From the NCBI GenBank assembly GCA_015064155.1, contig SVST01000006.1, positions 1 to 64,000 on the forward strand: DNA of 64,000 bases. The letters are read 5' to 3'. The notes below the pieces were generated by a model that had not been told where the DNA came from, made no database searches, and saw only the letters and a program-made list of their open reading frames with translations. Below, in pieces: positions 1-64,000 of the stretch; the first letter of the stretch is position 1, and each line of letters begins with the position of its first letter. Position numbers and translations under genes: made by a program. Source of the DNA: Oscillospiraceae bacterium (GTDB lineage: Bacteria > Bacillota > Clostridia > Oscillospirales > CAG-272).

Positions 1-2
1 TT

Positions 3-290
3 ACAGTTCAACCACTTGTAGAGAACGCTATCAAGCACGGCATCACAAAAAAAGCAGAGGGTGGAACAATCAAAATATGTACTTATGAGGAAGATACGAA
101 TTACATCATTGAGATTATTGATGACGGTGTGGGATTTGATACCGATGCAACCGAACGTCACGTAGGACTTCAAAACGTTCGAAGCAGGATTGCCGCGATG
201 TGCAAGGGCGAATTGAGCATAAAAAGTACGATAGGCGTAGGAACGAGGGTAAGAATTGAAATACCGAAAAAGAAAGGACACAAAAGATGA
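3..290 (+). CDS. Sensor histidine kinase, C-terminal ATPase end (partial)
   Basis: The gene enters from the left edge of the window. Reading from base 3 gives 95 residues. They start with a VENAIKHG N-box and contain a D-D-G-V-G-F G1-box (IIDDGVGFD) and a G-x-GLQNVRSRI region followed by GVGTRVRIEIP. This is the HATPase_c fold of LytS/YpdA-type kinases, which typically lack a classical H-box context and pair with the response regulator next door. Its stop codon overlaps the ATG of the response regulator (ATGA at 287-290), so the two are translationally coupled. The sensor domain and the phosphorylated histidine lie outside the window, so the signal cannot be guessed. Confidence 0.88.
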   Translation, partial: TVQPLVENAIKHGITKKAEGGTIKICTYEEDTNYIIEIIDDGVGFDTDATERHVGLQNVRSRIAAMCKGELSIKSTIGVGTRVRIEIPKKKGHKR

Positions 291-1089
291 ATATTTGGCG
301 GTTGATGATGAATATTTCGCACTTGAGCTGTTGAAGAATGCGCTGGAAGAGGTAGCGGGCGGCTCTACCGTTTATCTCTGTCGCGACGTGCGCAGCGCAT
401 TGGATACCGCGCAAAAAAATAAGATAGACGTTGCCTTTCTCGATATTCACATGCCCGAAATGAACGGCATTGAGCTGGCAGGCAAGCTGAAGCAACTCAA
501 TCCCAAGGTAAATATCGTATTTGCCACGGGGTTCTCCGAGCACATGAAGGAAGGGATCGATCTGCGCATCAGCGGCTACTTGTTAAAGCCCGTCACGGCA
601 AGCGCAATCAAAACCGAGCTTGAAAATTTGAGAAACCCGATTGAATGGAATCGTGAAAAACGAATCAAAATTCTGACGTTCGGAAATTTTGACGTTTTTA
701 TTGACGGAAATCTCCTCAAATTCGAAAGGAAGCAAGCAAAAGAAATCTTAGCCTATTTGGTGGATAAGCGAGGAACGTCGGTGTCCTACCCCGAGCTTGC
801 GGCAATGCTGTGGGAGGATGAGGAATACGACCGCACAAAGCAGAAAAATCTGCAGGTGTACGTAGCAAGTCTTGTAAAAACGCTGAACGCTACCGGAATC
901 AATGACTTGATTTTAAGGAACAGACAAGGACTCCTTGTAAACACCAAGATTGTGGATTGCGACTATTTCCGTTTTTTGGAGGGCGACACACGAGCCATCA
1001 ACTCCTTTACGGGTCAATACATGAGCGCATACTCGTGGGCTGAATTTACGGTTGGATACTTGGAAACCCAGATACAAAAAATCAAATAA
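287..1089 (+). CDS. Response regulator with SARP-like winged-helix output; apparent frameshift at the start
   Basis: The protein has a receiver domain (about residues 1-120) with the acidic pair in AVDDE, a phospho-acceptor Asp in FLDIHMPEMNG, and a KP pair in YLLKPVT. A winged-helix domain follows (FGNFDVFIDGN, then LAYLVDKRG and ELAAMLWED), with QKNLQVYVASLVKTL and a short tail ending WAEFTVGYLE. This resembles the AfsR/SARP (BTAD) output domain in shortened form. The natural start is the ATG at 287, which overlaps the kinase stop and sits 8 bases after AAAGGA. From there, however, the frame is broken: M-N-I-L-A-V-D-D-E needs one more T in the run at 293-296. As it stands, the reading frame is open only from a TTG at 256. 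This may be a real mutation or a sequencing error. The regulator probably controls the promoter at 1155. Confidence 0.85.
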
Positions 1090-1095
1090 TCCCGA

Positions 1096-1137
1096 TTGGC
1101 ACGGAAGCAAAAAAATTGCATCCGTGCCAACTTTTTT
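1096..1137 (+). terminator. Intrinsic terminator after the two-component pair
   Basis: The arms TTGGCACGGA (1096-1105) and TCCGTGCCAA (1121-1130) pair perfectly and are followed by a T-run at 1132-1137. It separates the two-component genes from the SipW locus. Confidence 0.85.
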
Positions 1138-1154
1138 GAAAAAATGGTATTTTT

Positions 1155-1187
1155 TGTAGTCAGGGTGTAGTCACCGCATGGTAAAAT
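1155..1187 (+). promoter_or_regulatory. Candidate SARP-type promoter of the SipW locus
   Basis: Two identical heptamers TGTAGTC lie at 1155-1161 and 1166-1172, separated by 4 bases (11-base period). A -10-like TAAAAT follows at 1182-1187, and there is no good -35 box. Heptameric direct repeats 11 bases apart, with the second about 8 bases before the -10, are the known layout of SARP activator sites. The upstream response regulator has a SARP-like output domain, so direct activation is a fair inference. Confidence 0.6.
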
Positions 1188-1226
1188 GTGTGCTACAAAG
1201 CTCAAACTGTCGAGTTTTGGCAAAAC

Positions 1227-1245
1227 GGGCGGTTAGGGAACGCCC
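1227..1245 (+). promoter_or_regulatory. Hairpin in the leader of the SipW operon
   Basis: GGGC/GCCC and GTT/AAC arms with a bulged G and an AGGG loop form a compact hairpin. A T-run at 1253-1258 follows after seven other bases, so it is a poor terminator. It may be a weak attenuator or a stabilising leader hairpin. Confidence 0.4.
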
Positions 1246-1278
1246 AAACAAATTTTTTCTAAAAAGGAGAAAAACAAA

Positions 1279-1830
1279 ATGAAAAGAAGAAGAACAATTA
1301 TCACTTCCCTGTTGCTCATCGCTGCACTTGCACTTGGAATCGGTTATGCAGCCATTACGGGATCCTTGATCGTCGACGGTAAGGTAGTCGCTGCCGCACA
1401 GCCCTTTAACGTCCACTTCATTGCCTTTGAAGCGGGCACCGGAACCGGTGTTCTCAGCAACATTCCCGAGGTTTCCTGTGACACGACCCTGAGTGAAACC
1501 AATCCCGCAAAGAGCATTATGCTGAACGTCAGAAACATGGCGTCCGACGGTGACACGGTTTCTGCAACCTTGACCATCAAAAACGATAATGACTGTGATA
1601 TGTACGTCAGCGTAGACACCATTCTTTACGGTGAAACCGCAGGAACGGCAACCTCCGCAACCCCCAACTACTTCACCGTTACCACCGACTGGACCGCAGC
1701 CAAGAAGATCGATAAGGGTGCTACCGCAACCATTAAGGTCACCATCGAGATGGATAAGTCCTGCACCGAGGACTACACCGGCTACTTCAGAGTAACCCTG
1801 AACGGCACTTCTGTTGCGCCCACTCCGTAA
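1279..1830 (+). CDS. Exported protein with SipW-type signal peptide (TasA/camelysin-like)
   Basis: The 183-residue protein begins with basic residues (MKRRRT), a hydrophobic stretch and the G-I-G-Y-A-A-I-T-G-S-L motif typical of SipW-dependent signal peptides. Cleavage is probably near GYA. The mature part is a beta-rich domain of about 150 residues, rich in Thr and Ala, with an S-A-T-L-T-I-K-N-D strand pattern resembling TasA/camelysin-like extracellular fibre or matrix proteins. GGAG lies upstream of the ATG at a suitable distance. It is the first gene of the locus and is followed 65 bases later by the dedicated signal peptidase. That layout (substrate beside SipW) matches the tapA-sipW-tasA logic of Bacillus. 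Whether it forms fibres cannot be told from sequence. Confidence 0.75.
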   Translation: MKRRRTIITSLLLIAALALGIGYAAITGSLIVDGKVVAAAQPFNVHFIAFEAGTGTGVLSNIPEVSCDTTLSETNPAKSIMLNVRNMASDGDTVSATLTIKNDNDCDMYVSVDTILYGETAGTATSATPNYFTVTTDWTAAKKIDKGATATIKVTIEMDKSCTEDYTGYFRVTLNGTSVAPTP

Positions 1831-1895
1831 TTGCTTACGGACTGCATTCGCTGAATAAAGCAAAATTCTAAATGATTTGGAAAGGAGGAGCAGAG

Positions 1896-3017
1896 ATGAA
1901 CAAAGACAAAAAAACACTATATATCATATCTTTTACCATTCTTGCGCTCCTCCTCTCCGCATTGTTTTGGGACGTTGGAAGCAGCAAGATCGTTGCCGTA
2001 TGTCTGCTGATCCCGTTGACCTTTGCAACCTGCTTTTTCATTCGAAAAAGGCATTCGTTGTCGATCAACAAAAAAGAGGTTCTGCTTCTGTCCGGTGTGA
2101 TAGGCGTTTTATACGTTGCTCTGTATCAAATGACCGGCTTCTTCCTTTCCTTTTACGAAAATCCCTATTTCGTAACTGCGGAAAGCCTCTATAGCGTCAT
2201 TCTTCCAACCGCCCTCATCATCATCTTAACGGAAATCATCCGATCGGTTCTTTTGGCGCAAAACAATCTGCTCGTCAGCGCGATAACCTACTTCTCTTGC
2301 GTCATTGCAGAGGTGCTGATTTTTTCCAACGTTGCGGGAATTACAAGCTTCTATCGGTTTATGGACCTGATAGGTCTTACACTTCTGCCCGCAATCACGG
2401 CAAACATCTATTATCACTACGTTTCCAAGAGATACGGCATGATGCCAAACATCCTATTTCGGTTGATTACCACCCTTTACGTTTATTTTTCTCCCTTGAT
2501 TACGAGCTTGTCCGATTCGCTGACCTCGTGTATCAAGATCATTCTGCCGATTATTTTACTCTCGTTTGTATCGGCTTTGTTTGAAACAAAGAAGAAAACG
2601 GCTGTAAAAAAAGGCAAAAAGCTCGGTGCGCTCGCCACAGTACTAACGCTGGTGCTTGTGATATCGGTGGCCATGCTGATCTCTTGTCATTTCCGCTACG
2701 GTGCTCTTGTAATCGCAACCGACAGTATGACGGGCGAAATCAACAAAGGCGACATGATAATCTACGAACGCTACGACGGGCAACCAATCCAAGAAGGACA
2801 GGTCATTGTCTTTCTTCAATATGAATCCAAAATTGTCCACAGAGTTGTGAAAATAGAAAATATCGGTGGAGAAACCCGTTACTACACAAAGGGGGACGCC
2901 AACGAGGATCTTGACTCGGGCTACAGAGTAGCCTCCGATATTTTTGCATTAACCGATGTAAAGCTCTCATTTATCGGCTACCCCTCTCTGTGGTTGAGAG
3001 AAATCTTAAAAAGCTAA
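1896..3017 (+). CDS. SipW-like (ER-type) signal peptidase fused to a polytopic membrane domain
   Basis: I place the start at 1896, behind AAAGGAGG, giving 373 residues. The first 260 or so residues hold about seven or eight hydrophobic segments. The last 110 residues are a signal peptidase I domain of the ER/archaeal type (S26B): the nucleophile is Ser277 in TDSMTGEINKGD, and the general base is His315 in KIVHRVVKI instead of the usual bacterial lysine. K-G-D-A-N-E-D and the acidic residues after it fit the third conserved block. SipW enzymes process the unusual signal peptides seen in the two flanking substrates. The long N-terminal membrane domain is not part of classical SipW, which has about 190 residues. 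It might serve as a scaffold or transport-linked module. Confidence 0.82.
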   Translation: MNKDKKTLYIISFTILALLLSALFWDVGSSKIVAVCLLIPLTFATCFFIRKRHSLSINKKEVLLLSGVIGVLYVALYQMTGFFLSFYENPYFVTAESLYSVILPTALIIILTEIIRSVLLAQNNLLVSAITYFSCVIAEVLIFSNVAGITSFYRFMDLIGLTLLPAITANIYYHYVSKRYGMMPNILFRLITTLYVYFSPLITSLSDSLTSCIKIILPIILLSFVSALFETKKKTAVKKGKKLGALATVLTLVLVISVAMLISCHFRYGALVIATDSMTGEINKGDMIIYERYDGQPIQEGQVIVFLQYESKIVHRVVKIENIGGETRYYTKGDANEDLDSGYRVASDIFALTDVKLSFIGYPSLWLREILKS

Positions 3018-3035
3018 AGAAAGGAGGTTACAGAC

Positions 3036-4817
3036 ATGTCTGAATCCGAGAAGAAAAAACGCGGACTATATCGCAAAAACCGTGAAAAATGGATCTTTGC
3101 ACAGTCGGTGATTGTCGCAGTCGTTGCAATCGCGATACTGATTTCTTCGCTGGTTTCCCATCAGCTCTCGAAAAAGTATTATATCGGATACAAAGAAGGC
3201 GGCAACATTGATTACGACGTGTATTTAAAGGAAAACGACTTTTACGATTCCCCGTATCTGGATAAGAATCAATCCTACGTCGCGTCACTGATCGACAGAA
3301 TCATTACGAATTTCAGTTATGAAATCGACATGGATACGGCAAACGTAAATTACCGTTATTCTTATACCATCAAATCCAGACTTGAAATTATCGACGATAC
3401 GTCCGGGGCTGCGATTTACAATCCCGAATATGAGCTGATCAACGTACAAAACAAGCTACAGAACAGCTCAAGCCGATTGACTGTCAACGAGATCGTCGTT
3501 TTGAAATACGATGAATACAACGATCTTGCCAACCGTTTTTTGGATACGTACGGTTTAAGCGCTACGACAAGTAACATTGTCCTGACGTTGACCGTTGACG
3601 TTTTAAGCGATTGTAACGCGTTTTCCGGAAGCAGCGTCGATACGTATTCCTCCGAATTACGTATACCTCTGACAACACAAACGGTCAATATTCAAATGAC
3701 ATCATCGGTCCCCGCCGCAGAAACCAAAATGATTGCCTGCACACGGGGTGCCGGCAGCGAAGTCTTCAAAACAACAGCGATTGTGCTTGGTGTGATCGAT
3801 GCTTTGCTGATTCTGCTTCTCGTTGCGTTTATCTACCTGACAAGAACACCCGATATCACCTATACTGCGCGTGTGAAGAAAATCATGTCGCAGTACAAAT
3901 CCTATATCCAAAGGATCAAGAATCTCTTTGAAACAAACGGTTATCAGGTTATTGTGGTTGATACCTTTGACGAAATGCTTGAAATCAGAGATACCATCCA
4001 GGCTCCCATCTTGATGTATGAAAATGAGGAGAAGACCTGCGCCAAGTTTATGATCCCAACCGACAGCAAGCTTTTGTATCTGTACACAATTACAATGGAA
4101 GGATACGTTGAGCCGGAAGTACCGCAGAAAGAAGAAGCTGTTCCCACGATGATTGTAAAGCCGAACATTACCAATTTGGTTCGTCCCGTGGTAAAGGTCG
4201 TGGTAACGCCCCCGACCCCCAAGCCGGAGCCGGATCCCGAACCGGACCCCGAACCCGAAATCGAAACGGTGATTGAGGAGGCAGAAGTTGAAATCGTGGC
4301 AGAAGACACCGAGATTCCGGAAGTGATTGCCACCGTTGAAGAAGCGGAGCCCGAGGCAATTGCAGAAGAGCCCGTGGAAGAGCCCGAGGTGATTGCTACC
4401 GTTGCCGAACTGGAAACGGAACCCGAAAATCCCGAGCCCCTTGCGGAGATCACCGAACCGGAGCCCGAAGAAAAGATCGATGAGATTCTGGCAGCCATTC
4501 CCTCCGCGGACGATGAACTGATTGCAGAAAACATGGTAGAAGCGATCGATATTTTCTGGGAAGAACGAAAAAACAAAATTTATCGCTACGATCCGGATGG
4601 AAATATCGTAGAACAAGGGGACATCGTTCTGGTACCCACACGGGACGAGGCAAGTGATAAGGATATCGTGCGTGAAGCCGAAGTTTCTCGCGGTAACTAC
4701 AAGGTCGATGCGGCAACTCTTGACCGCCCTCTCAAAAAAATTATCGGAGTCGTCAAACGTAAAGCGGAGCAAATCTTCACCGCTATGATTACTCCCACCG
4801 AAGAAAAAGAAGATTAA
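3036..4817 (+). CDS. DUF5305-like membrane protein with long acidic cytosolic tail
   Basis: This protein of 593 residues follows a strong AAAGGAGG site. It has one membrane segment near residues 20-42, then about 200 residues of predicted extracytoplasmic beta-rich domain with N-F-S-Y-E-I and N-Y-R-Y-S-Y strands, then a second membrane segment near 247-270 (LGVIDALLILLLVAFIY). This matches my memory of DUF5305, a family found beside SipW-type signal peptidases in archaea and clostridia. The C-terminal 320 residues should be cytosolic. They include a small folded piece (about 285-365) and a Pro/Glu-rich low-complexity stretch (about 395-490). Its position between the peptidase and a substrate suggests a role in export or assembly of these proteins. 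The exact function is unknown. Confidence 0.7.
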   Translation: MSESEKKKRGLYRKNREKWIFAQSVIVAVVAIAILISSLVSHQLSKKYYIGYKEGGNIDYDVYLKENDFYDSPYLDKNQSYVASLIDRIITNFSYEIDMDTANVNYRYSYTIKSRLEIIDDTSGAAIYNPEYELINVQNKLQNSSSRLTVNEIVVLKYDEYNDLANRFLDTYGLSATTSNIVLTLTVDVLSDCNAFSGSSVDTYSSELRIPLTTQTVNIQMTSSVPAAETKMIACTRGAGSEVFKTTAIVLGVIDALLILLLVAFIYLTRTPDITYTARVKKIMSQYKSYIQRIKNLFETNGYQVIVVDTFDEMLEIRDTIQAPILMYENEEKTCAKFMIPTDSKLLYLYTITMEGYVEPEVPQKEEAVPTMIVKPNITNLVRPVVKVVVTPPTPKPEPDPEPDPEPEIETVIEEAEVEIVAEDTEIPEVIATVEEAEPEAIAEEPVEEPEVIATVAELETEPENPEPLAEITEPEPEEKIDEILAAIPSADDELIAENMVEAIDIFWEERKNKIYRYDPDGNIVEQGDIVLVPTRDEASDKDIVREAEVSRGNYKVDAATLDRPLKKIIGVVKRKAEQIFTAMITPTEEKED

Positions 4818-4851
4818 ATTCAAATCCAACAAGAAAGGTGAGTGATATACA

Positions 4852-6339
4852 ATGAAAAACTGGAAAGTCAGTGTAACTTGTATTTTGCTTGCCTTTCTTT
4901 GCTTGGCATCTTCCCTCGGCTATGCCGCAATTTCAGACTCAATGCGAGTAAGCGGCTCGGTAAAAACCGACGTTCCCTACGGCTTATTTATCACAAACGT
5001 CGTTACCATCGGGCAGACGAACACCGACAGCCAGTCAGTCAGCTTTCTTCCCTACTCCACCACGCTTGACTCCACCATCAACCGAAGCAACAGAGGTGCC
5101 GCAACGGTTACCTATCGAATCACCGTTCTCAACAATACTTCCCTGACCTACTCTTACAGAAACATTTACTATCAAACCGATCTGACAGGCTATAACGGAA
5201 ACAATTATATTGCAACCTCACCCGCAAATTCAAAAATCGGTGTTGTTTGCGCTTTGGCGAGTGCATCCTCCGAGGACAAGAAGGTCGCCCCGGGGGAAAC
5301 CATGACCTTTACCGTTACCTACACGGTTGGAACAAGCAGAAGTGCCAACAGTGATTGGAAAACTCTGATCAACTTCCAGTTCGGTATCAACGTTGACGGC
5401 GAACGGGAGGCACTTGCTGTGGTTGAAGATAAATTCCTCAAAATTTTGAATACAACGTCCACCTACGAGCAGCTCATTGATGCTCTGGACAATAAATTCG
5501 ACGGACGTCAGGAATGGACGTCGAACTATATCGGAAACGTAACCGGCTCCTCCAGCGAGGACTCCATGGCGGTTAACACGCTATTTGCCGGTCAACTGCA
5601 AATAACGGTTGGCACGGAGCAGCTGGACGCAACCGTTTTGATCAAACACGAAAATCTGGACCAAAACAACCTTACGGGAGATGATTACGTTGCAACAAAC
5701 TCTTCCAATGGAGGTGTTTTCAGGGGATACGGGTGTGAAATGACGCTGTATCTCACCATCGACCCGCTAAACCGCGCCGGTGCTTACGTACCCGTATATG
5801 CCGTGGTATTTACCTGTGACCGGGATGAAAGCGGTAATATATCCGGTAATTGGTACAGAATCGGAAGCATGTATGCAGGTACTGCAAACGTAGTTACCTA
5901 CGACGGCGGAAACGGAACGGGATCGTTCGTTACCGACAACTGGATCGCGGATGCCGCAACCTATCAACTCATTGACGGCTATTCGTTCACCATCGGCAGT
6001 GAAACCTACCTGCTTGACACCTATTCACACGTCGTTGCACAAGGTGACAGCATCAAAAAGATCGTGGTCACTCAGGATGCGACAGCAATTACAACCCTGC
6101 AAACCCTTTTGAATCATGCAAAGAAAATCACCGACAGTGCCGATTACGCGGGGATTGGAATCGAACTGGTGCAGGAGTGCTACGAGAAGTTTAGCAATCT
6201 TTATACGGTAGACGCAAGCGGCAATCATACCGTAGATGCCGACTTGACGATTGCGCAGCTTTCTCCAGCCATTTTGGAGCTTTATCAAGTCGTGAACGAT
6301 GCACTGGTTAAAATCAACGAGTTGATAAACGCATCGTAA
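4852..6339 (+). CDS. Large exported protein with SipW-type signal peptide
   Basis: The protein of 495 residues begins MKNWKVSVTCILLAF and continues with S-S-L-G-Y-A-A-I-S-D-S, the same A-A-I-(S/T)-(D/G)-S signature as in the first gene of the locus, so it should be a second substrate of the same peptidase. Residues about 30-180 look like a TasA/DUF-like beta sandwich (T-V-T-Y-R-I-T-V-L-N-N-T). The rest is Thr/Asn/Gly-rich, with no transmembrane anchor, LPxTG or lipobox visible, so it is probably released or built into a surface layer or fibre. A hairpin and T-run (6388-6440) end the operon. Confidence 0.72.
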   Translation: MKNWKVSVTCILLAFLCLASSLGYAAISDSMRVSGSVKTDVPYGLFITNVVTIGQTNTDSQSVSFLPYSTTLDSTINRSNRGAATVTYRITVLNNTSLTYSYRNIYYQTDLTGYNGNNYIATSPANSKIGVVCALASASSEDKKVAPGETMTFTVTYTVGTSRSANSDWKTLINFQFGINVDGEREALAVVEDKFLKILNTTSTYEQLIDALDNKFDGRQEWTSNYIGNVTGSSSEDSMAVNTLFAGQLQITVGTEQLDATVLIKHENLDQNNLTGDDYVATNSSNGGVFRGYGCEMTLYLTIDPLNRAGAYVPVYAVVFTCDRDESGNISGNWYRIGSMYAGTANVVTYDGGNGTGSFVTDNWIADAATYQLIDGYSFTIGSETYLLDTYSHVVAQGDSIKKIVVTQDATAITTLQTLLNHAKKITDSADYAGIGIELVQECYEKFSNLYTVDASGNHTVDADLTIAQLSPAILELYQVVNDALVKINELINAS

Positions 6340-6387
6340 AAAATTGTGGCATGCGGAGCTTTCATACCCCGCAACGTCACGTAACAC

Positions 6388-6441
6388 GGGGGCTTCCCGC
6401 TTGCAGCTTCAAAGCATTCGGGATCAGCCCCCACATTTTTT
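6388..6441 (+). terminator. Terminator of the SipW locus
   Basis: GGGGGCT (6388-6394) pairs with AGCCCCC (6426-6432). An inner TCCCG/CGGGA stem is closed within it, and T6 follows at 6436-6441. The next 60 bases contain further palindromic pieces (AAAAGCT...AGCTTTT) like those of other repeat-rich gaps in this window. Confidence 0.65.
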
Positions 6442-6492
6442 GTGAAAAAGCTTTGGAAGCAGAGCTTTTCCCCTTTTTCTTTGAAAAAGCAC

Positions 6493-6521
6493 TTGAAAAA
6501 TATGGGACAATGTGATATAAT
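6493..6521 (+). promoter_or_regulatory. Promoter of ychF
   Basis: TTGAAA (6493-6498), a 17-base gap, then TATAAT (6516-6521). A good sigma-A type match upstream of ychF. Confidence 0.75.
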
Positions 6522-6563
6522 CTTCGGTAGTACCCTTGAAAACAAAGGAGATATAGTCAAAAA

Positions 6564-7658
6564 ATGAAACTTGGTATCGTAGGTCTGCCGAACGTCGGAA
6601 AAAGCACGCTGTTCAACGCGCTCACAAACGCGGGTGCAGAATCGGCAAACTATCCCTTCTGCACCATTGAGCCCAACGTGGGCGTGGTCACCGTTCCCGA
6701 CAGTCGCTTGGACTTTTTGGCAGAGATGCATCATCCCAATAAATATACCCCTGCCGTCATCGAATTCGTTGATATTGCAGGTCTTGTAAAGGGCGCCTCC
6801 AAGGGCGAGGGACTTGGCAACCAGTTCCTTGCCAATATTCGTGAGGTCGATGCGATTTTGCACGTCATCCGTTGCTTTGAAAACGAAAATATCATCCACG
6901 TTGACGGTGCCATCAATCCCATGCGCGACCTGGAAACCATCAACCTGGAGTTGATTTTTGCCGACATGGAGGTCTTGGAGCGTCGTATGGATCGCACGCG
7001 CAAGGCAATGAAGGCGGACAAAAAATTCGGCGCGGAGCTTGCCGTATTTGAAAAGCTGATGGCGGCACTGGAGGCAGGCAAATGCGCGCGCACGGTGGAA
7101 CTGACCGAAGACGAAGAGGCTTGCTTGTACGACACGCCCCTGCTCACCCGCAAGCCGGTTATCTACGTTGCAAACGTCTGCGAGGACGACGCGGCGGGCG
7201 AACCCAACGGCAATGAGGCATACAACGCACTGAAGGCATACGCGGCAACCGAGCATTCTCAGATCATCCCGATCTGCTGTCAGATCGAAGCCGAGATTGC
7301 CGAGCTTTCCGCCGAAGAAAAAGAACTCTTCCTCTCCGACATGGGCATTGAGGAAAGCGGACTTGACCGCTTGATCAAAGCAAGCTATTCCCTGCTTGGT
7401 CTGATCAGCTTCCTTACGGCAGGTCCCGACGAATGCCGCGCATGGACGATTAGAAAAGGAACCAAAGCACCCAAGGCTGCCGGCAAGATCCACTCGGATA
7501 TCGAGCGCGGCTTTATCCGTGCCGAGGTGGTGGCATTCGATGACCTGAAAAAATACGGCACCATGAACGCCGTCAAGGACGCAGGCGCGCTCCGCAGCGA
7601 GGGCAAAGAGTACGTCATGCAGGACGGAGATATTGTCTTCTTTAGATTTAATGTGTAA
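6564..7658 (+). CDS. ychF: Ribosome-binding ATPase YchF
   Basis: 364 residues, the usual YchF length. The P-loop GLPNVGKST, the switch region [19 protein letters not shown] and the N-terminal [12 protein letters not shown] are characteristic of the OLA1/YchF branch of Obg-type GTPases, which prefer ATP. The C-terminal TGS-like domain ends [15 protein letters not shown], the standard family ending. The protein binds ribosomes and has been linked to redox and stress responses in other bacteria. AAAGGAG precedes the ATG. It has its own promoter and is transcribed alone. Confidence 0.97.
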
Positions 7659-7667
7659 TAGGTTTTT

Positions 7668-7701
7668 GTGGGGAAAACATCTTAGAAGAAGTTTTCCCCA
7701 C
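7668..7701. repeat. Palindrome behind ychF
   Basis: GTGGGGAAAAC (7668-7678) and GTTTTCCCCAC (7691-7701) are perfect inverted copies around a 12-base loop. They may stop ychF transcription, although the downstream side (ACCCCTTTC) is not a clean T-run. Confidence 0.6.
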
Positions 7702-7741
7702 ACCCCTTTCAAGAACTTTCACAGCAATTTTTCTTTTTCTT

Positions 7742-7767
7742 GGGAACCTTTTTGAAAAAAGGTTCCC
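7742..7767. repeat. Palindrome GGGAACC...GGTTCCC
   Basis: GGGAACC + TTTTTG + AAAAAA + GGTTCCC form a near-perfect hairpin on either strand, with no good terminator T-run. It looks like a dispersed intergenic palindrome and resembles the element at 7668. Confidence 0.55.
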
Positions 7768-7862
7768 AAACCCTCCAAAACTTTCACAGCATTTTTTGTG
7801 TGTGAGAGTTTTTATTTTTTTGTGTCGGACACTCGGTACTGCCGTCCGTGAAATGTCGAAGC

Positions 7863-7881
7863 GGACGACCGATGGTCGTCC
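7863..7881. repeat. Palindrome GGACGACC-GAT-GGTCGTCC
   Basis: Perfect 8-base arms around GAT, followed by CTACAAATGC. From memory, elements of this type (xxGACGACCxxxGGTCGTCCCTACAA) are common in intergenic DNA of gut Clostridia. Copy number in this genome cannot be judged from one window. Confidence 0.55.
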
Positions 7882-7924
7882 CTACAAATGCACACATTCT
7901 TTTGTCCAAATTTGTTGTGGCACG

Positions 7925-7957
7925 AAAAAACGGGCTCCGCGATTTTGCGAAGCCCGT
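7925..7957 (-). terminator. Terminator of the BspA-like lipoprotein gene
   Basis: Read on the minus strand, ACGGGCT and AGCCCGT arms (7951-7957 and 7930-7936) enclose a 14-base loop and are followed by six T residues. It lies 20 bases past the stop codon. Confidence 0.85.
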
Positions 7958-7976
7958 TGGGGGGGGGATCAGGGGA

Positions 7977-10900
7977 TTATTTGAGTTTTACGGTGCCGTC
8001 CGAGCAAACCACCTCGGTTGCGGGGACGTTGTAGTTCCAATCGGGACCCTTTGAAATTGCATTCCACTCGACAACCGTGCCTTGGAACGTGATGCTTGTA
8101 AGGCTACTGCAATTATAGAACGCATATTTTCCGATGCTCGTGACGCTGTTCGGAAGCGTAATACTTTCGAGGTGACTACAAGAAGAAAACGCAAAATCAC
8201 CGATGCCAACCGTATTATCGCGTAAAGTTACAGATGTTACGGCAGTATCGCAATCAATTGCCCATTTGTCTACGTAAAATATCCCGCCTTCTTTCTTGAT
8301 TAGCATTCTGCAACCATCAAACGCATCAAGACCGATTTTCGTGACACTGTCAGGAATCGTGATGCTTGTCAGTCTACTGCAACCCCAGAACGCAGAAGAG
8401 CCGATGCTCGTGACACTGTTTCCAAGCATGATGCTTGTAAGACTTGTGCAATCCTTAAACGCAGCATCACCGATGTGCTTGACACTGTTCGGAATTGCGA
8501 TGCTTGTCAGGCTATTGCAAGAATTGAATGCTCCACAACCGATGCCAACCGTATTCTCGCGTAAGGTTACAGACGTTACCGAGGAAACATAACCAATTAC
8601 CCATTTGTCTACGTAAAATATATCGTTTTCTTTCTGTATCAGCTTTGTACAACCATAGAACGCAGAATCGCCGATGCTCGTGACACTATCAGGAATCGTA
8701 ATGCTTGTAAGGCTACTGCAACGAGAGAACGCAGAATCGCCGATGCTCGTGACACTATCAGGAATCGTAATGCTTGTAAGGCTACTGCAACGAGAGAACG
8801 CAGAATCGCCGATGCTTGTGACACTACCAGGGATAGTGATACTTGTAAGGCTACTGCACCTACGGAACGCAGAATCGCCGATGCTTGTGACACTACCAGG
8901 GATAGTGATGCTTGTAAGGCTACTGCAACCATAGAACGCTTCATAGCCGATGCTCGTGACACTTCCGTCGGTCGGGGTTACGCTGTTTTTGCATCCAGCA
9001 ATCAAGGTTTTGCTTGCCGTTTCAATCAAACAGTTGCCGGCGGAATGGTAGGTTTTGTTGCCGGCTTCAACGGTGATGCTTGTAAGGCTACTGCAATCAG
9101 CAAACGCCCCATCACCGATGCTCGTGACACTGTTCGGAATCGTGGTGCTTGTAAGGCTACTGCAACCATCGAACGCAGAATAGCCGATGCTCGTGACACT
9201 ACCAGGGATAGTGATGCTTGTAAGGCTACTGCACCTACGGAACGCAGAATCGCCGATGCTCATGACACTTCCGTCGGTTGGGATCACGCTGTTTTTGCAT
9301 CCTGCAATCAAGGTTTTGCTTGCCGTTTCAATCAAACAATTGCCGGAGGAATGATAGGTTTTGTTACCTGCTTCGACCGTGATACTTGTCAGACCATTAC
9401 AACCGGAGAACGCCCCCATATCTATGCTCGTGACGCAGTTGCCAATCGTGATGCTTGTAAGGCTACTGCAATTAGAGAACGCAAACATTCCGATACTCAT
9501 GACACCGTTGGTTCTGATTGTGATGCTTGTAAGGCTACTGCAATCAGAGAACGCCCCATCGCCGATGCTCGTGACACTGTCCGGAATCGTGATGCTTGTA
9601 AGGCTACTGCAATCAGAGAACGCATTCCATCCGATGCTCGTAACACTATTCGGAATTGCAATGCTTGTAAGGCTATGGCAACCATAGAATGCCCCTATAC
9701 CAATGCTCGTGACACTTTCGTCTGTCGGGACCACGCTGTTTTTGCAGCCTGCGATCAAGGTTCTGCTTGCTGTTTCAATCAAACAGTTGCCGGTGGAATG
9801 ATACGTTTTATTACCTGCTTCAACCGTGATGCTGGTGAGGCTACTACAATAACGGAACGCATGATCACCGATGCTCATGACACTGTTTGGAATTGTGATA
9901 CTTGTAAGGCTACTGCAACCATCGAACGCAGAATCGCCGATGCTCGTGACACTGTTCGGAATCGAGATACTCGTTAGGCTATCGCAACTAGAGAACGCAT
10001 AACCACCAATGCTCGTGACACTATCAGGGATAGTGATGCTTGTAAGGCGATAGCAACCAAAGAACGCACGATAGCCGATGCACGTGACACAGTTTGGAAT
10101 CGTGATACTTGAAAGCCAATGGGACACAAGGAATGCATCCTCGCCGATGCTTGTGACAGGCAATCCCTTGTATTTTGCGGGGATATTAACCGAGGTGGCA
10201 TTGCCGGTGTAATCCTTTACGTAGTACGCTTTGCCGGATTTTTCGAACACCAAGCCTACATCGGTGTACGAATCTTCGCAAACCTCGCATTTGTCGTCGG
10301 TTCCATAGGAGTGTCCTCCCGGTGTTACAATTGTTTCGGTAATACTGTCGCCGCAAGAGCAGGTTTTCGTTTGCTTGCCGTCTGTGAAGCATCCCACGGG
10401 GGTAATTACGGAAACTTCCGTATATTCATGAACATGTGGAGGCTCCGTTTCTTCGGGGTCCTCGTCGGAAGTTTCGGGTTCTTCGGCGGAAGATTCGGGC
10501 TCTTCGGAGCTTGTGGGCTCTTCAACAGAAGACTCGGGCTCCTCAACGGAAGACTCGGGCTCTTCTGAAGTTTCGGGTTCCTCGGAAGTTTCGGGCTCCT
10601 CAACGGAAGACTCGGGCTCCGCAGAAGTTTCGGGCTCTTCAACGGAAGACTCGGGTTCCTCGCAAGTTTCGGGTTCTTCTATGGAAGACTCGGGTTCCTC
10701 GGAAGTTTCGGGTTCTGCAACAGAAGACTCGGGTTCCTCGGAAGTTTCAGGCTCCTCAGCGGAAGACTCGGATTCCTCGGAAGTTTCGGGCTCTTCAACA
10801 GAAGACTCGGGAACTTCTACGGAAGACTCGGGTTCCTCAACGGAAGACTCGGGCTCTTCAACAGAAGACTCGGGTTCTTCGGCGGAAGTTTCGGGTTCTT

Positions 10901-11480
10901 CGGCGGAAGTTTCGGGTTCTTCGGCGGAAGTTTCGGGTTCTTCTACGGAAGACTCGGGTTCCTCGGAAGTTTCAGGCTCCTCAGCGGAAGACTCGGGTTC
11001 CTCGGAAGTTTCGGGCTCTTCAACAGAAGACTCGGGAACTTCTACGGAAGACTCGGGTTCCTCAACGGAAGACTCGGGCTCTTCAACAGAAGACTCGGGT
11101 TCTTCGGCGGAAGTTTCGGGTTCTTCGGCGGAAGTTTCGGGTTCTTCTACGGAAGACTCGGGCTCTTCAACAGAAGACTCGGGCTCTTCAACAGAAGACT
11201 CGGGCTCTTCAACGGAAGATTCGGGCTCCTCTACGGAAGATTCGGGCTCTTCAACGGAAGTTTCGGGTTCTTCAACGGAAGACTCGGGCTCTTCAACGGA
11301 AGACTCAGGTTCTTCGGAACTTTCGGGTTCTTCGGAACTTCCCGGCTCCTCCGAGCTCGCCGGTGCATCTGTCGTCACGTCATTTGTTGTTTCGTCGTCG
11401 GTTTTGTTTTGCTCTGCGCAGCCAACCGCCAACACACAAACAAGCAGACACATCAACAACACCCAAAACAGTTTTTTCAC
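7977..11480 (-). CDS. BspA-like leucine-rich-repeat surface lipoprotein with (S/T)-E-E-P-E stalk
   Basis: I choose the GTG at 11480, behind GAGGAG, giving 1167 residues. The signal peptide ends in a lipobox (LAVGC, Cys21), so the protein is anchored in the outer leaflet of the membrane. Residues about 43-345 are a low-complexity stalk made of P-E-(S/T)-S-x-E-E units. A Cys-containing HVHEYTE...CSCGD...[12 protein letters not shown] segment follows, and then about 27 TpLRR/LRR_5 units of the type [23 protein letters not shown]. Three long insertions with [28 protein letters not shown] interrupt the repeats. BspA-like proteins are often adhesins. The actual ligand is unknown. A paralogue with the same ends lies at 32431-34548. 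Confidence 0.93.
10450..11360. repeat. Tandem repeat array coding the P-E-S/T-S-x-E-E stalk
   Basis: About 900 bases of imperfect tandem units of 18-21 bases (6-7 codons). Higher-order copies exist: the block around 10780-10960 is nearly repeated around 11020-11150. Unit lengths are multiples of three, so gain or loss of units would keep the frame and alter stalk length. Confidence 0.9.
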
Positions 11481-11532
11481 GTCTTTTCTCCTCGTGTCAA
11501 TAAAATTGGAACGTAAAATGCTTTCCAAACTC

Positions 11533-11561
11533 ATTCTATCACATCTTTCGAAAAATGTCAA
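11533..11561 (-). promoter_or_regulatory. Promoter of the BspA-like gene
   Basis: On the minus strand TTGACA (11561-11556), 17 bases, TAGAAT (11538-11533). The predicted leader is only about 45 bases. Confidence 0.75.
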
Positions 11562-11597
11562 TGATAAGTTTTATAAAACAACGCTTTCCCGCCTCCC

Positions 11598-11621
11598 CTG
11601 CAAACGCAGAAGCGTTTGCAG
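11598..11621. repeat. Palindrome CTGCAAACGC-AGAA-GCGTTTGCAG
   Basis: Perfect 10-base inverted repeat with a 4-base loop and no T-run on either side. Confidence 0.6.
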
Positions 11622-11702
11622 AACGAAAGACGGATAAGCCGTGTTTAGCGGTTCGTTCGTCGCTCGTTCAACTGTAAAAGGTTTTGGGGTAAGGGGTGGT
11701 TT

Positions 11703-11745
11703 GGAGGGGAGATGGAGTTTCCGAGGAAAAGTCCCTCTCCCCTCC
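11703..11745. repeat. Palindrome GGAGGGGAGA...TCTCCCCTCC
   Basis: 14-base arms (11703-11716 and 11732-11745) with one mismatch. It resembles the other purine/pyrimidine-rich palindromes near 7700 and may belong to the same dispersed family. Confidence 0.5.
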
Positions 11746-11788
11746 GTAAAAACTCCTATTATCTAAACAGTTTATTTTCCAAAACCAG

Positions 11789-11817
11789 TAGACAAGCCAA
11801 GCAAAATGTGATATAAT
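11789..11817 (+). promoter_or_regulatory. Promoter of the MBL-hydrolase-gltX-glnS operon
   Basis: TAGACA (11789-11794), a 17-base gap, then TATAAT (11812-11817). Confidence 0.75.
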
Positions 11818-11852
11818 AATATGAAAAATTGTTTTGATCGGGAGGTTGTCAC

Positions 11853-12467
11853 GTGACGCTTGAAAAGCTTTGTCCCGGGTCATGGGGTTCGAATTGCTAT
11901 CTGCTGGTTTCGGGCACGCATGCCGCAGTGGTCGATCCCAGCGTCAAGGCGGAAACGCTTTGCACGCTCCTGCAGCAAAAATACGGCGCAACGCTCGATT
12001 TTATTCTGCTCACGCACGGTCATTTCGATCACGTTGTGTCGGTTGATACGCTACGTGATCTGACGGGTGCCTCGCTGTATATGCACAAATGGGACGCCGA
12101 AATGCTCTCGGACGCGAAAAAAAGTGCATTTTACACCTTTTTCCGTGTCGATCAAACCTACCGCGCTCCAGAACGGTTGTTAGAAGACGGCGACGAATTG
12201 ACTCTTGGCGAGGAAACGATCCGCGTCATTGCCACTCCGGGTCACTCGATGGGCTCGGTTTGCTATCTTTGCAACGACGAATTTTTGATCACGGGTGACA
12301 CGCTCTTCGCTATGGGATATGGGCGGTACGACCTTTGGGGCGGTGACGAGAAAACGCTGTTTGATTCGCTGGCTTCGCTTCGCTCCCTCCCGCAACACCT
12401 GCCAATCTACCCCGGTCACGGCGAATCTGCCTTGCTGGGTGCGGCATTGGACAACATCATTTACTGA
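11853..12467 (+). CDS. MBL-fold metallo-hydrolase (glyoxalase II-like)
   Basis: 204 residues from a GTG start behind GGGAGG. The two-metal motif THGHFDH (about residues 52-58), the ATPGHSMGS histidine, GDTLF aspartate and YPGHGE histidine are all present, as in YcbL/GloB-like hydrolases. It lacks the C-terminal domain of true glyoxalase II. Substrate is unknown and could be a thioester or another small ester. It is the first gene of a probable six-gene operon ending at 18604. Confidence 0.88.
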   Translation: MTLEKLCPGSWGSNCYLLVSGTHAAVVDPSVKAETLCTLLQQKYGATLDFILLTHGHFDHVVSVDTLRDLTGASLYMHKWDAEMLSDAKKSAFYTFFRVDQTYRAPERLLEDGDELTLGEETIRVIATPGHSMGSVCYLCNDEFLITGDTLFAMGYGRYDLWGGDEKTLFDSLASLRSLPQHLPIYPGHGESALLGAALDNIIY

Positions 12468-12485
12468 AAAAAAGGAGAAGCTTCC

Positions 12486-13238
12486 ATGGAACAACAGGAG
12501 CTTTGGATCAAATCAACACTTGACGGCACAATGCAACCGTCGCTCTTCTACCGCGCATCCGCGCCTAACCGTCCCTTGCTCGTCGGTCTTCATACCTGGA
12601 GCTTTGATCGGTTCAATCAAATTGAAAATATGCTTCCCTTTGCCACGGAGAACGATTTCAATCTCTTGCTCCCCGAATTTCGCGGAAAAAACAGAAAAGA
12701 AAATCCGAACTGCACACAAGCCTGCGGCTCCCCTCTTGCAAAGCAGGATATCGTGGATGCGATTGATTACGTCATTGCAAACGAGTCGGCTGACCCCGAA
12801 AACGTCTTTTTATTGGGAGCAAGCGGCGGCGGTCACATGGCACTCTTGATGGCAGGCTTTTGCCCCGAACGCTTTAAGGCAATCTGCGCATACGTACCGA
12901 TTACAGATCTTGTAAAATGGTCGGTGGAAAACCCGAAATACGGAAACCACGTAGATCTTTGCTGTCGGGGTGATCAAGCACAGATGCTTGAGCGCTCCCC
13001 CATCAGTTATATTGACACCATTGCCAAAGCCAATCTGAAAATCTGCCATGGAAAATACGATTCGGTTGTTCCCGTAAGACAGAGCATTGAGCTGTATAAC
13101 CTCATTTACGAAAAATATCCCACTTCGCGCGTCTTTTTGGATATTTTCGACGGCGGTCACCAGCTTGATATGAAACAAGCTGCATATTGGATTCTCTCGC
13201 AATATCAAAAGAAAAAGGCAACACAGGTAACGGGTTGA
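12486..13238 (+). CDS. Alpha/beta hydrolase (prolyl-oligopeptidase-like fold)
   Basis: The protein has 250 residues and no signal peptide, so it is cytosolic. The nucleophile elbow is GASGGG (Ser near residue 118), the acid is in CHGKYDSVVP and the histidine is in DGGHQLD near the C-terminus. The fold resembles S9-type peptidases and acetyl-xylan esterases, but no propeller domain is present. AAAGGAG precedes its ATG, and it begins 18 bases after the metallo-hydrolase stop, so the two are likely co-translated. Substrate cannot be inferred. Confidence 0.82.
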   Translation: MEQQELWIKSTLDGTMQPSLFYRASAPNRPLLVGLHTWSFDRFNQIENMLPFATENDFNLLLPEFRGKNRKENPNCTQACGSPLAKQDIVDAIDYVIANESADPENVFLLGASGGGHMALLMAGFCPERFKAICAYVPITDLVKWSVENPKYGNHVDLCCRGDQAQMLERSPISYIDTIAKANLKICHGKYDSVVPVRQSIELYNLIYEKYPTSRVFLDIFDGGHQLDMKQAAYWILSQYQKKKATQVTG

Positions 13239-13287
13239 CCGTTCCCTTTATCCCATCAAAAAGTTTTACCACAGAAAGGATATAACC

Positions 13288-14973
13288 ATGGACTACCAAC
13301 TTCTTGCCGAGCTTCTTTTCCCCAACGTCACCGAAACGCCCGCAGATATCGAGGCAAAATTTCCGCCTCGACAGCTTCCCGAGGGAGCAAAGGTCACGCG
13401 ATTTGCACCCAGCCCCACAGGATTCGTTCACTTCGGAGGACTTTTCCCCTCCACCGTCGGGGAGCGTCTTGCCCATCAAAGCGGCGGTGTATTCTTCCTC
13501 CGAATCGAAGATACCGACGCAAAGCGTGAGGTAGAGGGTGCTGCAGAGGGGCTCATTCGTACCCTGGCACGCTACGGAATCCGTTTTGACGAGGGTGCCG
13601 TAATCGGTGAGAACGGTTCCATCTGCGACAGCGGTGCGTACGGACCTTACCTGCAAAGTCAGCGCGGTCCAATCTATCACGTATTTGCAAAGAAGCTGGT
13701 ACAGGACGGAAAAGCATACCCGGTTTTCACCACCAAGGAAGAGCTGGAAGCCTTAAATACAGTCGATAAAAAAGCTGAAATCAAAGCCAAGGATTGGCAC
13801 GAGGATCAAAGCGCACATCGCGAGGAGATGCTCAAGGCGCGTGAGATTACCTTGGAGGAGGTCAAAGCACATCTTGCGGCAGGCGACCCCTTTGTGCTGC
13901 GCTTGTTAGCCGACGGTGACCCCGAAAAGAAAACACCCTTTACAGATCTGATCAAGGGTAAATTGGAAATTCCCGAAAACGACGAGGATTTCGTATTGCT
14001 CAAGAGCGACGGAATCCCGACCTACCACTTTGCACACGCGGTGGACGATCATCTGATGGGAACAACGCACGTCATCCGCGGTGAGGAATGGCTCCCAAGC
14101 CTTGCAAAGCACATCATGCTGTTCCGCTACCTCGGCTTCCGTTTGCCCAAGTTTATGCACATCGCACAGATCATGCGTCTGGATGAGAACGGCAATAAGA
14201 AAAAACTCTCCAAGCGCGATATGGGTGCCAATATGGACGACTACAGCCGCATGGGCTACGATGCTGCCTGCGTTTGCGAATATATCATGACGCTTCTCAA
14301 CTCCAACTATGAGGAGTGGCACATGCAAAACCCCGAGAAGCCTTACACAGACTTCCCCTTTAATATCAAGAAAATGAGTTCCTCGGGCTGTCTTTTTGAT
14401 TTCAACAAGCTCAACGACGTTTCCAAAAACATCATTTCGCGCATGGATGCCGACACCGTTACCGCACGCGTAACCGACTGGGCAAAGGTCTACGACCCCG
14501 AGTTCGGAGCACTGCTTTCCGAAAATCCGCAGTACACAACCGACATCTTTGCAATCGGTCGCGGCGGAAAGAAGCCTCGCAAGGATCTTGCCACCTGGGC
14601 AGACGCAAAGCCTTATATGGGCTTCTTCTTCGACGAGCTGTTCACCGTTGAGGATTCTTACGACGAAAAATTTGATCCCGCCGACATTAAATCCGCGCTT
14701 TCCGCGTTCCTTGCAAGCTACGACCATGCCGACGACATGAACACCTGGTTCGAAAAGATCAAGGCTGTAGCTCGCTCGATCGGTTATGCCGACGATATGA
14801 AGGCTTATAAAGCATCTCCCGAGGCATACCGCGGAAGCGTTGCCGACGTCAGCATGTTCTTGCGCGTTGCCGTAACGGGCAAGCTCAATTCCCCCGATAT
14901 GTACGCTGTCATGCAGGTCATGGGCGACGCCCGCGTAAGAGCCCGCATTGAAGCAATGATCGCATCTCTGTAA
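13288..14973 (+). CDS. gltX: Glutamate--tRNA ligase
   Basis: 561 residues, longer than the usual 470-500. A roughly 35-residue N-terminal extension precedes the class I signature RFAPSPTGFVHFGG (HIGH-like). LRIEDTDAKREVEGA, GEEWLPSLAKH and the KMSKS-like KKLSKRD follow. Charging of tRNA-Glu is expected. It sits 25 bases before glnS, so the operon supplies both enzymes. A bacterium with a true GlnRS needs a GluRS that does not mischarge tRNA-Gln, although the specificity residues cannot be judged here. Confidence 0.95.
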   Translation: MDYQLLAELLFPNVTETPADIEAKFPPRQLPEGAKVTRFAPSPTGFVHFGGLFPSTVGERLAHQSGGVFFLRIEDTDAKREVEGAAEGLIRTLARYGIRFDEGAVIGENGSICDSGAYGPYLQSQRGPIYHVFAKKLVQDGKAYPVFTTKEELEALNTVDKKAEIKAKDWHEDQSAHREEMLKAREITLEEVKAHLAAGDPFVLRLLADGDPEKKTPFTDLIKGKLEIPENDEDFVLLKSDGIPTYHFAHAVDDHLMGTTHVIRGEEWLPSLAKHIMLFRYLGFRLPKFMHIAQIMRLDENGNKKKLSKRDMGANMDDYSRMGYDAACVCEYIMTLLNSNYEEWHMQNPEKPYTDFPFNIKKMSSSGCLFDFNKLNDVSKNIISRMDADTVTARVTDWAKVYDPEFGALLSENPQYTTDIFAIGRGGKKPRKDLATWADAKPYMGFFFDELFTVEDSYDEKFDPADIKSALSAFLASYDHADDMNTWFEKIKAVARSIGYADDMKAYKASPEAYRGSVADVSMFLRVAVTGKLNSPDMYAVMQVMGDARVRARIEAMIASL

Positions 14974-14998
14974 CCATCAAGAAAGGTTTGAAAATACT

Positions 14999-16654
14999 AT
15001 GGCAGAATTAGAAAGAAACTTTATCCTCGATATCGTTGACGAGGATCTGGCAGGCAATCCCAATCTGAAAATTCACACCCGCTTCCCTCCCGAGCCCAAC
15101 GGTTATCTGCACATCGGCTCGGTAAAGGCAATCTGCATCAACACCGACGTTGCCAACAAATACAGCGGCTTGTTCAATCTGCGTTACGACGATACCAATC
15201 CCGCAAAGGAATCGGATGAGTTTGTCCGTTCCATCCGCGAGGACCTGGAATGGCTGGGTGCCACTCCCACGGGCGGTGTCTTCTACGGCTCGGATTACTT
15301 TGGCAAGTGCTATGAGTTTGCCGTTCAGCTCATCAAGCAGGGCGACGCTTACGTTTGCGACCTTTCCAAGGACGACCTGGCAGACTACAAGGGTACCGAC
15401 CGCGCGCAGGCATCCAAGGAATCCCCCTATCGCAACCGTTCCATCGAAGAAAACCTTGCATTGTTTGAGCGCATGAGAAAGGGCGAGTTCCCCGACGGCG
15501 CACGAACGCTTCGCGCAAAGATCGATCCATCCTCGGACAACCCCTATCTGCGCGATCCCGTCATCTACCGCATCAAGCATATCCATCACCACCGTCAGGG
15601 CGACGAATGGTGTGTTTATCCCATGTACGACTTTGCACATCCCATCCAGGATGCATTGGAGGGCATCACCCACTCTCTTTGCTCCAGTGAGTTCCGCAAC
15701 CACCGTCCGCTTTACGACTGGGTAGTGGACAAGATCGGCTTTGAAAAGAAGCCTCACCAGTGGGAGTTCGGTCGTATGAACATCACCTACACCGTTATGT
15801 CCAAGCGTTATCTGCGCCAATTGGTAGAAGAAGGTCACGTTGACGGCTGGGACGACCCCCGTCTTCCTACCCTGTGCGGTCTTCGCCGCCGCGGTTATAC
15901 CCCCTCTGCCCTCTTCACCTTTGTACGTGAGGCAGGCGTGACCAACACCGACCATACCGTTGACATTCGTCAGCTTGAGGCATGCGTACGCGACGATTTG
16001 AACGAAAACGCGCTGCGCCGTGTGGGAATTGCTAACCCCATCAAGGTTGTGATCGACAACTATCCCGAAGACCGCGAAGAAATGATCGCGCTCCCCAACC
16101 ATCCGCAAAAGCCCGAGCTTGGCACGAGAAACGTGCCGATGACGCGCGAGATCTATATCGATGCCGACGACTTTGCCGAGGTTCCGCCTCCCAAGTTCTT
16201 CCGCTTGAAGCCCGACGGAGAGGTTCGTTTGATGGGCGGCTATATCATCAAGTGTGCCGGCATTGAAAAGAATGAAGACGGATCGATCAAGTGCATCCAC
16301 GCAACCGCCGATCTGGAAACCGGCAACGGTATGCCCGCCGACGGACGCAAGATCAAGGGAACTATCCACTGGCTCTCTGCCAAGTATGCGCGTCCCGCAA
16401 CCTTTATGCTGTACGAACGTCTGTTTAACATTGAAAATACCGCCGACGTTCCCGAGGGAAAGACCTATCTCGATTTCCTCAATCCAGAGTCGCTGTCCAA
16501 GCTGGAAAACGCTGTGGTAGAGCCGTGTCTTGACGACGCTGCCCCCGGTGAAAAATTCCAGTTCGTTCGCGTCGGTTACTTCTGCAAGGATACCAAGAAT
16601 GCTGCTACCTTCAACCGCATCGTCGGCTTAAAGGACAGCTTCCCGAAAAAATAA
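14999..16654 (+). CDS. glnS: Glutamine--tRNA ligase
   Basis: 551 residues, matching bacterial GlnRS. FPPEPNGYLHIGSVKAI carries the HIGH motif, NLRYDDTNPAKE the conserved acidic loop, and VMSKRYL the KMSKS loop. The C-terminal half contains the beta-barrel anticodon-binding domains of the family (GTIHWLSAKYA, FQFVRVGYFCKD). GlnRS is less common in Firmicutes, where many species make Gln-tRNA with GatCAB, so this gene shows a direct route is available here. Cotranscribed with gltX. Confidence 0.97.
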   Translation: MAELERNFILDIVDEDLAGNPNLKIHTRFPPEPNGYLHIGSVKAICINTDVANKYSGLFNLRYDDTNPAKESDEFVRSIREDLEWLGATPTGGVFYGSDYFGKCYEFAVQLIKQGDAYVCDLSKDDLADYKGTDRAQASKESPYRNRSIEENLALFERMRKGEFPDGARTLRAKIDPSSDNPYLRDPVIYRIKHIHHHRQGDEWCVYPMYDFAHPIQDALEGITHSLCSSEFRNHRPLYDWVVDKIGFEKKPHQWEFGRMNITYTVMSKRYLRQLVEEGHVDGWDDPRLPTLCGLRRRGYTPSALFTFVREAGVTNTDHTVDIRQLEACVRDDLNENALRRVGIANPIKVVIDNYPEDREEMIALPNHPQKPELGTRNVPMTREIYIDADDFAEVPPPKFFRLKPDGEVRLMGGYIIKCAGIEKNEDGSIKCIHATADLETGNGMPADGRKIKGTIHWLSAKYARPATFMLYERLFNIENTADVPEGKTYLDFLNPESLSKLENAVVEPCLDDAAPGEKFQFVRVGYFCKDTKNAATFNRIVGLKDSFPKK

Positions 16655-16675
16655 AGTTCACTACGGAGGTCTACC

Positions 16676-17836
16676 ATGAAAGACTATTTGATGAAGAATT
16701 CGCCGATCCGCTTCGTCAACCTGATCGACGGTGATTGCGTCAACGAGCGCGACGGCAAGAAGATCGAAAACGGCATTGAAATTCCCGTTATTGTGGAAGC
16801 ACCCGCAAACAGCGAGATCCTCCTCAACGGCATTCCCATGCAAGAGGAAAACGGCAACTATACTGCCACGGTAAAGCTTTACGGCTATCACAATACCCTC
16901 TTTGCCGAGGACCGTACGAACGGAACCAACGTCAAAATCGTTATTCGCTATATTCCCTATGCGGTTGGAAAATACCGTTTTTCCTCCGACGATAACATCC
17001 TCTTTTTGCAAGACATCACCGAGCATCAAGACACCTACAAGTCGATCTTCGAAAATCCGTATCTTGCCATTTATAAAAAAGCGCACGATCTGTACGGAGC
17101 AAAAGTACATTTGAATCTCTTTTACGAATTCAACGAGAAAAGCGGCAAAAATTTTGCAAATTCGCACGGCTACTTCAATCTTTCCATGATGACCGACAAA
17201 TTTAAGGACGAGTTTTTCGCAAACGCCGATTGGCTGAAGCTGGCATTCCATGCCAATGCGGACAACCCGGCATATCCCTATTCCGAGGCAACCGCCGAGC
17301 AGATCACCGAGGATTGTATCCGTGTACACCGTGAGATTATTCGTTTTGCGGGTCCCGCTTCGATCAGCAACACCACCACCACGCATTTTGGCAGCGGAAA
17401 CCGCGAATGTGTCCGCGCACTCCGTTCGTTGGGCTACACCTCGCTCACAGGATATTTCCTGGTACGCGACGGCAAATCTTGGGTTTCCTATTATACCCCC
17501 GTTGACGTGTGTGAGCACGTCAGTGAGCGCGATTTTTGGTACGATACCGAGGAGGATATGCTCTTTGGCAGAATCGACCGCGTAACCAACATCGGCCCCT
17601 TGGAAGAGGTCATGCAAGACGTACGCGACACGGCAGCACACCCCCACCGCGGCGGGTTTGTTTCGGTGATGATTCATGAACAGTATTTCTACGAGGATTA
17701 CAAGCTCCATCTTCCCGACTTTGCAGAGCGCATTCTCGCGCCTTGCCGTTATCTTTGGGAGCACGGCTACGTAGGCGCACATATCTCGGAGGCAACGAGA
17801 GAACCCAATCTTTGCGAAAATCCTCTGTTTCGGTAA
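16676..17836 (+). CDS. Uncharacterised protein, possible deacetylase-like barrel
   Basis: 386 residues starting behind GGAGG. There is no signal peptide or membrane segment. Residues 1-100 look like a small beta-sandwich (V-I-V-E-A-P-A-N-S-E-I-L-L-N-G). The rest starts with KYRFSSDDNILFLQDI and includes AKVHLNLFYEFNE, KLAFHANADNPAYPY, ISNTTTTHFG and GYFLVRDG, with conserved Asp and His residues spaced as in NodB-like polysaccharide deacetylase barrels. I recall similar hypothetical proteins in other Firmicutes but no characterised member. It lies between glnS and an SGNH hydrolase, so a role in carbohydrate or glycan turnover is possible but unproven. Confidence 0.6.
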   Translation: MKDYLMKNSPIRFVNLIDGDCVNERDGKKIENGIEIPVIVEAPANSEILLNGIPMQEENGNYTATVKLYGYHNTLFAEDRTNGTNVKIVIRYIPYAVGKYRFSSDDNILFLQDITEHQDTYKSIFENPYLAIYKKAHDLYGAKVHLNLFYEFNEKSGKNFANSHGYFNLSMMTDKFKDEFFANADWLKLAFHANADNPAYPYSEATAEQITEDCIRVHREIIRFAGPASISNTTTTHFGSGNRECVRALRSLGYTSLTGYFLVRDGKSWVSYYTPVDVCEHVSERDFWYDTEEDMLFGRIDRVTNIGPLEEVMQDVRDTAAHPHRGGFVSVMIHEQYFYEDYKLHLPDFAERILAPCRYLWEHGYVGAHISEATREPNLCENPLFR

Positions 17837-17865
17837 GCTAAAAAAGCAAAAGGAGGAAGTTTCAA

Positions 17866-18546
17866 ATGACCGAAAGCCCTTTGAAAGTGCTTTTTATCGG
17901 AAACAGTGCAACGTACGTCCATGAGATCCCACAAACCTTGAGCTTCCTTTCCACAGCAGCGGGCTTTCCGCTGACAAGTGCGATGCTGACAAAGGGCGGA
18001 TATGAGCTGGCACAGCATGCCGACGCAAGCACCGATCACGGAAAACGGGTATCGAAAGAAATTGCGCGCGGATATGACGTCGTTTTTCTGCAGGACAACG
18101 GAAACTGCATCACCACCGAGGAAAAACAAAAAAATACCGTTGCGGCATGCCAAACGCTCTCCCAAGTGATCCGTGCAACCAACGCACTCCCCTACATTTA
18201 TGTGCGTCCGCCGTACGGAAAGCCTTTGGGGTTGCTTTCACCGCTTGAACAATGCCGGCAATTTGATGCTCTTTTCTCCAACATTGCAGACGAGCAAAAG
18301 CTTCGATTGGCTTACGCAAACCGCGCGTTCGCTTCTGCGATCAAAAACACGGACTACCCCTTATGGGGACCCGACAACGCGCATACCTCTCCGCACGGTG
18401 CATATCTGATTGTTTGCGTGCTGTTTGCAACGCTCTTTCAAACCTCTGCGTCCGTGCTTGGTACAAACGGGATTCCAGAAAAAGACGCACGCGAGCTGCA
18501 ACGCATTGCCGATGAGATCGTATTGCAAGGCATCGTGCCTTGGTAA
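17866..18546 (+). CDS. SGNH/GDSL-family hydrolase
   Basis: 226 residues, no signal peptide. Block I is FIGNSATY (the expected GNS with the nucleophile Ser), an LQDNGN stretch is near the Asn block, and the C-terminal catalytic pair is in GPDNAHTSPHGAYL (Asp and His three residues apart). Typical SGNH esterases deacetylate sugars or lipids. Last gene of the operon. It is followed by a strong terminator at 18557. Confidence 0.75.
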   Translation: MTESPLKVLFIGNSATYVHEIPQTLSFLSTAAGFPLTSAMLTKGGYELAQHADASTDHGKRVSKEIARGYDVVFLQDNGNCITTEEKQKNTVAACQTLSQVIRATNALPYIYVRPPYGKPLGLLSPLEQCRQFDALFSNIADEQKLRLAYANRAFASAIKNTDYPLWGPDNAHTSPHGAYLIVCVLFATLFQTSASVLGTNGIPEKDARELQRIADEIVLQGIVPW

Positions 18547-18556
18547 ATAACAAAAG

Positions 18557-18604
18557 AACAGACCGTTTGTTTTTTGCTGACAGCAACCTCACAAACGGTC
18601 TGTT
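18557..18604 (+). terminator. Terminator of the MBL-gltX-glnS operon
   Basis: AACAGACCGTTTGT (18557-18570) and ACAAACGGTCTGTT (18591-18604) are perfect 14-base arms, followed by T residues. Confidence 0.85.
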
Positions 18605-18624
18605 TTATGCGATAGACTAAAAAA

Positions 18625-18647
18625 ACACACGCCGCGACGGCGTGTGT
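18625..18647. terminator. Bidirectional terminator ACACACGCCG...CGGCGTGTGT
   Basis: Ten-base arms around a 3-base loop, with A7 on one side and T7 on the other. It ends the minus-strand ABC ATPase gene and can back up the plus-strand operon. Confidence 0.88.
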
Positions 18648-18662
18648 TTTTTTATCATCATA

Positions 18663-19778
18663 TTAGTGCAGGATGCAACGCTCGGTGTCCTTATCGAAGA
18701 TGTGCATTCTGGACATATCGAAGCCGATCTTAATGGTGTCGCCTGCACGAGTGGTGGATCTGGAGGAAACGCGAGCAGTCAGCTTGCCCTCTTCACCAAC
18801 GTTGAGGTACAGATAAATCTCAGCACCCATAAGCTCGGTAACGTCAACGAATGCCTCCAAGGTAGCACCCTCGCACTTTGCAATGTTGATCTCGTCGTCG
18901 TGGATACACTCGGGACGAACGCCTGCAACAACTTCCTTGCCGATGTACTCAGCCAATGCCTCGTTGTTTGCCTTGTCCTCGGGAAGCTTCAAGGAGTTGC
19001 CCTCGTATACGAAGTATACACCGTCAGCTCTCTTCTCAAGCGCACCGTTGAGGAAGTTCATCTGAGGAGTTCCGATAAAGCCTGCAACGAAGATGTTTAC
19101 GGGCTCGTCGTACAGCTTCTGAGGAGTATCTACCTGCTGAATCAGACCGTCTTTCATAACAACGATTCTGGTTGCCATGGTCATAGCCTCGACCTGGTCG
19201 TGCGTTACGTATACGAAAGTGGTACCAACGCGGTTATGAAGCTTGGTAAGCTCGGTTCTCATTGCAGCACGGAGCTTTGCGTCCAAGTTGGAAAGCGGCT
19301 CGTCAAGCAAGAATACCTGAGGATCACGAACGATTGCACGTCCCAATGCTACACGCTGCTTCTGACCACCCGACAAAGCCTTCGGCTTACGGTCGAGCAA
19401 GTGAGTGATATCGAGGATACGCGCTGCGTCCTCAACCTTTTTCTTAATGGTTTCCTTCGGAACCTTGCTCAGCTTCAAGCCGAATGCCATGTTCTCAAAC
19501 ACGGACATGTGAGGATACAGAGCGTAGTTCTGGAACACCATCGCGATCTTACGGTCCTTCGGTGCTACGTCGTTAACCAAGCGGTCGCCGATAAACAGCT
19601 CACCCTCGGAGATTTCCTCCAAGCCTGCGATCATACGAAGAGTGGTAGACTTACCGCAACCGGAAGGTCCAACCAATACGAGAAACTCCTTGTCCTTTAC
19701 TTCAAGGTTAAAGTCGGATACCGCGGTAACACCGCCGGGATACTTCTTATAAATGTGTCTTAAGGATAAACTTGCCAT
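18663..19778 (-). CDS. Sugar ABC transporter ATPase (MsmK/UgpC/MalK type)
   Basis: I place the start at 19778 behind AGGAGG, giving 371 residues. Walker A GPSGCGKSTT, the signature LSGGQKQRVALGRAIVR, Walker B VFLLDEPLSNLD, and a C-terminal TOBE/OB domain (FIGTPQMNFLNG, EVVAGVRPE, LMGAEIYLYL) match the MalK family. No permease or binding protein gene is adjacent, so it is likely a shared ATPase that powers several sugar importers, as MsmK does in other Firmicutes. About 200 AT-rich bases with no gene precede it. Confidence 0.93.
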   Translation of the reverse strand: MASLSLRHIYKKYPGGVTAVSDFNLEVKDKEFLVLVGPSGCGKSTTLRMIAGLEEISEGELFIGDRLVNDVAPKDRKIAMVFQNYALYPHMSVFENMAFGLKLSKVPKETIKKKVEDAARILDITHLLDRKPKALSGGQKQRVALGRAIVRDPQVFLLDEPLSNLDAKLRAAMRTELTKLHNRVGTTFVYVTHDQVEAMTMATRIVVMKDGLIQQVDTPQKLYDEPVNIFVAGFIGTPQMNFLNGALEKRADGVYFVYEGNSLKLPEDKANNEALAEYIGKEVVAGVRPECIHDDEINIAKCEGATLEAFVDVTELMGAEIYLYLNVGEEGKLTARVSSRSTTRAGDTIKIGFDMSRMHIFDKDTERCILH

Positions 19779-19978
19779 TTTTGTAATCCTCCTATATACC
19801 GCCACGTTGGCTCTGTGGCATTATTATTCAACATACAATATTGTACCAAAAAACTTCGAAAAAAGATAGAGTTTATTTCCCCAAAATTAAACAATGTTTA
19901 TTGTGCATTTTGCACAGTAATTCGATTTTTTCAAATGAAATATCCCTTTTTTGATTTTTTGGTTTTAATTTATTAAAA

Positions 19979-22141
19979 TCACGCCTTTTGTTTGTTGCGC
20001 ATCGTAAGGGCAATCCGCTTTTTGGGAATGTCAACGCTCAGCACGCGAACCTTAACGATATCCCCCACCTTGACAACCTCGGACGGATGCTTGACGTATC
20101 GGTCACAAAGCTGGGAAATGTGAACCAAGCCGTCCTGATGCACACCGATATCGACAAACGCGCCGAAATCGATCACGTTTCGTACAGTTCCCGTCAGCTC
20201 CATTTCGGGCTTGAGATCCTCCAAGGAGAGAATGTCGTCGCGCAATACGGGAGGCGGTAAGGTATCACGGATATCGCGTCCCGGCTTTTCCAATTCGGAA
20301 ACGATATCCTGCAAGGTAGGCTCGCCCACGCCCAGCTTTTCGCTGACGGTACGGCTGCCCACCTTCTGTACCTTTGTACGCAAATCGCGCAGATTTCCGT
20401 CGGCTACGTCGGCTTTGCTGTATCCGAACATCTGCAAAAGCTCGGATGCCGCCGTGTAGGATTCGGGGTGAACACCCGTGTTGTCAAAGATCTCTTTTCC
20501 TCCGGGAACACGCAAAAATCCTGCCGCTTGCTCAAACGCCTTAGCACCGATACGCGGCACCTTGAGCAGTTGTGCGCGAGAGGTGAATTCTCCGTTTTCC
20601 TCGCGGTATTTGACAATATTCTTTGCAGAGGTAATATTGATACCCGAAATATAGGACAAAAGTGAATAAGACGCCGTATTGATATCGACACCGACCGCGT
20701 TAACACAATCCTCAACGACTCCGCCGAGTGCTTCGTCCAGACGCGCCTGCTTCATGTCGTGCTGATACTGCCCCACACCGATTCCCTTGGGATCGATCTT
20801 AATCAGCTCCGCCAAGGGATCCTGCAAGCGTCTTGCAATCGAAACCGCGCTGCGCTGCATCACGTCAAAGTCCGGGAACTCCTCTGCGGCAAGCTTGGAT
20901 GCCGAATAGATCGACGCACCCGCCTCGCTGACCACGATATACTTGACGTCCTCGGGAATTTCCTTGAGCAAGCCTGCGATAAAGATCTCGCTTTCCTTGG
21001 ATGCCGTACCGTTTCCGATGGCAATCACGTCCACCTTATGACGGGAAATCAAGCGTTTGAGGATCGATTTGCTCTTTTCGATCTCTTCACGGGGCTTCAC
21101 GGGATAGATAACTGCCGTGTCAACCACCTTTCCGGTTTTGTCAACCACCGCCAGCTTGCATCCGTGTGCATAGCCGGGGTCAAAGCCCAGTACGGTCTTG
21201 CCCTTCAAGGGGGATTGCATCAAAAGATGGCTCAGGTTATCGGCAAAGACCTTGATCGCACCCTCACTGGCATTATCGAAGATGTCGTTTCGAATCTCAC
21301 GCTCAATGGACGGCGCAATCAGACGGTCGTAGCTATCCAGAACAGCCGCCGAAACGTAAGGCTCTGCGGGGCTGTTGTTGGCAAGCAGCACCTCGGCAAA
21401 CAGATAGTTCAAAACGATCTCGGAGGCAACTGTGACTTCCACCTTCAAGAACTCTTCCTTTTCACCGCGATTGATTGCCAGCACACGGTGAGGAAGCACC
21501 TTTTTCAAGGGCTCGGAGTACTCGTAATACTGTGCATAGACCGAGTCCTCCTCCTTTGCCTGCTTGGAAGAAAGGAAGCCAAACTCAAAAGTCAAGCGGC
21601 GCAGCTCTTTGCGGAACTCTGCGTTATCCGAAACGTTCTCTGCAATGATATCCTTTGCGCCCTGCAATGCTTCTTCAACGCTCGCAACGCCCTTTTCTTC
21701 GTCGATATAAGCAGCGGCTTGCTCCTCGATAGACGGCTCGTAGGTCGGAAGCTGTGCATACAAAAGCTCTGCCAAGGGCTCCAGTCCCTTTTCTCTTGCC
21801 ACCGAAGCGCGGGTCTTGCGGTGTGGGCGGAACGGACGGTAGATATCATCCACCTCGGTGATGGTAACCGCCGCATCGATTGCCGCCTGAATCTCGGGGG
21901 TCATTTTTCCCTGCGCGGTAATCAGCTCGGACACCTCGGTCTTGCGCTTTTCGATATTACGCAAAAAGGTCAGCCGATCAAACAGATCACGCAAAACGTT
22001 ATCATCCAGACTTCCCGTAACCTCCTTCCGGTAACGGGCAATAAAAGGGATGGTGTTTCCCTCGTCGATCAACGCCACCGTTTTTTCGACCTGATCGACC
22101 TTTAAGGAAAATTCTTGTGCCAGGGTTTCGATAATATTCAT
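19979..22141 (-). CDS. Tex-family RNA-binding transcription accessory protein
   Basis: 720 residues, the usual Tex length. The N-terminal helical region starts LAQEFSLKVDQVEKTV. A YqgF-like domain begins near residue 335 (VLGFDPGYAHGCKLAVV), and helix-hairpin-helix parts (VDINTASYSLLSYISGI) follow around 480-560. The C-terminal S1 domain has GTVRNVIDFGAFVDIGVHQDGLVHISQL. Tex binds nucleic acid and affects transcription in other bacteria. The start ATG overlaps the stop of the pseudouridine synthase gene by 4 bases (ATGA). Confidence 0.95.
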   Translation of the reverse strand: MNIIETLAQEFSLKVDQVEKTVALIDEGNTIPFIARYRKEVTGSLDDNVLRDLFDRLTFLRNIEKRKTEVSELITAQGKMTPEIQAAIDAAVTITEVDDIYRPFRPHRKTRASVAREKGLEPLAELLYAQLPTYEPSIEEQAAAYIDEEKGVASVEEALQGAKDIIAENVSDNAEFRKELRRLTFEFGFLSSKQAKEEDSVYAQYYEYSEPLKKVLPHRVLAINRGEKEEFLKVEVTVASEIVLNYLFAEVLLANNSPAEPYVSAAVLDSYDRLIAPSIEREIRNDIFDNASEGAIKVFADNLSHLLMQSPLKGKTVLGFDPGYAHGCKLAVVDKTGKVVDTAVIYPVKPREEIEKSKSILKRLISRHKVDVIAIGNGTASKESEIFIAGLLKEIPEDVKYIVVSEAGASIYSASKLAAEEFPDFDVMQRSAVSIARRLQDPLAELIKIDPKGIGVGQYQHDMKQARLDEALGGVVEDCVNAVGVDINTASYSLLSYISGINITSAKNIVKYREENGEFTSRAQLLKVPRIGAKAFEQAAGFLRVPGGKEIFDNTGVHPESYTAASELLQMFGYSKADVADGNLRDLRTKVQKVGSRTVSEKLGVGEPTLQDIVSELEKPGRDIRDTLPPPVLRDDILSLEDLKPEMELTGTVRNVIDFGAFVDIGVHQDGLVHISQLCDRYVKHPSEVVKVGDIVKVRVLSVDIPKKRIALTMRNKQKA

Positions 22142-22863
22142 GTTTCGGGTTCGATTCCTTTCCGTATTTGTTGTAACGAGCCGATCTCCTCCTCGCTAAG
22201 CTCCCGCCACTCGCCGCGAGCAAGGCTCGCATCCAGCGCAAGAGTTCCGAATCGAAGACGCTCCAGATAGGTAATTTGATTGTGTACAGCCTCCATCATC
22301 AGCTTGATCTGATGATATTTCCCCTCGGTGACGGTAATCACGCCCTCGCGCTCGGAGGTCATTTCGACACGGCAAGGCTTGGTCAGATATCCGCCGATAT
22401 CCACACCGCGCTCAAGCTGTGCAAGATCCGAGGAGGATAAAGGAAATTTCACACGGAAGCCGTAGCTTTTGGAAACGTGGCTTTTGGGGGCAAGCAATTG
22501 ATGTGACAGAACACCGTCGTTCGTGATCAGCATCAAGCCAAGCGTATGCTTATCCAAGCGTCCGCACGGAAACACACCCATTTTGCGGTATTCGGGCGGC
22601 AACAGATCGGTGACCACGGGCTCTCCCCGTCCGTCCTCGGTTGCGCTGACGTATCCGTCGGGTTTATTGAGCATCAGGTAGACGAAGCGGCGGTATCGGA
22701 CGGGCAAGCCGCCGTAAACCACGCTGTCCCGTTCGGGATCGACCTGCACGTCGGTTTTCGTCATCACCTTGCCGTTCACCGTGATCTTTCCGAGCCTTGC
22801 CGCGCTTTTCGCCTCGGTTCGGCTGGCAAGCCCACACTCGGAAAGCAATTTATCCAGACGCAT
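22138..22863 (-). CDS. RsuA-family 16S rRNA pseudouridine synthase
   Basis: 241 residues. The N-terminal S4 domain is MRLDKLLSECGLASRTEAKSAARLGKITVNG. The catalytic Asp is in the GRLDKHTLGLML block, and YHQIKLMMEAV follows, as in RsuA/RluB. It modifies a uridine in rRNA, probably U516 of 16S rRNA, though RluB-type cannot be excluded. Translationally coupled to tex. Confidence 0.9.
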   Translation of the reverse strand: MRLDKLLSECGLASRTEAKSAARLGKITVNGKVMTKTDVQVDPERDSVVYGGLPVRYRRFVYLMLNKPDGYVSATEDGRGEPVVTDLLPPEYRKMGVFPCGRLDKHTLGLMLITNDGVLSHQLLAPKSHVSKSYGFRVKFPLSSSDLAQLERGVDIGGYLTKPCRVEMTSEREGVITVTEGKYHQIKLMMEAVHNQITYLERLRFGTLALDASLARGEWRELSEEEIGSLQQIRKGIEPET

Positions 22864-22900
22864 AACTCCTCCTATCGTTTCATGAAAAGCTTACATCTTT

Positions 22901-22929
22901 ATTATATCACAGTTTCCCTCTTTTGTAAA
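22901..22929 (-). promoter_or_regulatory. Promoter of rsuA-tex
   Basis: TTTACA (22929-22924), 17 bases, TATAAT (22906-22901) on the minus strand. Confidence 0.75.
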
Positions 22930-22941
22930 GAGCGTTTTTCC

Positions 22942-22986
22942 AAAAAAGGGACGGAGAGAATCGACTTTTCCGTCAAATCTCTCCGT
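22942..22986 (-). terminator. Terminator of mscL
   Basis: On the minus strand ACGGAGAG...CTCTCCGT arms are followed by CCC and six T residues. It sits just downstream of mscL and before the rsuA promoter. Confidence 0.75.
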
Positions 22987-22995
22987 TTTCCGTAT

Positions 22996-23622
22996 TTATT
23001 TCTTCAAGGATTCGCGAATATCGCGCAAAAGTGCCGATTGCTCGCGTACGTTTGCGTAGAACTCATCTCTTGCAGCCTTTTCAGCATCTGCCTCTGCCTT
23101 AGCAGCAGCCGCCTTTGCATCGTCGGCAGCCTTCTTCTGGGCAGCCTCTGCCTCCGCCTTTGCAAGCTCCTTGGCATTGAGCTTGCGCTCGGTCTTGCGA
23201 ATAAGGCGAACCGCAAAGAACACACTGAACGCGATAATCAGGAAATCAACAATGGTCTGCAGCCAAAGACCGTACTGAATCGAAATCTTTGCTACCTCAA
23301 CCGCGCCCTCGGCATCCAAAACCTCCGGCTTGAGAACGTATTCCCATTCATCAATACTAACGCCGCTGGTGAAGTTTGTTACAAAAGGCGTGATAATGTA
23401 TTTTACCAAGCCCGTAACGATCGCGTTGAACGCCGTGGAAATGACCACCGCAACTGCCAAATCAAGCACGTTGCCCTTGGTGATAAACTTCTTAAAATCG
23501 GTAAAGAATCCGACGTGCTCCTGCTTGAGAAGCTCCTTTTGACGCTTGCGCATGGCACGCTTTTCTTCTTTCGTTGCCTTCTTGATGCGTTGATCAAGAA
23601 CCTTTTTGTCTTCCATACTCAT
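22996..23622 (-). CDS. mscL: Large-conductance mechanosensitive channel with long charged tails
   Basis: 208 residues from the ATG at 23622 behind GGAGGT. An ATG two codons further in is also possible. The core is typical MscL: FKKFITKGNVLDLAVAVVISTAF, then AIVTGLVKYIITPFV (first helix and pore), and a second helix GLWLQTIVDFLIIAFSVFFAVRL. Two things are unusual. About 40 charged residues precede the first helix, where canonical MscL has about ten. The C-terminal tail is an Ala/Lys/Glu-rich helix of about 65 residues, longer than the usual pentameric bundle. It protects cells from osmotic downshock. Monocistronic, with its own promoter and terminator. Confidence 0.92.
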   Translation of the reverse strand: MSMEDKKVLDQRIKKATKEEKRAMRKRQKELLKQEHVGFFTDFKKFITKGNVLDLAVAVVISTAFNAIVTGLVKYIITPFVTNFTSGVSIDEWEYVLKPEVLDAEGAVEVAKISIQYGLWLQTIVDFLIIAFSVFFAVRLIRKTERKLNAKELAKAEAEAAQKKAADDAKAAAAKAEADAEKAARDEFYANVREQSALLRDIRESLKK

Positions 23623-23648
23623 AGGTACCTCCATTTTGATTTGACTGC

Positions 23649-23677
23649 ATCATATCACATTTTTTCAATTTTGTCAA
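23649..23677 (-). promoter_or_regulatory. Promoter of mscL
   Basis: TTGACA (23677-23672), 17 bases, TATGAT (23654-23649) on the minus strand. Confidence 0.75.
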
Positions 23678-23714
23678 GACTTATTTCGACAATTACAGAA
23701 ATTGTAAGCAATCC

Positions 23715-25016
23715 TTACAGATCGTTTCGGCAAATATCCGCAAAGCTCTCGCGGCGAACCGCCAAGCGATCCTCGCCATCGCGAAGCATCACAATCGGCG
23801 GTCTTGGAATCCGATTGTAATTGGATGCCATCGAATAGTTATACGCTCCCGTTGTCAGCACGGCAAGAAGATCTCCCCGATGCGTATCGTTGGGAAGCTC
23901 AACGTTTTCCTGCAAAAGGTCGCCACTCTCACAGCATCTGCCTGCCACAGTTGCGCGGAACGTCTTGCCCGTATCATTTGCACGGTTTGCAAGAAGCACG
24001 GTATAAGACGAGCCGTATAGCGCATAACGGGGATTGTCGGTCATACCGCCGTCCACCGAAACGTAATTTTTATATCCGGGGATGCGTTTTACGGTGCCGA
24101 CCGTATACAAGGTGAGTGCCGCATCGGCAACGATACTGCGTCCCGGCTCCATCCGAACCGCGGGAAGCTCCAGCCCCAGTGCCTTGCACTGCGCAACAAC
24201 CGCTGCGCCCACCGTTCTGATATTCTCTGCAATATCGATCTCGGGGTCGCTGTCAAGGTAGCGCACACCGTAGCCGCCGCCAAGATCGAGTTCGCGTAAA
24301 ACAAAGCCGTACTTTTCCTTCATTTTTGCGGCAAAATTCAGCATAATTGCCGCCGCACGCAAGAAAACGTCCGAATCGAACACCTGCGAGCCAACGTGGC
24401 AATGAAAGCCCACGAGATCCAGTGCCGACAAGCTCTGCGCGTAAACCGTCATCTCCTCTGCTTGTCCCGTTTCGATTGCCGAGCCAAACTTGGAATCCAC
24501 CTTACCCGTTGCAACCGCCGCATAGGTGTGCGGATCGATGCCGGGAGTCAGGCGCAGTAAAATCTTTTGTCTGATGCCCTTTTCCGAAGCAATCGCCTCA
24601 ATGGCATCCAGCTCCTCGCGGTTATCCACCACAAAGTAGCCGATTCCGTTTTCCATTGCGTAGGCAATATCCGCATCGGTTTTGTTATTGCTGTGAAAGT
24701 AAGCCTTTTCCAAAGGGAATCCCGCTGAAAGTGCGGTATAGATCTCCCCCGAAGAAACAACGTCTACCCCCATGCCCTCGTCCTTCATAATCCGATACAT
24801 GGCACGGAAGGATGCCGCTTTTCCGGCATACAGCGCGCAAGCCTTGTCACCAAAAGCCTCGTGCAAGGCGGCTTGGTAGGTACGGCAGCGAGCACGGATA
24901 CGGTCCTCATCGAACACGTACAATGGAGTCCCGTATTTTTCGGCAAGCTCTACCGTATCGCGTCCGCCGATGCAAAGGTGTCCTTTTTCGTTCACCGAAA
25001 GATTTTCGCAAATCAT
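23715..25016 (-). CDS. lysA: Diaminopimelate decarboxylase
   Basis: 433 residues. The PLP lysine is in LYAGKAASF, GVDVVSSGE is the following conserved block, HVGSQVFD and DLGGGYGV bind the cofactor phosphate, and RCCESGD carries the active-site cysteine near the C-terminus. It makes lysine from meso-diaminopimelate. It is the last gene of dapA-dapB-lysA, 32 bases past dapB, and is controlled by the lysine riboswitch upstream of dapA. Confidence 0.97.
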   Translation of the reverse strand: MICENLSVNEKGHLCIGGRDTVELAEKYGTPLYVFDEDRIRARCRTYQAALHEAFGDKACALYAGKAASFRAMYRIMKDEGMGVDVVSSGEIYTALSAGFPLEKAYFHSNNKTDADIAYAMENGIGYFVVDNREELDAIEAIASEKGIRQKILLRLTPGIDPHTYAAVATGKVDSKFGSAIETGQAEEMTVYAQSLSALDLVGFHCHVGSQVFDSDVFLRAAAIMLNFAAKMKEKYGFVLRELDLGGGYGVRYLDSDPEIDIAENIRTVGAAVVAQCKALGLELPAVRMEPGRSIVADAALTLYTVGTVKRIPGYKNYVSVDGGMTDNPRYALYGSSYTVLLANRANDTGKTFRATVAGRCCESGDLLQENVELPNDTHRGDLLAVLTTGAYNYSMASNYNRIPRPPIVMLRDGEDRLAVRRESFADICRNDL

Positions 25017-25048
25017 AGTCTTTCCTCTGTTCCAAATCCAAGCCGTAC

Positions 25049-25798
25049 TTACTCGGCTTCGATCATACTTTTCATATCGTACATTCCCGCAGGCTTCCCT
25101 ACGAGAAATTCCGCAGCCGCCATAGCCCCCTCGGCAAACAGCGCGCGGCTATGTGCCTCGTGCTTCAGGGTAATGGTCTGCGTGTCGGTTCCCACAATCA
25201 CCTCATGCTCTCCGATGATATTTCCCATGCGGATGGCATGCACACCGATCTCATCAACCTCGCGCTTTGCCTGCCCCTGTCTTCCGAACACGAGCTGTGC
25301 CTTGGTGCGAATCTCGCGAATCGCATTCGCCAGAAGCAGTGCCGTTCCGCTGGGAGCGTCCAGCTTGCGGTTGTGGTGTTTTTCGATAATCTCAATATCG
25401 GCATCGGGAAAGGTCTTTGCCGTCGTTTTGGCAAGCTCTACCAAAAGCGCAATTCCAAGCGACATATTTGCCGAACGGAAAATGGCAATCTTTTTTGATG
25501 CCTCGTCGATCTCGGCAAGCTCCGCGTCGGTGTGACCCGTCGTAGCGATAACTGCGGGGATCCCTTTTTCGGTTGCATACTTGAGCAAAGCACCCGTTGC
25601 GGTGTGATGCGAAAAATCAATGATACAATCGGGGTTTTCTTCTACGTCATTCCAATCGGTATAGGTGCGAAATTCGCGCGTATCCATGGGAACCACGTCG
25701 ATTCCCGCCACTGGAACCGCACCGCGCACCCCCTGCAGAGCCATGCCCGCAACCTCGCGTCCCATGCGGCCTCCGACACCGCTGATTAAGATCTTCAT
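25049..25798 (-). CDS. dapB: 4-hydroxy-tetrahydrodipicolinate reductase
   Basis: I choose the ATG at 25798 behind GAGGAGG, giving 249 residues. The Rossmann loop is GVGGRMGREV, and the EKHHNRKLDAPSGTA block carries the catalytic His and Lys. It reduces the DapA product with NAD(P)H. It starts 11 bases after the dapA stop. Confidence 0.97.
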   Translation of the reverse strand: MKILISGVGGRMGREVAGMALQGVRGAVPVAGIDVVPMDTREFRTYTDWNDVEENPDCIIDFSHHTATGALLKYATEKGIPAVIATTGHTDAELAEIDEASKKIAIFRSANMSLGIALLVELAKTTAKTFPDADIEIIEKHHNRKLDAPSGTALLLANAIREIRTKAQLVFGRQGQAKREVDEIGVHAIRMGNIIGEHEVIVGTDTQTITLKHEAHSRALFAEGAMAAAEFLVGKPAGMYDMKSMIEAE

Positions 25799-25809
25799 CT
25801 GTTTCCTCC

Positions 25810-26700
25810 TCAAACCGACAAGCCCTGCTCACGCATGAGAGAGAGCAGCTTTGCCTCGTGATCGGCTTCCATCTTGGTCAAGGGCAAGCGAACACTGTTT
25901 TCGCAGAAGCCCATTGCCGCCATAGCCGCCTTGACGGGAATCGGATTGACCTCGCAGAACAGTGCGTTGACAAGAGGCAACAGATCAAGCTGCATCTTCA
26001 GGCTTCCCTCAATATCACCGTTGAGGAATTTGTGACACATCTCGGACGTTGCGCGCGGCAACGGGTTGGAAAGAACCGAAATAACGCCCTTACCGCCAAG
26101 GGAAAGAATCGGAACGATCTGGTCGTCGTTGCCCGAATAGATATCCAGCTTTCCGCGCGTGAGTGCGGCAAGCTCTGCAATCTGGGAAATATTGCCCGAA
26201 GCCTCCTTGATTGCCACGATATTGGGATGCTCCGCCAAAATTGCAGCGGTCTGCGGCAAAATGTTACATCCCGTGCGCGACGGTACGTTGTAAAGGATAA
26301 TGGGAAGATCGCAAGCGTCGGCAACTGCCAAGAACGACGCAATCAATCCCTTCTGCGTTGCTTTATTGTAATAAGGCGTTACCAAAAGAAGCGCGTCCGC
26401 ACCTGCCTCGCAAGCAAATTTGGACAAATCAATCGCATAGGCGGTGTCGTTCGAGCCGGTACCCGCAATCACGGGAACTCTTCCGTTCACGGTTTTTACG
26501 GCAAAGCTGATGGCATCGCGATGCTCCTCGTCGGTCAAGGTAGACGCTTCGCCCGTGGTGCCGCAGACGACGATCGCGTCGATCCCCTCGGAGATCTGCC
26601 ATTCGATCAATTTACCGAATTTTTCAAAATCAATCCCTCCGTTCTCAAACAAGGGGGTAACGATTGCGGTAGCCGCACCTGTAAAAATGGTCTTCTTCAT
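25810..26700 (-). CDS. dapA: 4-hydroxy-tetrahydrodipicolinate synthase
   Basis: 296 residues, the usual length. GTTGEASTL, the Schiff-base lysine in VAIKEASGN and the tyrosine in LYNVPSRTGCN are present. It condenses pyruvate and aspartate semialdehyde, the committed step to diaminopimelate and lysine. First gene of the riboswitch-controlled operon. Confidence 0.98.
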   Translation of the reverse strand: MKKTIFTGAATAIVTPLFENGGIDFEKFGKLIEWQISEGIDAIVVCGTTGEASTLTDEEHRDAISFAVKTVNGRVPVIAGTGSNDTAYAIDLSKFACEAGADALLLVTPYYNKATQKGLIASFLAVADACDLPIILYNVPSRTGCNILPQTAAILAEHPNIVAIKEASGNISQIAELAALTRGKLDIYSGNDDQIVPILSLGGKGVISVLSNPLPRATSEMCHKFLNGDIEGSLKMQLDLLPLVNALFCEVNPIPVKAAMAAMGFCENSVRLPLTKMEADHEAKLLSLMREQGLSV

Positions 26701-26739
26701 GTCTTTTTCCTCTCTTTTCTTTCATCTCACAAACTCCGC

Positions 26740-26777
26740 AAAAAAAGCAGAGCATGCCGCGAAAAGCACTACTCTGC
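26740..26777 (-). terminator. Expression-platform terminator of the lysine riboswitch
   Basis: On the minus strand GCAGAGTAGTGC...GCATGCTCTGC form a hairpin followed by seven T residues, about 40 bases before the dapA start codon. Confidence 0.85.
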
Positions 26778-26826
26778 CCAATCAGACACCGCCGACAAAA
26801 AACGGTGACTCCTATGAACACGGGTG

Positions 26827-26986
26827 GATAGCTCTCCGCATAACTGCGACAACAATACGGATCTTATCCGCACTGCCAGGATCCGAGGGATCAGCCCGGT
26901 CCTTCGGCACTCGAACCTTTCTCCGCCGCAACGCTCCGACCCGAGCTTTGACACGGCAGATACTCATTTCTAAGTGCGCCTCTATC
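26827..26986 (-). promoter_or_regulatory. Lysine riboswitch (L box)
   Basis: Read on the minus strand the segment starts GATAGAGGCGC and AGAAATGAGTA, contains GGAGAAAGG, GTGCCGAAGG, CTGGCAGTG and GGAGAGCTATC, which closes helix P1 with the opening GATAG. These are the conserved parts of the L-box aptamer. Lysine binding should favour the terminator at 26740 and shut off dapA-dapB-lysA. Confidence 0.93.
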
Positions 26987-26994
26987 TTTTCGTC

Positions 26995-27023
26995 AGTATA
27001 CCACATTTCTCTTGCTTTGTCAA
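26995..27023 (-). promoter_or_regulatory. Promoter of the dapA-dapB-lysA operon
   Basis: TTGACA (27023-27018), 17 bases, TATACT (27000-26995) on the minus strand, just upstream of the aptamer. Confidence 0.85.
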
Positions 27024-27061
27024 TGCTTTTGAGAAAATATTTAAAAAATGCGAAAAAAGAC

Positions 27062-27089
27062 TTGACTTTACCCGAAAATCGTGTATTAT
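27062..27089 (+). promoter_or_regulatory. Promoter of the small membrane protein gene
   Basis: TTGACT (27062-27067), 16 bases, TATTAT (27084-27089). Confidence 0.6.
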
Positions 27090-27153
27090 ATTACTGTATT
27101 ATTTATTAAGAGAAGCAACTTCCCTTTACGCGAAAGGAATGAACGAAACGATT

Positions 27154-27783
27154 ATGAGAAACGGTATCTTATTTTTCTTGGGAATGGATAGGGTCAGAAT
27201 GTTGGCAAGATGTGTTGTTTTGCCCGCCTTTTTCCTTATGACCTCCTCACAGTTCGGCACGATTTTTTATTTTTTAGGCATTGCCTTTTTTGTGCTGTCG
27301 GCATTTCTTTGCTTTCTGCCCACCCCAACCGATAAAAAGCTGCAGATTGTTATCACGGATTTTCAAAATGAATTAAAGGAACAAACCCTGCGAGCAGCCG
27401 TTGCCAAAAACGAAGAGCTGATGCTGATTATCAACGGCTACCGGAAGCGTGGCAAAATGCTGCTCAAAAGACAGATCGTAAAGGATATGGTCTACCCCCA
27501 CCTGGCATCGCTTTCCCTCTATTGCAAGGATAAAAACTACACGCTCGTGCTTGGAACAAAATCTCTGCTGTCGCCGTCCCCTGCCGTTTATACCAAGCTC
27601 CAAATCACACCGAACACGCTTGTCTTTCACAACGAAACCGATGATGAATCCGAAAAGGTGATCGAAGTGACCGTCCACGCACCCGAGCTTCCGAACGATC
27701 TCGTAATATACGTAAAAAACGACTATCATTACCGTGATTTTCTCGCGGCACTGCAAAATTATATTTCACTGTCAAACCAATAA
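27154..27783 (+). CDS. Unknown protein with N-terminal double membrane segment
   Basis: I use the ATG at 27154 (209 residues); an ATG at 27139 touches the AAAGGA site directly and seems less likely. Residues about 15-55 hold two close hydrophobic stretches (VLPAFFLMTSSQF and FYFLGIAFFVLSAFLCFL). The rest is cytosolic, with a coiled helix (residues about 70-100) and then a beta-rich domain ending in a short helix (RDFLAALQNYISL). No family was recognised. It sits 17 bases before a PHP hydrolase gene in the same direction. Confidence 0.6.
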   Translation: MRNGILFFLGMDRVRMLARCVVLPAFFLMTSSQFGTIFYFLGIAFFVLSAFLCFLPTPTDKKLQIVITDFQNELKEQTLRAAVAKNEELMLIINGYRKRGKMLLKRQIVKDMVYPHLASLSLYCKDKNYTLVLGTKSLLSPSPAVYTKLQITPNTLVFHNETDDESEKVIEVTVHAPELPNDLVIYVKNDYHYRDFLAALQNYISLSNQ

Positions 27784-27800
27784 AGAAAAGGAGAACCGCC

Positions 27801-29216
27801 ATGCTTCCGAACCCACAGAATTATGCAATCTATCCGTCGGTGATGCTTGCCGATCAAGAAAGAGAAATGATCATTTCCCCCACCGAACGTGCCTTTCTTT
27901 TATTTGAGGGAGAGGAATATCTCGTTACCGTATATCCCATTAACACCGATGCTCCGGATTACCATTTGGGACTGACGGGAGAAGAGTACCGCGTGACGGC
28001 TCACAACGGCGTAGTGCGTTTTTCCCATACGTTTGCCGGTGAGCAGCAGCACCTTATCGTTTTTGCAAAGGACGAAAAAAAGCTTGGCGAATTTATGGTC
28101 TATTCCCTGAAGGAGGATCTGTATGCGCTGACCCCCTTGCGCGGCGACCTGCACGGACACAGCTATCGCTCGGACGGGGCTCGTGATCCCGCAGCTCTTG
28201 CCGGTCACTACCGCGAGCAGGGCTACGACTTCTTTGCGCTGACCGATCACAACCGCTTCTACCCGGGTTATGAAATTGACGAGGTATATGCCAACGTTCA
28301 CTTGGGCATTACGCGCGTTCCCGGGGAGGAGGTTCACACGCCTGGCAGTCCTGTACATATCGTACACGTCGGCGGAAAAAAGAGCGTGGCATTGCAATAC
28401 ATAAAGGATCGCAAAACCTACGAGGACGAGGTGGATGCCTGCCTCAAGCAGATTCCCGCCGGTCTTCCCGAATGCTATCACGAGCGCTATGCAATGGCAC
28501 TTTGGTCAACGCAAAAGATTCACGAAGCCGACGGTATTGCAATCTTCGCACACCCCTTTTGGCGTCCGAAGGATCGCGTTTACAACGTCTGCGAGGAGTT
28601 TGCAACCATGCTTCTGACGTCCGGGATGTTTGACGCCTACGAGCTGGTTGGCGGTATGCGTCAGATTGGCATTAATCGATCGGTAGCCATGTGGAATGAC
28701 CTTCGCGCAAACGGCTTACAGATCCCCGTGGTAGGCTCCAGTGACGTACACACGGTGGCAAAATCGGGCAATTTCCCGCATCTGTTCACGGTCTGCTTTG
28801 CAAAAAGCAACACACCCGATGATATCATTGATGCTGTCAAAAACGGTCTGAGCGTTGCTGTGGAGGCAACCGGCACCGAATACGACCGCCAATATCGCGC
28901 ATACGGCAGTTTGCGGTTGGTTTCTTACGCACAGTATCTCTTGACATACTTCTTCCCCGCGCAAGAGCGCATTTGCCAAGGCGAGGGCATTGCCATGAGG
29001 GCCTATGCCATGAATGATGCCGATGCCTCCCTGGTTGAGGCACAGGTTGCGCAAACGAAGTGCTTCCGCGACCGTTTCTTTGGTAAGATGCCGCCCAGGC
29101 TTCCCGATGCCGCTATGATCGACTTCGAAAATCGCGTGCGCGCAAGACATCTCGACGAGGGTCCCGTCACCAAGGGCAGCGCGATCGATTCCGAAACGGT
29201 TACACGGCAGATCTGA
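27801..29216 (+). CDS. PHP-domain metallohydrolase (CehA/McbA-like)
   Basis: 471 residues behind AAGGAG. Residues 1-110 form a beta-sandwich. The PHP core follows: GDLHGHSYRSDG, LTDHN, a metal-binding Glu in VPGEEVHTPG, FAHPFW and GSSDVHT. That layout matches CehA/McbA family phosphoesterases and amidohydrolases. There is no signal peptide, so it acts in the cytosol. It is followed 32 bases later by a GH20 enzyme; this pairing suggests glycan or phosphorylated-sugar use. The substrate is not known. Confidence 0.85.
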   Translation: MLPNPQNYAIYPSVMLADQEREMIISPTERAFLLFEGEEYLVTVYPINTDAPDYHLGLTGEEYRVTAHNGVVRFSHTFAGEQQHLIVFAKDEKKLGEFMVYSLKEDLYALTPLRGDLHGHSYRSDGARDPAALAGHYREQGYDFFALTDHNRFYPGYEIDEVYANVHLGITRVPGEEVHTPGSPVHIVHVGGKKSVALQYIKDRKTYEDEVDACLKQIPAGLPECYHERYAMALWSTQKIHEADGIAIFAHPFWRPKDRVYNVCEEFATMLLTSGMFDAYELVGGMRQIGINRSVAMWNDLRANGLQIPVVGSSDVHTVAKSGNFPHLFTVCFAKSNTPDDIIDAVKNGLSVAVEATGTEYDRQYRAYGSLRLVSYAQYLLTYFFPAQERICQGEGIAMRAYAMNDADASLVEAQVAQTKCFRDRFFGKMPPRLPDAAMIDFENRVRARHLDEGPVTKGSAIDSETVTRQI

Positions 29217-29248
29217 CACACAACTCTATCACACTTCAGGAGATTCTC

Positions 29249-30688
29249 ATGATCAACAATATTATTCCCACACCCAAAAAGATCTCGATACAAAACGGTG
29301 TAATCGAAGTGCCCTTTTCGGTATCCGTCGAGCATGCCGCTTGGTCGGAATATACCCAAACGCTCTCCCTTGCCTTCGAAAAGCTGTTTCTGCATCCGCT
29401 GGAGGCAGGCGACGGAATCAGACTGTGCTATGATCCGTCCATTTCTCCCAAGGGCTACCGCTTGGATTCAACCGCCGGAATCGCGTTGTTCGCATCCGAT
29501 GCAGAAGGATTGCTTTACGCGATGGCTTCCCTGCTGCTTGCCATCAATCAAAAAAACGGCGCACTCACGCTGGAAAGAGCAATCATCGAGGACTACCCCG
29601 ACAAGGATTACCGCGCCTTGATGGTCGATCTGGCGCGCGAGTGGCATCCTGCTCATTGCATCCATAAATACGTTGATCTTTGCTTTCTCTTGAAAATCAA
29701 GTATCTGCATCTGCATTTTATAGACGATCAGCGTTATACCCTGCCGTCAAAAGCCTTTCCGCATATCACAGACGGCAACAGATTCTACTCTTTTGAGGAT
29801 ATTGAGGCATTCCGTATGCACGCAAACCGTTGCGGAATCACCTTGATTCCCGAATTTGAGGTTCCGGGTCACGCAGCATCCTTGAACAAAAATTATCCCG
29901 AGGTATTTGCCAATCGCATCGACAGCAACGATAACTCGATTGTCACCGAAGAGGGTGCCGTAATCTCTGCCCAAAACATCATTTGTGCAGGAAGTGACAC
30001 GGCATTTTCCGCCATCCAAACGCTGCTTGCCGAAATCTGCGAGATGTTCCCCGAAACCCCGTATATTCACATCGGAGGCGATGAGGCATGCATCCGCGTA
30101 TGGAACGATTGCCCCGTTTGCCGCGCATACATGGCAAGCAACGGTCTTGAAGACGAATACGAGCTTTACAGCGAATTCGTGGGACGCGTAGCGCGTGTCG
30201 TCCTGGATCTTGGCAAAACGCCCATCGTTTGGGAGGGATTTCCGCAAAAGGGTGTGAAGCACATCCCCAAGGAAACCATCGTAACCGCATGGGAATCGCA
30301 TTATCACATGGCGGACGATCTGCTCCGCGAGGGCTTTAAAATCATCAACGGCTCCTGGCAACCGCTTTATATCGTCCCCGGGCTCAAAAGAAGATGGGGT
30401 GTTTCCGAAATTTTGAGTTGGAACGTCTACAATTGGCAGCATTGGTGGGAGCATTCCAAAGCACGCCTCAATCCCATTTACGTCCAGCCGACCGAGAACG
30501 TCCTCGGCGCACAGCTTTCGGTGTGGGAATGCACCTTTGAGCAAGAATTCGGACGAACGCTTGAAAATCTTTGTGCGCTTTCGGAAAGAGTTTGGACGGT
30601 GGAACGACTCCACGACGACCTGACCTTTTTTGAGCGTTGTTCAAAGCCTACGCTGCTCCGCATTGCACGCTTTGTTCAAGACGTATAA
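29249..30688 (+). CDS. Glycoside hydrolase family 20 beta-N-acetylhexosaminidase
   Basis: 479 residues. The GH20 core contains RALMVDLAREWHPA, KIKYLHLHFIDDQRYTLPS, LIPEFEVPGHAAS and the catalytic Asp-Glu pair in HIGGDEACIRVW, followed by WEG and LGAQLSVWE. It releases terminal N-acetylhexosamine by substrate-assisted catalysis. No export signal exists, so it should act on imported sugars or on recycled cell-wall fragments. Ends in a bidirectional terminator shared with guaB. Confidence 0.93.
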   Translation: MINNIIPTPKKISIQNGVIEVPFSVSVEHAAWSEYTQTLSLAFEKLFLHPLEAGDGIRLCYDPSISPKGYRLDSTAGIALFASDAEGLLYAMASLLLAINQKNGALTLERAIIEDYPDKDYRALMVDLAREWHPAHCIHKYVDLCFLLKIKYLHLHFIDDQRYTLPSKAFPHITDGNRFYSFEDIEAFRMHANRCGITLIPEFEVPGHAASLNKNYPEVFANRIDSNDNSIVTEEGAVISAQNIICAGSDTAFSAIQTLLAEICEMFPETPYIHIGGDEACIRVWNDCPVCRAYMASNGLEDEYELYSEFVGRVARVVLDLGKTPIVWEGFPQKGVKHIPKETIVTAWESHYHMADDLLREGFKIINGSWQPLYIVPGLKRRWGVSEILSWNVYNWQHWWEHSKARLNPIYVQPTENVLGAQLSVWECTFEQEFGRTLENLCALSERVWTVERLHDDLTFFERCSKPTLLRIARFVQDV

Positions 30689-30695
30689 ACCGCAT

Positions 30696-30737
30696 AAAAA
30701 CAGCGCACGACCCTATCGCGTCGTGCGCTGTTTTTTT
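30696..30737. terminator. Bidirectional terminator between GH20 gene and guaB
   Basis: CAGCGCACGAC (30701-30711) and GTCGTGCGCTG (30720-30730), with A5 before and T7 after. Confidence 0.9.
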
Positions 30738-30745
30738 CTATTGAA

Positions 30746-32305
<1,560 letters not shown>

Positions 32306-32382
32306 TCAACTTTTTTGAGGGTTGGTAAAAAGAGATGAAATCAACACACATTTTTTGTGCGTTTTAACATGGTATATGAAAA

Positions 32383-32409
32383 CAGGAACGGCGGCAAATG
32401 CCACCGTTC
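32383..32409 (-). terminator. Weak terminator of the second BspA-like gene
   Basis: On the minus strand GAACGGTGGC ATTT GCCGCCGTTC followed by CTGTTTTC. Good stem, short T-run. Confidence 0.6.
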
Positions 32410-32430
32410 TTATGTTTGGTAAGAATAGAA

Positions 32431-34548
32431 TTATTTGAGAGACACCTTGCCGTCGGTGCAAATGACCTCGGTAGCGGGGAGATTATACTTCCAATAAGAT
32501 CCCTTGGGGATCGCATTCCATTCAGCAACCGTGCCTTGGAACATGATGTTTGTAAGGCTACTGCAACTCGAGAACGCATAATCGCCGATGCTCGTGACGC
32601 TGTCGGGAATCGTGATGCTTGTAATGCTACTGCAACGGGAGAACGCAGAATAGCCGATGCTCGTGACGCTGTCGGGAATCGTGAAGCTTGTCAGGCTACT
32701 GCAATCCCTGAACGCAGAATCGCCGATGCTGGTAACACTGTTTCCAATCGTAATGCTCGTCAGGCTACTGCAAGCGCAGAACGCATACTCACCGATGCTT
32801 GTGACACCATTTCCAATCGTGATGCTTGTCAGGCTACTGCAATTACGGAATGCCCACTCACCGATGCTTGTGACACTGTTTGGAATCGTGATGCTCGTCA
32901 AGCTATTGCAATCATAAAACGCATAATTGCCGATACTTGTGACACTGTTTCCAATCGTGATGCTTGTCAGTTTTTCGCAATTTTCGAACGCAGATTCGCC
33001 GATGCTTGTAGTGACACTGTCGGGAATCGTGATGCTTGTTAGGCTACGGCAACCGGAGAACGCAGAAGAGCCGATACTGATAACACAATTGGGAATCGTG
33101 ACGCTTGTCAAACTACTGCAAGCGTAGAACGCAGAAGAGCCGATACTGATAACACAATCGGGAATCGTGACGCTTGTCAAACTACTGCAAGCGTAGAACG
33201 CAGAAGAGCCGATACTGATAACACAATCGGGAATCGTGACGCTTGTCAAACTACTGCAAGCGTAGAACGCAGATTCGCCGATGCTTGTGATACCGTTGGG
33301 AATCGTGATGCTTATCAGATTATGGCACCGAGAAAACGTAGACTGGCTGATGCTTGTAACACCGTCGGGAATCGTGATGTCTGTCAAACTACTGCATCCG
33401 GCAAACGCACCACGACCGATGCTTGTGACACTGTTTGGAATTGCGATATTTGTTAAAATACTGCAATTTATAAACGCATAGTTACCGATGCTCGTAACAC
33501 TGTTTCCAATCGTAATGCTTGTCAGGTTTTCGCATCTATTGAACGCAGATTCGCCGATGCTTGTGACGCTGTCTGGAATTTTGATAACTGAAAGGCTCTT
33601 GCAACCGTTGAATGCATCCACGCCAATGCTCGTAACACTGTTAGGGATAGTGATACTTGAAAGGCTTTTGCAAGACTCGAACGCATTATTACCGATACCA
33701 GCCGTGTTGTTCCGCAAAACGACAGAGGTCATGGAAGTGTTGCAATCAATTGCCCATTTATCTACATAGGATATGCCATTTTCCTCTTGTATCAACTCGG
33801 TGCAACCGAAGAATGCTTCACCGCCGATGTATGTGACATGATTGGGAATTGTGATGCTTGAGAGGCTACTACAACCTTTGAATGCCCGGGCGCCGATGTA
33901 TGTGACATAATTGGGAATCGTGATGCTTGAGAGTCTTGTGCAACCTTCGAACGTCTCCGCACCGATGCCAACCGTATTGCTTCGTAAAGTTATGGTGGTG
34001 ACCGACTTATCACAGTCGATTGCCCATTTATCTACGTAAGATACACCGTTTTCCTTTTGTATCAACTTGGTACAACCGGAGAAAGCCGATGCGTTGATAG
34101 ACTTAACACTACTAGGGATAGTGATACTTGTCAGGCTGCTACAACCGGAGAACGCATAATTGGGGTTGATGCTTGTGACACTGTCGGGAATAGTGATGCT
34201 TGTCAGACTACTGCAACCGGAGAACGCATAATCGCCGATGCTTGTGACAGGAAGCCCCTTGTATTTGGCAGGAATATTTACTGTTGTAGCTGTCCCCGTA
34301 TAGTTGCCTACTTCGTAGAAATTACCGAATTTTTCTATAAACACCAATCCGATATCGGTGTAAGCCTCGCCGCAAATTTCGCATTTGTCGTCGATGCTGT
34401 AGGCATGGGAATGTGCTTTTTCCAACAGATCATCGATCAATGCGCCGTCACCGTTGTCGGGGTTCTCTTTGTCCTTTTCTTTGCTACACCCTGCCAAGAT
34501 CGAACAAACGAGCAAGCAGAATACCAACGCCAAAAAGATTTTTTTCAC
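32431..34548 (-). CDS. Second BspA-like leucine-rich-repeat surface lipoprotein
   Basis: I use the GTG at 34548 behind GGGAGG, giving 705 residues. A signal peptide and lipobox ILAGC (Cys21) show it is a lipoprotein. After a short linker, a SHAYSIDDKCEICGEAYTDIG segment aligns with the same segment of the 7977-11480 protein. About 23 LRR_5 units follow ([17 protein letters not shown] type), and the ends of the two proteins are nearly identical in pattern (MFQGTVAEWNAIPKG versus [15 protein letters not shown]). It lacks the P-E-S-S stalk. Likely a paralogue with a shorter reach from the membrane. It is read through a structured mRNA leader. Confidence 0.92.
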   Translation of the reverse strand: MKKIFLALVFCLLVCSILAGCSKEKDKENPDNGDGALIDDLLEKAHSHAYSIDDKCEICGEAYTDIGLVFIEKFGNFYEVGNYTGTATTVNIPAKYKGLPVTSIGDYAFSGCSSLTSITIPDSVTSINPNYAFSGCSSLTSITIPSSVKSINASAFSGCTKLIQKENGVSYVDKWAIDCDKSVTTITLRSNTVGIGAETFEGCTRLSSITIPNYVTYIGARAFKGCSSLSSITIPNHVTYIGGEAFFGCTELIQEENGISYVDKWAIDCNTSMTSVVLRNNTAGIGNNAFESCKSLSSITIPNSVTSIGVDAFNGCKSLSVIKIPDSVTSIGESAFNRCENLTSITIGNSVTSIGNYAFINCSILTNIAIPNSVTSIGRGAFAGCSSLTDITIPDGVTSISQSTFSRCHNLISITIPNGITSIGESAFYACSSLTSVTIPDCVISIGSSAFYACSSLTSVTIPDCVISIGSSAFYACSSLTSVTIPNCVISIGSSAFSGCRSLTSITIPDSVTTSIGESAFENCEKLTSITIGNSVTSIGNYAFYDCNSLTSITIPNSVTSIGEWAFRNCSSLTSITIGNGVTSIGEYAFCACSSLTSITIGNSVTSIGDSAFRDCSSLTSFTIPDSVTSIGYSAFSRCSSITSITIPDSVTSIGDYAFSSCSSLTNIMFQGTVAEWNAIPKGSYWKYNLPATEVICTDGKVSLK

Positions 34549-34566
34549 TGTCTTTTCCTCCCAAAT

Positions 34567-34597
34567 AAAAAAGTGCACCAACCGTAGCTGATGCACT
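34567..34597 (-). terminator. Intrinsic terminator in the leader of the second BspA-like gene
   Basis: On the minus strand AGTGCATCA pairs with TGGTGCACT around an 8-base loop and is followed by six T residues. It lies between promoter and gene, only about 20 bases before the GTG. Such a position means attenuation rather than end of transcription. Confidence 0.75.
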
Positions 34598-34619
34598 AAA
34601 AATGTATCGCTCCGATTGT

Positions 34620-34738
34620 TGCCACATAATTGAATTTTCGTAAATCTATGTAACCACAAAAAGCGTACGAAAATGGAGCATACATGTTTCCCATGAAAAA
34701 CGTACGCTGTTTGTGCATAGATATTCAATTGTGTGGCA
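34620..34738 (-). promoter_or_regulatory. Long imperfect inverted repeat at the start of the mRNA leader
   Basis: Arms TGCCACATAATTGAA...ATCTATG...CACAAAAAGCGTACG and the inverted CGTACGCTGTTTGTG...CATAGAT...TTCAATTGTGTGGCA pair along about 38 bases with few mismatches, leaving a 31-base apex. The predicted transcription start lies at its outer edge. It may be a regulatory RNA leader or, less likely, a MITE-like insertion. No target-site duplication is obvious. Confidence 0.6.
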
Positions 34739-34743
34739 TTTTT

Positions 34744-34772
34744 ATTTTACCACAATTTCCCCTGTTTGTAAA
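34744..34772 (-). promoter_or_regulatory. Promoter of the second BspA-like gene
   Basis: TTTACA (34772-34767), 17 bases, TAAAAT (34749-34744) on the minus strand. Confidence 0.7.
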
Positions 34773-34795
34773 CCCTTTTTTCAAAAAAGTCAACG

Positions 34796-34827
34796 AAAAA
34801 GGAAGAAAACCCGAAGATTTTCTTCCC
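34796..34827. terminator. Terminator after purL
   Basis: GGAAGAAAA and TTTTCTTCC arms around CCCGAAGA, with A5 and T5 flanks. It ends the purine operon. Confidence 0.85.
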
Positions 34828-34846
34828 TTTTTGTGTATGATAATTT

Positions 34847-37800
34847 TTACTTGAAGTACTTCACAGCCGAACGGAACATACCGATCTCGAAGTCGCCGGG
34901 AACGTTCTTGTAAAGTCCGTTTCCGATACGCTCGGAGTGACCCATCTTACCGAACACTCTGCCGTCGGGCGAGGTGATACCCTCGATCGCGCATGCCGAG
35001 TTGTTGGGATTGAAGTGGATATCTGCGGTAGGCTCACCGTTTGCATCGACGTACTGCGTTGCGATCTGTCCGTTTGCCGCAAGGCTTGCAATCAGCTCGT
35101 CGGATGCGAGGAATCGACCCTCACCGTGAGAAATCGGAACGGTTACGATATCGCCAACCTCGCGCTCTGCAAGCCACGGGGACTTGACGGAGGAGATTCT
35201 GGTGCGTACCAATCTCGACTGGTGGCGGCTGATGGTGTTAAAGGTCAGCGTGGGGCAATTTTCATCGGTGTCGATGATCTTGCCGTAAGGAACCAACCCC
35301 AGCTTGATGAGTGCCTGGAAGCCGTTGCAGATACCTGCCATCAGTCCTCCGCGCTCGTCCAAGAGTGCCGTTACAGCCTCCTTAACTGCCGCATTGCGGA
35401 AGAATGCCGTGATGAATTTACCCGAACCGTCGGGCTCGTCACCGCCCGAAAATCCACCGGGGATAAAGATCATCTGTGCGTCGTTGACCTTCTTTGCAAA
35501 CTCCTCGACCGATGCCGAAATGGCGTCCTTGGTCAGGTTGCGAACGAGGAAGATCTCGGGCTCGGCACCCGCATCGCGCAATGCCTTTGCCGTATCAAAC
35601 TCGCAGTTGGTACCCGGGAATGCGGGAATCAGAACGCGAGGCTTTGCAACCTTGATTGCCGCCGAAGCGTTCGAACGCTCGGTGTATGCATACGCGGGAA
35701 TCTTGCCCTGCGATTGCTCGATGTTGCAGGAGAACACGGGCTCCAAGCGATCCTCGTAAATCTTCAGCAGCTCGGAAAGCGCCAGCTTCTCCGCACCCTT
35801 TTCGATTGCAGCATCTTTTTGGGTTTCTCCCAACAGAATTGCGCCGTCTACAGCGGTATCGTCCGCCATTTCCAAAACGAACGAGCCGTATGCGTAACCA
35901 AAGAGGTCTTGCTCGGTGAGTGCTTTATTATAAGCAAAGCCCACGTCGTTACCGAACGCCATCTTCATCACTGCCTCGGCAACGCCGCCGTAGGTAGGCG
36001 TGTAAGCCGCCAGCACCTTTCCTGCACGCATCAGCTTGTTAACGGTTTCAAACAGTGCAATCTCACTCTTCGCTTCGGGAAGACCGTCTGCACCATAGGT
36101 AGGACGCAACCAAAGCACCTTGTGTCCTGCGCCCTTGAAATCGTTGGAGATCACCGAATCCACGTGCTCGGTGGTTACCGCAAAGGAAACCAGCGTGGGA
36201 GGAACGTCAATCTTTTCAAACGATCCGGACATGGAGTCCTTACCGCCGATCGATGCGATGCCGTATTCCATCTGTGCGCGGAATGCACCGAGAAGTGCCG
36301 CCATCGGCTTACCCCAACGTGCAGGATCCTTCATGGGCTTTTCAAAGTATTCCTGGAAGGTCAGGTAAACGTCCTCGAATTTCGCGCCTGTTGCAATCAG
36401 CTTGGCAACCGACTCCACAACCGCCAAATATGCGCTGTGGTAGGGGCTCTTCTCTGCAATATAAGGATTGTAGCCCCAAGACATCAGCGAGCAAGCATCG
36501 GTGTGCTTCTTTTCAACCGAGATCTTGTGCGCCATTGCCTGAATCGGGGTCTGCTGATTCTTTCCGCCAAACGGCATCAGAACGGTGCCGGCACCGATGG
36601 TCGAGTCAAAACGCTCGGAAAGTCCGCGCTTGGAGCAAACGTTCAAGTCCCCCGCCAATGCGCGGTAGTTTTCGGAGAACCCGCCCTTTACGATGCGGTC
36701 GAATGCCTCGGGCTTTGTGGGAGCAACGTCAATATGCTTCTCCGCGCCGTTGGAATTCAAAAATTCACGGGAAATATCCACGATCTTCACACCGTTCCAG
36801 GTCATGGTCAGGCGAGGATCGGCTTTCACGGTTGCAACGACGGTTGCCTCCAGATTTTCCTGTGCGGAAAGCTCTAGGAAGCGAGCAACGTCCTTTTCCT
36901 CAACCACAACCGCCATTCTTTCCTGCGACTCGGAAATTGCCAGCTCGGTGCCGTCAAGCCCGTCATATTTCTTGGGAACAGCATTCAAATCGATATCCAA
37001 GCCGTCTGCCAGCTCACCGATTGCAACCGAAACACCGCCTGCGCCAAAGTCGTTGCAACGCTTGATCAAGCGGCATGCCTCGGCATTGCGGAACAAACGC
37101 TGCAGCTTGCGCTCCTCGGGTGCATTTCCCTTTTGAACCTCTGCACCGCAGGATTCCAGCGACTGCACCGTGTGTGATTTGGAGGATCCCGTTGCACCGC
37201 CGCATCCGTCACGACCCGTGCGTCCGCCCAACAGGATAACGCGATCCCCGGGGAGAGGACACTCGCGGCGTACGTTTTCTGCCGGTGTTGCGGCAATGAC
37301 CGCACCGATCTCCATACGCTTTGCGGCATATCCGTCGTGATAAAGCTCGTCAACCTGACCCGTTGCAAGACCGATCTGGTTTCCGTACGAGGAATAGCCC
37401 GCTGCGGCGGTGGTTACGATCTTTCTCTGCGGAAGCTTGCCGGGAATGGTATCCTTAACCGGCTTCGTGGGATCTGCCGCACCGGTGACGCGCATTGCCG
37501 CGTAAACGTAGGAGCGTCCCGAAAGCGGGTCACGGATGGCACCGCCGATACAAGTTGCCGCACCGCCGAAAGGCTCGATCTCGGTGGGATGGTTGTGGGT
37601 TTCGTTCTTGAAGAGCAACAGCCAAGGCTCGGTTTTACCGTCAACCTCGATCTCCATCTTCACGGTACAAGCATTGATCTCTTCGGATTCATCCAGCTTG
37701 GTCAGCTGTCCCGTGGTCTTGAGATAACGGGTTGCAAGCGTTGCAAGATCCATCAGGTTAATCGGCTTGGTTCTGCCCAATTCTCGGCGAACCGAAAGAT

Positions 37801-38545
37801 ATTTCTGATAGGTTTCCTCCATCATGGGATCAGCGAACTTCACGCTGTCCACGGTGGTCAAAAACGTGGTGTGGCGGCAGTGATCCGACCAATATGTATC
37901 GATCATGCGGATCTCGGTAATGGTGGGATCTCTCTTTTCTTCCTTCTTGAAGTACCCCTGCAGGAATGCAATATCATCGGCATCCATAGCAAGTCCCTTT
38001 TCCTTGACGAATGCGGCAAGTCCCTCGCGATCCAACGCACAAAAGCCGTTCAGAATCTCAACCGATGTCGGGATCACGGTTTCCATCGCCAAGGTTTCTG
38101 CCTTTTCAAGCGTTGCCTCACGACATTCCACGGGGTTGATTACGTACTTTTTAATCTGTTCGATCTCTGCGTCGGTCATCGTACCGTACAACAGATAAAC
38201 CTTTGCCGTACGAACCGTCGGACGCTCTCCCTGAGAAAGAATCTGTACGCACTGTGCCGCGCTGTCTGCTCTTTGGTCGAACTGACCCGGCAAAAACTCC
38301 ACGGCAAATACAACGGCACCCGTTGCATCAAAGCTCTCGCTGACAACGTCAAGCTGGGGCTCGGAAAAGATTTTGCTCTTGCTTTCTTCAAACAGATCCT
38401 TTGCAATGTTCTCCACGTCGTAACGGTTCAAAACGCGAACCGACTCCAGAGAACGGATCTGCAAGAGATGGCGGATCTCATACCGCAAAGCCGAGGCTTC
38501 ATGCGCAAGCTCGGGCTTTTTTTCTACGTAGACTCTGTAAACCAT
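34847..38545 (-). CDS. purL: Phosphoribosylformylglycinamidine synthase, single-chain
   Basis: 1232 residues combining the FGAM synthase and glutaminase parts, as in the large PurL. FKNETHNHPTEIEPFGGAATCIGG and GGRTGRDGCGGATGSS are synthase motifs. The C-terminal class I glutaminase has PGTNCEFD, the nucleophile Cys in AGICNGFQ and the histidine in PISHGEGRF. So this enzyme can use glutamine, unlike the PurF of the same operon. Last gene of the purine operon, 27 bases after purD. Confidence 0.97.
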   Translation of the reverse strand: MVYRVYVEKKPELAHEASALRYEIRHLLQIRSLESVRVLNRYDVENIAKDLFEESKSKIFSEPQLDVVSESFDATGAVVFAVEFLPGQFDQRADSAAQCVQILSQGERPTVRTAKVYLLYGTMTDAEIEQIKKYVINPVECREATLEKAETLAMETVIPTSVEILNGFCALDREGLAAFVKEKGLAMDADDIAFLQGYFKKEEKRDPTITEIRMIDTYWSDHCRHTTFLTTVDSVKFADPMMEETYQKYLSVRRELGRTKPINLMDLATLATRYLKTTGQLTKLDESEEINACTVKMEIEVDGKTEPWLLLFKNETHNHPTEIEPFGGAATCIGGAIRDPLSGRSYVYAAMRVTGAADPTKPVKDTIPGKLPQRKIVTTAAAGYSSYGNQIGLATGQVDELYHDGYAAKRMEIGAVIAATPAENVRRECPLPGDRVILLGGRTGRDGCGGATGSSKSHTVQSLESCGAEVQKGNAPEERKLQRLFRNAEACRLIKRCNDFGAGGVSVAIGELADGLDIDLNAVPKKYDGLDGTELAISESQERMAVVVEEKDVARFLELSAQENLEATVVATVKADPRLTMTWNGVKIVDISREFLNSNGAEKHIDVAPTKPEAFDRIVKGGFSENYRALAGDLNVCSKRGLSERFDSTIGAGTVLMPFGGKNQQTPIQAMAHKISVEKKHTDACSLMSWGYNPYIAEKSPYHSAYLAVVESVAKLIATGAKFEDVYLTFQEYFEKPMKDPARWGKPMAALLGAFRAQMEYGIASIGGKDSMSGSFEKIDVPPTLVSFAVTTEHVDSVISNDFKGAGHKVLWLRPTYGADGLPEAKSEIALFETVNKLMRAGKVLAAYTPTYGGVAEAVMKMAFGNDVGFAYNKALTEQDLFGYAYGSFVLEMADDTAVDGAILLGETQKDAAIEKGAEKLALSELLKIYEDRLEPVFSCNIEQSQGKIPAYAYTERSNASAAIKVAKPRVLIPAFPGTNCEFDTAKALRDAGAEPEIFLVRNLTKDAISASVEEFAKKVNDAQMIFIPGGFSGGDEPDGSGKFITAFFRNAAVKEAVTALLDERGGLMAGICNGFQALIKLGLVPYGKIIDTDENCPTLTFNTISRHQSRLVRTRISSVKSPWLAEREVGDIVTVPISHGEGRFLASDELIASLAANGQIATQYVDANGEPTADIHFNPNNSACAIEGITSPDGRVFGKMGHSERIGNGLYKNVPGDFEIGMFRSAVKYFK

Positions 38546-38572
38546 AAACAGTATTCAAACCCTTTCTCTAAG

Positions 38573-39844
38573 TTAATTCTGCAATGCCTTCAGTGCGCGT
38601 GCACCGATATCCGAACGGCAGTATCCGTTTTCGAACTCGACCTTTTCCACGCGCTTGTATGCCTTCTGAATCGCCTGGGGAAGATCACCCGCAATGCCGG
38701 TGACCCCCAACACACGTCCGCCCGCGCTGAGCAAACGGTCGCCGTCGCGCTTTGCGCCCGCAACGTAGATCCAACCGTCGGCGGAATCTGCGGGCAGCTT
38801 CATTTCAAAGCCCGATTCGTATTTTGCGGGATATCCCTTGGAGGCAACGATGACACAGCACGCCGCACCGTCCGAAAATTCAACCTCGGCATCTGCCAGC
38901 GTTCCGTTGGCGGTTGCCATCATAACGGTCAAAAGATCACTCTTCATCAAGGGCAGTACCACCTGCGTTTCGGGATCTCCGAAGCGGCAGTTATACTCGA
39001 TCACCTTGGGTCCGTTCTCGGTCAGCATCAAGCCGAAATACAAGCAGCCCTTAAAGGTTCTTCCCTCTTTGTTCATGGCATCGATTGTGGGCAGGAAGAT
39101 AGTCTTCATGCACTCCTCGGCAATTTCGGGAGTATAGTAGGGGTTGGGGGCAATCGTACCCATACCGCCCGTATTCAAGCCCTCGTCATTATCCAACGCG
39201 CGCTTGTGGTCCATCGAAGAAACCATGGGGCGAACCACGTGACCGTCGGTAAATGCCAGCACCGATACCTCGGGACCTGTCAAAAACTCCTCGATTACCA
39301 CGCGGCTTCCGCTTTCGCCAAACTGCTTGTCCTCCATCATGGAGCGCACAGCCGCCTTGGCTTCCTCTCTCGTTTGTGCGATGATAACGCCCTTGCCGAG
39401 TGCCAAGCCGTCCGCCTTTACAACTGTGGGGATCGGTGCGGTATCCAGGTAAGCAAGTGCCGATGCGGAATCGGTAAATACCTCGTAGGATGCCGTGGGA
39501 ATGTTGTATTTCTTCATCAAATTCTTGGAAAAGACCTTACTTCCCTCAATAATCGCAGCCTTCGCCTCGGGACCGAAGCAAGGAATACCGATCTCGTTCA
39601 GTGCGTCTACCGCACCCAGCACCAACGGGTCGTCCGGTGCAACGACTGCAAAATCAATCGCTTTTTCCTTTGCAAACGAAACGATTGCGGGAATATCCTT
39701 GGCACCGATGTCCACGCAAATCGCGTCTGCGGCAATACCGCCGTTTCCGGGAAGCGCGTACAGCTCGGTGACGTTGGGATTTTCCTTGAGCTTCTTAATG
39801 ATGGCGTGCTCGCGTCCGCCACCTCCGACAACCATAATTTTCAT
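38573..39844 (-). CDS. purD: Phosphoribosylamine--glycine ligase
   Basis: 423 residues from the ATG at 39844. MVVGGGGREHAI begins the pre-ATP-grasp domain; GPEAKAAIIEGSKVFSKNLMKKY, KADGLALGKGV and FNCRFGDPETQ-like block (YNCRFGDPETQVVLP) are the family motifs. It attaches glycine, made by the neighbouring GlyA, to phosphoribosylamine. Confidence 0.97.
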   Translation of the reverse strand: MKIMVVGGGGREHAIIKKLKENPNVTELYALPGNGGIAADAICVDIGAKDIPAIVSFAKEKAIDFAVVAPDDPLVLGAVDALNEIGIPCFGPEAKAAIIEGSKVFSKNLMKKYNIPTASYEVFTDSASALAYLDTAPIPTVVKADGLALGKGVIIAQTREEAKAAVRSMMEDKQFGESGSRVVIEEFLTGPEVSVLAFTDGHVVRPMVSSMDHKRALDNDEGLNTGGMGTIAPNPYYTPEIAEECMKTIFLPTIDAMNKEGRTFKGCLYFGLMLTENGPKVIEYNCRFGDPETQVVLPLMKSDLLTVMMATANGTLADAEVEFSDGAACCVIVASKGYPAKYESGFEMKLPADSADGWIYVAGAKRDGDRLLSAGGRVLGVTGIAGDLPQAIQKAYKRVEKVEFENGYCRSDIGARALKALQN

Positions 39845-39858
39845 CGGTCGTGTTCCTC

Positions 39859-41097
39859 TCATTCGTACAAAGGATATTTCTTGCAAAGTGCCGCAACCTC
39901 TTGGGTTACACGTTCACGATTGCCCTCAAAATCAACTGCAACGTCACGCATCCACTTTGCAATCATCTTCATTTCAGCCTCCTTAAAGCCGCGCGTGGTG
40001 ACAGCGGGCGTACCGACGCGAATACCGCTGGTCACAAAAGGCTTCTCGGGGTCGTTGGGAATGGCATTCTTGTTTACGGTGATATGAACCTCGTCCAAAC
40101 GCTTCTCAAATTCCTTGCCCGTTACACCGAAAGGACGCAGGTCGATCAGCATCAAGTGGTTATCGGTATCACCCGATACGATACGGAAGCCCTCCTCCTT
40201 GAGCGCGTTACACAGTGCCTTTGCGTTCAAAACCACCTGCTTCTGATATGCCTTGAATTCATCGGTCATGGCTTCACCGAGCGCGACTGCCTTTGCGGCA
40301 ATAATGTGCATCAAGGGACCGCCCTGAATACCGGGGAAAATTGCCTTGTCGATCTTCTGTGCCAGCTCTTCACGGCAAAGGATCAAGCCGCCGCGAGGAC
40401 CGCGCAGGGTCTTGTGCGTGGTGGTGGTAACAACGTCGGCATACGGAACGGGGCTGGGATGAAGTCCCGCTGCGATCAAGCCCGCGATGTGTGCGATATC
40501 GACCATGTAATATGCGCCAACCTCGTCTGCAATCTCACGGATCTTGGCAAAATCAATGATTCTGGAATATGCGCTCGCGCCCGCAACGATCAGCTTGGGC
40601 TTGCACTCCAGTGCGATGCGACGCATCTCGTCGTAATCCAGCATCTCGGTATCGTCTGCAACGCTGTAAGGAACGACGTTGAAATACTTACCTGAAATGT
40701 TAACGGGAGAACCGTGAGAAAGGTGTCCGCCATGCGCCAAATTCAAGCCCATAACCGTGTCACCTGGATTGAGCAGTGCAAAGAAAACCGCAAGGTTTGC
40801 GCTGGCTCCGCAGTGAGGCTGTACGTTCGCGTGCTCTGCACCGAACAAAGCCTTTGCACGGTCACGCGCGATATTTTCTACGATATCCACGTACTGGCAT
40901 CCGCCGTAGTAACGCTTGCCGGGAAATCCCTCGGCATATTTGTTTGTCAAAACCGTGCCCGCAGCCATCAAAACCGCCTTGGATACCACGTTTTCGGATG
41001 CAATCAACTCAATATTTTCTCTTTGACGGTTCAATTCAAGCGAACACGCATCATAGACCTCTTTATCGTAATTTACAAGTTCATCAAAAAAATTCAT
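39859..41097 (-). CDS. glyA: Serine hydroxymethyltransferase
   Basis: 412 residues. The PLP lysine lies in [14 protein letters not shown], and [19 protein letters not shown] and YSRIIDF are conserved. It supplies glycine for PurD and one-carbon units for the two formyl transfer steps, which explains its place in the purine operon between the AICAR transformylase and purD genes. Confidence 0.97.
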
Positions 41098-41128
41098 TTT
41101 TGGAACCCCCTTTCAGGAAAATTTTGGA

Positions 41129-42313
41129 TTAATGGTGGAACAAACGCATGCCGGTAAATGCCATTGCCATACCGTACTTATCGCAGCATTCGATCACAAG
41201 ATCATCGCGAATCGATCCGCCGGGCTCGGCAATATAGGAAACGCCACTCTTCTTCGCTCTTTCAATGTTATCGCTGAACGGGAAGAAAGCATCGGAGCCA
41301 AGTGCCACTCCGCTGAGCGTATCGAGATATGCTCTCTGCTCCTCGGGCGTGAACGGCTCGGGCTGCTTGGTAAAGTACTTCTGCCAGTTTCCGTCTGCAC
41401 AAACGTCCTCTTCGTTCTGATTGATATAACCGTCAATCACGTTATCGCGGTCGGGACGACCCAAGGTGGGCAGGAACGGAAGTGCCAAAACCTTCTCGTG
41501 CTGACGAAGCTGCCAGGTATCTGCCTTGCCGCCCGCCAAGCGCGTGCAGTGAATACGGGATTGTTGTCCCGCACCGACACCGATTGCCTGTCCGTCAACG
41601 GCATAGCAAACCGAGTTGGACTGGGTATATTTCAAGGTGATCAGCGCAACGATCAAATCTCTCTTTGCCGTATCGGGCAGCTCCTTGTTGGCGGTGACCA
41701 GATTGGAAAGCAATGCCTCGTTGATTTCAAAATTGTTTCTTCCCTGCTCAAAGGTAATGCCGAATACCTGTTTGGTTTCCTGCACCTCGGGAACGTAATC
41801 GGGATCGATCTGTACCACGTTGTAGTTGCCCTTGCGCTTGGATTTCAGAATTTCAAGTGCCTCAGGCTCATAGCCGGGCGCGATCACACCGTCCGAAACC
41901 TCTCTTTGGATCAAACGCGCAGTGGTCACGTCACACACGTCGGAAAGCGCGATCCAGTCACCGAACGAGCACATTCTGTCGGTTCCTCTGGCTCTTGCAA
42001 AGGCGCAAGCCAAGGGGGATTCGTCCAAGCCCTCGATATCGTCCACGAAGCAAGCCTTCTTCAGCTTTTCGGGCAACACGGTTCCAACCGCCGCAGAGGT
42101 AGGGCTGACATGCTTGAAAGAGGTAGCGCAAGCCATTCCGGTTGCCGCCTTCAGCTCCTTGACCAGCTGCCAGGAATTGAATGCATCCAGGAAGTTGATG
42201 TATCCGGGTCTGCCGTTGAGAATGGTGATCGGGAGTTCTCCACCGTCTCTCATGTAAATTTTAGAGGGCTTTTGGTTAGGATTGCAGCCGTATTTCAATT
42301 CAAATTCTTTCAT
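41129..42313 (-). CDS. Stand-alone AICAR formyltransferase
   Basis: 394 residues. It corresponds only to the transformylase part of PurH (LKYGCNPNQKPSKIY, FKHVSPTSAAVG, GAGQQSRIHCTRLAGGKAD, SDAFFPFSDNIERA). The IMP cyclohydrolase domain is absent and its job is taken by the next gene upstream. Conserved Lys and His residues of the active site (FKHVSP) are present. It begins 11 bases after the cyclohydrolase gene, so the two are made together. Confidence 0.93.
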   Translation of the reverse strand: MKEFELKYGCNPNQKPSKIYMRDGGELPITILNGRPGYINFLDAFNSWQLVKELKAATGMACATSFKHVSPTSAAVGTVLPEKLKKACFVDDIEGLDESPLACAFARARGTDRMCSFGDWIALSDVCDVTTARLIQREVSDGVIAPGYEPEALEILKSKRKGNYNVVQIDPDYVPEVQETKQVFGITFEQGRNNFEINEALLSNLVTANKELPDTAKRDLIVALITLKYTQSNSVCYAVDGQAIGVGAGQQSRIHCTRLAGGKADTWQLRQHEKVLALPFLPTLGRPDRDNVIDGYINQNEEDVCADGNWQKYFTKQPEPFTPEEQRAYLDTLSGVALGSDAFFPFSDNIERAKKSGVSYIAEPGGSIRDDLVIECCDKYGMAMAFTGMRLFHH

Positions 42314-42324
42314 TGTAATTCACC

Positions 42325-43041
42325 TCAAACATTTTTATTGACGATTCTGGTTTCGGTTTCACCGCTTGCTATGTCAATATAACGGACAAACAGCGATACC
42401 TTGTTATCCTGATTCAGATTGGACCAAATCAAGTCTGTCAGCGTGTCGATATCTACATCGGGAAGCTCCAACGTTTTCGGCTCGCCCTCGAAGGAAGGCA
42501 GCGGATTGCCGTCTCCGTTATAGGTGTGAATAAATTTTGCTCTTCCCGCCAGAGGATTGGAATATGCATAGGTAAAGCGCTCGCAAGAGCTGTCGTCGCC
42601 CTCTGCACTCTTCAAAATCGACATTGCAAAATTCATGCCGTCCTTCTCACGGCGGATGATACCCGAAATTCTGGGAGTAAAGTTTGGCTTATCGTCCTCA
42701 AACTCACGGGTTCTGAGTGCCTGCTCAAAGGTCATCTGCTGGTCCATCAGATCGTAAATGGTATCGGTCTGATCTCCGTTGGTAACGATGGTCTTGTTTC
42801 CAAGCACTCTCACGGGATAGTAAATGATCAGGTGGGGATCGATCATTTTGGAATCATCGAAAGCCTTGGTGCGCATGGCATCGCCCTCCGCCACAAAGAT
42901 GCGGTTGCGGCTGTTTTCGCTGCGTCCCATGATAAAATATGCGGTTACTGCCTTTTTGCCATCGGCACTTTTACCGATGATAATTCCCCTGCCGTGATAG
43001 GCAAGAGAATTCAGCTCGTTTTGAATGGTAGATACCTTCAT
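42325..43041 (-). CDS. purO: IMP cyclohydrolase, archaeal PurO type
   Basis: 238 residues, the size of PurO. YHGRGIIIGKSADGKKAVTAYFIMGRSENSRNR, ALRTREFEDDKPNFTPRISG and FTYAYSNPLAGRAKFIHTY are characteristic of the IMP_cyclohyd family (first known from Methanococcus and Methanothermobacter). It closes the inosine ring after the AICAR transformylase. Start overlaps the purN stop by 4 bases. Confidence 0.9.
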   Translation of the reverse strand: MKVSTIQNELNSLAYHGRGIIIGKSADGKKAVTAYFIMGRSENSRNRIFVAEGDAMRTKAFDDSKMIDPHLIIYYPVRVLGNKTIVTNGDQTDTIYDLMDQQMTFEQALRTREFEDDKPNFTPRISGIIRREKDGMNFAMSILKSAEGDDSSCERFTYAYSNPLAGRAKFIHTYNGDGNPLPSFEGEPKTLELPDVDIDTLTDLIWSNLNQDNKVSLFVRYIDIASGETETRIVNKNV

Positions 43042-43685
43042 GATCTTTCTCCTTTTATGTATACCTTATTATTTTTCACTTCGATTCTGCCGTCGCAGAA
43101 CAGACGAACCGCCTCGGGAAGAATTTTCCACTCGGCATTCTCCATAATTCTTTTCTGTAACGTTTCGGGCGTATCGTCCTCTAAAACCTCGACCGCCTTT
43201 TGCAATACGATCGGTCCCGCATCGCATTCGGGCGTTACGATATGCACGGTTGCCCCCGATACGCGCACACCCTTTTCCAATGCCGCCTCGTGAACGTGAA
43301 GCCCATAATATCCCTTTCCGCAAAAGGACGGGATCAGAGCAGGATGAACGTTCAGGATGCGGTTTGGAAATTTCTGATAAACCTGCTCGTCGATGATGGT
43401 CAGAAAGCCTGCCAGCACTACAAGGTCGATGCCCTCTTGCTCCATCGTATCGGCAAGAGCCTTGGAATATGCCGCGATGCTGTCATAATCCTTTCTTGCC
43501 AGCACGCGCCCCTCAATTCCGTGATTCTTTGCGCGTTCCAGCGCATAAACACCGGGCTTTGACGCAATTACGAGCGTAATCTTGCCGTTTCCAAGCTCTC
43601 CGCGCGTCTGTGCATCGATCAAAGCCTGCAAATTGGTGCCACCGCCCGATACCAGTACGGCAATTTTCGTCATCGCGCCACTCAT
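43038..43685 (-). CDS. purN: Phosphoribosylglycinamide formyltransferase
   Basis: 215 residues, folate-dependent type. LVSGGGTNLQAL, the NVHPALIPSF block with catalytic Asn and His, and GATVHIVTPECDAGPIVLQ with the catalytic Asp are present. Its ATG overlaps the purM stop by one base (TGATG). Confidence 0.96.
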   Translation of the reverse strand: MSGAMTKIAVLVSGGGTNLQALIDAQTRGELGNGKITLVIASKPGVYALERAKNHGIEGRVLARKDYDSIAAYSKALADTMEQEGIDLVVLAGFLTIIDEQVYQKFPNRILNVHPALIPSFCGKGYYGLHVHEAALEKGVRVSGATVHIVTPECDAGPIVLQKAVEVLEDDTPETLQKRIMENAEWKILPEAVRLFCDGRIEVKNNKVYIKGERS

Positions 43686-44734
43686 CAGCAGAATACCACG
43701 CCGTCGTCGCCCTTGATGATCTCACCGATCACGTAAGCGTCCTCACCGTTTGCCTTCAGGATCTCCAACGCGCTCTCCACCTCATTCGCGGGAACCACGA
43801 TGCTCATACCAACACCCATATTGTAGGTATTGTACATATCTCTTTCGGGGATATTGCCCGTCTTAGCGATCAAATCAAAGATCGGAAGAACCTTCACCGC
43901 AGATTTCGTAATCCTTGCGCAAAGACCCTTCGGGATTGATCTCGGAATATTCTCATAGAATCCGCCGCCCGTGATGTGGCTGATTCCCTTGACGTCAACC
44001 TTTTCGAGCAATGCAAGCACGCTCTTGACGTAGATCTTGGTAGGAGTCAACAGCGTTTCGGCAATCGTCTTTCCTCCCAGTGCGTCGCAAGCCTTATACA
44101 GCTCGGGGTTATTGTTATCAATGTCAAACACCTTACGGATCAAAGAGAAACCGTTGGAATGAATGCCACTGGAAGCCAGCGCGATCACCACGTCACCCTC
44201 TTGCATTCTGGTATTGTCCAAAATCTTCTTTTTGTCAACGACACCTACGGCAAAGCCCGCAAGGTCGTACTCCTCAACCGGCATCATACCGGGATGCTCT
44301 GCGGTTTCTCCGCCGATCAGCGCAGCCCCCGACTGCACGCAACCCTCGGCAACACCGCCGACGATCGACGCAATCTTTTCGGGAATATTCTTTCCGCAAG
44401 CGATATAGTCCAGGAAGAACAAGGGCTTCGCTCCGCAGCAGATAATATCGTTAACACACATTGCAACGGCATCGATACCGATGGTATCGTGCTTATCCAT
44501 CAGAATTGCCATTTTGACCTTGGTTCCGCAGCCGTCGGTTCCCGAAACCAAAACAGGCTCTTCCATTCCCGCAACATTCAAGCCAAAGCATCCGCCAAAG
44601 CCTCCGACATCGTCAAGGCATCCCTCGTTCTTGGTGCGTGCGATGTGTTTTTTCATCAATTCAACAGCCTTATATCCCGCGGTAATATCTACACCGGCTG
44701 CAGCGTAACTGTCCGATTTAGAATTTGTATGCAT
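43685..44734 (-). CDS. purM: Phosphoribosylformylglycinamidine cyclo-ligase
   Basis: 349 residues, the usual PurM length. SYAAAGVDITAGYKAVELMK, GTDGCGTKVKMA, CVNDIICCGAKPLFFLDYIACGK and GGETAEHPGMM are family signatures. It makes AIR from FGAM. Confidence 0.97.
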   Translation of the reverse strand: MHTNSKSDSYAAAGVDITAGYKAVELMKKHIARTKNEGCLDDVGGFGGCFGLNVAGMEEPVLVSGTDGCGTKVKMAILMDKHDTIGIDAVAMCVNDIICCGAKPLFFLDYIACGKNIPEKIASIVGGVAEGCVQSGAALIGGETAEHPGMMPVEEYDLAGFAVGVVDKKKILDNTRMQEGDVVIALASSGIHSNGFSLIRKVFDIDNNNPELYKACDALGGKTIAETLLTPTKIYVKSVLALLEKVDVKGISHITGGGFYENIPRSIPKGLCARITKSAVKVLPIFDLIAKTGNIPERDMYNTYNMGVGMSIVVPANEVESALEILKANGEDAYVIGEIIKGDDGVVFC

Positions 44735-44755
44735 TGTTTTATTCCCTTTCCATGA

Positions 44756-46180
44756 TTATTCTTTTCCGTTCCAACAATACGTGCAAAGCTTACACGGATC
44801 AATTCCGATCGCCTTGATCACACCCTCCAAGGACTGAAATTCCAAGGAAGAAAAATTCATTTTTTCGCAAATTGATTTGCGCAGCTTCTTGCCGCGCTCG
44901 GTTGACGAATCGCTGTACTCCTCAAGATGGTTGAAGCCTTCTTCGCCCTCCAGATCCATGATGGTACGTCTTGCGATCAGCTCCAAATCGTTTGTTGCAC
45001 GGGAGAAATTCAAGAATTTACAGCCGTACATGACGGGAGGACAAGCCGAACGCATATGCACCGACCGCGCTCCGTTGGAATACAGAAAATCAACCGTTTC
45101 CCGCAATTGTGTTCCGCGCACGATCGAATCGTCTACAATCAAAAGATTTTTTCCTTCGATCAGCTCGTGAACGGGAATCTGTTTCATTTTGGCAACCTTT
45201 TTTCGCTCGGATTGCTTTTGTGGGGTAAAGCTACGCGCCCAAGTTGGTGTATACTTGATATACGGACGTGCAAACGGCACCTTGCTTTCGTTCGCGTATC
45301 CGATCGCATGGGGTGTACCCGAATCGGGAACACCACTGACCGAATCCAAACCGTGCAAAAGCCCCTCTTCTCGGTCATGCTCCGCCATGATCTCACCGTT
45401 GCGATACCGCATAATCTCTACGTTTTGTCCCTCGTAAGTCGAATTGGGAAATCCATAGTAAGACCACAGAAATGCACACATCCGCATTTCTTTTCCGGGG
45501 GATACCAGTTGCTCGATTCCATCCAAAGAAATCTCTACAACCTCTCCGGGACCCAGTTCCTTTTCCGCACAATAGCCCAGCTTTTGATAAGCAAAAGACT
45601 CAAATGAAACACAGTAATCACCGTCGCGCCGTCCCACCAAAACGGGAATACGTCCCAAGCGGTCGCGTGCCGCGATGATATGACCTCTATCGGTCAAAAT
45701 TAAAATATTTGCCGTCCCCTCAATCGATTGCTGGGCGAATCGGATTCCCTCCGCAAAGCTGTCCTTTTGGCTAATAAGTGCCGCCAACAGCTCGTTAGAG
45801 TTTACCTTGCCTCCCGTCATTGCGTCAAAATGTCCTCCGCTGACGGCAAAATACTGCTTGATCAGTTGATCGGCATTGTTAATCAATCCGATGGTACAGA
45901 TCGCGTAGGTGCCAAGCTTGGAGCGAATCAACAACGGCTGAGGATCCGAATCGCTGATACAGCCGATTGCGGAAGAGCCCCGCATTTCCTCAAAAACGTG
46001 CTCAAACTTGGTACGAAAAGGTGAATTTCTGATATTGTGGATCTCTCGTTGCAATCCAATCGTCCTGTCATACGCCGCCATACCGCCGCTGCTTGTTCCC
46101 AGGTGCGAATGGTAATCAGCACCGAAAAAGACGTCTGAGATCGCGTCCTCGTGGCAGACTGCGCCAAAAAAGCCTCCCAT
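44756..46180 (-). CDS. Amidophosphoribosyltransferase variant lacking the N-terminal Cys nucleophile
   Basis: 474 residues. The phosphoribosyltransferase part is intact: the PRPP loop NLLIVDDSIVRGTQLRET is present, as are Cys residues in the Fe-S ligand regions (ACPPVMYGC and CKLCTYC). The N-terminal Ntn glutaminase part is not typical: the protein starts MGGFFGAVC, where family members have Cys directly after Met, and the usual GHTRY and NGxLxN blocks are not recognisable (only GLINNADQL). I recall a MGGFFG-starting PurF subgroup in Bacteroidetes. It may use ammonia, or a partner glutaminase, or be inactive in glutamine use. AIR pathway first step. Confidence 0.85.
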   Translation of the reverse strand: MGGFFGAVCHEDAISDVFFGADYHSHLGTSSGGMAAYDRTIGLQREIHNIRNSPFRTKFEHVFEEMRGSSAIGCISDSDPQPLLIRSKLGTYAICTIGLINNADQLIKQYFAVSGGHFDAMTGGKVNSNELLAALISQKDSFAEGIRFAQQSIEGTANILILTDRGHIIAARDRLGRIPVLVGRRDGDYCVSFESFAYQKLGYCAEKELGPGEVVEISLDGIEQLVSPGKEMRMCAFLWSYYGFPNSTYEGQNVEIMRYRNGEIMAEHDREEGLLHGLDSVSGVPDSGTPHAIGYANESKVPFARPYIKYTPTWARSFTPQKQSERKKVAKMKQIPVHELIEGKNLLIVDDSIVRGTQLRETVDFLYSNGARSVHMRSACPPVMYGCKFLNFSRATNDLELIARRTIMDLEGEEGFNHLEEYSDSSTERGKKLRKSICEKMNFSSLEFQSLEGVIKAIGIDPCKLCTYCWNGKE

Positions 46181-46265
46181 AGTAACCTCCGTGTTCGTCG
46201 TCCGATCATCTCGGACAGGGGTAAAATCATTTCTTCCCGTCTATAGAAAGAGTGCCTTGATAACC

Positions 46266-46301
46266 GCAAAATCCCGAAACACTTCCGGTTCGGGATTTTG
46301 C
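46266..46301 (-). promoter_or_regulatory. Intercistronic hairpin between purC and purF
   Basis: GCAAAATCCCGAA and the inverted copy TTCGGGATTTTGC (minus strand) form a 13-base stem around a short loop, not followed by a T-run. It lies in the longest gap of the operon (134 bases), so it may set mRNA stability or partial termination. Confidence 0.55.
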
Positions 46302-46314
46302 ATTTTTGCGTACT

Positions 46315-47001
46315 TTAAGCAAAGAACAGCTTGGAAAGCGTCATCGGATCGATATACTTTCCGTCCTTATAAACACGCATATTACCGGATGCGATCTCAT
46401 CGATCAGCATCACCTTACCGTCGGCATCGTAGCCGAACTCAAACTTGATATCGTACAGAACCAAGCCCTTTTCCAAGAGATCGTCAGCAACGATCTGCGT
46501 GATCTTCTGGGTCATAAGCTTGATGTCGTCGTACTGCTCTGCGGTCATAACGCCAAGATCAACCAATCCGTCCTTGGTTACAAGCGGATCACCTTTCTCG
46601 TCGTTCTTAAAGGTGGTTTCCACGTATGCGGGAAGATCGGCACCCTCTTCGATATAGTCGGAATAGCGGCGGAAGAAGCTGCCGACAGCCTTATGACGGC
46701 AAATAACCTCCAAGCCCTTACCGAACGGCTTTGCGGGAAGCACTTCCATGGTAGTGTTTGCAAGATCCGCACTGACATAATGAGTTTTGATTCCTGCGGC
46801 ATTGACCTTCTCAAAGAAGTAGATAGACATGCGCAGGTTGACATCGCCCACGCCCTCGATCGTCAAACCGACGGAATTTTCGCCCGGATCAAACACACCG
46901 TCTTTACCGGTGCAGTCATCCTTAAACTTCAACAAATAGTTACCATTGTCAAGTGCAAATACGTCCTTGGTTTTTCCAGTGTAAACAAGCTTGGTGTTCA
47001 T
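46315..47001 (-). CDS. purC: SAICAR synthetase
   Basis: 228 residues from the ATG at 47001 behind [41 protein letters not shown] and [22 protein letters not shown] are the conserved PurC blocks. Joins aspartate to CAIR. Confidence 0.96.
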
Positions 47002-47036
47002 AATTTTTTCTCCCTTGTATCTTTGTAAAATTAGAA

Positions 47037-47531
47037 TCAATGATTATATTTGGCTTCGATCTCCGCATTCTTGGCAAGAACCTTTTCGGCACCCTTTCGG
47101 CGTGCGGCATTCAGCTTTTCGGCAAGAGCCGCATCCTCGATGGCAAGCATTTGAATCGAAAGCAGTGCGGCATTCGCGGCACCGTCGATCGCAACGGTAG
47201 CAACCGGCATACCGGTGGGCATCTGCACGGTGGACAGAAGCGCGTCCATACCGTCAAGATATTTGGATTTCACGGGAATTCCGATAACCGGCAACGTGGT
47301 GTTTGCGGCAATCGCGCCCGCAAGGTGTGCCGCCATACCGGCTGCGGCAATCATCACACCGAAGCCATTCTCTCTTGCCGACGACGCAAAGTTCTTTGCC
47401 TCAACCGGCGTTCTGTGTGCAGAGAACACGTGTACCTCAAACGGCACCCCGTATTCCTCCAGCGTGTTAATGGCTTTTTCAACGACAGGCAGATCGCTGT
47501 CGCTTCCCATAATCACTGCTACTTTTTTCAT
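47037..47531 (-). CDS. purE: N5-CAIR mutase / AIR carboxylase
   Basis: 164 residues from the ATG at 47531. [25 protein letters not shown] and [26 protein letters not shown] (with small differences) are typical. No purK is present in the window, so whether it is a class I or a class II (direct carboxylase) enzyme cannot be told. First gene behind the ZTP riboswitch. Confidence 0.96.
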
Positions 47532-47576
47532 GTTGAAAGACCAATCCTTTCCAATCCGTTTTGTCGATTCGAAAAC

Positions 47577-47613
47577 AAAAAAGGCAGACCTACCCCAAAG
47601 AGATAGAACTGCC
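47577..47613 (-). terminator. Expression-platform terminator of the ZTP riboswitch
   Basis: On the minus strand GGCAGTTCTATC...GGTAGGTCTGCC (with mismatches) followed by six T residues. Its left arm shares GGCAG with the aptamer's 3' end, as expected of a transcriptional ZTP switch. Confidence 0.85.
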
Positions 47614-47685
47614 CAGACGGCCGACCGAATCATTATTTTCTGCTCCCTTGTGGTTGCCCCACTTGCCGTCAGTCACAGAAAACCT
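47609..47685 (-). promoter_or_regulatory. ZTP riboswitch (pfl motif)
   Basis: On the minus strand: CTGTGACTGACGG, then GTGGGGCAACCAC, AGGGAGC, a linker, and GGCCGTCTGGGCAG. These match the pfl motif (GUGACUGGCG..., GUGGG/CCAC hairpin, GGGAGC, CCGCCUGGGCA). The ligand ZTP/ZMP rises when 10-formyl-THF is short. Binding should prevent the terminator and turn on the whole purine operon with glyA. Confidence 0.93.
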
Positions 47686-47696
47686 CTTACTGCACT

Positions 47697-47725
47697 ATTA
47701 TACTATATTTTCATCTAATTGTCAA
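47697..47725 (-). promoter_or_regulatory. Promoter of the purine operon
   Basis: TTGACA (47725-47720), 17 bases, TATAAT (47702-47697) on the minus strand: perfect consensus boxes and spacing, a few bases before the ZTP aptamer. Confidence 0.92.
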
Positions 47726-47788
47726 CCGCATATTCCAACTTTTTTGAACAAAAACCGCGTTTATTTTTGCTAAAAAAGCACAAAAAAT

Positions 47789-48610
47789 TCAAATCCCCGT
47801 CTGCGACCAACCGTTCCTCGTCATTGTCCATACCGAAGAGATCCCCGACGCGCGGAGAACGGCGCAAGCATCCGAAAAGCCGTACAACAAGGAATCCGCC
47901 TCGTGCGCATCGGAGGAAAGCGTTACTCTGCCCCGTTTTTCGGCAATCCGATGCAAGAAAATCGGCAAGGGATACGGCAGGCGGCGGTAGCCGCGCGCCA
48001 CGGCACCCGTGTTCACCTCAAAGATCACGTCACGCTCCAAAAGCAGATCCAACGCATCGATTGCGGGACCTACGTAACGGGGATCACGCTCGTCAAACCG
48101 TGGGAATCGCTCGTTGAATTTCGCAACCAGATCAAAATGTCCCACGATATCACAATCGGTTTTGTCGGCAACGTATGCCACCGTTTCGTAATACGTCCGT
48201 GTCAATCGGTACCAATCTCCCCCAAAATGGGAACGGACGGAAGACTCCAAAAGATCAAAGGTATCGTCCACCGAGCAATATTCCCCGTTTTCACACACGT
48301 AGTGTACCGATCCGATGCGATAGTCAAAATCTCCCTCGACGAGTGGTGCAAAAAGCTCCTGCTCCACACCGAGTAGGATATGAAGACGGTCGGCATACTC
48401 CCGTTGCAGACGGCGCACGTCGCGAGCGTATTGCTCGGTTGAGGTTGGCGACATGGTATAGCCGTTATCAAACGGCGTATAGGAATGCCCCGAAAAGCCC
48501 AGTGTATCCATACCCAGGTCAATCGCCTTTTTTACCAGCTCCTCGGGGGTTGCCTTCCCGTCGCAAAATGCGGTATGGGTATGGAGATTGCTCAAAATCC
48601 TGCGTTTCAT
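47789..48610 (-). CDS. PHP-domain histidinol-phosphatase-like protein
   Basis: 273 residues. NLHTHTAFCDGKATPEELV, FSGHSYTPFD, LGVEQELFAP, GSVHYV, DIVGHFDLVAKF and SSDAHEADSL give the metal ligands in the HisK/HisJ order. It may dephosphorylate histidinol phosphate, but no his genes are near, so another phosphoester is possible. Its ATG overlaps the upstream plsC stop by 4 bases. Confidence 0.85.
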   Translation of the reverse strand: MKRRILSNLHTHTAFCDGKATPEELVKKAIDLGMDTLGFSGHSYTPFDNGYTMSPTSTEQYARDVRRLQREYADRLHILLGVEQELFAPLVEGDFDYRIGSVHYVCENGEYCSVDDTFDLLESSVRSHFGGDWYRLTRTYYETVAYVADKTDCDIVGHFDLVAKFNERFPRFDERDPRYVGPAIDALDLLLERDVIFEVNTGAVARGYRRLPYPLPIFLHRIAEKRGRVTLSSDAHEADSLLYGFSDACAVLRASGISSVWTMTRNGWSQTGI

Positions 48611-49440
48611 GACTCGGCGGCTTCCCCTGCCTTGGTCTGCTTTGCACCGTACAAGCTGATCTCAATCAGCTCCTTGGAGCGCGCAGAAAGCTCCTCTGCA
48701 CTCATAGTGCGGACGTCTTGCTTCCCGATAACCTCCAAAATCTCCATCTTCACACGCACGCGACGGAAGATCGCACGCTTGGAAATCAGCTCGGTACCCT
48801 TGGTGGACATAACGGCAATGGGGGCGTCGGCATCCTTTGCCAGCACGAACGCGCCCGACTTAAAGCGCAGCAGCTTGTTGGTGCGGCTTCTCGTTCCCTC
48901 CGGGTAGATTCCGATATCCACTCCGGTTTCCTGCATACGGTGCGCTGCCGTTTTGAGCGTACGCACCGCACGGACGGCATTCTCGCGATCGATCGCCAAA
49001 AATCCCGCGTGGAAAATAAACGGACCAACCAACGGAATTTTAAAATTGGAGGCTTTGGAAATGTAAGCGATTTTTCGGTTTTTCAGAACAGCCAACAGCG
49101 TCATGGGGTCAAAATCGGAGCGATGGTTACAAACCACCACGCAAGGCTCATCCGGCATTTTCTCCAATCCCCGAATCTCGACCTTGATGTGAAGAAGCGT
49201 CATCACCCACTCCATCGTCACGCGAATCATGAACCGACAAAAGGGCTTCGGCTTGGAAATCGGCTTCTTGGTGGGCAAAAACCAGGTGCAAACCCACAAA
49301 AACAGCAAATAGACGATCACTGCCGCAAGATACCCGCCAATCAGCAAAAGCGGAATCCACCAAAGGCTTGAAACCGCGCCGAACGCGTATGTTCCGACCG
49401 TAGCAAACACCGACAGCAACAAAAAAATCAAATTCAGCAT
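48607..49440 (-). CDS. plsC: 1-acyl-sn-glycerol-3-phosphate acyltransferase
   Basis: 277 residues. Two N-terminal hydrophobic segments anchor it in the membrane (FLLLSVFATVGTYAFG and LLLIGGYLAAVIVYLLFLW). The HX4D motif is CNHRSDFDP and the substrate motif is YPEGTRSRTN. Makes phosphatidic acid. Translationally coupled with the PHP phosphatase. Confidence 0.9.
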   Translation of the reverse strand: MLNLIFLLLSVFATVGTYAFGAVSSLWWIPLLLIGGYLAAVIVYLLFLWVCTWFLPTKKPISKPKPFCRFMIRVTMEWVMTLLHIKVEIRGLEKMPDEPCVVVCNHRSDFDPMTLLAVLKNRKIAYISKASNFKIPLVGPFIFHAGFLAIDRENAVRAVRTLKTAAHRMQETGVDIGIYPEGTRSRTNKLLRFKSGAFVLAKDADAPIAVMSTKGTELISKRAIFRRVRVKMEILEVIGKQDVRTMSAEELSARSKELIEISLYGAKQTKAGEAAES

Positions 49441-49483
49441 TTTAACACCTCGTTAACCGTTGATTTTCTTATTTTTCCCGTTT

Positions 49484-49512
49484 ATTTTAACACAAAACGG
49501 AGAAAAAGTCAA
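49484..49512 (-). promoter_or_regulatory. Promoter of plsC-PHP phosphatase
   Basis: TTGACT (49512-49507), 17 bases, TAAAAT (49489-49484) on the minus strand. Confidence 0.65.
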
Positions 49513-49594
49513 TAGATTTCCGTCTTTCCCTCCTGCCTGTTTTTGCTTGTTTTCTTCACTTGGTTTGATGAATTGCCGTTTTTTTCGAAAACAC

Positions 49595-49622
49595 TTGACT
49601 TTTTCGGAATTTATGGTATGAT
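49595..49622 (+). promoter_or_regulatory. Promoter of the AraM/NagD-type pair
   Basis: TTGACT (49595-49600), 16 bases, TATGAT (49617-49622). Confidence 0.7.
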
Positions 49623-49664
49623 TTAGGATGAAATATTTTAAGATCGAAAGGATCTCTGTGCTTT

Positions 49665-50936
49665 ATGGATATCAAAACCATTCTCTCCGGCATGAAAAAC
49701 TGCGCCTGCGGAAAAGAACATCCCTGCGACATCGCCTACGTGGAAATCGGTGACGGTGTTTTGGAGCTTTTGAACAAAATCTGCGAGCCGTTTGCAAAAA
49801 TCCACTTGGTTGCCGACGGCAACACGTACCCTCTGTGCGGTGATAAGGTCAAGGCGGTGCTTGGCAAGAAAATTGCGTCGGAAACCCGCTTCGGTACCGA
49901 AATCGTGGTTCCCAACGAGAACGCGCTTGCAAAAATCGAAGCCGATATGCAAGACGGCACCGACTTTATTTTGGGCATCGGCTCCGGCGTTATCAACGAT
50001 CTTTGCAAGCACGTTTCCTTCCAAAACGGCATGCGTTACGGAATCGTTGCCACGGCTCCCTCGATGGACGGCTATGCATCGGTTGGCGCGGCACTGATAT
50101 TGGAGGAAATGAAGATCACCACCAATGCCCGCGTTCCCTACGCGATCGTAGCGGAAAGCCGTGTGCTTGCCACCGCCCCCGTGGATATGCTTCGCTCGGG
50201 CTACGGTGACATCATCGGGAAATATTCCTGCCTGAACGACTGGAAATTGGCTCGTCTTTTGCGCGGCGAATACTTCTGCGATTTCGTATACGACACGGTC
50301 ATGGATACCGTAAAATCAACCGAAAATACCGCAAAAGCCATTCTCGCACGCGACCCCGAAGCCATCCGCAACCTGATGGAGGGCTTGGTTATGGTTGGTG
50401 TGATGATGTGCTACGTCGGCAATTCCCGTCCCGCGTCGGGAAGCGAGCATCACCTTTCCCACTTCTTTGAGATCACGGGGCTGTTGAACGATACGCCCTA
50501 TTACCTGCACGGCATCGACGTTTTGTACGCAGCCGCCGTTACCGCAAAGCTGCGCGAGGAGCTGCTTGCCAAAAAGCCTCCCTTTGCCGCTTACGTAAAC
50601 GACCGCGACGCTCGCAATCAGATGATTCAAAAGGTTTACAGCTCCGCTGCAGACGGCATCATTGCACTGCAGGATAAGGTCGGTCTGTATGCCGATGCGA
50701 ATACCGCACAGTTTGCCGAGAGATGGGAGGAGATCACAGCACTTCTCCGCGAGGCACCCGATTATCAAACCATGCTGACCTACGTCAACGCAATCGGCTT
50801 GGACATCGAAGAGTTCAAGAAATTTTACGGAGAATCGGTCATCCGCGACGCCATTCTGTGGGCAAAGGATCTGAAGGACCGATATACCGTTCTTTGGCTG
50901 TCTTACACGCTCGGCATCGACAGCGTAACACTGTAA
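49665..50936 (+). CDS. sn-glycerol-1-phosphate dehydrogenase (AraM/EgsA type)
   Basis: 423 residues. It belongs to the iron-alcohol-dehydrogenase-like superfamily: GIGSGVINDLCKHVSF is the nucleotide site, ATAPSMDGYASVGAAL follows, and the metal is bound by Asp/His in GYGDIIGKYS and ASGSEHHLSHFFE. In archaea the enzyme makes the G1P of lipids; in Bacillus AraM makes G1P for heptaprenylglyceryl phosphate. It is paired with a NagD-type phosphatase, as araL-araM are in Bacillus subtilis. Confidence 0.9.
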   Translation: MDIKTILSGMKNCACGKEHPCDIAYVEIGDGVLELLNKICEPFAKIHLVADGNTYPLCGDKVKAVLGKKIASETRFGTEIVVPNENALAKIEADMQDGTDFILGIGSGVINDLCKHVSFQNGMRYGIVATAPSMDGYASVGAALILEEMKITTNARVPYAIVAESRVLATAPVDMLRSGYGDIIGKYSCLNDWKLARLLRGEYFCDFVYDTVMDTVKSTENTAKAILARDPEAIRNLMEGLVMVGVMMCYVGNSRPASGSEHHLSHFFEITGLLNDTPYYLHGIDVLYAAAVTAKLREELLAKKPPFAAYVNDRDARNQMIQKVYSSAADGIIALQDKVGLYADANTAQFAERWEEITALLREAPDYQTMLTYVNAIGLDIEEFKKFYGESVIRDAILWAKDLKDRYTVLWLSYTLGIDSVTL

Positions 50937-50950
50937 AGGAGAACACCGAC

Positions 50951-51769
50951 ATGAACTTTCAAAACCCTGATTTTTCTGTAATTTCCAACAAAAAGCTTTA
51001 CATCTTTGATATGGACGGCACCATTTACCTTGGCAATCAAGTATTCCCTTATGCCATCCGTTTTATCAAAAATCTGCGCAAAAACGGCAAGCGCGTGCTG
51101 TTTTTCACAAACAACGCATCGCACTCCCCCTCGTTTTATCTGGAAAAGCTGACCCGCCTCGGCTTTGAACCCACGCCCGACGAGATCATGACCTCCGGTG
51201 ACGTAACCATCGAGTTTTTGCTGCGCCACCGCCCCGGCAAAACCGTTTATTTGGTAGGCACCGAGGATCTGATCGGTACCTTCCGTGAAAAGAACATTCC
51301 TCTTTTGACGGGCGACGAAGAGAAAGCCGATATCGTCATCACCAGCTTTGATACCACGTTGACCTACAAAAAGCTGGACGACGCCTGCAGATTGGTTCGC
51401 GGCGGTGCGGAATACCTTTCCACGCATCCCGACTTCAACTGCCCCACCGAAACCGGCTTCATTCCCGACAGCGGTGCGATTGCCGCGTTCGTAACGGCAT
51501 CCACGGGCAAGGTTCCCACCTACTTCGGAAAGCCCTACCCCGAAACCGTTGAAATGATCTGCGAGGCTACCGGCTGCACCAAGGACGAGATGTGTATCTT
51601 CGGTGACCGTCTGTACACCGACATCGCCATCGGCAGACGTCACGGCGTCACCGCTATTTTGGTGCTTTCCGGTGAAACCCAGCTTGCAGACGTCGAAGCG
51701 GCAGAAGAAAAGGACCGTCCCGACTTCATGTTCGCATCTCTTGACGACGTAGACCGCGAAATGTTCTGA
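50951..51769 (+). CDS. HAD-IIA phosphatase (NagD/AraL-like)
   Basis: 272 residues from ATG at 50951, behind AGGAG. Motif I is FDMDGTIYLGN, motif II FTNNAS, then GKPYPE and motif IV FGDRLYTDIAIG. The C2-type cap is typical of NagD. It begins 14 bases after the dehydrogenase stop. It likely removes phosphate from a small sugar- or glycerol-phosphate. Followed by a bidirectional terminator. Confidence 0.88.
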   Translation: MNFQNPDFSVISNKKLYIFDMDGTIYLGNQVFPYAIRFIKNLRKNGKRVLFFTNNASHSPSFYLEKLTRLGFEPTPDEIMTSGDVTIEFLLRHRPGKTVYLVGTEDLIGTFREKNIPLLTGDEEKADIVITSFDTTLTYKKLDDACRLVRGGAEYLSTHPDFNCPTETGFIPDSGAIAAFVTASTGKVPTYFGKPYPETVEMICEATGCTKDEMCIFGDRLYTDIAIGRRHGVTAILVLSGETQLADVEAAEEKDRPDFMFASLDDVDREMF

Positions 51770-51784
51770 TATCGATCCGTAGAT

Positions 51785-51822
51785 AAAGAAGCAGGAGCAT
51801 CCTCGAAAGCTCCTGCTTCTTT
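51785..51822. terminator. Bidirectional terminator between HAD phosphatase and nnr genes
   Basis: AAAGAAGCAGGAGC and GCTCCTGCTTCTTT arms around a 10-base loop. Confidence 0.85.
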
Positions 51823-51832
51823 ACGTTCTCTG

Positions 51833-53323
51833 TTATTTTCCCATCATTTTGGAAATTGCCGACGGAACGTGCGCCACGGTATCCGACGCGAGCATACTGA
51901 TCGTGTTGACGTCGCGCGCGGCAAGCTCGCCCGCAAGACCTGCAACGTACGCACCGCAGGCTACCGTTAAGGGATCGCACGGTGCATAGCCCAGCAGCCC
52001 GACAAGAATGCCCGAAAGCACGTCCCCGCTGCCGGCGGTTGCCATTCCCGCACAGCCTCGGTTGACAAGATAGGTGTCTTTTCCGTCGGTAATGACCGTA
52101 CAAGCCCCCTTGAGCAGCACAATCACACCCCACTGTCGCGCCAGTGCTTCGGCACGTCCGATGGGATCCTCACGAAGGCTTGCGATGGGGACCCCCGACA
52201 GACGCTCCATTTCTTTCAGATGCGGAGTCAGTACGACGCGGCACGCGCTTCGCTTGACGATTTCGGAATCCATCTCAGAGAGCGTATTCAAGCCGTCGGC
52301 ATCGATTACCAGCGGAATGTCGTAATTTTGCAGTACGTGTTGTAAAATCTTCGCGTTTTCGGGAGATCTTCCCCATCCCATTCCGATAGCCAGAGCCGCT
52401 TGCCGTGCAAGCAAAGCATCCAACCGATCTGCATCAAAAAGGATGTGTCCGTCGTGATCGGGCAAAACGGCGAGGGTGCTTTCCAAAAGGTACGGTGCAA
52501 CGCTCGGTGCAATGCTTTCGGGCAAAATCAGCTGTGCCACACCGCACCCCGCGCGCAGAGCCGAGCAGCTGAGATTGGCAAGCTTCACAGCCCCCGCATA
52601 CTCCCGACACCCGCCGAGAATCGACACGTATCCGTAGTTTCCCTTGTGACTGTCCTCGCGACGCGGCGCAAAAATATGCGAAAAATCCTTGCTTTCGCAA
52701 AGAGAAACGCATTCGCCAAAGTGCCCGATTCCAATATCCAAATTTTGTAAAAGCCCAACGCAATCCTTGGCTTGGTTTAACAGAAGCCCCTGCTTGAGCG
52801 AGCCGATCGAAAGGGTCACGTTTGATTTGACACAAAGAGGTGACAATCCCGTATCCCCGTTCAAGCCACTGTTGATATCCACAGAAATCACGATCTTACC
52901 GCTTTGGTTGATGCGCTTGATCGCCTGTGCAAAAATCCCGTCGGCAAGTCCCCGAAACCCGGTTCCAAAGATGCAATCCACAATTTCGGTGCAATCCGAG
53001 AAATCGGTTTTCTCGGTAAAATCGGCAATTTTGACGCCGATTTCCTTGCATTTTCCATAATAATAGGCTCCCTCCTCGGAAAACGAATCCGAAAGCGAAT
53101 AGACCGTGCAAGCAATCTTTGCTCCATGCAAAAGCACGGCAAGCGCATATCCGTCACCGGCATTGTTGCCGCTGCCGCACACCACTGCCACCGGTCCTTG
53201 CCATGCATAGCTTTCAAAAATGCGCGTTGCGGCTCTCTGCATCAGCTCCCTGCCCGAGGTTCCCCGACGGATGGTTTCGGCATCCTCAAAGCGCATCACG
53301 CGGGTACTGACCACTCGTTTCAT
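51833..53323 (-). CDS. nnr: Bifunctional NAD(P)HX epimerase/dehydratase
   Basis: 496 residues. The N-terminal epimerase half contains VCGSGNNAGDGYALAV and DCIFGTGFRG; the C-terminal ribokinase-like ADP/ATP-dependent dehydratase half contains LDARxx-type start (HKGNYGYVSILGG), GMGWGRS, VIDADGLNTL and GSGDVLSGILVGLL. It repairs hydrated NADH and NADPH. Monocistronic. Confidence 0.95.
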   Translation of the reverse strand: MKRVVSTRVMRFEDAETIRRGTSGRELMQRAATRIFESYAWQGPVAVVCGSGNNAGDGYALAVLLHGAKIACTVYSLSDSFSEEGAYYYGKCKEIGVKIADFTEKTDFSDCTEIVDCIFGTGFRGLADGIFAQAIKRINQSGKIVISVDINSGLNGDTGLSPLCVKSNVTLSIGSLKQGLLLNQAKDCVGLLQNLDIGIGHFGECVSLCESKDFSHIFAPRREDSHKGNYGYVSILGGCREYAGAVKLANLSCSALRAGCGVAQLILPESIAPSVAPYLLESTLAVLPDHDGHILFDADRLDALLARQAALAIGMGWGRSPENAKILQHVLQNYDIPLVIDADGLNTLSEMDSEIVKRSACRVVLTPHLKEMERLSGVPIASLREDPIGRAEALARQWGVIVLLKGACTVITDGKDTYLVNRGCAGMATAGSGDVLSGILVGLLGYAPCDPLTVACGAYVAGLAGELAARDVNTISMLASDTVAHVPSAISKMMGK

Positions 53324-53349
53324 ATCCTCACGCCCCTCTCTTTTCCATT

Positions 53350-53378
53350 ATTGTAGCACAAAAAAAGAGTGCCGTCAA
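53350..53378 (-). promoter_or_regulatory. Promoter of nnr
   Basis: TTGACG (53378-53373), 17 bases, TACAAT (53355-53350) on the minus strand. Confidence 0.7.
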
Positions 53379-53477
53379 TAAAATTACCATATTTTTAGGG
53401 GTTCCATTTTTGAGGAATTTGACTATAATGATAGAAAAGGCAACTTACGTCCCAATACCGAAAGGAGTGACTTTTGC

Positions 53478-54113
53478 ATGGAACTGATTCGCATCAGCGA
53501 CCGCAAACTGAAAATCATGCTGACTCCCATGGATATGTGTCATTTTGAGCTTTATCCCGACCGCTTTGGTGAGGATAGTGAGGGAATGCATCGGGCGTTC
53601 CGTCTGCTTCTTGACGAGGTGCGACGTCAAACCGATTTTGATGCCGACGACAGCCGCATCTCGGTTCAATATTTCCCATCCCGTGAGGGCGGATGCGAAA
53701 TGTTCATTTGTAATCTCCACGCAGAGCAGGAAAACGAGGAATCGCGAATCGATGCAAAGCTTCCCTCCGCCAAGCCCTGCACCGAGCTACGTCCCTACAA
53801 AAAACGAAACGGAAGCTTTCGACGCAACTGCGCATACCGCTTTGAACGATTGGAGCATTTGCTGTCGGCTTGCCGCCGATTGCTGCAAAACGGTGGCATC
53901 ACGGAAAGCAGTGTCTACCGCGACGAGGGCGGAGATTACCTATTATTTGTAACGGTGCTTGCCACGTCACCGTACTCCACCCCCGAGGAATTGGAATTTG
54001 TGGTCGAATACGGCAGCATCGAAAACGAGCCTCGTTTGCGCGTTTACATACGGGAGCACGCCACGCTGATCTGCCCGTCCGATGCCGTCGCACGTATGGC
54101 AGAGCTGGCATAA
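53478..54113 (+). CDS. mecA: Adaptor protein MecA
   Basis: 211 residues behind GAAAGGAG. The N-terminal domain MELIRISDRKLKIMLTPMDM recognises substrates. After an acidic linker the C-terminal domain (YRFERLEHLLSACRRL ... YYLLFVTV-like LLFVTVLATSP ... EFVVEYGS) docks on ClpC. MecA delivers regulators for ClpCP degradation. A TATAAT-like box is at 53424, but no good -35 was found. Ends in a bidirectional terminator. Confidence 0.9.
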   Translation: MELIRISDRKLKIMLTPMDMCHFELYPDRFGEDSEGMHRAFRLLLDEVRRQTDFDADDSRISVQYFPSREGGCEMFICNLHAEQENEESRIDAKLPSAKPCTELRPYKKRNGSFRRNCAYRFERLEHLLSACRRLLQNGGITESSVYRDEGGDYLLFVTVLATSPYSTPEELEFVVEYGSIENEPRLRVYIREHATLICPSDAVARMAELA

Positions 54114-54155
54114 ACCTTTCAAGCAGCATTATCGTGAGCATTCGGTGCAACTGAC

Positions 54156-54191
54156 AAAAAAATCAAGGTCGATCAAATGACCTTGATTTTT
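54156..54191. terminator. Bidirectional terminator after mecA
   Basis: AAATCAAGGTC and GACCTTGATTT arms with A7 and T7 flanks. It lies about 80 bases from the stop of the desulfurase gene on the other strand. Confidence 0.85.
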
Positions 54192-54272
54192 TTGTTGCTT
54201 TCATATAAAAATCCATCTCGAAACCGCAATTGAAAAGAACGATCGTTTTCCCTTTTACGAATCCGCTTTTTG

Positions 54273-55424
54273 TCAAATCCCCGTACGGGCAATCTCCGAA
54301 ACCGCCGCAGCCAATGCGTCCATATCCGATTTTTGATTCCAAAATCCGGGACTTACACGCACGGCTCCGCCCTCCGGCGTTCCCAGCGTTTTGTGTCCGA
54401 GGGCTGTGCAATGATACCCCGACCGAACACAGATTCCGCGTTTGTTCAGCGCATCTCCCAGTGCGTCGGCAGGAATTCCATACAGATTGAACAACAACAC
54501 CGAGCCAACGAGATGCGGCACGTACACGCGTACCCCGCGAATCGATTGCAATCTTTGCTGCAAATAGCGGTTCAACGACGTTTCCTTTTGGGAAATCGTT
54601 GCAAGACCGATGCGTTCCACGCATCTGATTCCCTCGCAAAGCCCCGCAATCGCAGGGGTTGGCAGGGTTCCCGCCTCGTATCGTTCGGGGGGTTCCCCCG
54701 GCATACTTTTCTCCAAGGAATACACACCACTGCCGCCTTCCATCAAGGTATCGGCGGTCAGGTTCTTCGAAAGCAGTAAAAGTCCGCTTCCCTGCGGTCC
54801 CAGAAGTCCCTTGTGCCCCGGCACGCACAACGCATCAATCTGCATCCTCTCTACGTGAATCGGCAAATGTCCCGCAGATTGTGCCGCGTCCACCACGAAC
54901 AGAATCCCGTGCTCCGCGCAGAGCCTTCCGAGTGCTTCCAAGGGAAGCACCGACGAACAGATGTTGGACGCATGCGCCGCAATCAGCATCCGCGTGTTGG
55001 GTCGAATCAAGGCTCGAGTAGCGCGAAGAACCTCCTCTTTGGAGTGATCACGTCTGTGCACCAGCGTTGGAAAAACGTCGTATTCGATCAGCCCCTGTGC
55101 CGCCAGCTTGGCAATCGGACGCAAAACCGCGTTATGCTCCAGATCCGAAATCAAAACGTGATCCCCGGTCTTTAAAAGTCCCTTGATTGCCAAATTCAAC
55201 GACATAGTCGTATTCATCGTAAAAATCACCCGTTCCGGCGCGTCCGAACCAAAAAATTGTGCCGCCGCCTCGCGGCATTCATAGATTTTTTCTGCCGCAG
55301 CCGCAGCAAGCGCGTGCGAGCTTCTGCCGGGATTTCCGCAATACTCACGCATACAGCGTGCTTGCTCCTCAATTACCGAAAGCGGTTTTGGGAAGCTCGT
55401 TGCCGAATTATCCAAATATATCAT
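54273..55424 (-). CDS. Cysteine desulfurase-like aminotransferase (class V)
   Basis: 383 residues. MIYLDNSATSFPKP is the classical start of the CsdB/SufS-like group. The PLP lysine is in VPGHKGLLGPQGSG. The catalytic Cys is in RSGYHCTALGH, inside the R-x-G-x-H-C motif. The next gene upstream encodes a DUF3343 protein, a combination linked to sulfur or selenium transfer. It starts 3 bases past the DUF3343 stop. Confidence 0.88.
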   Translation of the reverse strand: MIYLDNSATSFPKPLSVIEEQARCMREYCGNPGRSSHALAAAAAEKIYECREAAAQFFGSDAPERVIFTMNTTMSLNLAIKGLLKTGDHVLISDLEHNAVLRPIAKLAAQGLIEYDVFPTLVHRRDHSKEEVLRATRALIRPNTRMLIAAHASNICSSVLPLEALGRLCAEHGILFVVDAAQSAGHLPIHVERMQIDALCVPGHKGLLGPQGSGLLLLSKNLTADTLMEGGSGVYSLEKSMPGEPPERYEAGTLPTPAIAGLCEGIRCVERIGLATISQKETSLNRYLQQRLQSIRGVRVYVPHLVGSVLLFNLYGIPADALGDALNKRGICVRSGYHCTALGHKTLGTPEGGAVRVSPGFWNQKSDMDALAAAVSEIARTGI

Positions 55425-55427
55425 ACG

Positions 55428-55667
55428 TCACCGCTTCTGCGTTTCATAAAAATCGCGGGGACGGATTCCCGCGCGCTCAAGAATTCTTCTCACGTTCGCA
55501 TTCTGTACGCAGTCGTAAGAAAGCGCATACACGCATCCGCGGCTGCCCTTTGCCGAATCAGCCTTGATGACATCACACAGGATCGCCGCCCCGTTCAACA
55601 CACGCTGTGCGCGCATTGCCTGCGTCACCGAGCCGATCACTGCCATACATTCCTTGGCTTGTTGCAT
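55428..55667 (-). CDS. DUF3343 putative Se/S carrier-like protein
   Basis: 79 residues from an ATG at 55667 behind a GGGGG stretch. V-I-G-S-V-T-Q-A-M-R-A-Q-R-V-L and a C-terminal RRILERAGIRPRDFY are DUF3343-like. A GCVYALSYDC pair of cysteines fits a carrier role. It is placed directly before the desulfurase, so it may accept persulfide or selenide from it. Short, so a little uncertain. Confidence 0.75.
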   Translation of the reverse strand: MQQAKECMAVIGSVTQAMRAQRVLNGAAILCDVIKADSAKGSRGCVYALSYDCVQNANVRRILERAGIRPRDFYETQKR

Positions 55668-55805
55668 ATTTGCACCCCCTTCAACGACAGAATATGCCAA
55701 AGTCCGACAACGCGTGCAAATCTTTTGCGGAATTGAATACAAGCCTCCCTCACAGTCGATACTCTTCACGTCAAATAAAAATACCCGATGAAAGGATCGA
55801 ACGAT

Positions 55806-57101
55806 ATGAACAAACCGCAAATTCTGCGCTGCTGCGCACGTGAAATTTTAGACTCCAGAGGAAATCCGACCATTGAAGCCACCGTTTTTCTCTCCGACGG
55901 CTCGGTCGGTGTGGCAAGCGTCCCCTCGGGGGCGTCAACAGGGATATACGAAGCCCACGAGCTGCGCGACCAAAACCGCCAGCGATACGGAGGTCGCGGA
56001 GTTCAGGAAGCCGCGGTGCAGGTTGCCAAGGTGATCTCCCCTGCGCTTTCGGGGGCTTATGCCTCGGAGCAAACCGAAATTGACCGCATTCTGTGCGATC
56101 TGGACGCCACCGAAAACAAGAAAAATCTCGGTGCCAATACGTTGCTTGCCGTTTCTCTTGCCAATGCCAGATCGGCGGCAAATTACTATCACATGCCGCT
56201 TTACCGTTATCTCGGCGGTGCTTCTGCCGAGCGTCTGCCGGTTCCCATGATGAACATCCTCAACGGCGGCGCACATGCCTCCAACAACCTTGATATTCAG
56301 GAATTTATGATCGCTCCCGTGGGTGCCACCTCCTTTGCTGAGGCACTTCGAATGGGGGCGGAAATCTACCGCATGCTGGGAAAGCTGTTGCGAGCAAGGG
56401 GACTTTCGACGTCGGTCGGGGACGAGGGCGGTTATGCCCCCGATCTTACCGATGAAGAGGAGGCACTCGATTTGATCATGCGTGCCATTGAGGAAGCGGG
56501 CTACGACACGAGGCAAGTGAAGATTGCCCTGGATGTGGCAGCCGGAGAATGGTACAGCACCGAGGATCATACCTATCATCTTCCTAAGAAGGGCTTGGTC
56601 TTCTCTGACCGCGAATTGATCGCGCATTGGGACAAGCTGTCGCAAAAATATCCGATTTTCTCGATTGAGGACGGCTTGGATCAACGCGATTTTGAAGCCT
56701 GGAGCAGAATGACGCAAGCACTTGGTGATCGCATTCGGTTGGTAGGTGACGACCTGTTTGTCACCAATGAAAAGCGTCTTCGCGCAGGCATCAAGCAAGG
56801 AGCCGCGAACGCCGTTTTGATAAAGCCCAATCAAATCGGTACGCTTTCCGAGGTGCTTTCCGTGATTGAAACCGCAAAGGCTGCGGGATACACGGTGATT
56901 CCCTCCCACCGAAGCGGCGAAACCGAAGACACGACGCTTGCCGATCTTGCCGTTGCCGTCAATGCTCCGTTTATCAAATCGGGAGCCCCCTGCCGTTCCG
57001 AACGAACCGCAAAATACAACCGACTGTTAAGGATTGAAGCATCTCTCGGTGCAAATGCGCGCTATACCTGCACCGAGGCGGATAAGGAATACAAAAAATA
57101 G
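55806..57101 (+). CDS. eno: Enolase
   Basis: 431 residues from ATG at 55806, behind AAAGGA. AREILDSRGNPTIEATV, NGGAHASNNLDIQEFMIAP, the metal ligands in FSIEDGLDQRDFEAW and LVGDDLFVTN, the catalytic Lys in LIKPNQIGTLSE and SHRSGETEDTTLADL are all present. Glycolysis, 2-phosphoglycerate to phosphoenolpyruvate. Single gene, not in a gap operon. Confidence 0.98.
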   Translation: MNKPQILRCCAREILDSRGNPTIEATVFLSDGSVGVASVPSGASTGIYEAHELRDQNRQRYGGRGVQEAAVQVAKVISPALSGAYASEQTEIDRILCDLDATENKKNLGANTLLAVSLANARSAANYYHMPLYRYLGGASAERLPVPMMNILNGGAHASNNLDIQEFMIAPVGATSFAEALRMGAEIYRMLGKLLRARGLSTSVGDEGGYAPDLTDEEEALDLIMRAIEEAGYDTRQVKIALDVAAGEWYSTEDHTYHLPKKGLVFSDRELIAHWDKLSQKYPIFSIEDGLDQRDFEAWSRMTQALGDRIRLVGDDLFVTNEKRLRAGIKQGAANAVLIKPNQIGTLSEVLSVIETAKAAGYTVIPSHRSGETEDTTLADLAVAVNAPFIKSGAPCRSERTAKYNRLLRIEASLGANARYTCTEADKEYKK

Positions 57102-57110
57102 GAGAAAAAC

Positions 57111-57153
57111 AAAGAATAACCGTCCGCATCAACTGCACAGACGGTTATTCTTT
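57111..57153. terminator. Terminator between eno and radC
   Basis: AAAGAATAACCGTC and GACGGTTATTCTTT arms around a 15-base loop serve both converging genes. Confidence 0.88.
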
Positions 57154-57168
57154 ATTGTAGCCGTAGGA

Positions 57169-57969
57169 TTACTCTTCCACCTGACAGGATTGCGACAAGA
57201 ACGGTTCAAATCTGCACGCGTTCTCTTCCACGTCGTAAAAGGTTTCGTAAAATCCGCATTCCAAGCGTTTGGAGATGGGAGAGCATCGGAACATTCCGCA
57301 ATGCTGTCGCATAATGGGGAGATAATTCATTCCCGCAAAGATAAAATGCTCGACCAGCGTAATTCCCAAGGTATTCAGATGAGAATTGATCTGATCGGTA
57401 AATTGCAGATCCTCCTGCGACGGAATCGCAAGCCCATCGGGATGATTATGCGCCAGCAAGACGGCAGAAGCCTTTAAATTGAGTGACAGCTCGGTAATTT
57501 TTCGGAAGGAGGCTTGACTGCAGTTCACGTCCCCCTTTGCCAGCAAAACGCAGTCGATCAGATGCATACTGTTGTTGAAAAGCATCAGATAGACGTGCTC
57601 CTCACCGATGCCGAGAAATTTGGGCTGTAAATACTGCGCGATGGTACTCATACGGTCGTACATCTTTGTCGGCTTCAAATAAGACAGTTCGTATCGACGG
57701 AGAAGCTCGACCGCAAGTCGAATCAAAAGCGCACTGTTTTCTCCAACTCCGTTCACGCGGCAGAGCTCGTCGGGTGACGCATTCAAGACACCCTTGATAC
57801 CGCGAAACTCTTGCAGCAAGGCGTGCGCCGTTGGATTGGTATCCACACGGGGAATCGAATAAAACAGCAGCAATTCCAAAAGCTCGTGATCCGCCAAAGA
57901 GGACAGCTCCGCTTTCTTTGCCTTTTCCCGCATTCTGTGGCGATGATCCTTATGTATATTAGCGTCCAT
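57169..57969 (-). CDS. RadC-family JAB/MPN domain protein
   Basis: 266 residues from ATG at 57969 behind AAGGA. The N-terminal helix-hairpin-helix is LCRVNGVGENSALLI. The C-terminal MPN domain has LLAHNHPDGLAIPSQED (HxH, S and D of the JAMM motif) and VEHFIFAGMNYL. The old link to DNA repair is disputed. It lies 26 bases after the LexA-like regulator, so the two are cotranscribed. Confidence 0.9.
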   Translation of the reverse strand: MDANIHKDHRHRMREKAKKAELSSLADHELLELLLFYSIPRVDTNPTAHALLQEFRGIKGVLNASPDELCRVNGVGENSALLIRLAVELLRRYELSYLKPTKMYDRMSTIAQYLQPKFLGIGEEHVYLMLFNNSMHLIDCVLLAKGDVNCSQASFRKITELSLNLKASAVLLAHNHPDGLAIPSQEDLQFTDQINSHLNTLGITLVEHFIFAGMNYLPIMRQHCGMFRCSPISKRLECGFYETFYDVEENACRFEPFLSQSCQVEE

Positions 57970-57995
57970 GTTGCCTATTGTCCTTTTTCGCAATC

Positions 57996-58820
57996 TTATT
58001 TCCGCTTCAATCTGCCGATCACTCTACCCCTGCACTGCACGCTTGTGTACTCCTTGAGCAGGATCGGCGCATACGTGGGATTCAAGGAAATCAATCGGTC
58101 GCCGCCGTATACCTTAAAGTATACGTCACCGTCCAACGTGAAGATGCCAAGCTCTCCGCTTTCGATCGAATCGGTATTCTGCACCAGCAGCGTATCTCCG
58201 CTATGATACTTCGGCTCCATACTGTTTCCGCTGATCCGCAAAGCATAGTTCGCATCGGCGGTTTTTTCGTTGTTCGGAATCTTAATCGTTTCAGCAACCG
58301 CGTTGTCCAAATAGAAGCCGGTACCTGCAGAGGCAGGGATATCGTACAGCGGAATCGGACGCTTGCCCGTACGCGCGGTCGGTTCCCCCGCATAGCGGTT
58401 CACCGGCATCGGTGTGGGAAGAATCCTTGCAACCGATTGCTTTTCCCTATGGGCAGGAAGTGCCTCCTCCGACACCCCATCCGACAAGGAAGCCGTGCGT
58501 GCAACCTCCTTTTCCAGCACGGTATCGACCAGGCTTTTGCCCCACGAGTCCAGCGTTCGATAGTCTTCTATCAGCGCAATCTCATCCAGGGAAAGCGTAT
58601 AGTTATGGTCGTTTTCGGGAGTGCCGCTTACAATATATTCCAAGGAGCATCCCAATGCGCCGCACAGCGCGATCATACTGGAAAGCTTGGGAGAATCACT
58701 CATTCCCGCCAAAATTTTGGAAAGCGTTCCCAAGGGGATTCCCGAACGCTCGGCAAGCTGATCGTTGGTCAGCTTTTGTTCATTTTTTATTTTCTTAATT
58801 CGGTCCAAATAGGTTTCCAT
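57996..58820 (-). CDS. LexA/phage-repressor-like regulator with S24 peptidase domain
   Basis: 274 residues from ATG at 58820 behind GGGAGG. Residues about 5-60 form an XRE-type helix-turn-helix (NDQLAERSGIPLGTLSKIL). The C-terminal S24 domain has an Ala165-Gly166 cleavage site in PASAGTGF, the nucleophile Ser200 in GNSMEPKYHSGD and the general base Lys236 in DVYFKVYGG. This is a self-cleaving repressor, distinct from canonical LexA because of the XRE DNA-binding domain. Divergent to a small membrane protein gene. Its radC neighbour hints at stress or DNA damage. Confidence 0.9.
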   Translation of the reverse strand: METYLDRIKKIKNEQKLTNDQLAERSGIPLGTLSKILAGMSDSPKLSSMIALCGALGCSLEYIVSGTPENDHNYTLSLDEIALIEDYRTLDSWGKSLVDTVLEKEVARTASLSDGVSEEALPAHREKQSVARILPTPMPVNRYAGEPTARTGKRPIPLYDIPASAGTGFYLDNAVAETIKIPNNEKTADANYALRISGNSMEPKYHSGDTLLVQNTDSIESGELGIFTLDGDVYFKVYGGDRLISLNPTYAPILLKEYTSVQCRGRVIGRLKRK

Positions 58821-58849
58821 TTTCAACCTCCCGTTCCATTTACGGTCTT

Positions 58850-58878
58850 ATTATAGCACAGACTTCCCGTCTTGTAAA
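58850..58878 (-). promoter_or_regulatory. Promoter of the LexA-like regulator and radC
   Basis: TTTACA (58878-58873), 17 bases, TATAAT (58855-58850) on the minus strand. Confidence 0.75.
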
Positions 58879-58918
58879 GAGGTTTTTGAAAAATTTTTCT
58901 TTTTTTGGAAAAAATCTA

Positions 58919-58947
58919 TTGACAAACCGAAAAAAGTATGGTATACT
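58919..58947 (+). promoter_or_regulatory. Promoter of the small membrane protein gene
   Basis: TTGACA (58919-58924), 17 bases, TATACT (58942-58947). The two divergent promoters lie 40 bases apart, so the LexA-like repressor may act on both. Confidence 0.8.
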
Positions 58948-58989
58948 ACGCTTGCAAGAGTTCCAATTATGGTATTTTAGGAGGTCGTT

Positions 58990-59316
58990 ATGAACCGTTA
59001 TTTTGATAAAAACGAACAATTCAATTCCAATAGCAGAATTTTTGACGAATTTTACAGTGGTGCACAAAAGTCAAAAGAATTGAAAAGATCTGCCCCTTGC
59101 GACCTGCGCTCGCGTCTGGCGGACAAGCTTTCCGCGCTTGCCTGCTCCCGTATTTTGCGCGTTGCGAAGGCGGTTACCTTCTCGGTCGTACTGTTCTCCT
59201 TTTTGGGTGTCGTAGGTGCTATGGAGCACGGACGACTGGGAATCGGAAGCGGTCTTTTGATCTCGGCTGTTTTACTGGGGCTTGAGTATCTCTGCCTTTG
59301 CCGTCACGGCTCGTAA
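58990..59316 (+). CDS. Small membrane protein of unknown function
   Basis: 108 residues behind TAGGAGG. The first 60 residues are polar; two membrane helices follow (about 62-82, VTFSVVLFSFLGVVGA, and 86-104, GSGLLISAVLLGLEYLCL). No family was recognised. It overlaps the end of spoIIP on the other strand by 13 bases. A clear promoter and Shine-Dalgarno site support the gene. Confidence 0.7.
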   Translation: MNRYFDKNEQFNSNSRIFDEFYSGAQKSKELKRSAPCDLRSRLADKLSALACSRILRVAKAVTFSVVLFSFLGVVGAMEHGRLGIGSGLLISAVLLGLEYLCLCRHGS

Positions 59317-60374
59317 AGCAATTCGGCAAGCGTTTCCCCCACCAATACCGCGGCAAGCTTTGCCTCCTTGGGCGAGTTTGCCGCGGTTCCTATTTCTAAA
59401 TGAAGAGAATACGGTGCAAGCTCCTGATTCAACGAGGTGGGAGCAAGCTTTACGGGGCGGCAAACCGTAGCGCCGTCAGCGTCCAACCGCGCTCTCAGCT
59501 GTAACGCGAGCGCAAGGTTTTTCTCCCACCACTCGCTTGACGACTCGGTTGCGTCGGTCCCGACCACCGCCCTGATCTGTGCAACCTCCTCTTCCCCGTA
59601 ACACCCCTGCGAACGGATAACCGTGCCGTCGTCCTCGATGACAAGGTCGCGATGCAAATCGATCACGTAGCGGATGGTTGGATAAAGAGTGAGGTACCGA
59701 CGGATGCTTTCCGCGGCTCGTTGGTAGGAGCCTCCCACCCCCGATGCATCGTAAACCTCGCGGCAGTGAATCGCAACGATTCCAAAGCGGTTTAACGTTT
59801 CGCAGAGTGCCTCTCCGACAGCCAGCATATTTTGGGACTCGTCGTCACTTCGGGCAAGATCCCCGAGCTCTCCCTCTGCACGCGCGGCGTCGGACGAAAA
59901 ATAGCTCTCCGAGGTGTGCGTATGTAAAATCAGCACCAACGGGTCACTGCCCGCCACCGTACCGTCCGGCTTCATTGCAAGCAACGACTGTACGTCGGGA
60001 GAAAAGACGCTCTCGTTTTGTAAATAGGCAATTCCCAAGGACGAGCAGGAAAGATCCTCCGTGCGAATCGAAACGATTTCCTCTGCGGAACCGTTCCCCG
60101 GCGAATCCTTTTCCGGTGGAACCGCCGTGCCGTCGGGATTCTCGCTCGTTTGTATTTGCGAGGGGGTTCCGTCAATTCCCGCGTGCTCACCAAACCAATC
60201 TGCACCGCCCTTGCGGATCCATAGCGTTCCCGCGGCAAATAGTGCCGTCAAAAGCGAAATTCCAATCAAAAGAGTGGCAAACCCACTCTTTTTCCTTTGA
60301 AATCCGCCTTCTATTTTGATTTTCTCTGACGTGCTGACGGGCAGAGATTCCAATGAACGGTCTTCCCTTTCCAA
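59304..60374 (-). CDS. spoIIP: Stage II sporulation protein P
   Basis: 356 residues from a TTG at 60374 that follows AAGGAGGGG. An N-terminal membrane anchor (residues about 34-53, FATLLIGISLLTALFAAG) is followed by a linker and then the amidase/endopeptidase domain: LILHTHTSESY (zinc His and Glu), YVIDLHRD and LHLEIGTAANSPKEA. SpoIIP cuts peptidoglycan during engulfment of the forespore with SpoIID. It follows gpr in the same direction, as in Bacillus. Confidence 0.93.
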   Translation of the reverse strand: MEREDRSLESLPVSTSEKIKIEGGFQRKKSGFATLLIGISLLTALFAAGTLWIRKGGADWFGEHAGIDGTPSQIQTSENPDGTAVPPEKDSPGNGSAEEIVSIRTEDLSCSSLGIAYLQNESVFSPDVQSLLAMKPDGTVAGSDPLVLILHTHTSESYFSSDAARAEGELGDLARSDDESQNMLAVGEALCETLNRFGIVAIHCREVYDASGVGGSYQRAAESIRRYLTLYPTIRYVIDLHRDLVIEDDGTVIRSQGCYGEEEVAQIRAVVGTDATESSSEWWEKNLALALQLRARLDADGATVCRPVKLAPTSLNQELAPYSLHLEIGTAANSPKEAKLAAVLVGETLAELLYEP

Positions 60375-60439
60375 AACAGCCCCTCCTTGATCGTTTGAAT
60401 GGTTTTGCCCTATTTTATGCGAAAATACCGCCTTTTATG

Positions 60440-61345
60440 CTACTCGCAAAGCTCATGCAACGCTTCGGAAAACGCATAGCAGAGAGCGCGTGACAGAATC
60501 CGCGACGCTGCTTTCGTCACAAGATCGCTTTCTTTCAGCGACACAAAAAAGCCGTCCTCGGCAGCCAACACCTCTTGCAGCAATCGGTCCTCTTCCTTTA
60601 ATCCAGCGCGGAAAAGCGCATCCAAAGCAAGACTCCCCGAATGCATCACCGTAGGAATGCCAATAGAAATCACGGGAACCCCCATGCTTTCCCGATTGAT
60701 TGCCGCGCGGTGATTCCCCACTCCCGAGCCCGGGCTGATGCCGGTGTCGCTGATCTGTACCGTTGCCGCCAACCGTTCGCGCTGACTTGCCGCCAATGCG
60801 TCGACGACCACCAAAACGTCGGGCTTTACCAGCTCCACGGCAACGCGCAAAAGCTCTGCGGTTTCAATTCCCGTCTGTCCCAGCACGCCGGGAGCCAGGA
60901 TGGAAATCGACGCACATTCCAGCGTTCGGTACAGCTCCTGCTCCTCGTTGCGCAAGTGCCGCGTAGCCGTCAAGCGTTTCACCGTTTGCGGACCGATTGC
61001 ATCGGCGGTTAAGCTCTCATTTCCAAGTCCCACTGCCAAAACCGAAAATCGGGACGTGACCTCTTTTCCGGCAAGACGCGCCGAAAGCCCCTTTACCTCT
61101 CCCGCCAAAAGCCTCGTCAGGCAAAGCTCCGCGTCCTTCGACAGCCGAAAAAAGGGTGCCGAATGAAAAGTCACGTATTCACCGCACGGGCGACCTAACG
61201 CACTTGCCGCCGCTTCGGTAACCACCGACAATCGGTCGATTTTAACCGTTCCCACCTGCTCCGTCCGCAGCGTTGCCCCCTTGGGCAGCCGATCGGGCTC
61301 CTTGCAGGTTTCACATGCCAAATCGCTTCTTACGTAACAATTCAT
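60440..61345 (-). CDS. gpr: Germination protease (GPR)
   Basis: 301 residues. AVGLGNESLTADAIGPQTVKRL, LAPGVLGQTGIETAELL, VVDALAAS and SDTGISPGSGVGNHR are the conserved GPR blocks. It degrades small acid-soluble spore proteins in germination and needs activation from a zymogen. A few Cys residues near the N-terminus (CYVRSDLACETC) are extra. Together with spoIIP it shows a spore former. Confidence 0.95.
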   Translation of the reverse strand: MNCYVRSDLACETCKEPDRLPKGATLRTEQVGTVKIDRLSVVTEAAASALGRPCGEYVTFHSAPFFRLSKDAELCLTRLLAGEVKGLSARLAGKEVTSRFSVLAVGLGNESLTADAIGPQTVKRLTATRHLRNEEQELYRTLECASISILAPGVLGQTGIETAELLRVAVELVKPDVLVVVDALAASQRERLAATVQISDTGISPGSGVGNHRAAINRESMGVPVISIGIPTVMHSGSLALDALFRAGLKEEDRLLQEVLAAEDGFFVSLKESDLVTKAASRILSRALCYAFSEALHELCE

Positions 61346-61441
61346 TTATAAATTCCTCTCTTTCCGTACAAAAAGACACAATTCTGAACATATTTTGCTA
61401 AGAAAATTAACAAAATATACATCAAAAAAATCGGGAAGCTA

Positions 61442-61470
61442 TTGAAATCGGAAAGAAAATAGTTTATAAT
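61442..61470 (+). promoter_or_regulatory. Promoter of the solute-binding protein gene
   Basis: TTGAAA (61442-61447), 17 bases, TATAAT (61465-61470). Confidence 0.75.
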
Positions 61471-61538
61471 ATAGGAGTACATTGGACGCTTTTTGCGTCA
61501 AATTCCGATTTTCTACTAAGAGGAGGATTTTTCACACT

Positions 61539-64000
61539 ATGTCAAAACGGATGCTTGCACTTCTTTTGTGTGCCGTCATGCTCGTATCCAGCCTTGCCGG
61601 CTGTACGGCAAAGAAAGCCGACGCCAATGAAGATCCCGGTGCGTACATCACCATGTACTTAACCGACGATATCTTTGACTTCGACCCGGCGAATGCGTAC
61701 ACGAATACCGACACGCTCAACGTTGTCAGCTTGATGTTCGATACGTTGTTCAAGATCGATTCCAACGGAAAGGTCACGAAATCTCTGGTTAAGGACTATA
61801 AGTTCAAAACCGATAAGGAAACCAAGGAAACCACCCTTGAGTTGGTTCTGAAGGAAACGTATTGGAGCAACGGTACGCGCTTGCAGGCAGAGGACGTTGT
61901 CTTCGCTTGGAAGCGTCTGCTTTCCTCTTCCAACGATTACGCCGCAGCTTCGTTGCTGTATGACATCAAGAATGCCCGTGCCGCAAAGGAAGACGACAAT
62001 ATGTCGATCGACAACGTCGGTATTGAGGCAATCAAGATGAACACCCTGAAGATCACCTTTGAGGGTAACGTTGACAAGGATCAGTTCCTTTTGAACCTGA
62101 CCAGCGTTGCAACGGCTCCGCTTTTGGAAAGCTACGTAACCAAGAACGAGGACTGGGCAAAGAAGCCCTCCACGATGGTTACCAGCGGTCCTTTCAAGCT
62201 CGGTAAGATCTACTACAACAAGATGCTCAACGGAAAAACCGAGCGCAAAGAAGAGGACGCTTATGCCAAGGATTCTACCGGAAACTTCAAAGCACCCGAC
62301 GACAAAACCGGAAAATACTCGACCTACAGTCTTCGTGAGGTAACCTACTTCTATCTGGAGCGCAATCTGTATTACTTCCGTGATCAGGAGCGCGACAGCC
62401 TGAAGGCATCGGTTTCCGCTTACCGTATTCTCGTTGACTGCTCTAAGGATGCCGATGAGATTTTGAATGACTACATCAACGGTAAAATCTTCTACATGGG
62501 CAGCATCCCACTTTCGCTCAGAGATGAGGATTACGTAAAGAGCCATCAACAGGTTTCCAACGCACTTTCTACTTTCATTCTGTACATGAACCAAAACGCG
62601 TTCATTTCGGAAGGCACCTACGAATGTAAGGCTTGCGGTGCAACGGTCAAGCTTTGCGAGCTTGACGATGAGAAGTGTCCAAAATGTAAGGATAAAGAAA
62701 AGAAGTTTGTCTTCCATGAAATGAGTGTGGGGAAACCTCTCTTCTCGAATGCGGTCGTTCGTCAATATCTCTCCGCTGTTATTAACCGCGAAGCAATTGC
62801 AAACTCGGTCGTTTACGCAGAAGCCGCAACCGGCTTGGTTTCGCCCGGTGTATTTGAAAACGGAAAGATCTCCAAAAAGACCGATTTCCGCACGACCGGC
62901 TCTGCTCTGCTCTCTACCTCAGCTATGGATCCGACAGAAGCAAGAAACGTGCTTGTAGCGAACGGCATCGTTCCCGATAATTATCATTTCTCGATCAAGG
63001 TTGCCGAGGATGACGAGGTGAACGTAGCAATCGTTGAGCAGATTGCCGCAGCATGGTGTAAAATCGGCTTTGACGTTACCGTGAAAAAGGTACAGCCGAT
63101 CGTTAACAACGACTACCTCAAGGAAATCCAAACGGAACCCGATGATGTTTGTGACGACCGTTTGCTGGAAGCATTGCAGAGAAACAATTACGAGGTTCTC
63201 GCAACCGATTACCTCGCGTTCACCGCAGGTGCCGATTCGGTATTGATGAACTTTGCATCCTCTTTCTCGGGTATGGCTCTGGATATGGAAACCGGACGCT
63301 TGAAAACGCATACCACCGGTTACATGAGCGTTGAGTATAACACCCTGATGGAAGCAATCTACTATCTCCCCTACTACGCAAGTCTGCAGTCCTATGACAC
63401 CGACAGAAACCTGTACAGACGCGCATTCAATCAGCAGCCCTACGTAGAAGCAGGCTTGACGTACACCGAGAAAGCAATTCTCTACGTGTCCGACATCACC
63501 ACCTCTACTCGCGCAGAGACGCAAATTGACAGCACCACGCTGCAAAAGGTAGCAACCGCTACGACAGCCGCTGCGGCATTGGATGAGCTGTTCGTTTCCA
63601 TGAGAGAAGCGAATTTCGAGCTCTCTCGCGCATATTCCGTCATCGGCTCCGCATTCTTGAGTGAAGAGCGAGTAAACGCAGCACTTGCCGATGCAGAAGC
63701 CGCAAAAGATGCCGCTAAGGAAGCAATCATTAAGGCAAGCGAGGCTACGGTTGAAGCCAACAAGGCAGCAAACAAAGCCAACGAAGTAATTCAGGCTCAG
63801 GCTGCTGCCGCTAAGGAAACCATGAATGCAGCACTTGCAACCTTGGTTGAAAAGGCTGAGGCATTGGAAAATCTCTTCCGCACCATTCAGGAAGAAGTAA
63901 AGACGCTTGCGCAAAGACAAAAGGGCAATACCTTGTACGAGCTGATGGGACAAATTTACGCACAGAACGGAATTACCCCCACGACCGATTCCTCCAAGTG
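61539..64000 (+). CDS. Family 5 extracellular solute-binding lipoprotein with zinc-ribbon insertion (3' end missing)
   Basis: Open from the ATG at 61539 (behind GGAGG) to the edge, 820 codons, with no stop. The lipobox is SLAGC (Cys22). The peptide-binding SBP_bac_5 fold is shown by FDFDPANAY, LMFDTLF, NGTRLQAEDVVFAWKRLL, TSGPFKLG and VINREAIANSV. Unlike usual members it carries a small zinc-ribbon-like insertion, with Cys363, Cys366, Cys380 and Cys383. After the binding domain comes a membrane-distant Ala/Glu/Lys-rich coiled coil (about residues 690-800). Typical proteins of the family end near 540-600 residues, so it is much longer. It probably binds peptides or other solutes for an oligopeptide ABC importer whose genes may lie downstream. 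Confidence 0.85.
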   Translation, partial: MSKRMLALLLCAVMLVSSLAGCTAKKADANEDPGAYITMYLTDDIFDFDPANAYTNTDTLNVVSLMFDTLFKIDSNGKVTKSLVKDYKFKTDKETKETTLELVLKETYWSNGTRLQAEDVVFAWKRLLSSSNDYAAASLLYDIKNARAAKEDDNMSIDNVGIEAIKMNTLKITFEGNVDKDQFLLNLTSVATAPLLESYVTKNEDWAKKPSTMVTSGPFKLGKIYYNKMLNGKTERKEEDAYAKDSTGNFKAPDDKTGKYSTYSLREVTYFYLERNLYYFRDQERDSLKASVSAYRILVDCSKDADEILNDYINGKIFYMGSIPLSLRDEDYVKSHQQVSNALSTFILYMNQNAFISEGTYECKACGATVKLCELDDEKCPKCKDKEKKFVFHEMSVGKPLFSNAVVRQYLSAVINREAIANSVVYAEAATGLVSPGVFENGKISKKTDFRTTGSALLSTSAMDPTEARNVLVANGIVPDNYHFSIKVAEDDEVNVAIVEQIAAAWCKIGFDVTVKKVQPIVNNDYLKEIQTEPDDVCDDRLLEALQRNNYEVLATDYLAFTAGADSVLMNFASSFSGMALDMETGRLKTHTTGYMSVEYNTLMEAIYYLPYYASLQSYDTDRNLYRRAFNQQPYVEAGLTYTEKAILYVSDITTSTRAETQIDSTTLQKVATATTAAAALDELFVSMREANFELSRAYSVIGSAFLSEERVNAALADAEAAKDAAKEAIIKASEATVEANKAANKANEVIQAQAAAAKETMNAALATLVEKAEALENLFRTIQEEVKTLAQRQKGNTLYELMGQIYAQNGITPTTDSSK

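Follow-up and report, generated by a model that had tools for sequence, protein, structure and literature searches.

The first genes of this stretch raise the question of whether a SipW-type signal peptidase, encoded together with two secreted proteins and a membrane protein of the DUF5305 family, belongs to an undescribed system for the export and assembly of surface fibres, as proposed in a first-pass annotation, or represents a variant of a known arrangement. The window analysed here comprises 64,000 nucleotides at the start of contig SVST01000006.1 from an Oscillospiraceae bacterium.

A fused SipW peptidase and its DUF5305 partner

The locus consists of four open reading frames, all on the + strand, which encode a small secreted protein (S1), the peptidase, the DUF5305 protein and a larger secreted protein (S2), in that order. 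The same order, S1-SipW-DUF5305-S2, is common to all eight near relatives (in one of them, L035, S2 was assigned by position and signal peptide, without a BLAST match), which argues against a chance series of open reading frames and bears out the gene order on which the proposal of a system had been made to depend. The locus is therefore real and conserved. In the organism's own genome (2.1 Mb, 86% complete), there is one DUF5305 gene and one SipW-type match, and the S1-like proteins are S1 and S2 only. A terminator-like hairpin follows S2 and precedes ychF (6446..6469, + strand); it comes from the consensus scan only, which lists about as many sites of this sort in the region as shuffled sequences give on average.

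The peptidase (1896..3017, + strand; 373 residues counted from the ATG) comprises an N-terminal domain (residues 1-232), the SipW membrane helix (241-263) and a catalytic domain extending to residue 373. Residues 246-364 match TIGR02228 (1.7e-20; 73.5 bits versus a cut-off of 51.85), and human SEC11C aligns with residues 247-343 at 5.8e-8, through S277, H315 and D334. The catalytic residues are Ser277, His315, Asp334 and Asp340, which are conserved in 98, 97, 97 and 94 of 98 peptidases, respectively. These matches identify the protein, in agreement with the first-pass annotation, as an ER/SipW-type signal peptidase whose ER/archaeal-type catalytic domain has a predicted Ser-His(-Asp) site. Against the Bacillus SipW equivalog NF046067, it scores 48.4 bits, below the curated cut-off of 190.

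The additional N-terminal domain (1896..2591, + strand) had been described as having about seven or eight membrane segments, and the structure model contains eight helices ahead of the ordinary SipW membrane helix. Its best structural match is SpdC, and SpdC and Rce1 are the sole multi-pass entries, judged by title, among the 50 structural matches listed. By its modelled fold, the domain resembles these two proteins (CPBP/Abi fold), while no significant sequence relation was found to CPBP proteins (PF02517; a set of 19/30 loci). Two of its residues, Glu113 and Arg116, are invariant in 98/98 sequences. A Pfam search with 76 SipW members gave no family for the N-terminal domain: among the 25 of 62 families listed, S26 appeared in 76 members and S24 in 72, the rest being stray matches. 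A profile made from the extra domain alone (E 0.001 or better) detected fused SipWs only, in the organism's own genome and in 20 others of 398, with open frames of 387-423 residues (one cut by a contig end). The possibility that the domain is a common part of ordinary SipW proteins, which would have weakened the first-pass interpretation, was thus rejected. A single fusion ancestor for all fused SipWs was likewise rejected: in a 121-column tree, the fused forms of gut Clostridia and Bacilli group at 0.985, and other fused SipWs fall outside that cluster and are not cleanly split from ordinary forms.

The fused peptidase and DUF5305 are reciprocally paired. From a DUF5305 scan, the best 79 of 114 candidate loci were kept, and a SipW frame was present in 76 of the 79; the complete frames (n = 75; 369-401 residues) all carry the extra domain. 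The two genes lie between -60 and 150 bp apart in 73 of the 75 loci in which both frames were called (the others at -88 and 191), and every one of the 75 complete SipWs has an S1-type gene ahead of it; 65 of these genes were found by profile, including one at a distance of 1062 bp, and 10 by tblastn. In the other direction, a search with the extra domain alone gave 20 loci: in 19 of them a DUF5305 gene follows on the same strand, 16 times within 140 bp, and the twentieth is cut by a contig end. On the other hand, no DUF5305 was found at E 0.01 in ten ordinary-SipW loci from 9 of 29 genomes with catalytic-domain-only matches, in three of which (L044, L047, L048) the ORF filter called no SipW frame. 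The gene-neighbourhood search that had been suggested across Clostridia therefore shows a recurrent locus, and the pairing also spans gut Bacilli and other Bacillota (alignments A9 and A10 hold 50/76 and 22/64 members, near-identical ones being thinned). The pairing recurs in other bacteria, and no description of it, of DUF5305, or of SipW together with CAAX was found in the open-access literature searched.

With regard to the DUF5305 protein itself (3036..4817, + strand; 593 residues), residues 139-340 match PF17231 (38.6 versus a cut-off of 29 bits), which upholds the earlier assignment. Matches to PF17231 at E 0.5 or better occur in 59 of 64 aligned DUF5305 proteins, and in one phylum-level fused locus a full-length match at 1.6e-41 accompanies a substrate at the PF12389 cut-off. 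The structure model shows long helices at residues 3-44 and 238-268 with a beta domain (47-236) between them, followed by an inner domain (272-353), a disordered Glu/Pro linker at ~360-495 (low confidence), and a conserved, well-predicted C-terminal domain at ~497-587 (4524..4796, + strand), which is PriA N-terminal-domain-like by structure only (PriA set PF17764, 25/30 loci; alignment A11, 26/34). The protein therefore has two membrane helices rather than the one implied by its earlier description as bitopic, and the long Glu/Pro-rich tail noted at first is present as the linker, whereas the conserved domain beyond it had been missed. From the helices and charges, the beta domain probably lies outside and the remaining domains inside; the inner tails are variable, one with an inserted module (alignment A6 contains the window and 63/78 called frames, those that were very long, cut or broken being omitted).

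As a family, DUF5305 probably occurs mainly in haloarchaea. In plasmids, tblastn with two queries gave no match. A relationship of DUF5305 to TasA was considered and rejected, as profile comparison gave about 1-2% against the TasA set and 17% over 31 columns against S1. Sequence searches of solved structures returned one weak match in one search and two in another, none meaningful, and none of the DUF5305 profiles matched a signal peptidase subunit there; the C-terminal domain gave one weak kelch match. TasA and signal peptidase subunits are absent among the 50 matches listed per fold search, which has no bearing on DUF5305.

Secreted proteins and their regulation

S1 (1279..1830, + strand; 183 residues) is a small SipW-type secreted protein with a profile match to TasA/CalY. 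In profile-profile comparison with the TasA/CalY set, it reaches 94-96% with the signal peptide and 41-85% for the mature part alone, as compared with 0.3% or less for controls (camelysin set, 25/30 loci; S1 alignment A7, 54/66 frames plus the window). Pfam gave no match for S1, PF12389 included, and a sequence search of solved structures gave 23 weak matches (best E 0.036), TasA not among them. On the profile evidence, S1 is probably the TasA/camelysin-like main fibre subunit. Just past the cleavage region, Leu30 and Gly34 are conserved.

The second substrate noted at first, S2 (4852..6339, + strand), is indeed a protein of 495 residues encoded after the DUF5305 gene. Its residues 1-164 are S1-like: the S1 and S2 profiles agree at 98.3% over 153 columns, and the S1 profile matches S2 at 5.5e-11. 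The rest has no known family, S2 having no Pfam family above cut-off and no solved-structure match by sequence, and its length varies widely among loci (alignment A8, 41/62 frames plus the window).

A two-component pair adjoins the locus here and in the closest relatives. The contig begins within the histidine kinase gene (3..289, + strand; HATPase_c, PF02518 1.3e-12), so that the window holds only the last 95 kinase residues; a full-length relative (L032:6658-7923) is a PF06580/HATPase_c kinase. The response regulator (256..1089, + strand; true start uncertain) has a receiver domain above cut-off (PF00072, 1.7e-21) and a weak OmpR-type winged helix (Trans_reg_C, PF00486, 2.8e-5; 24.6 versus a cut-off of 26.2 bits), and its orthologues in three near relatives are 66-82% identical. 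The first-pass annotation had included the pair in a locus running from 1279 to 6339; both members were found, but outside that interval, and the kinase is partial.

Downstream of the regulator gene and ahead of the S1 operon, a hairpin with a T run (1096..1137, + strand; -22 kcal/mol, z -5.8) is a probable intrinsic terminator, one missing from the simple consensus scan. It is followed by a putative operator that the first-pass annotation did not mention and that is newly found here, the direct repeat TGTAGTC-N4-TGTAGTC with an 11-bp period (1155..1172, + strand), predicted from conservation. A TAAAAT -10-like box comes after it at 1182-1187; the sigma-70 scan listed no promoter at the operator or this box. 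Besides the window, 14 of 79 loci have the repeat in exact form, each copy being upstream of S1 and none elsewhere in those loci's 1.32 Mb (L057 has one mismatch), and the organism's own genome contains a single exact copy. Because the operator is conserved before S1 and occurs exactly once in the genome, the earlier idea of a dedicated two-component regulator is supported. A distant regulator (35%) accompanies a different 11-bp repeat, as read by eye.

In addition, a predicted leader hairpin with an AGGGA loop precedes the S1 ribosome-binding site (1227..1245, + strand). The loop is invariant in 14/14 aligned leaders, and any one of the five stem pairs can form in 12 to 14 of these rows, with modest covariation. 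This alignment (A13) holds 14 of the 15 leaders with an exact operator, L065 having been left out for a leader unlike the others. Rfam gave a best E of 0.12 for the leader (21.7 versus a gathering score of 55 bits).

Proposed mechanism and alternative readings

The locus is a variant of the SipW/TasA kind and most likely a unit for fibre export and assembly. That a two-component system turns on an operon whose products export a TasA-like fibre and build it on the cell surface, step for step as set out below, is a proposal to which we give an even chance. Briefly, the regulator would bind the 11-bp direct repeat and activate a promoter before S1. S1 and S2 would leave the cell by SipW-type signal peptides, which the fused peptidase would remove outside the membrane. 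The eight-helix domain may be a membrane scaffold, probably a non-proteolytic CPBP-like one, that holds the peptidase beside the DUF5305 protein, whose outer beta domain would receive or anchor freshly cut S1 and S2 and start assembly, and whose inner domains would tie the platform to the cytosol; the place taken by TapA in Bacillus subtilis offers a parallel for such a starter (PMC10151520). S1 would polymerise with each subunit lending its N-terminal strand to the one that follows, for which the donor strand of TasA is a parallel (PMC9674648), and S2, with its S1-like start, may be a tip, base or adhesive subunit. A bolder and distinctly less probable version makes the CPBP-like/SipW fusion and DUF5305 the two parts of a permanent membrane machine with which single-membrane bacteria would build donor-strand fibres; in it, the scaffold would hand cut subunits to an usher-like DUF5305 platform for assembly and anchoring, with a cytosolic read-out. 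If true, this would be a cleavage-coupled assembly pathway with a division of labour that is not described for TasA systems in the excerpts of the literature examined.

Among the alternatives, the best placed, although unlikely, is that this is an ordinary SipW/TasA locus in which only the peptidase matters and the extra domain and DUF5305 are accessory. The catalytic domain is indeed of the normal ER/SipW type, and SipW loci that lack DUF5305 occur in relatives and, with neighbours as scanned or annotated, on plasmids of haloarchaea and Enterococcus and in Acetoanaerobium. However, an ornament would be less strictly kept than the pairing is across the groups sampled, or than E113/R116 are in every sequence, which argues against this reading.

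Slightly weaker still is the view that DUF5305 serves as a sensor or feedback receptor, whose outer domain would detect unassembled subunits or fibres and whose inner domains would signal to the kinase or to operon translation. The two membrane helices, with folded domains inside as well as outside, the variable inner tails, and the adjacent kinase-regulator pair in the closest relatives would suit such a role, as would the structural match of the fused domain to SpdC, which uses its membrane helices to bind 10 of 16 S. aureus kinases (PMC5854430). Nevertheless, DUF5305 stays with the fused SipW even in loci, such as those of Bacilli, that yielded no orthologue of this regulator, and it is thus linked to the peptidase, not to the regulator.

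It is also rather improbable that S1 and S2 are, instead of fibre subunits, the material of an S-layer-like coat or secreted adhesins. The polymer is a prediction, and the variable length and family-less C-terminal part of S2 would fit such products; against them stand the profile link of S1 to TasA/CalY, TasA being a fibre former (PMC9674648), and the conservation of Leu30 and Gly34, a pattern that would suit an exchanged strand. The fused domain is CPBP-like in predicted structure, and its invariant Glu-x-x-Arg lies in helix 4, the place of the Glu/Arg motif in CPBP enzymes. A two-protease enzyme, in which the CPBP-like domain would itself be an active intramembrane protease cutting remnant signal peptides or a membrane regulator, is nonetheless very improbable, given that no conserved His was seen in the aligned helices, that the Glu-Arg spacing is unlike that of CPBP enzymes, and that SpdC acts as a binding partner (PMC5854430).

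Relation to known systems and significance

In B. subtilis tapA-sipW-tasA, as in the export and assembly unit favoured here, a SipW-type peptidase is encoded next to a small secreted substrate of its own (S1, related to TasA by profile, in the present locus) and a second substrate. B. subtilis SipW is not known to have the eight-helix domain, and in the present locus a DUF5305 protein stands between the peptidase and S2. Regulation also differs, as a two-component pair adjoins this locus, whereas B. subtilis uses SinR, according to the excerpted account (PMC9674648). In C. perfringens, sipW-bsaABCRSD has SipW together with a secreted protein that forms polymers, further secreted proteins in accessory roles, and a two-component system on which expression depends, BsaA polymers requiring both SipW and BsaRS (PMC7395162). 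Its accessory genes are described as encoding secreted proteins, and the excerpted report mentions neither a fusion nor DUF5305 (PMC7395162).

S. aureus SpdC and CPBP/Abi proteins such as Rce1 may be related in fold to the extra domain, which is here fused to a signal peptidase. The eukaryotic signal peptidase complex has accessory membrane subunits with an outer beta domain beside its catalytic subunit, and the present locus likewise has a SEC11-type catalytic domain beside such a partner; here, however, DUF5305 profiles have no sequence match to signal peptidase subunits among solved structures, and the gene of the enzyme belongs to a single small operon. SipW clusters on haloarchaeal plasmids likewise encode a signal peptidase of the archaeal type, together with proteins that carry a SipW-dependent-type annotation, but the six peptidases tested lack an extra N-terminal domain, and no DUF5305 occurs among the 16 proteins scanned from six loci.

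The first-pass interpretation is thus partly supported. The recurrent pairing with DUF5305 stands, while the claim of an undescribed system is narrowed, since the locus is a variant of the SipW/TasA kind rather than wholly separate, C. perfringens already provides a described SipW operon that includes a two-component system, the DUF5305 topology had been misread, and the words organiser and fibres were interpretation. What the locus suggests, across Bacillota, is a different solution, in which the peptidase has a membrane domain built in and a DUF5305 protein as partner. Gut commensals gain a candidate system for surface fibres, equipped with a regulator of its own and a putative operator at a single site, and DUF5305, a family of unknown function, gains a concrete pathway and a testable role.

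The fused SipW locus and its substrates

The window forms the opening 64 kb of a 118.5-kb contig in a 2.14-Mb draft genome. A histidine kinase gene, of which only the 3′ end is present (3-289; PF02518, 1.3e-12), and a response regulator gene (256-1089) are followed by a hairpin with a T run at 1096-1137 (-22 kcal/mol, z -5.8), which is probably a terminator. Four co-directional genes, separated by 65, 18, and 34 bp, then encode S1, a small SipW-type secreted protein (1279-1830), the fused SipW (1896-3017), in which a signal peptidase stands behind an eight-helix membrane domain (the extra domain), the DUF5305 membrane protein (3036-4817), and S2, a larger secreted protein (4852-6339); ychF comes next. 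In relatives the regulator begins MNILAVDDEY...; in the window (256-300) the matching ATG, at 287, is off the regulator's frame, which is open solely from a TTG farther upstream, and this mismatch could be either a genuine difference or an assembly slip. A BspA-type leucine-rich-repeat protein of 1194 residues is encoded on the minus strand at 7977-11561 (LRR_5, 1e-174), with a lipoprotein-like start and then an extended stretch of E-E-P-E-(S/T)-S repeats.

Pfam returned nothing above cut-off for S1 or S2. A profile of 55 S1 proteins aligned along its length with a TasA/CalY-type set drawn from PF12389 matches (94-96%), and with signal peptides removed the comparison still gave 41-85%, against at most 0.3% for reversed and shuffled controls. 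An S1-like domain opens S2 (98.3% over 153 columns by profile comparison); the S2 profile had no match in the TasA set. The S1 profile matched only S1 and S2 in their own genome (estimated 86% complete), which has one SipW-type and one DUF5305 match.

Pairing of the fused peptidase with DUF5305

The fused SipW-DUF5305 pairing is the solid result. Among 147 genomes, the full-length fusion was found at no less than 36% identity in the window's own genome and eight relatives, all eight of which keep the order S1-SipW-DUF5305-S2 (S2 of L035 being assigned from position and signal peptide, with no BLAST match); one further genome carries two divergent copies (24-25% identity). A DUF5305-led scan retained 79 loci of 114 candidates, assigned by record title to Clostridia and gut Bacilli. 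A SipW frame is present in 76 of them and the extra domain in all 75 complete SipWs; the other four loci are L085, truncated by the contig start, L070 and L129, which start at a contig edge, and L080, described below. S1 lies upstream of SipW in 75/75. The profile placed it in 65 loci, no more than 150 bp away in 64 and 1062 bp away in one, and tblastn recovered it in the other 10, where the ORF filter had discarded the frames; the DUF5305 frame of L075, missed by the same filter, was likewise recovered. A substrate-profile match follows DUF5305 within 200 bp in 52 loci and at any distance in 54.

Independently, the extra domain by itself was searched against 398 genomes of the phylum and matched the own genome and 20 others, in each of which it belongs to a SipW fusion. 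In 19 of these 20 loci a co-directional DUF5305 gene lies downstream, within 140 bp in 16 and at 842, 3971, and 4028 bp in the other three, where substrate-like genes lie in between; in the 20th the sequence ends 2 bp past SipW. One such DUF5305 matched the whole Pfam profile (1.6e-41), and a camelysin scoring at the Pfam cut-off is encoded in the same cluster. At E 0.01 no DUF5305 match was obtained from ten ordinary-SipW loci of 5-19 kb, drawn from nine of the 29 genomes with catalytic-domain-only matches; for three of these loci no SipW frame passed the ORF filter. The extra domain was absent from all six haloarchaeal plasmid peptidases examined, and DUF5305 from the 16 proteins scanned at six such SipW loci. 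In one haloarchaeal plasmid cluster (L278, 8957-9808) the substrate consists mostly of acidic EDGEADEEG-like repeats after a SipW-type signal peptide.

The system is uncommon, with DUF5305 in 7/295 genomes of the order and the fusion in 3/34 of the genus. Its clusters also vary. At L080 (8126-11176), the expected place of the DUF5305 5′ part and neighbours is taken by a gene for a serine recombinase with Resolvase, Recombinase, and zinc ribbon matches, and DUF5305 is retained directly after it from about residue 179 onward, an arrangement resembling a mobile-element insertion. L032 DUF5305 (10611-12863) has an added module of about 150 residues within its Glu/Pro linker, and tail length varies further elsewhere. 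L191 (4247-12160) and L192 are wider clusters, in which several substrates separate the fused SipW from DUF5305, and L191 additionally encodes a response regulator of LuxR type and a protein with Big_3/Big_1 domains. Duplications affect DUF5305 in L118 (6004, 9893), the S1-like gene in L130 (2312, 3532), and the S2-like gene in L053 (11741, 12770).

A conserved putative operator and leader hairpin upstream of S1

The direct repeat TGTAGTC-N4-TGTAGTC lies at 1155-1172, upstream of S1, at a position where a regulator would contact the -35 region associated with a TAAAAT box (1182-1187). A simple sigma-70 scan listed no promoter at this site, which would be unsurprising for a promoter that needs an activator. 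The exact operator occurs in the window and 14 of the 79 loci, upstream of S1 every time, with no additional copy on either strand of 1.32 Mb of loci DNA. One locus, L057, has a single mismatch, and the remaining 54 S1 upstream regions examined have at least four. A regulator orthologue accompanies 13 of the 15 exact operators (window counted), with full-length matches at least 66% identical; L071 retains only the last 52 residues, L065 has the gene elsewhere on the opposite strand, and none was found in the available DNA of L054 and L056. In L091, where the regulator is 35% identical, a distinct repeat of the same period, TTTGT.ACGC, was seen by eye before a TACAAT box. The own genome contains the exact operator once; its sole other match, with two mismatches, is at chance level because a backwards control pattern gives five. 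Together these results are good evidence for a putative dedicated regulator with a single target.

Between promoter and S1, the leader contains a hairpin (1227-1245) whose AGGGA loop is unchanged in 14/14 rows and which is accompanied by an AAGGAG ribosome site. Together they look like a candidate target of an RNA-binding regulator such as CsrA, whose motif they resemble.

Relation to known SipW systems

The locus is filed with the SipW/TasA kind. In Clostridium perfringens a SipW operon is known that encodes a polymer-forming secreted protein along with a two-component system of its own (PMC7395162). The new elements are the fused peptidase, the strict way in which it pairs with DUF5305, and the operator; a search of one open-access library found DUF5305 named nowhere and SipW and CAAX nowhere together. 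TasA fibres form by donor-strand assembly with TapA as starter (PMC9674648, PMC10151520). The most likely reading of the locus, with about an even chance of being right, is an assembly platform, in which the extra domain of the fused SipW would act as a scaffold and the outer domain of DUF5305 would receive or anchor the cut substrates and start assembly of a TasA-like fibre.
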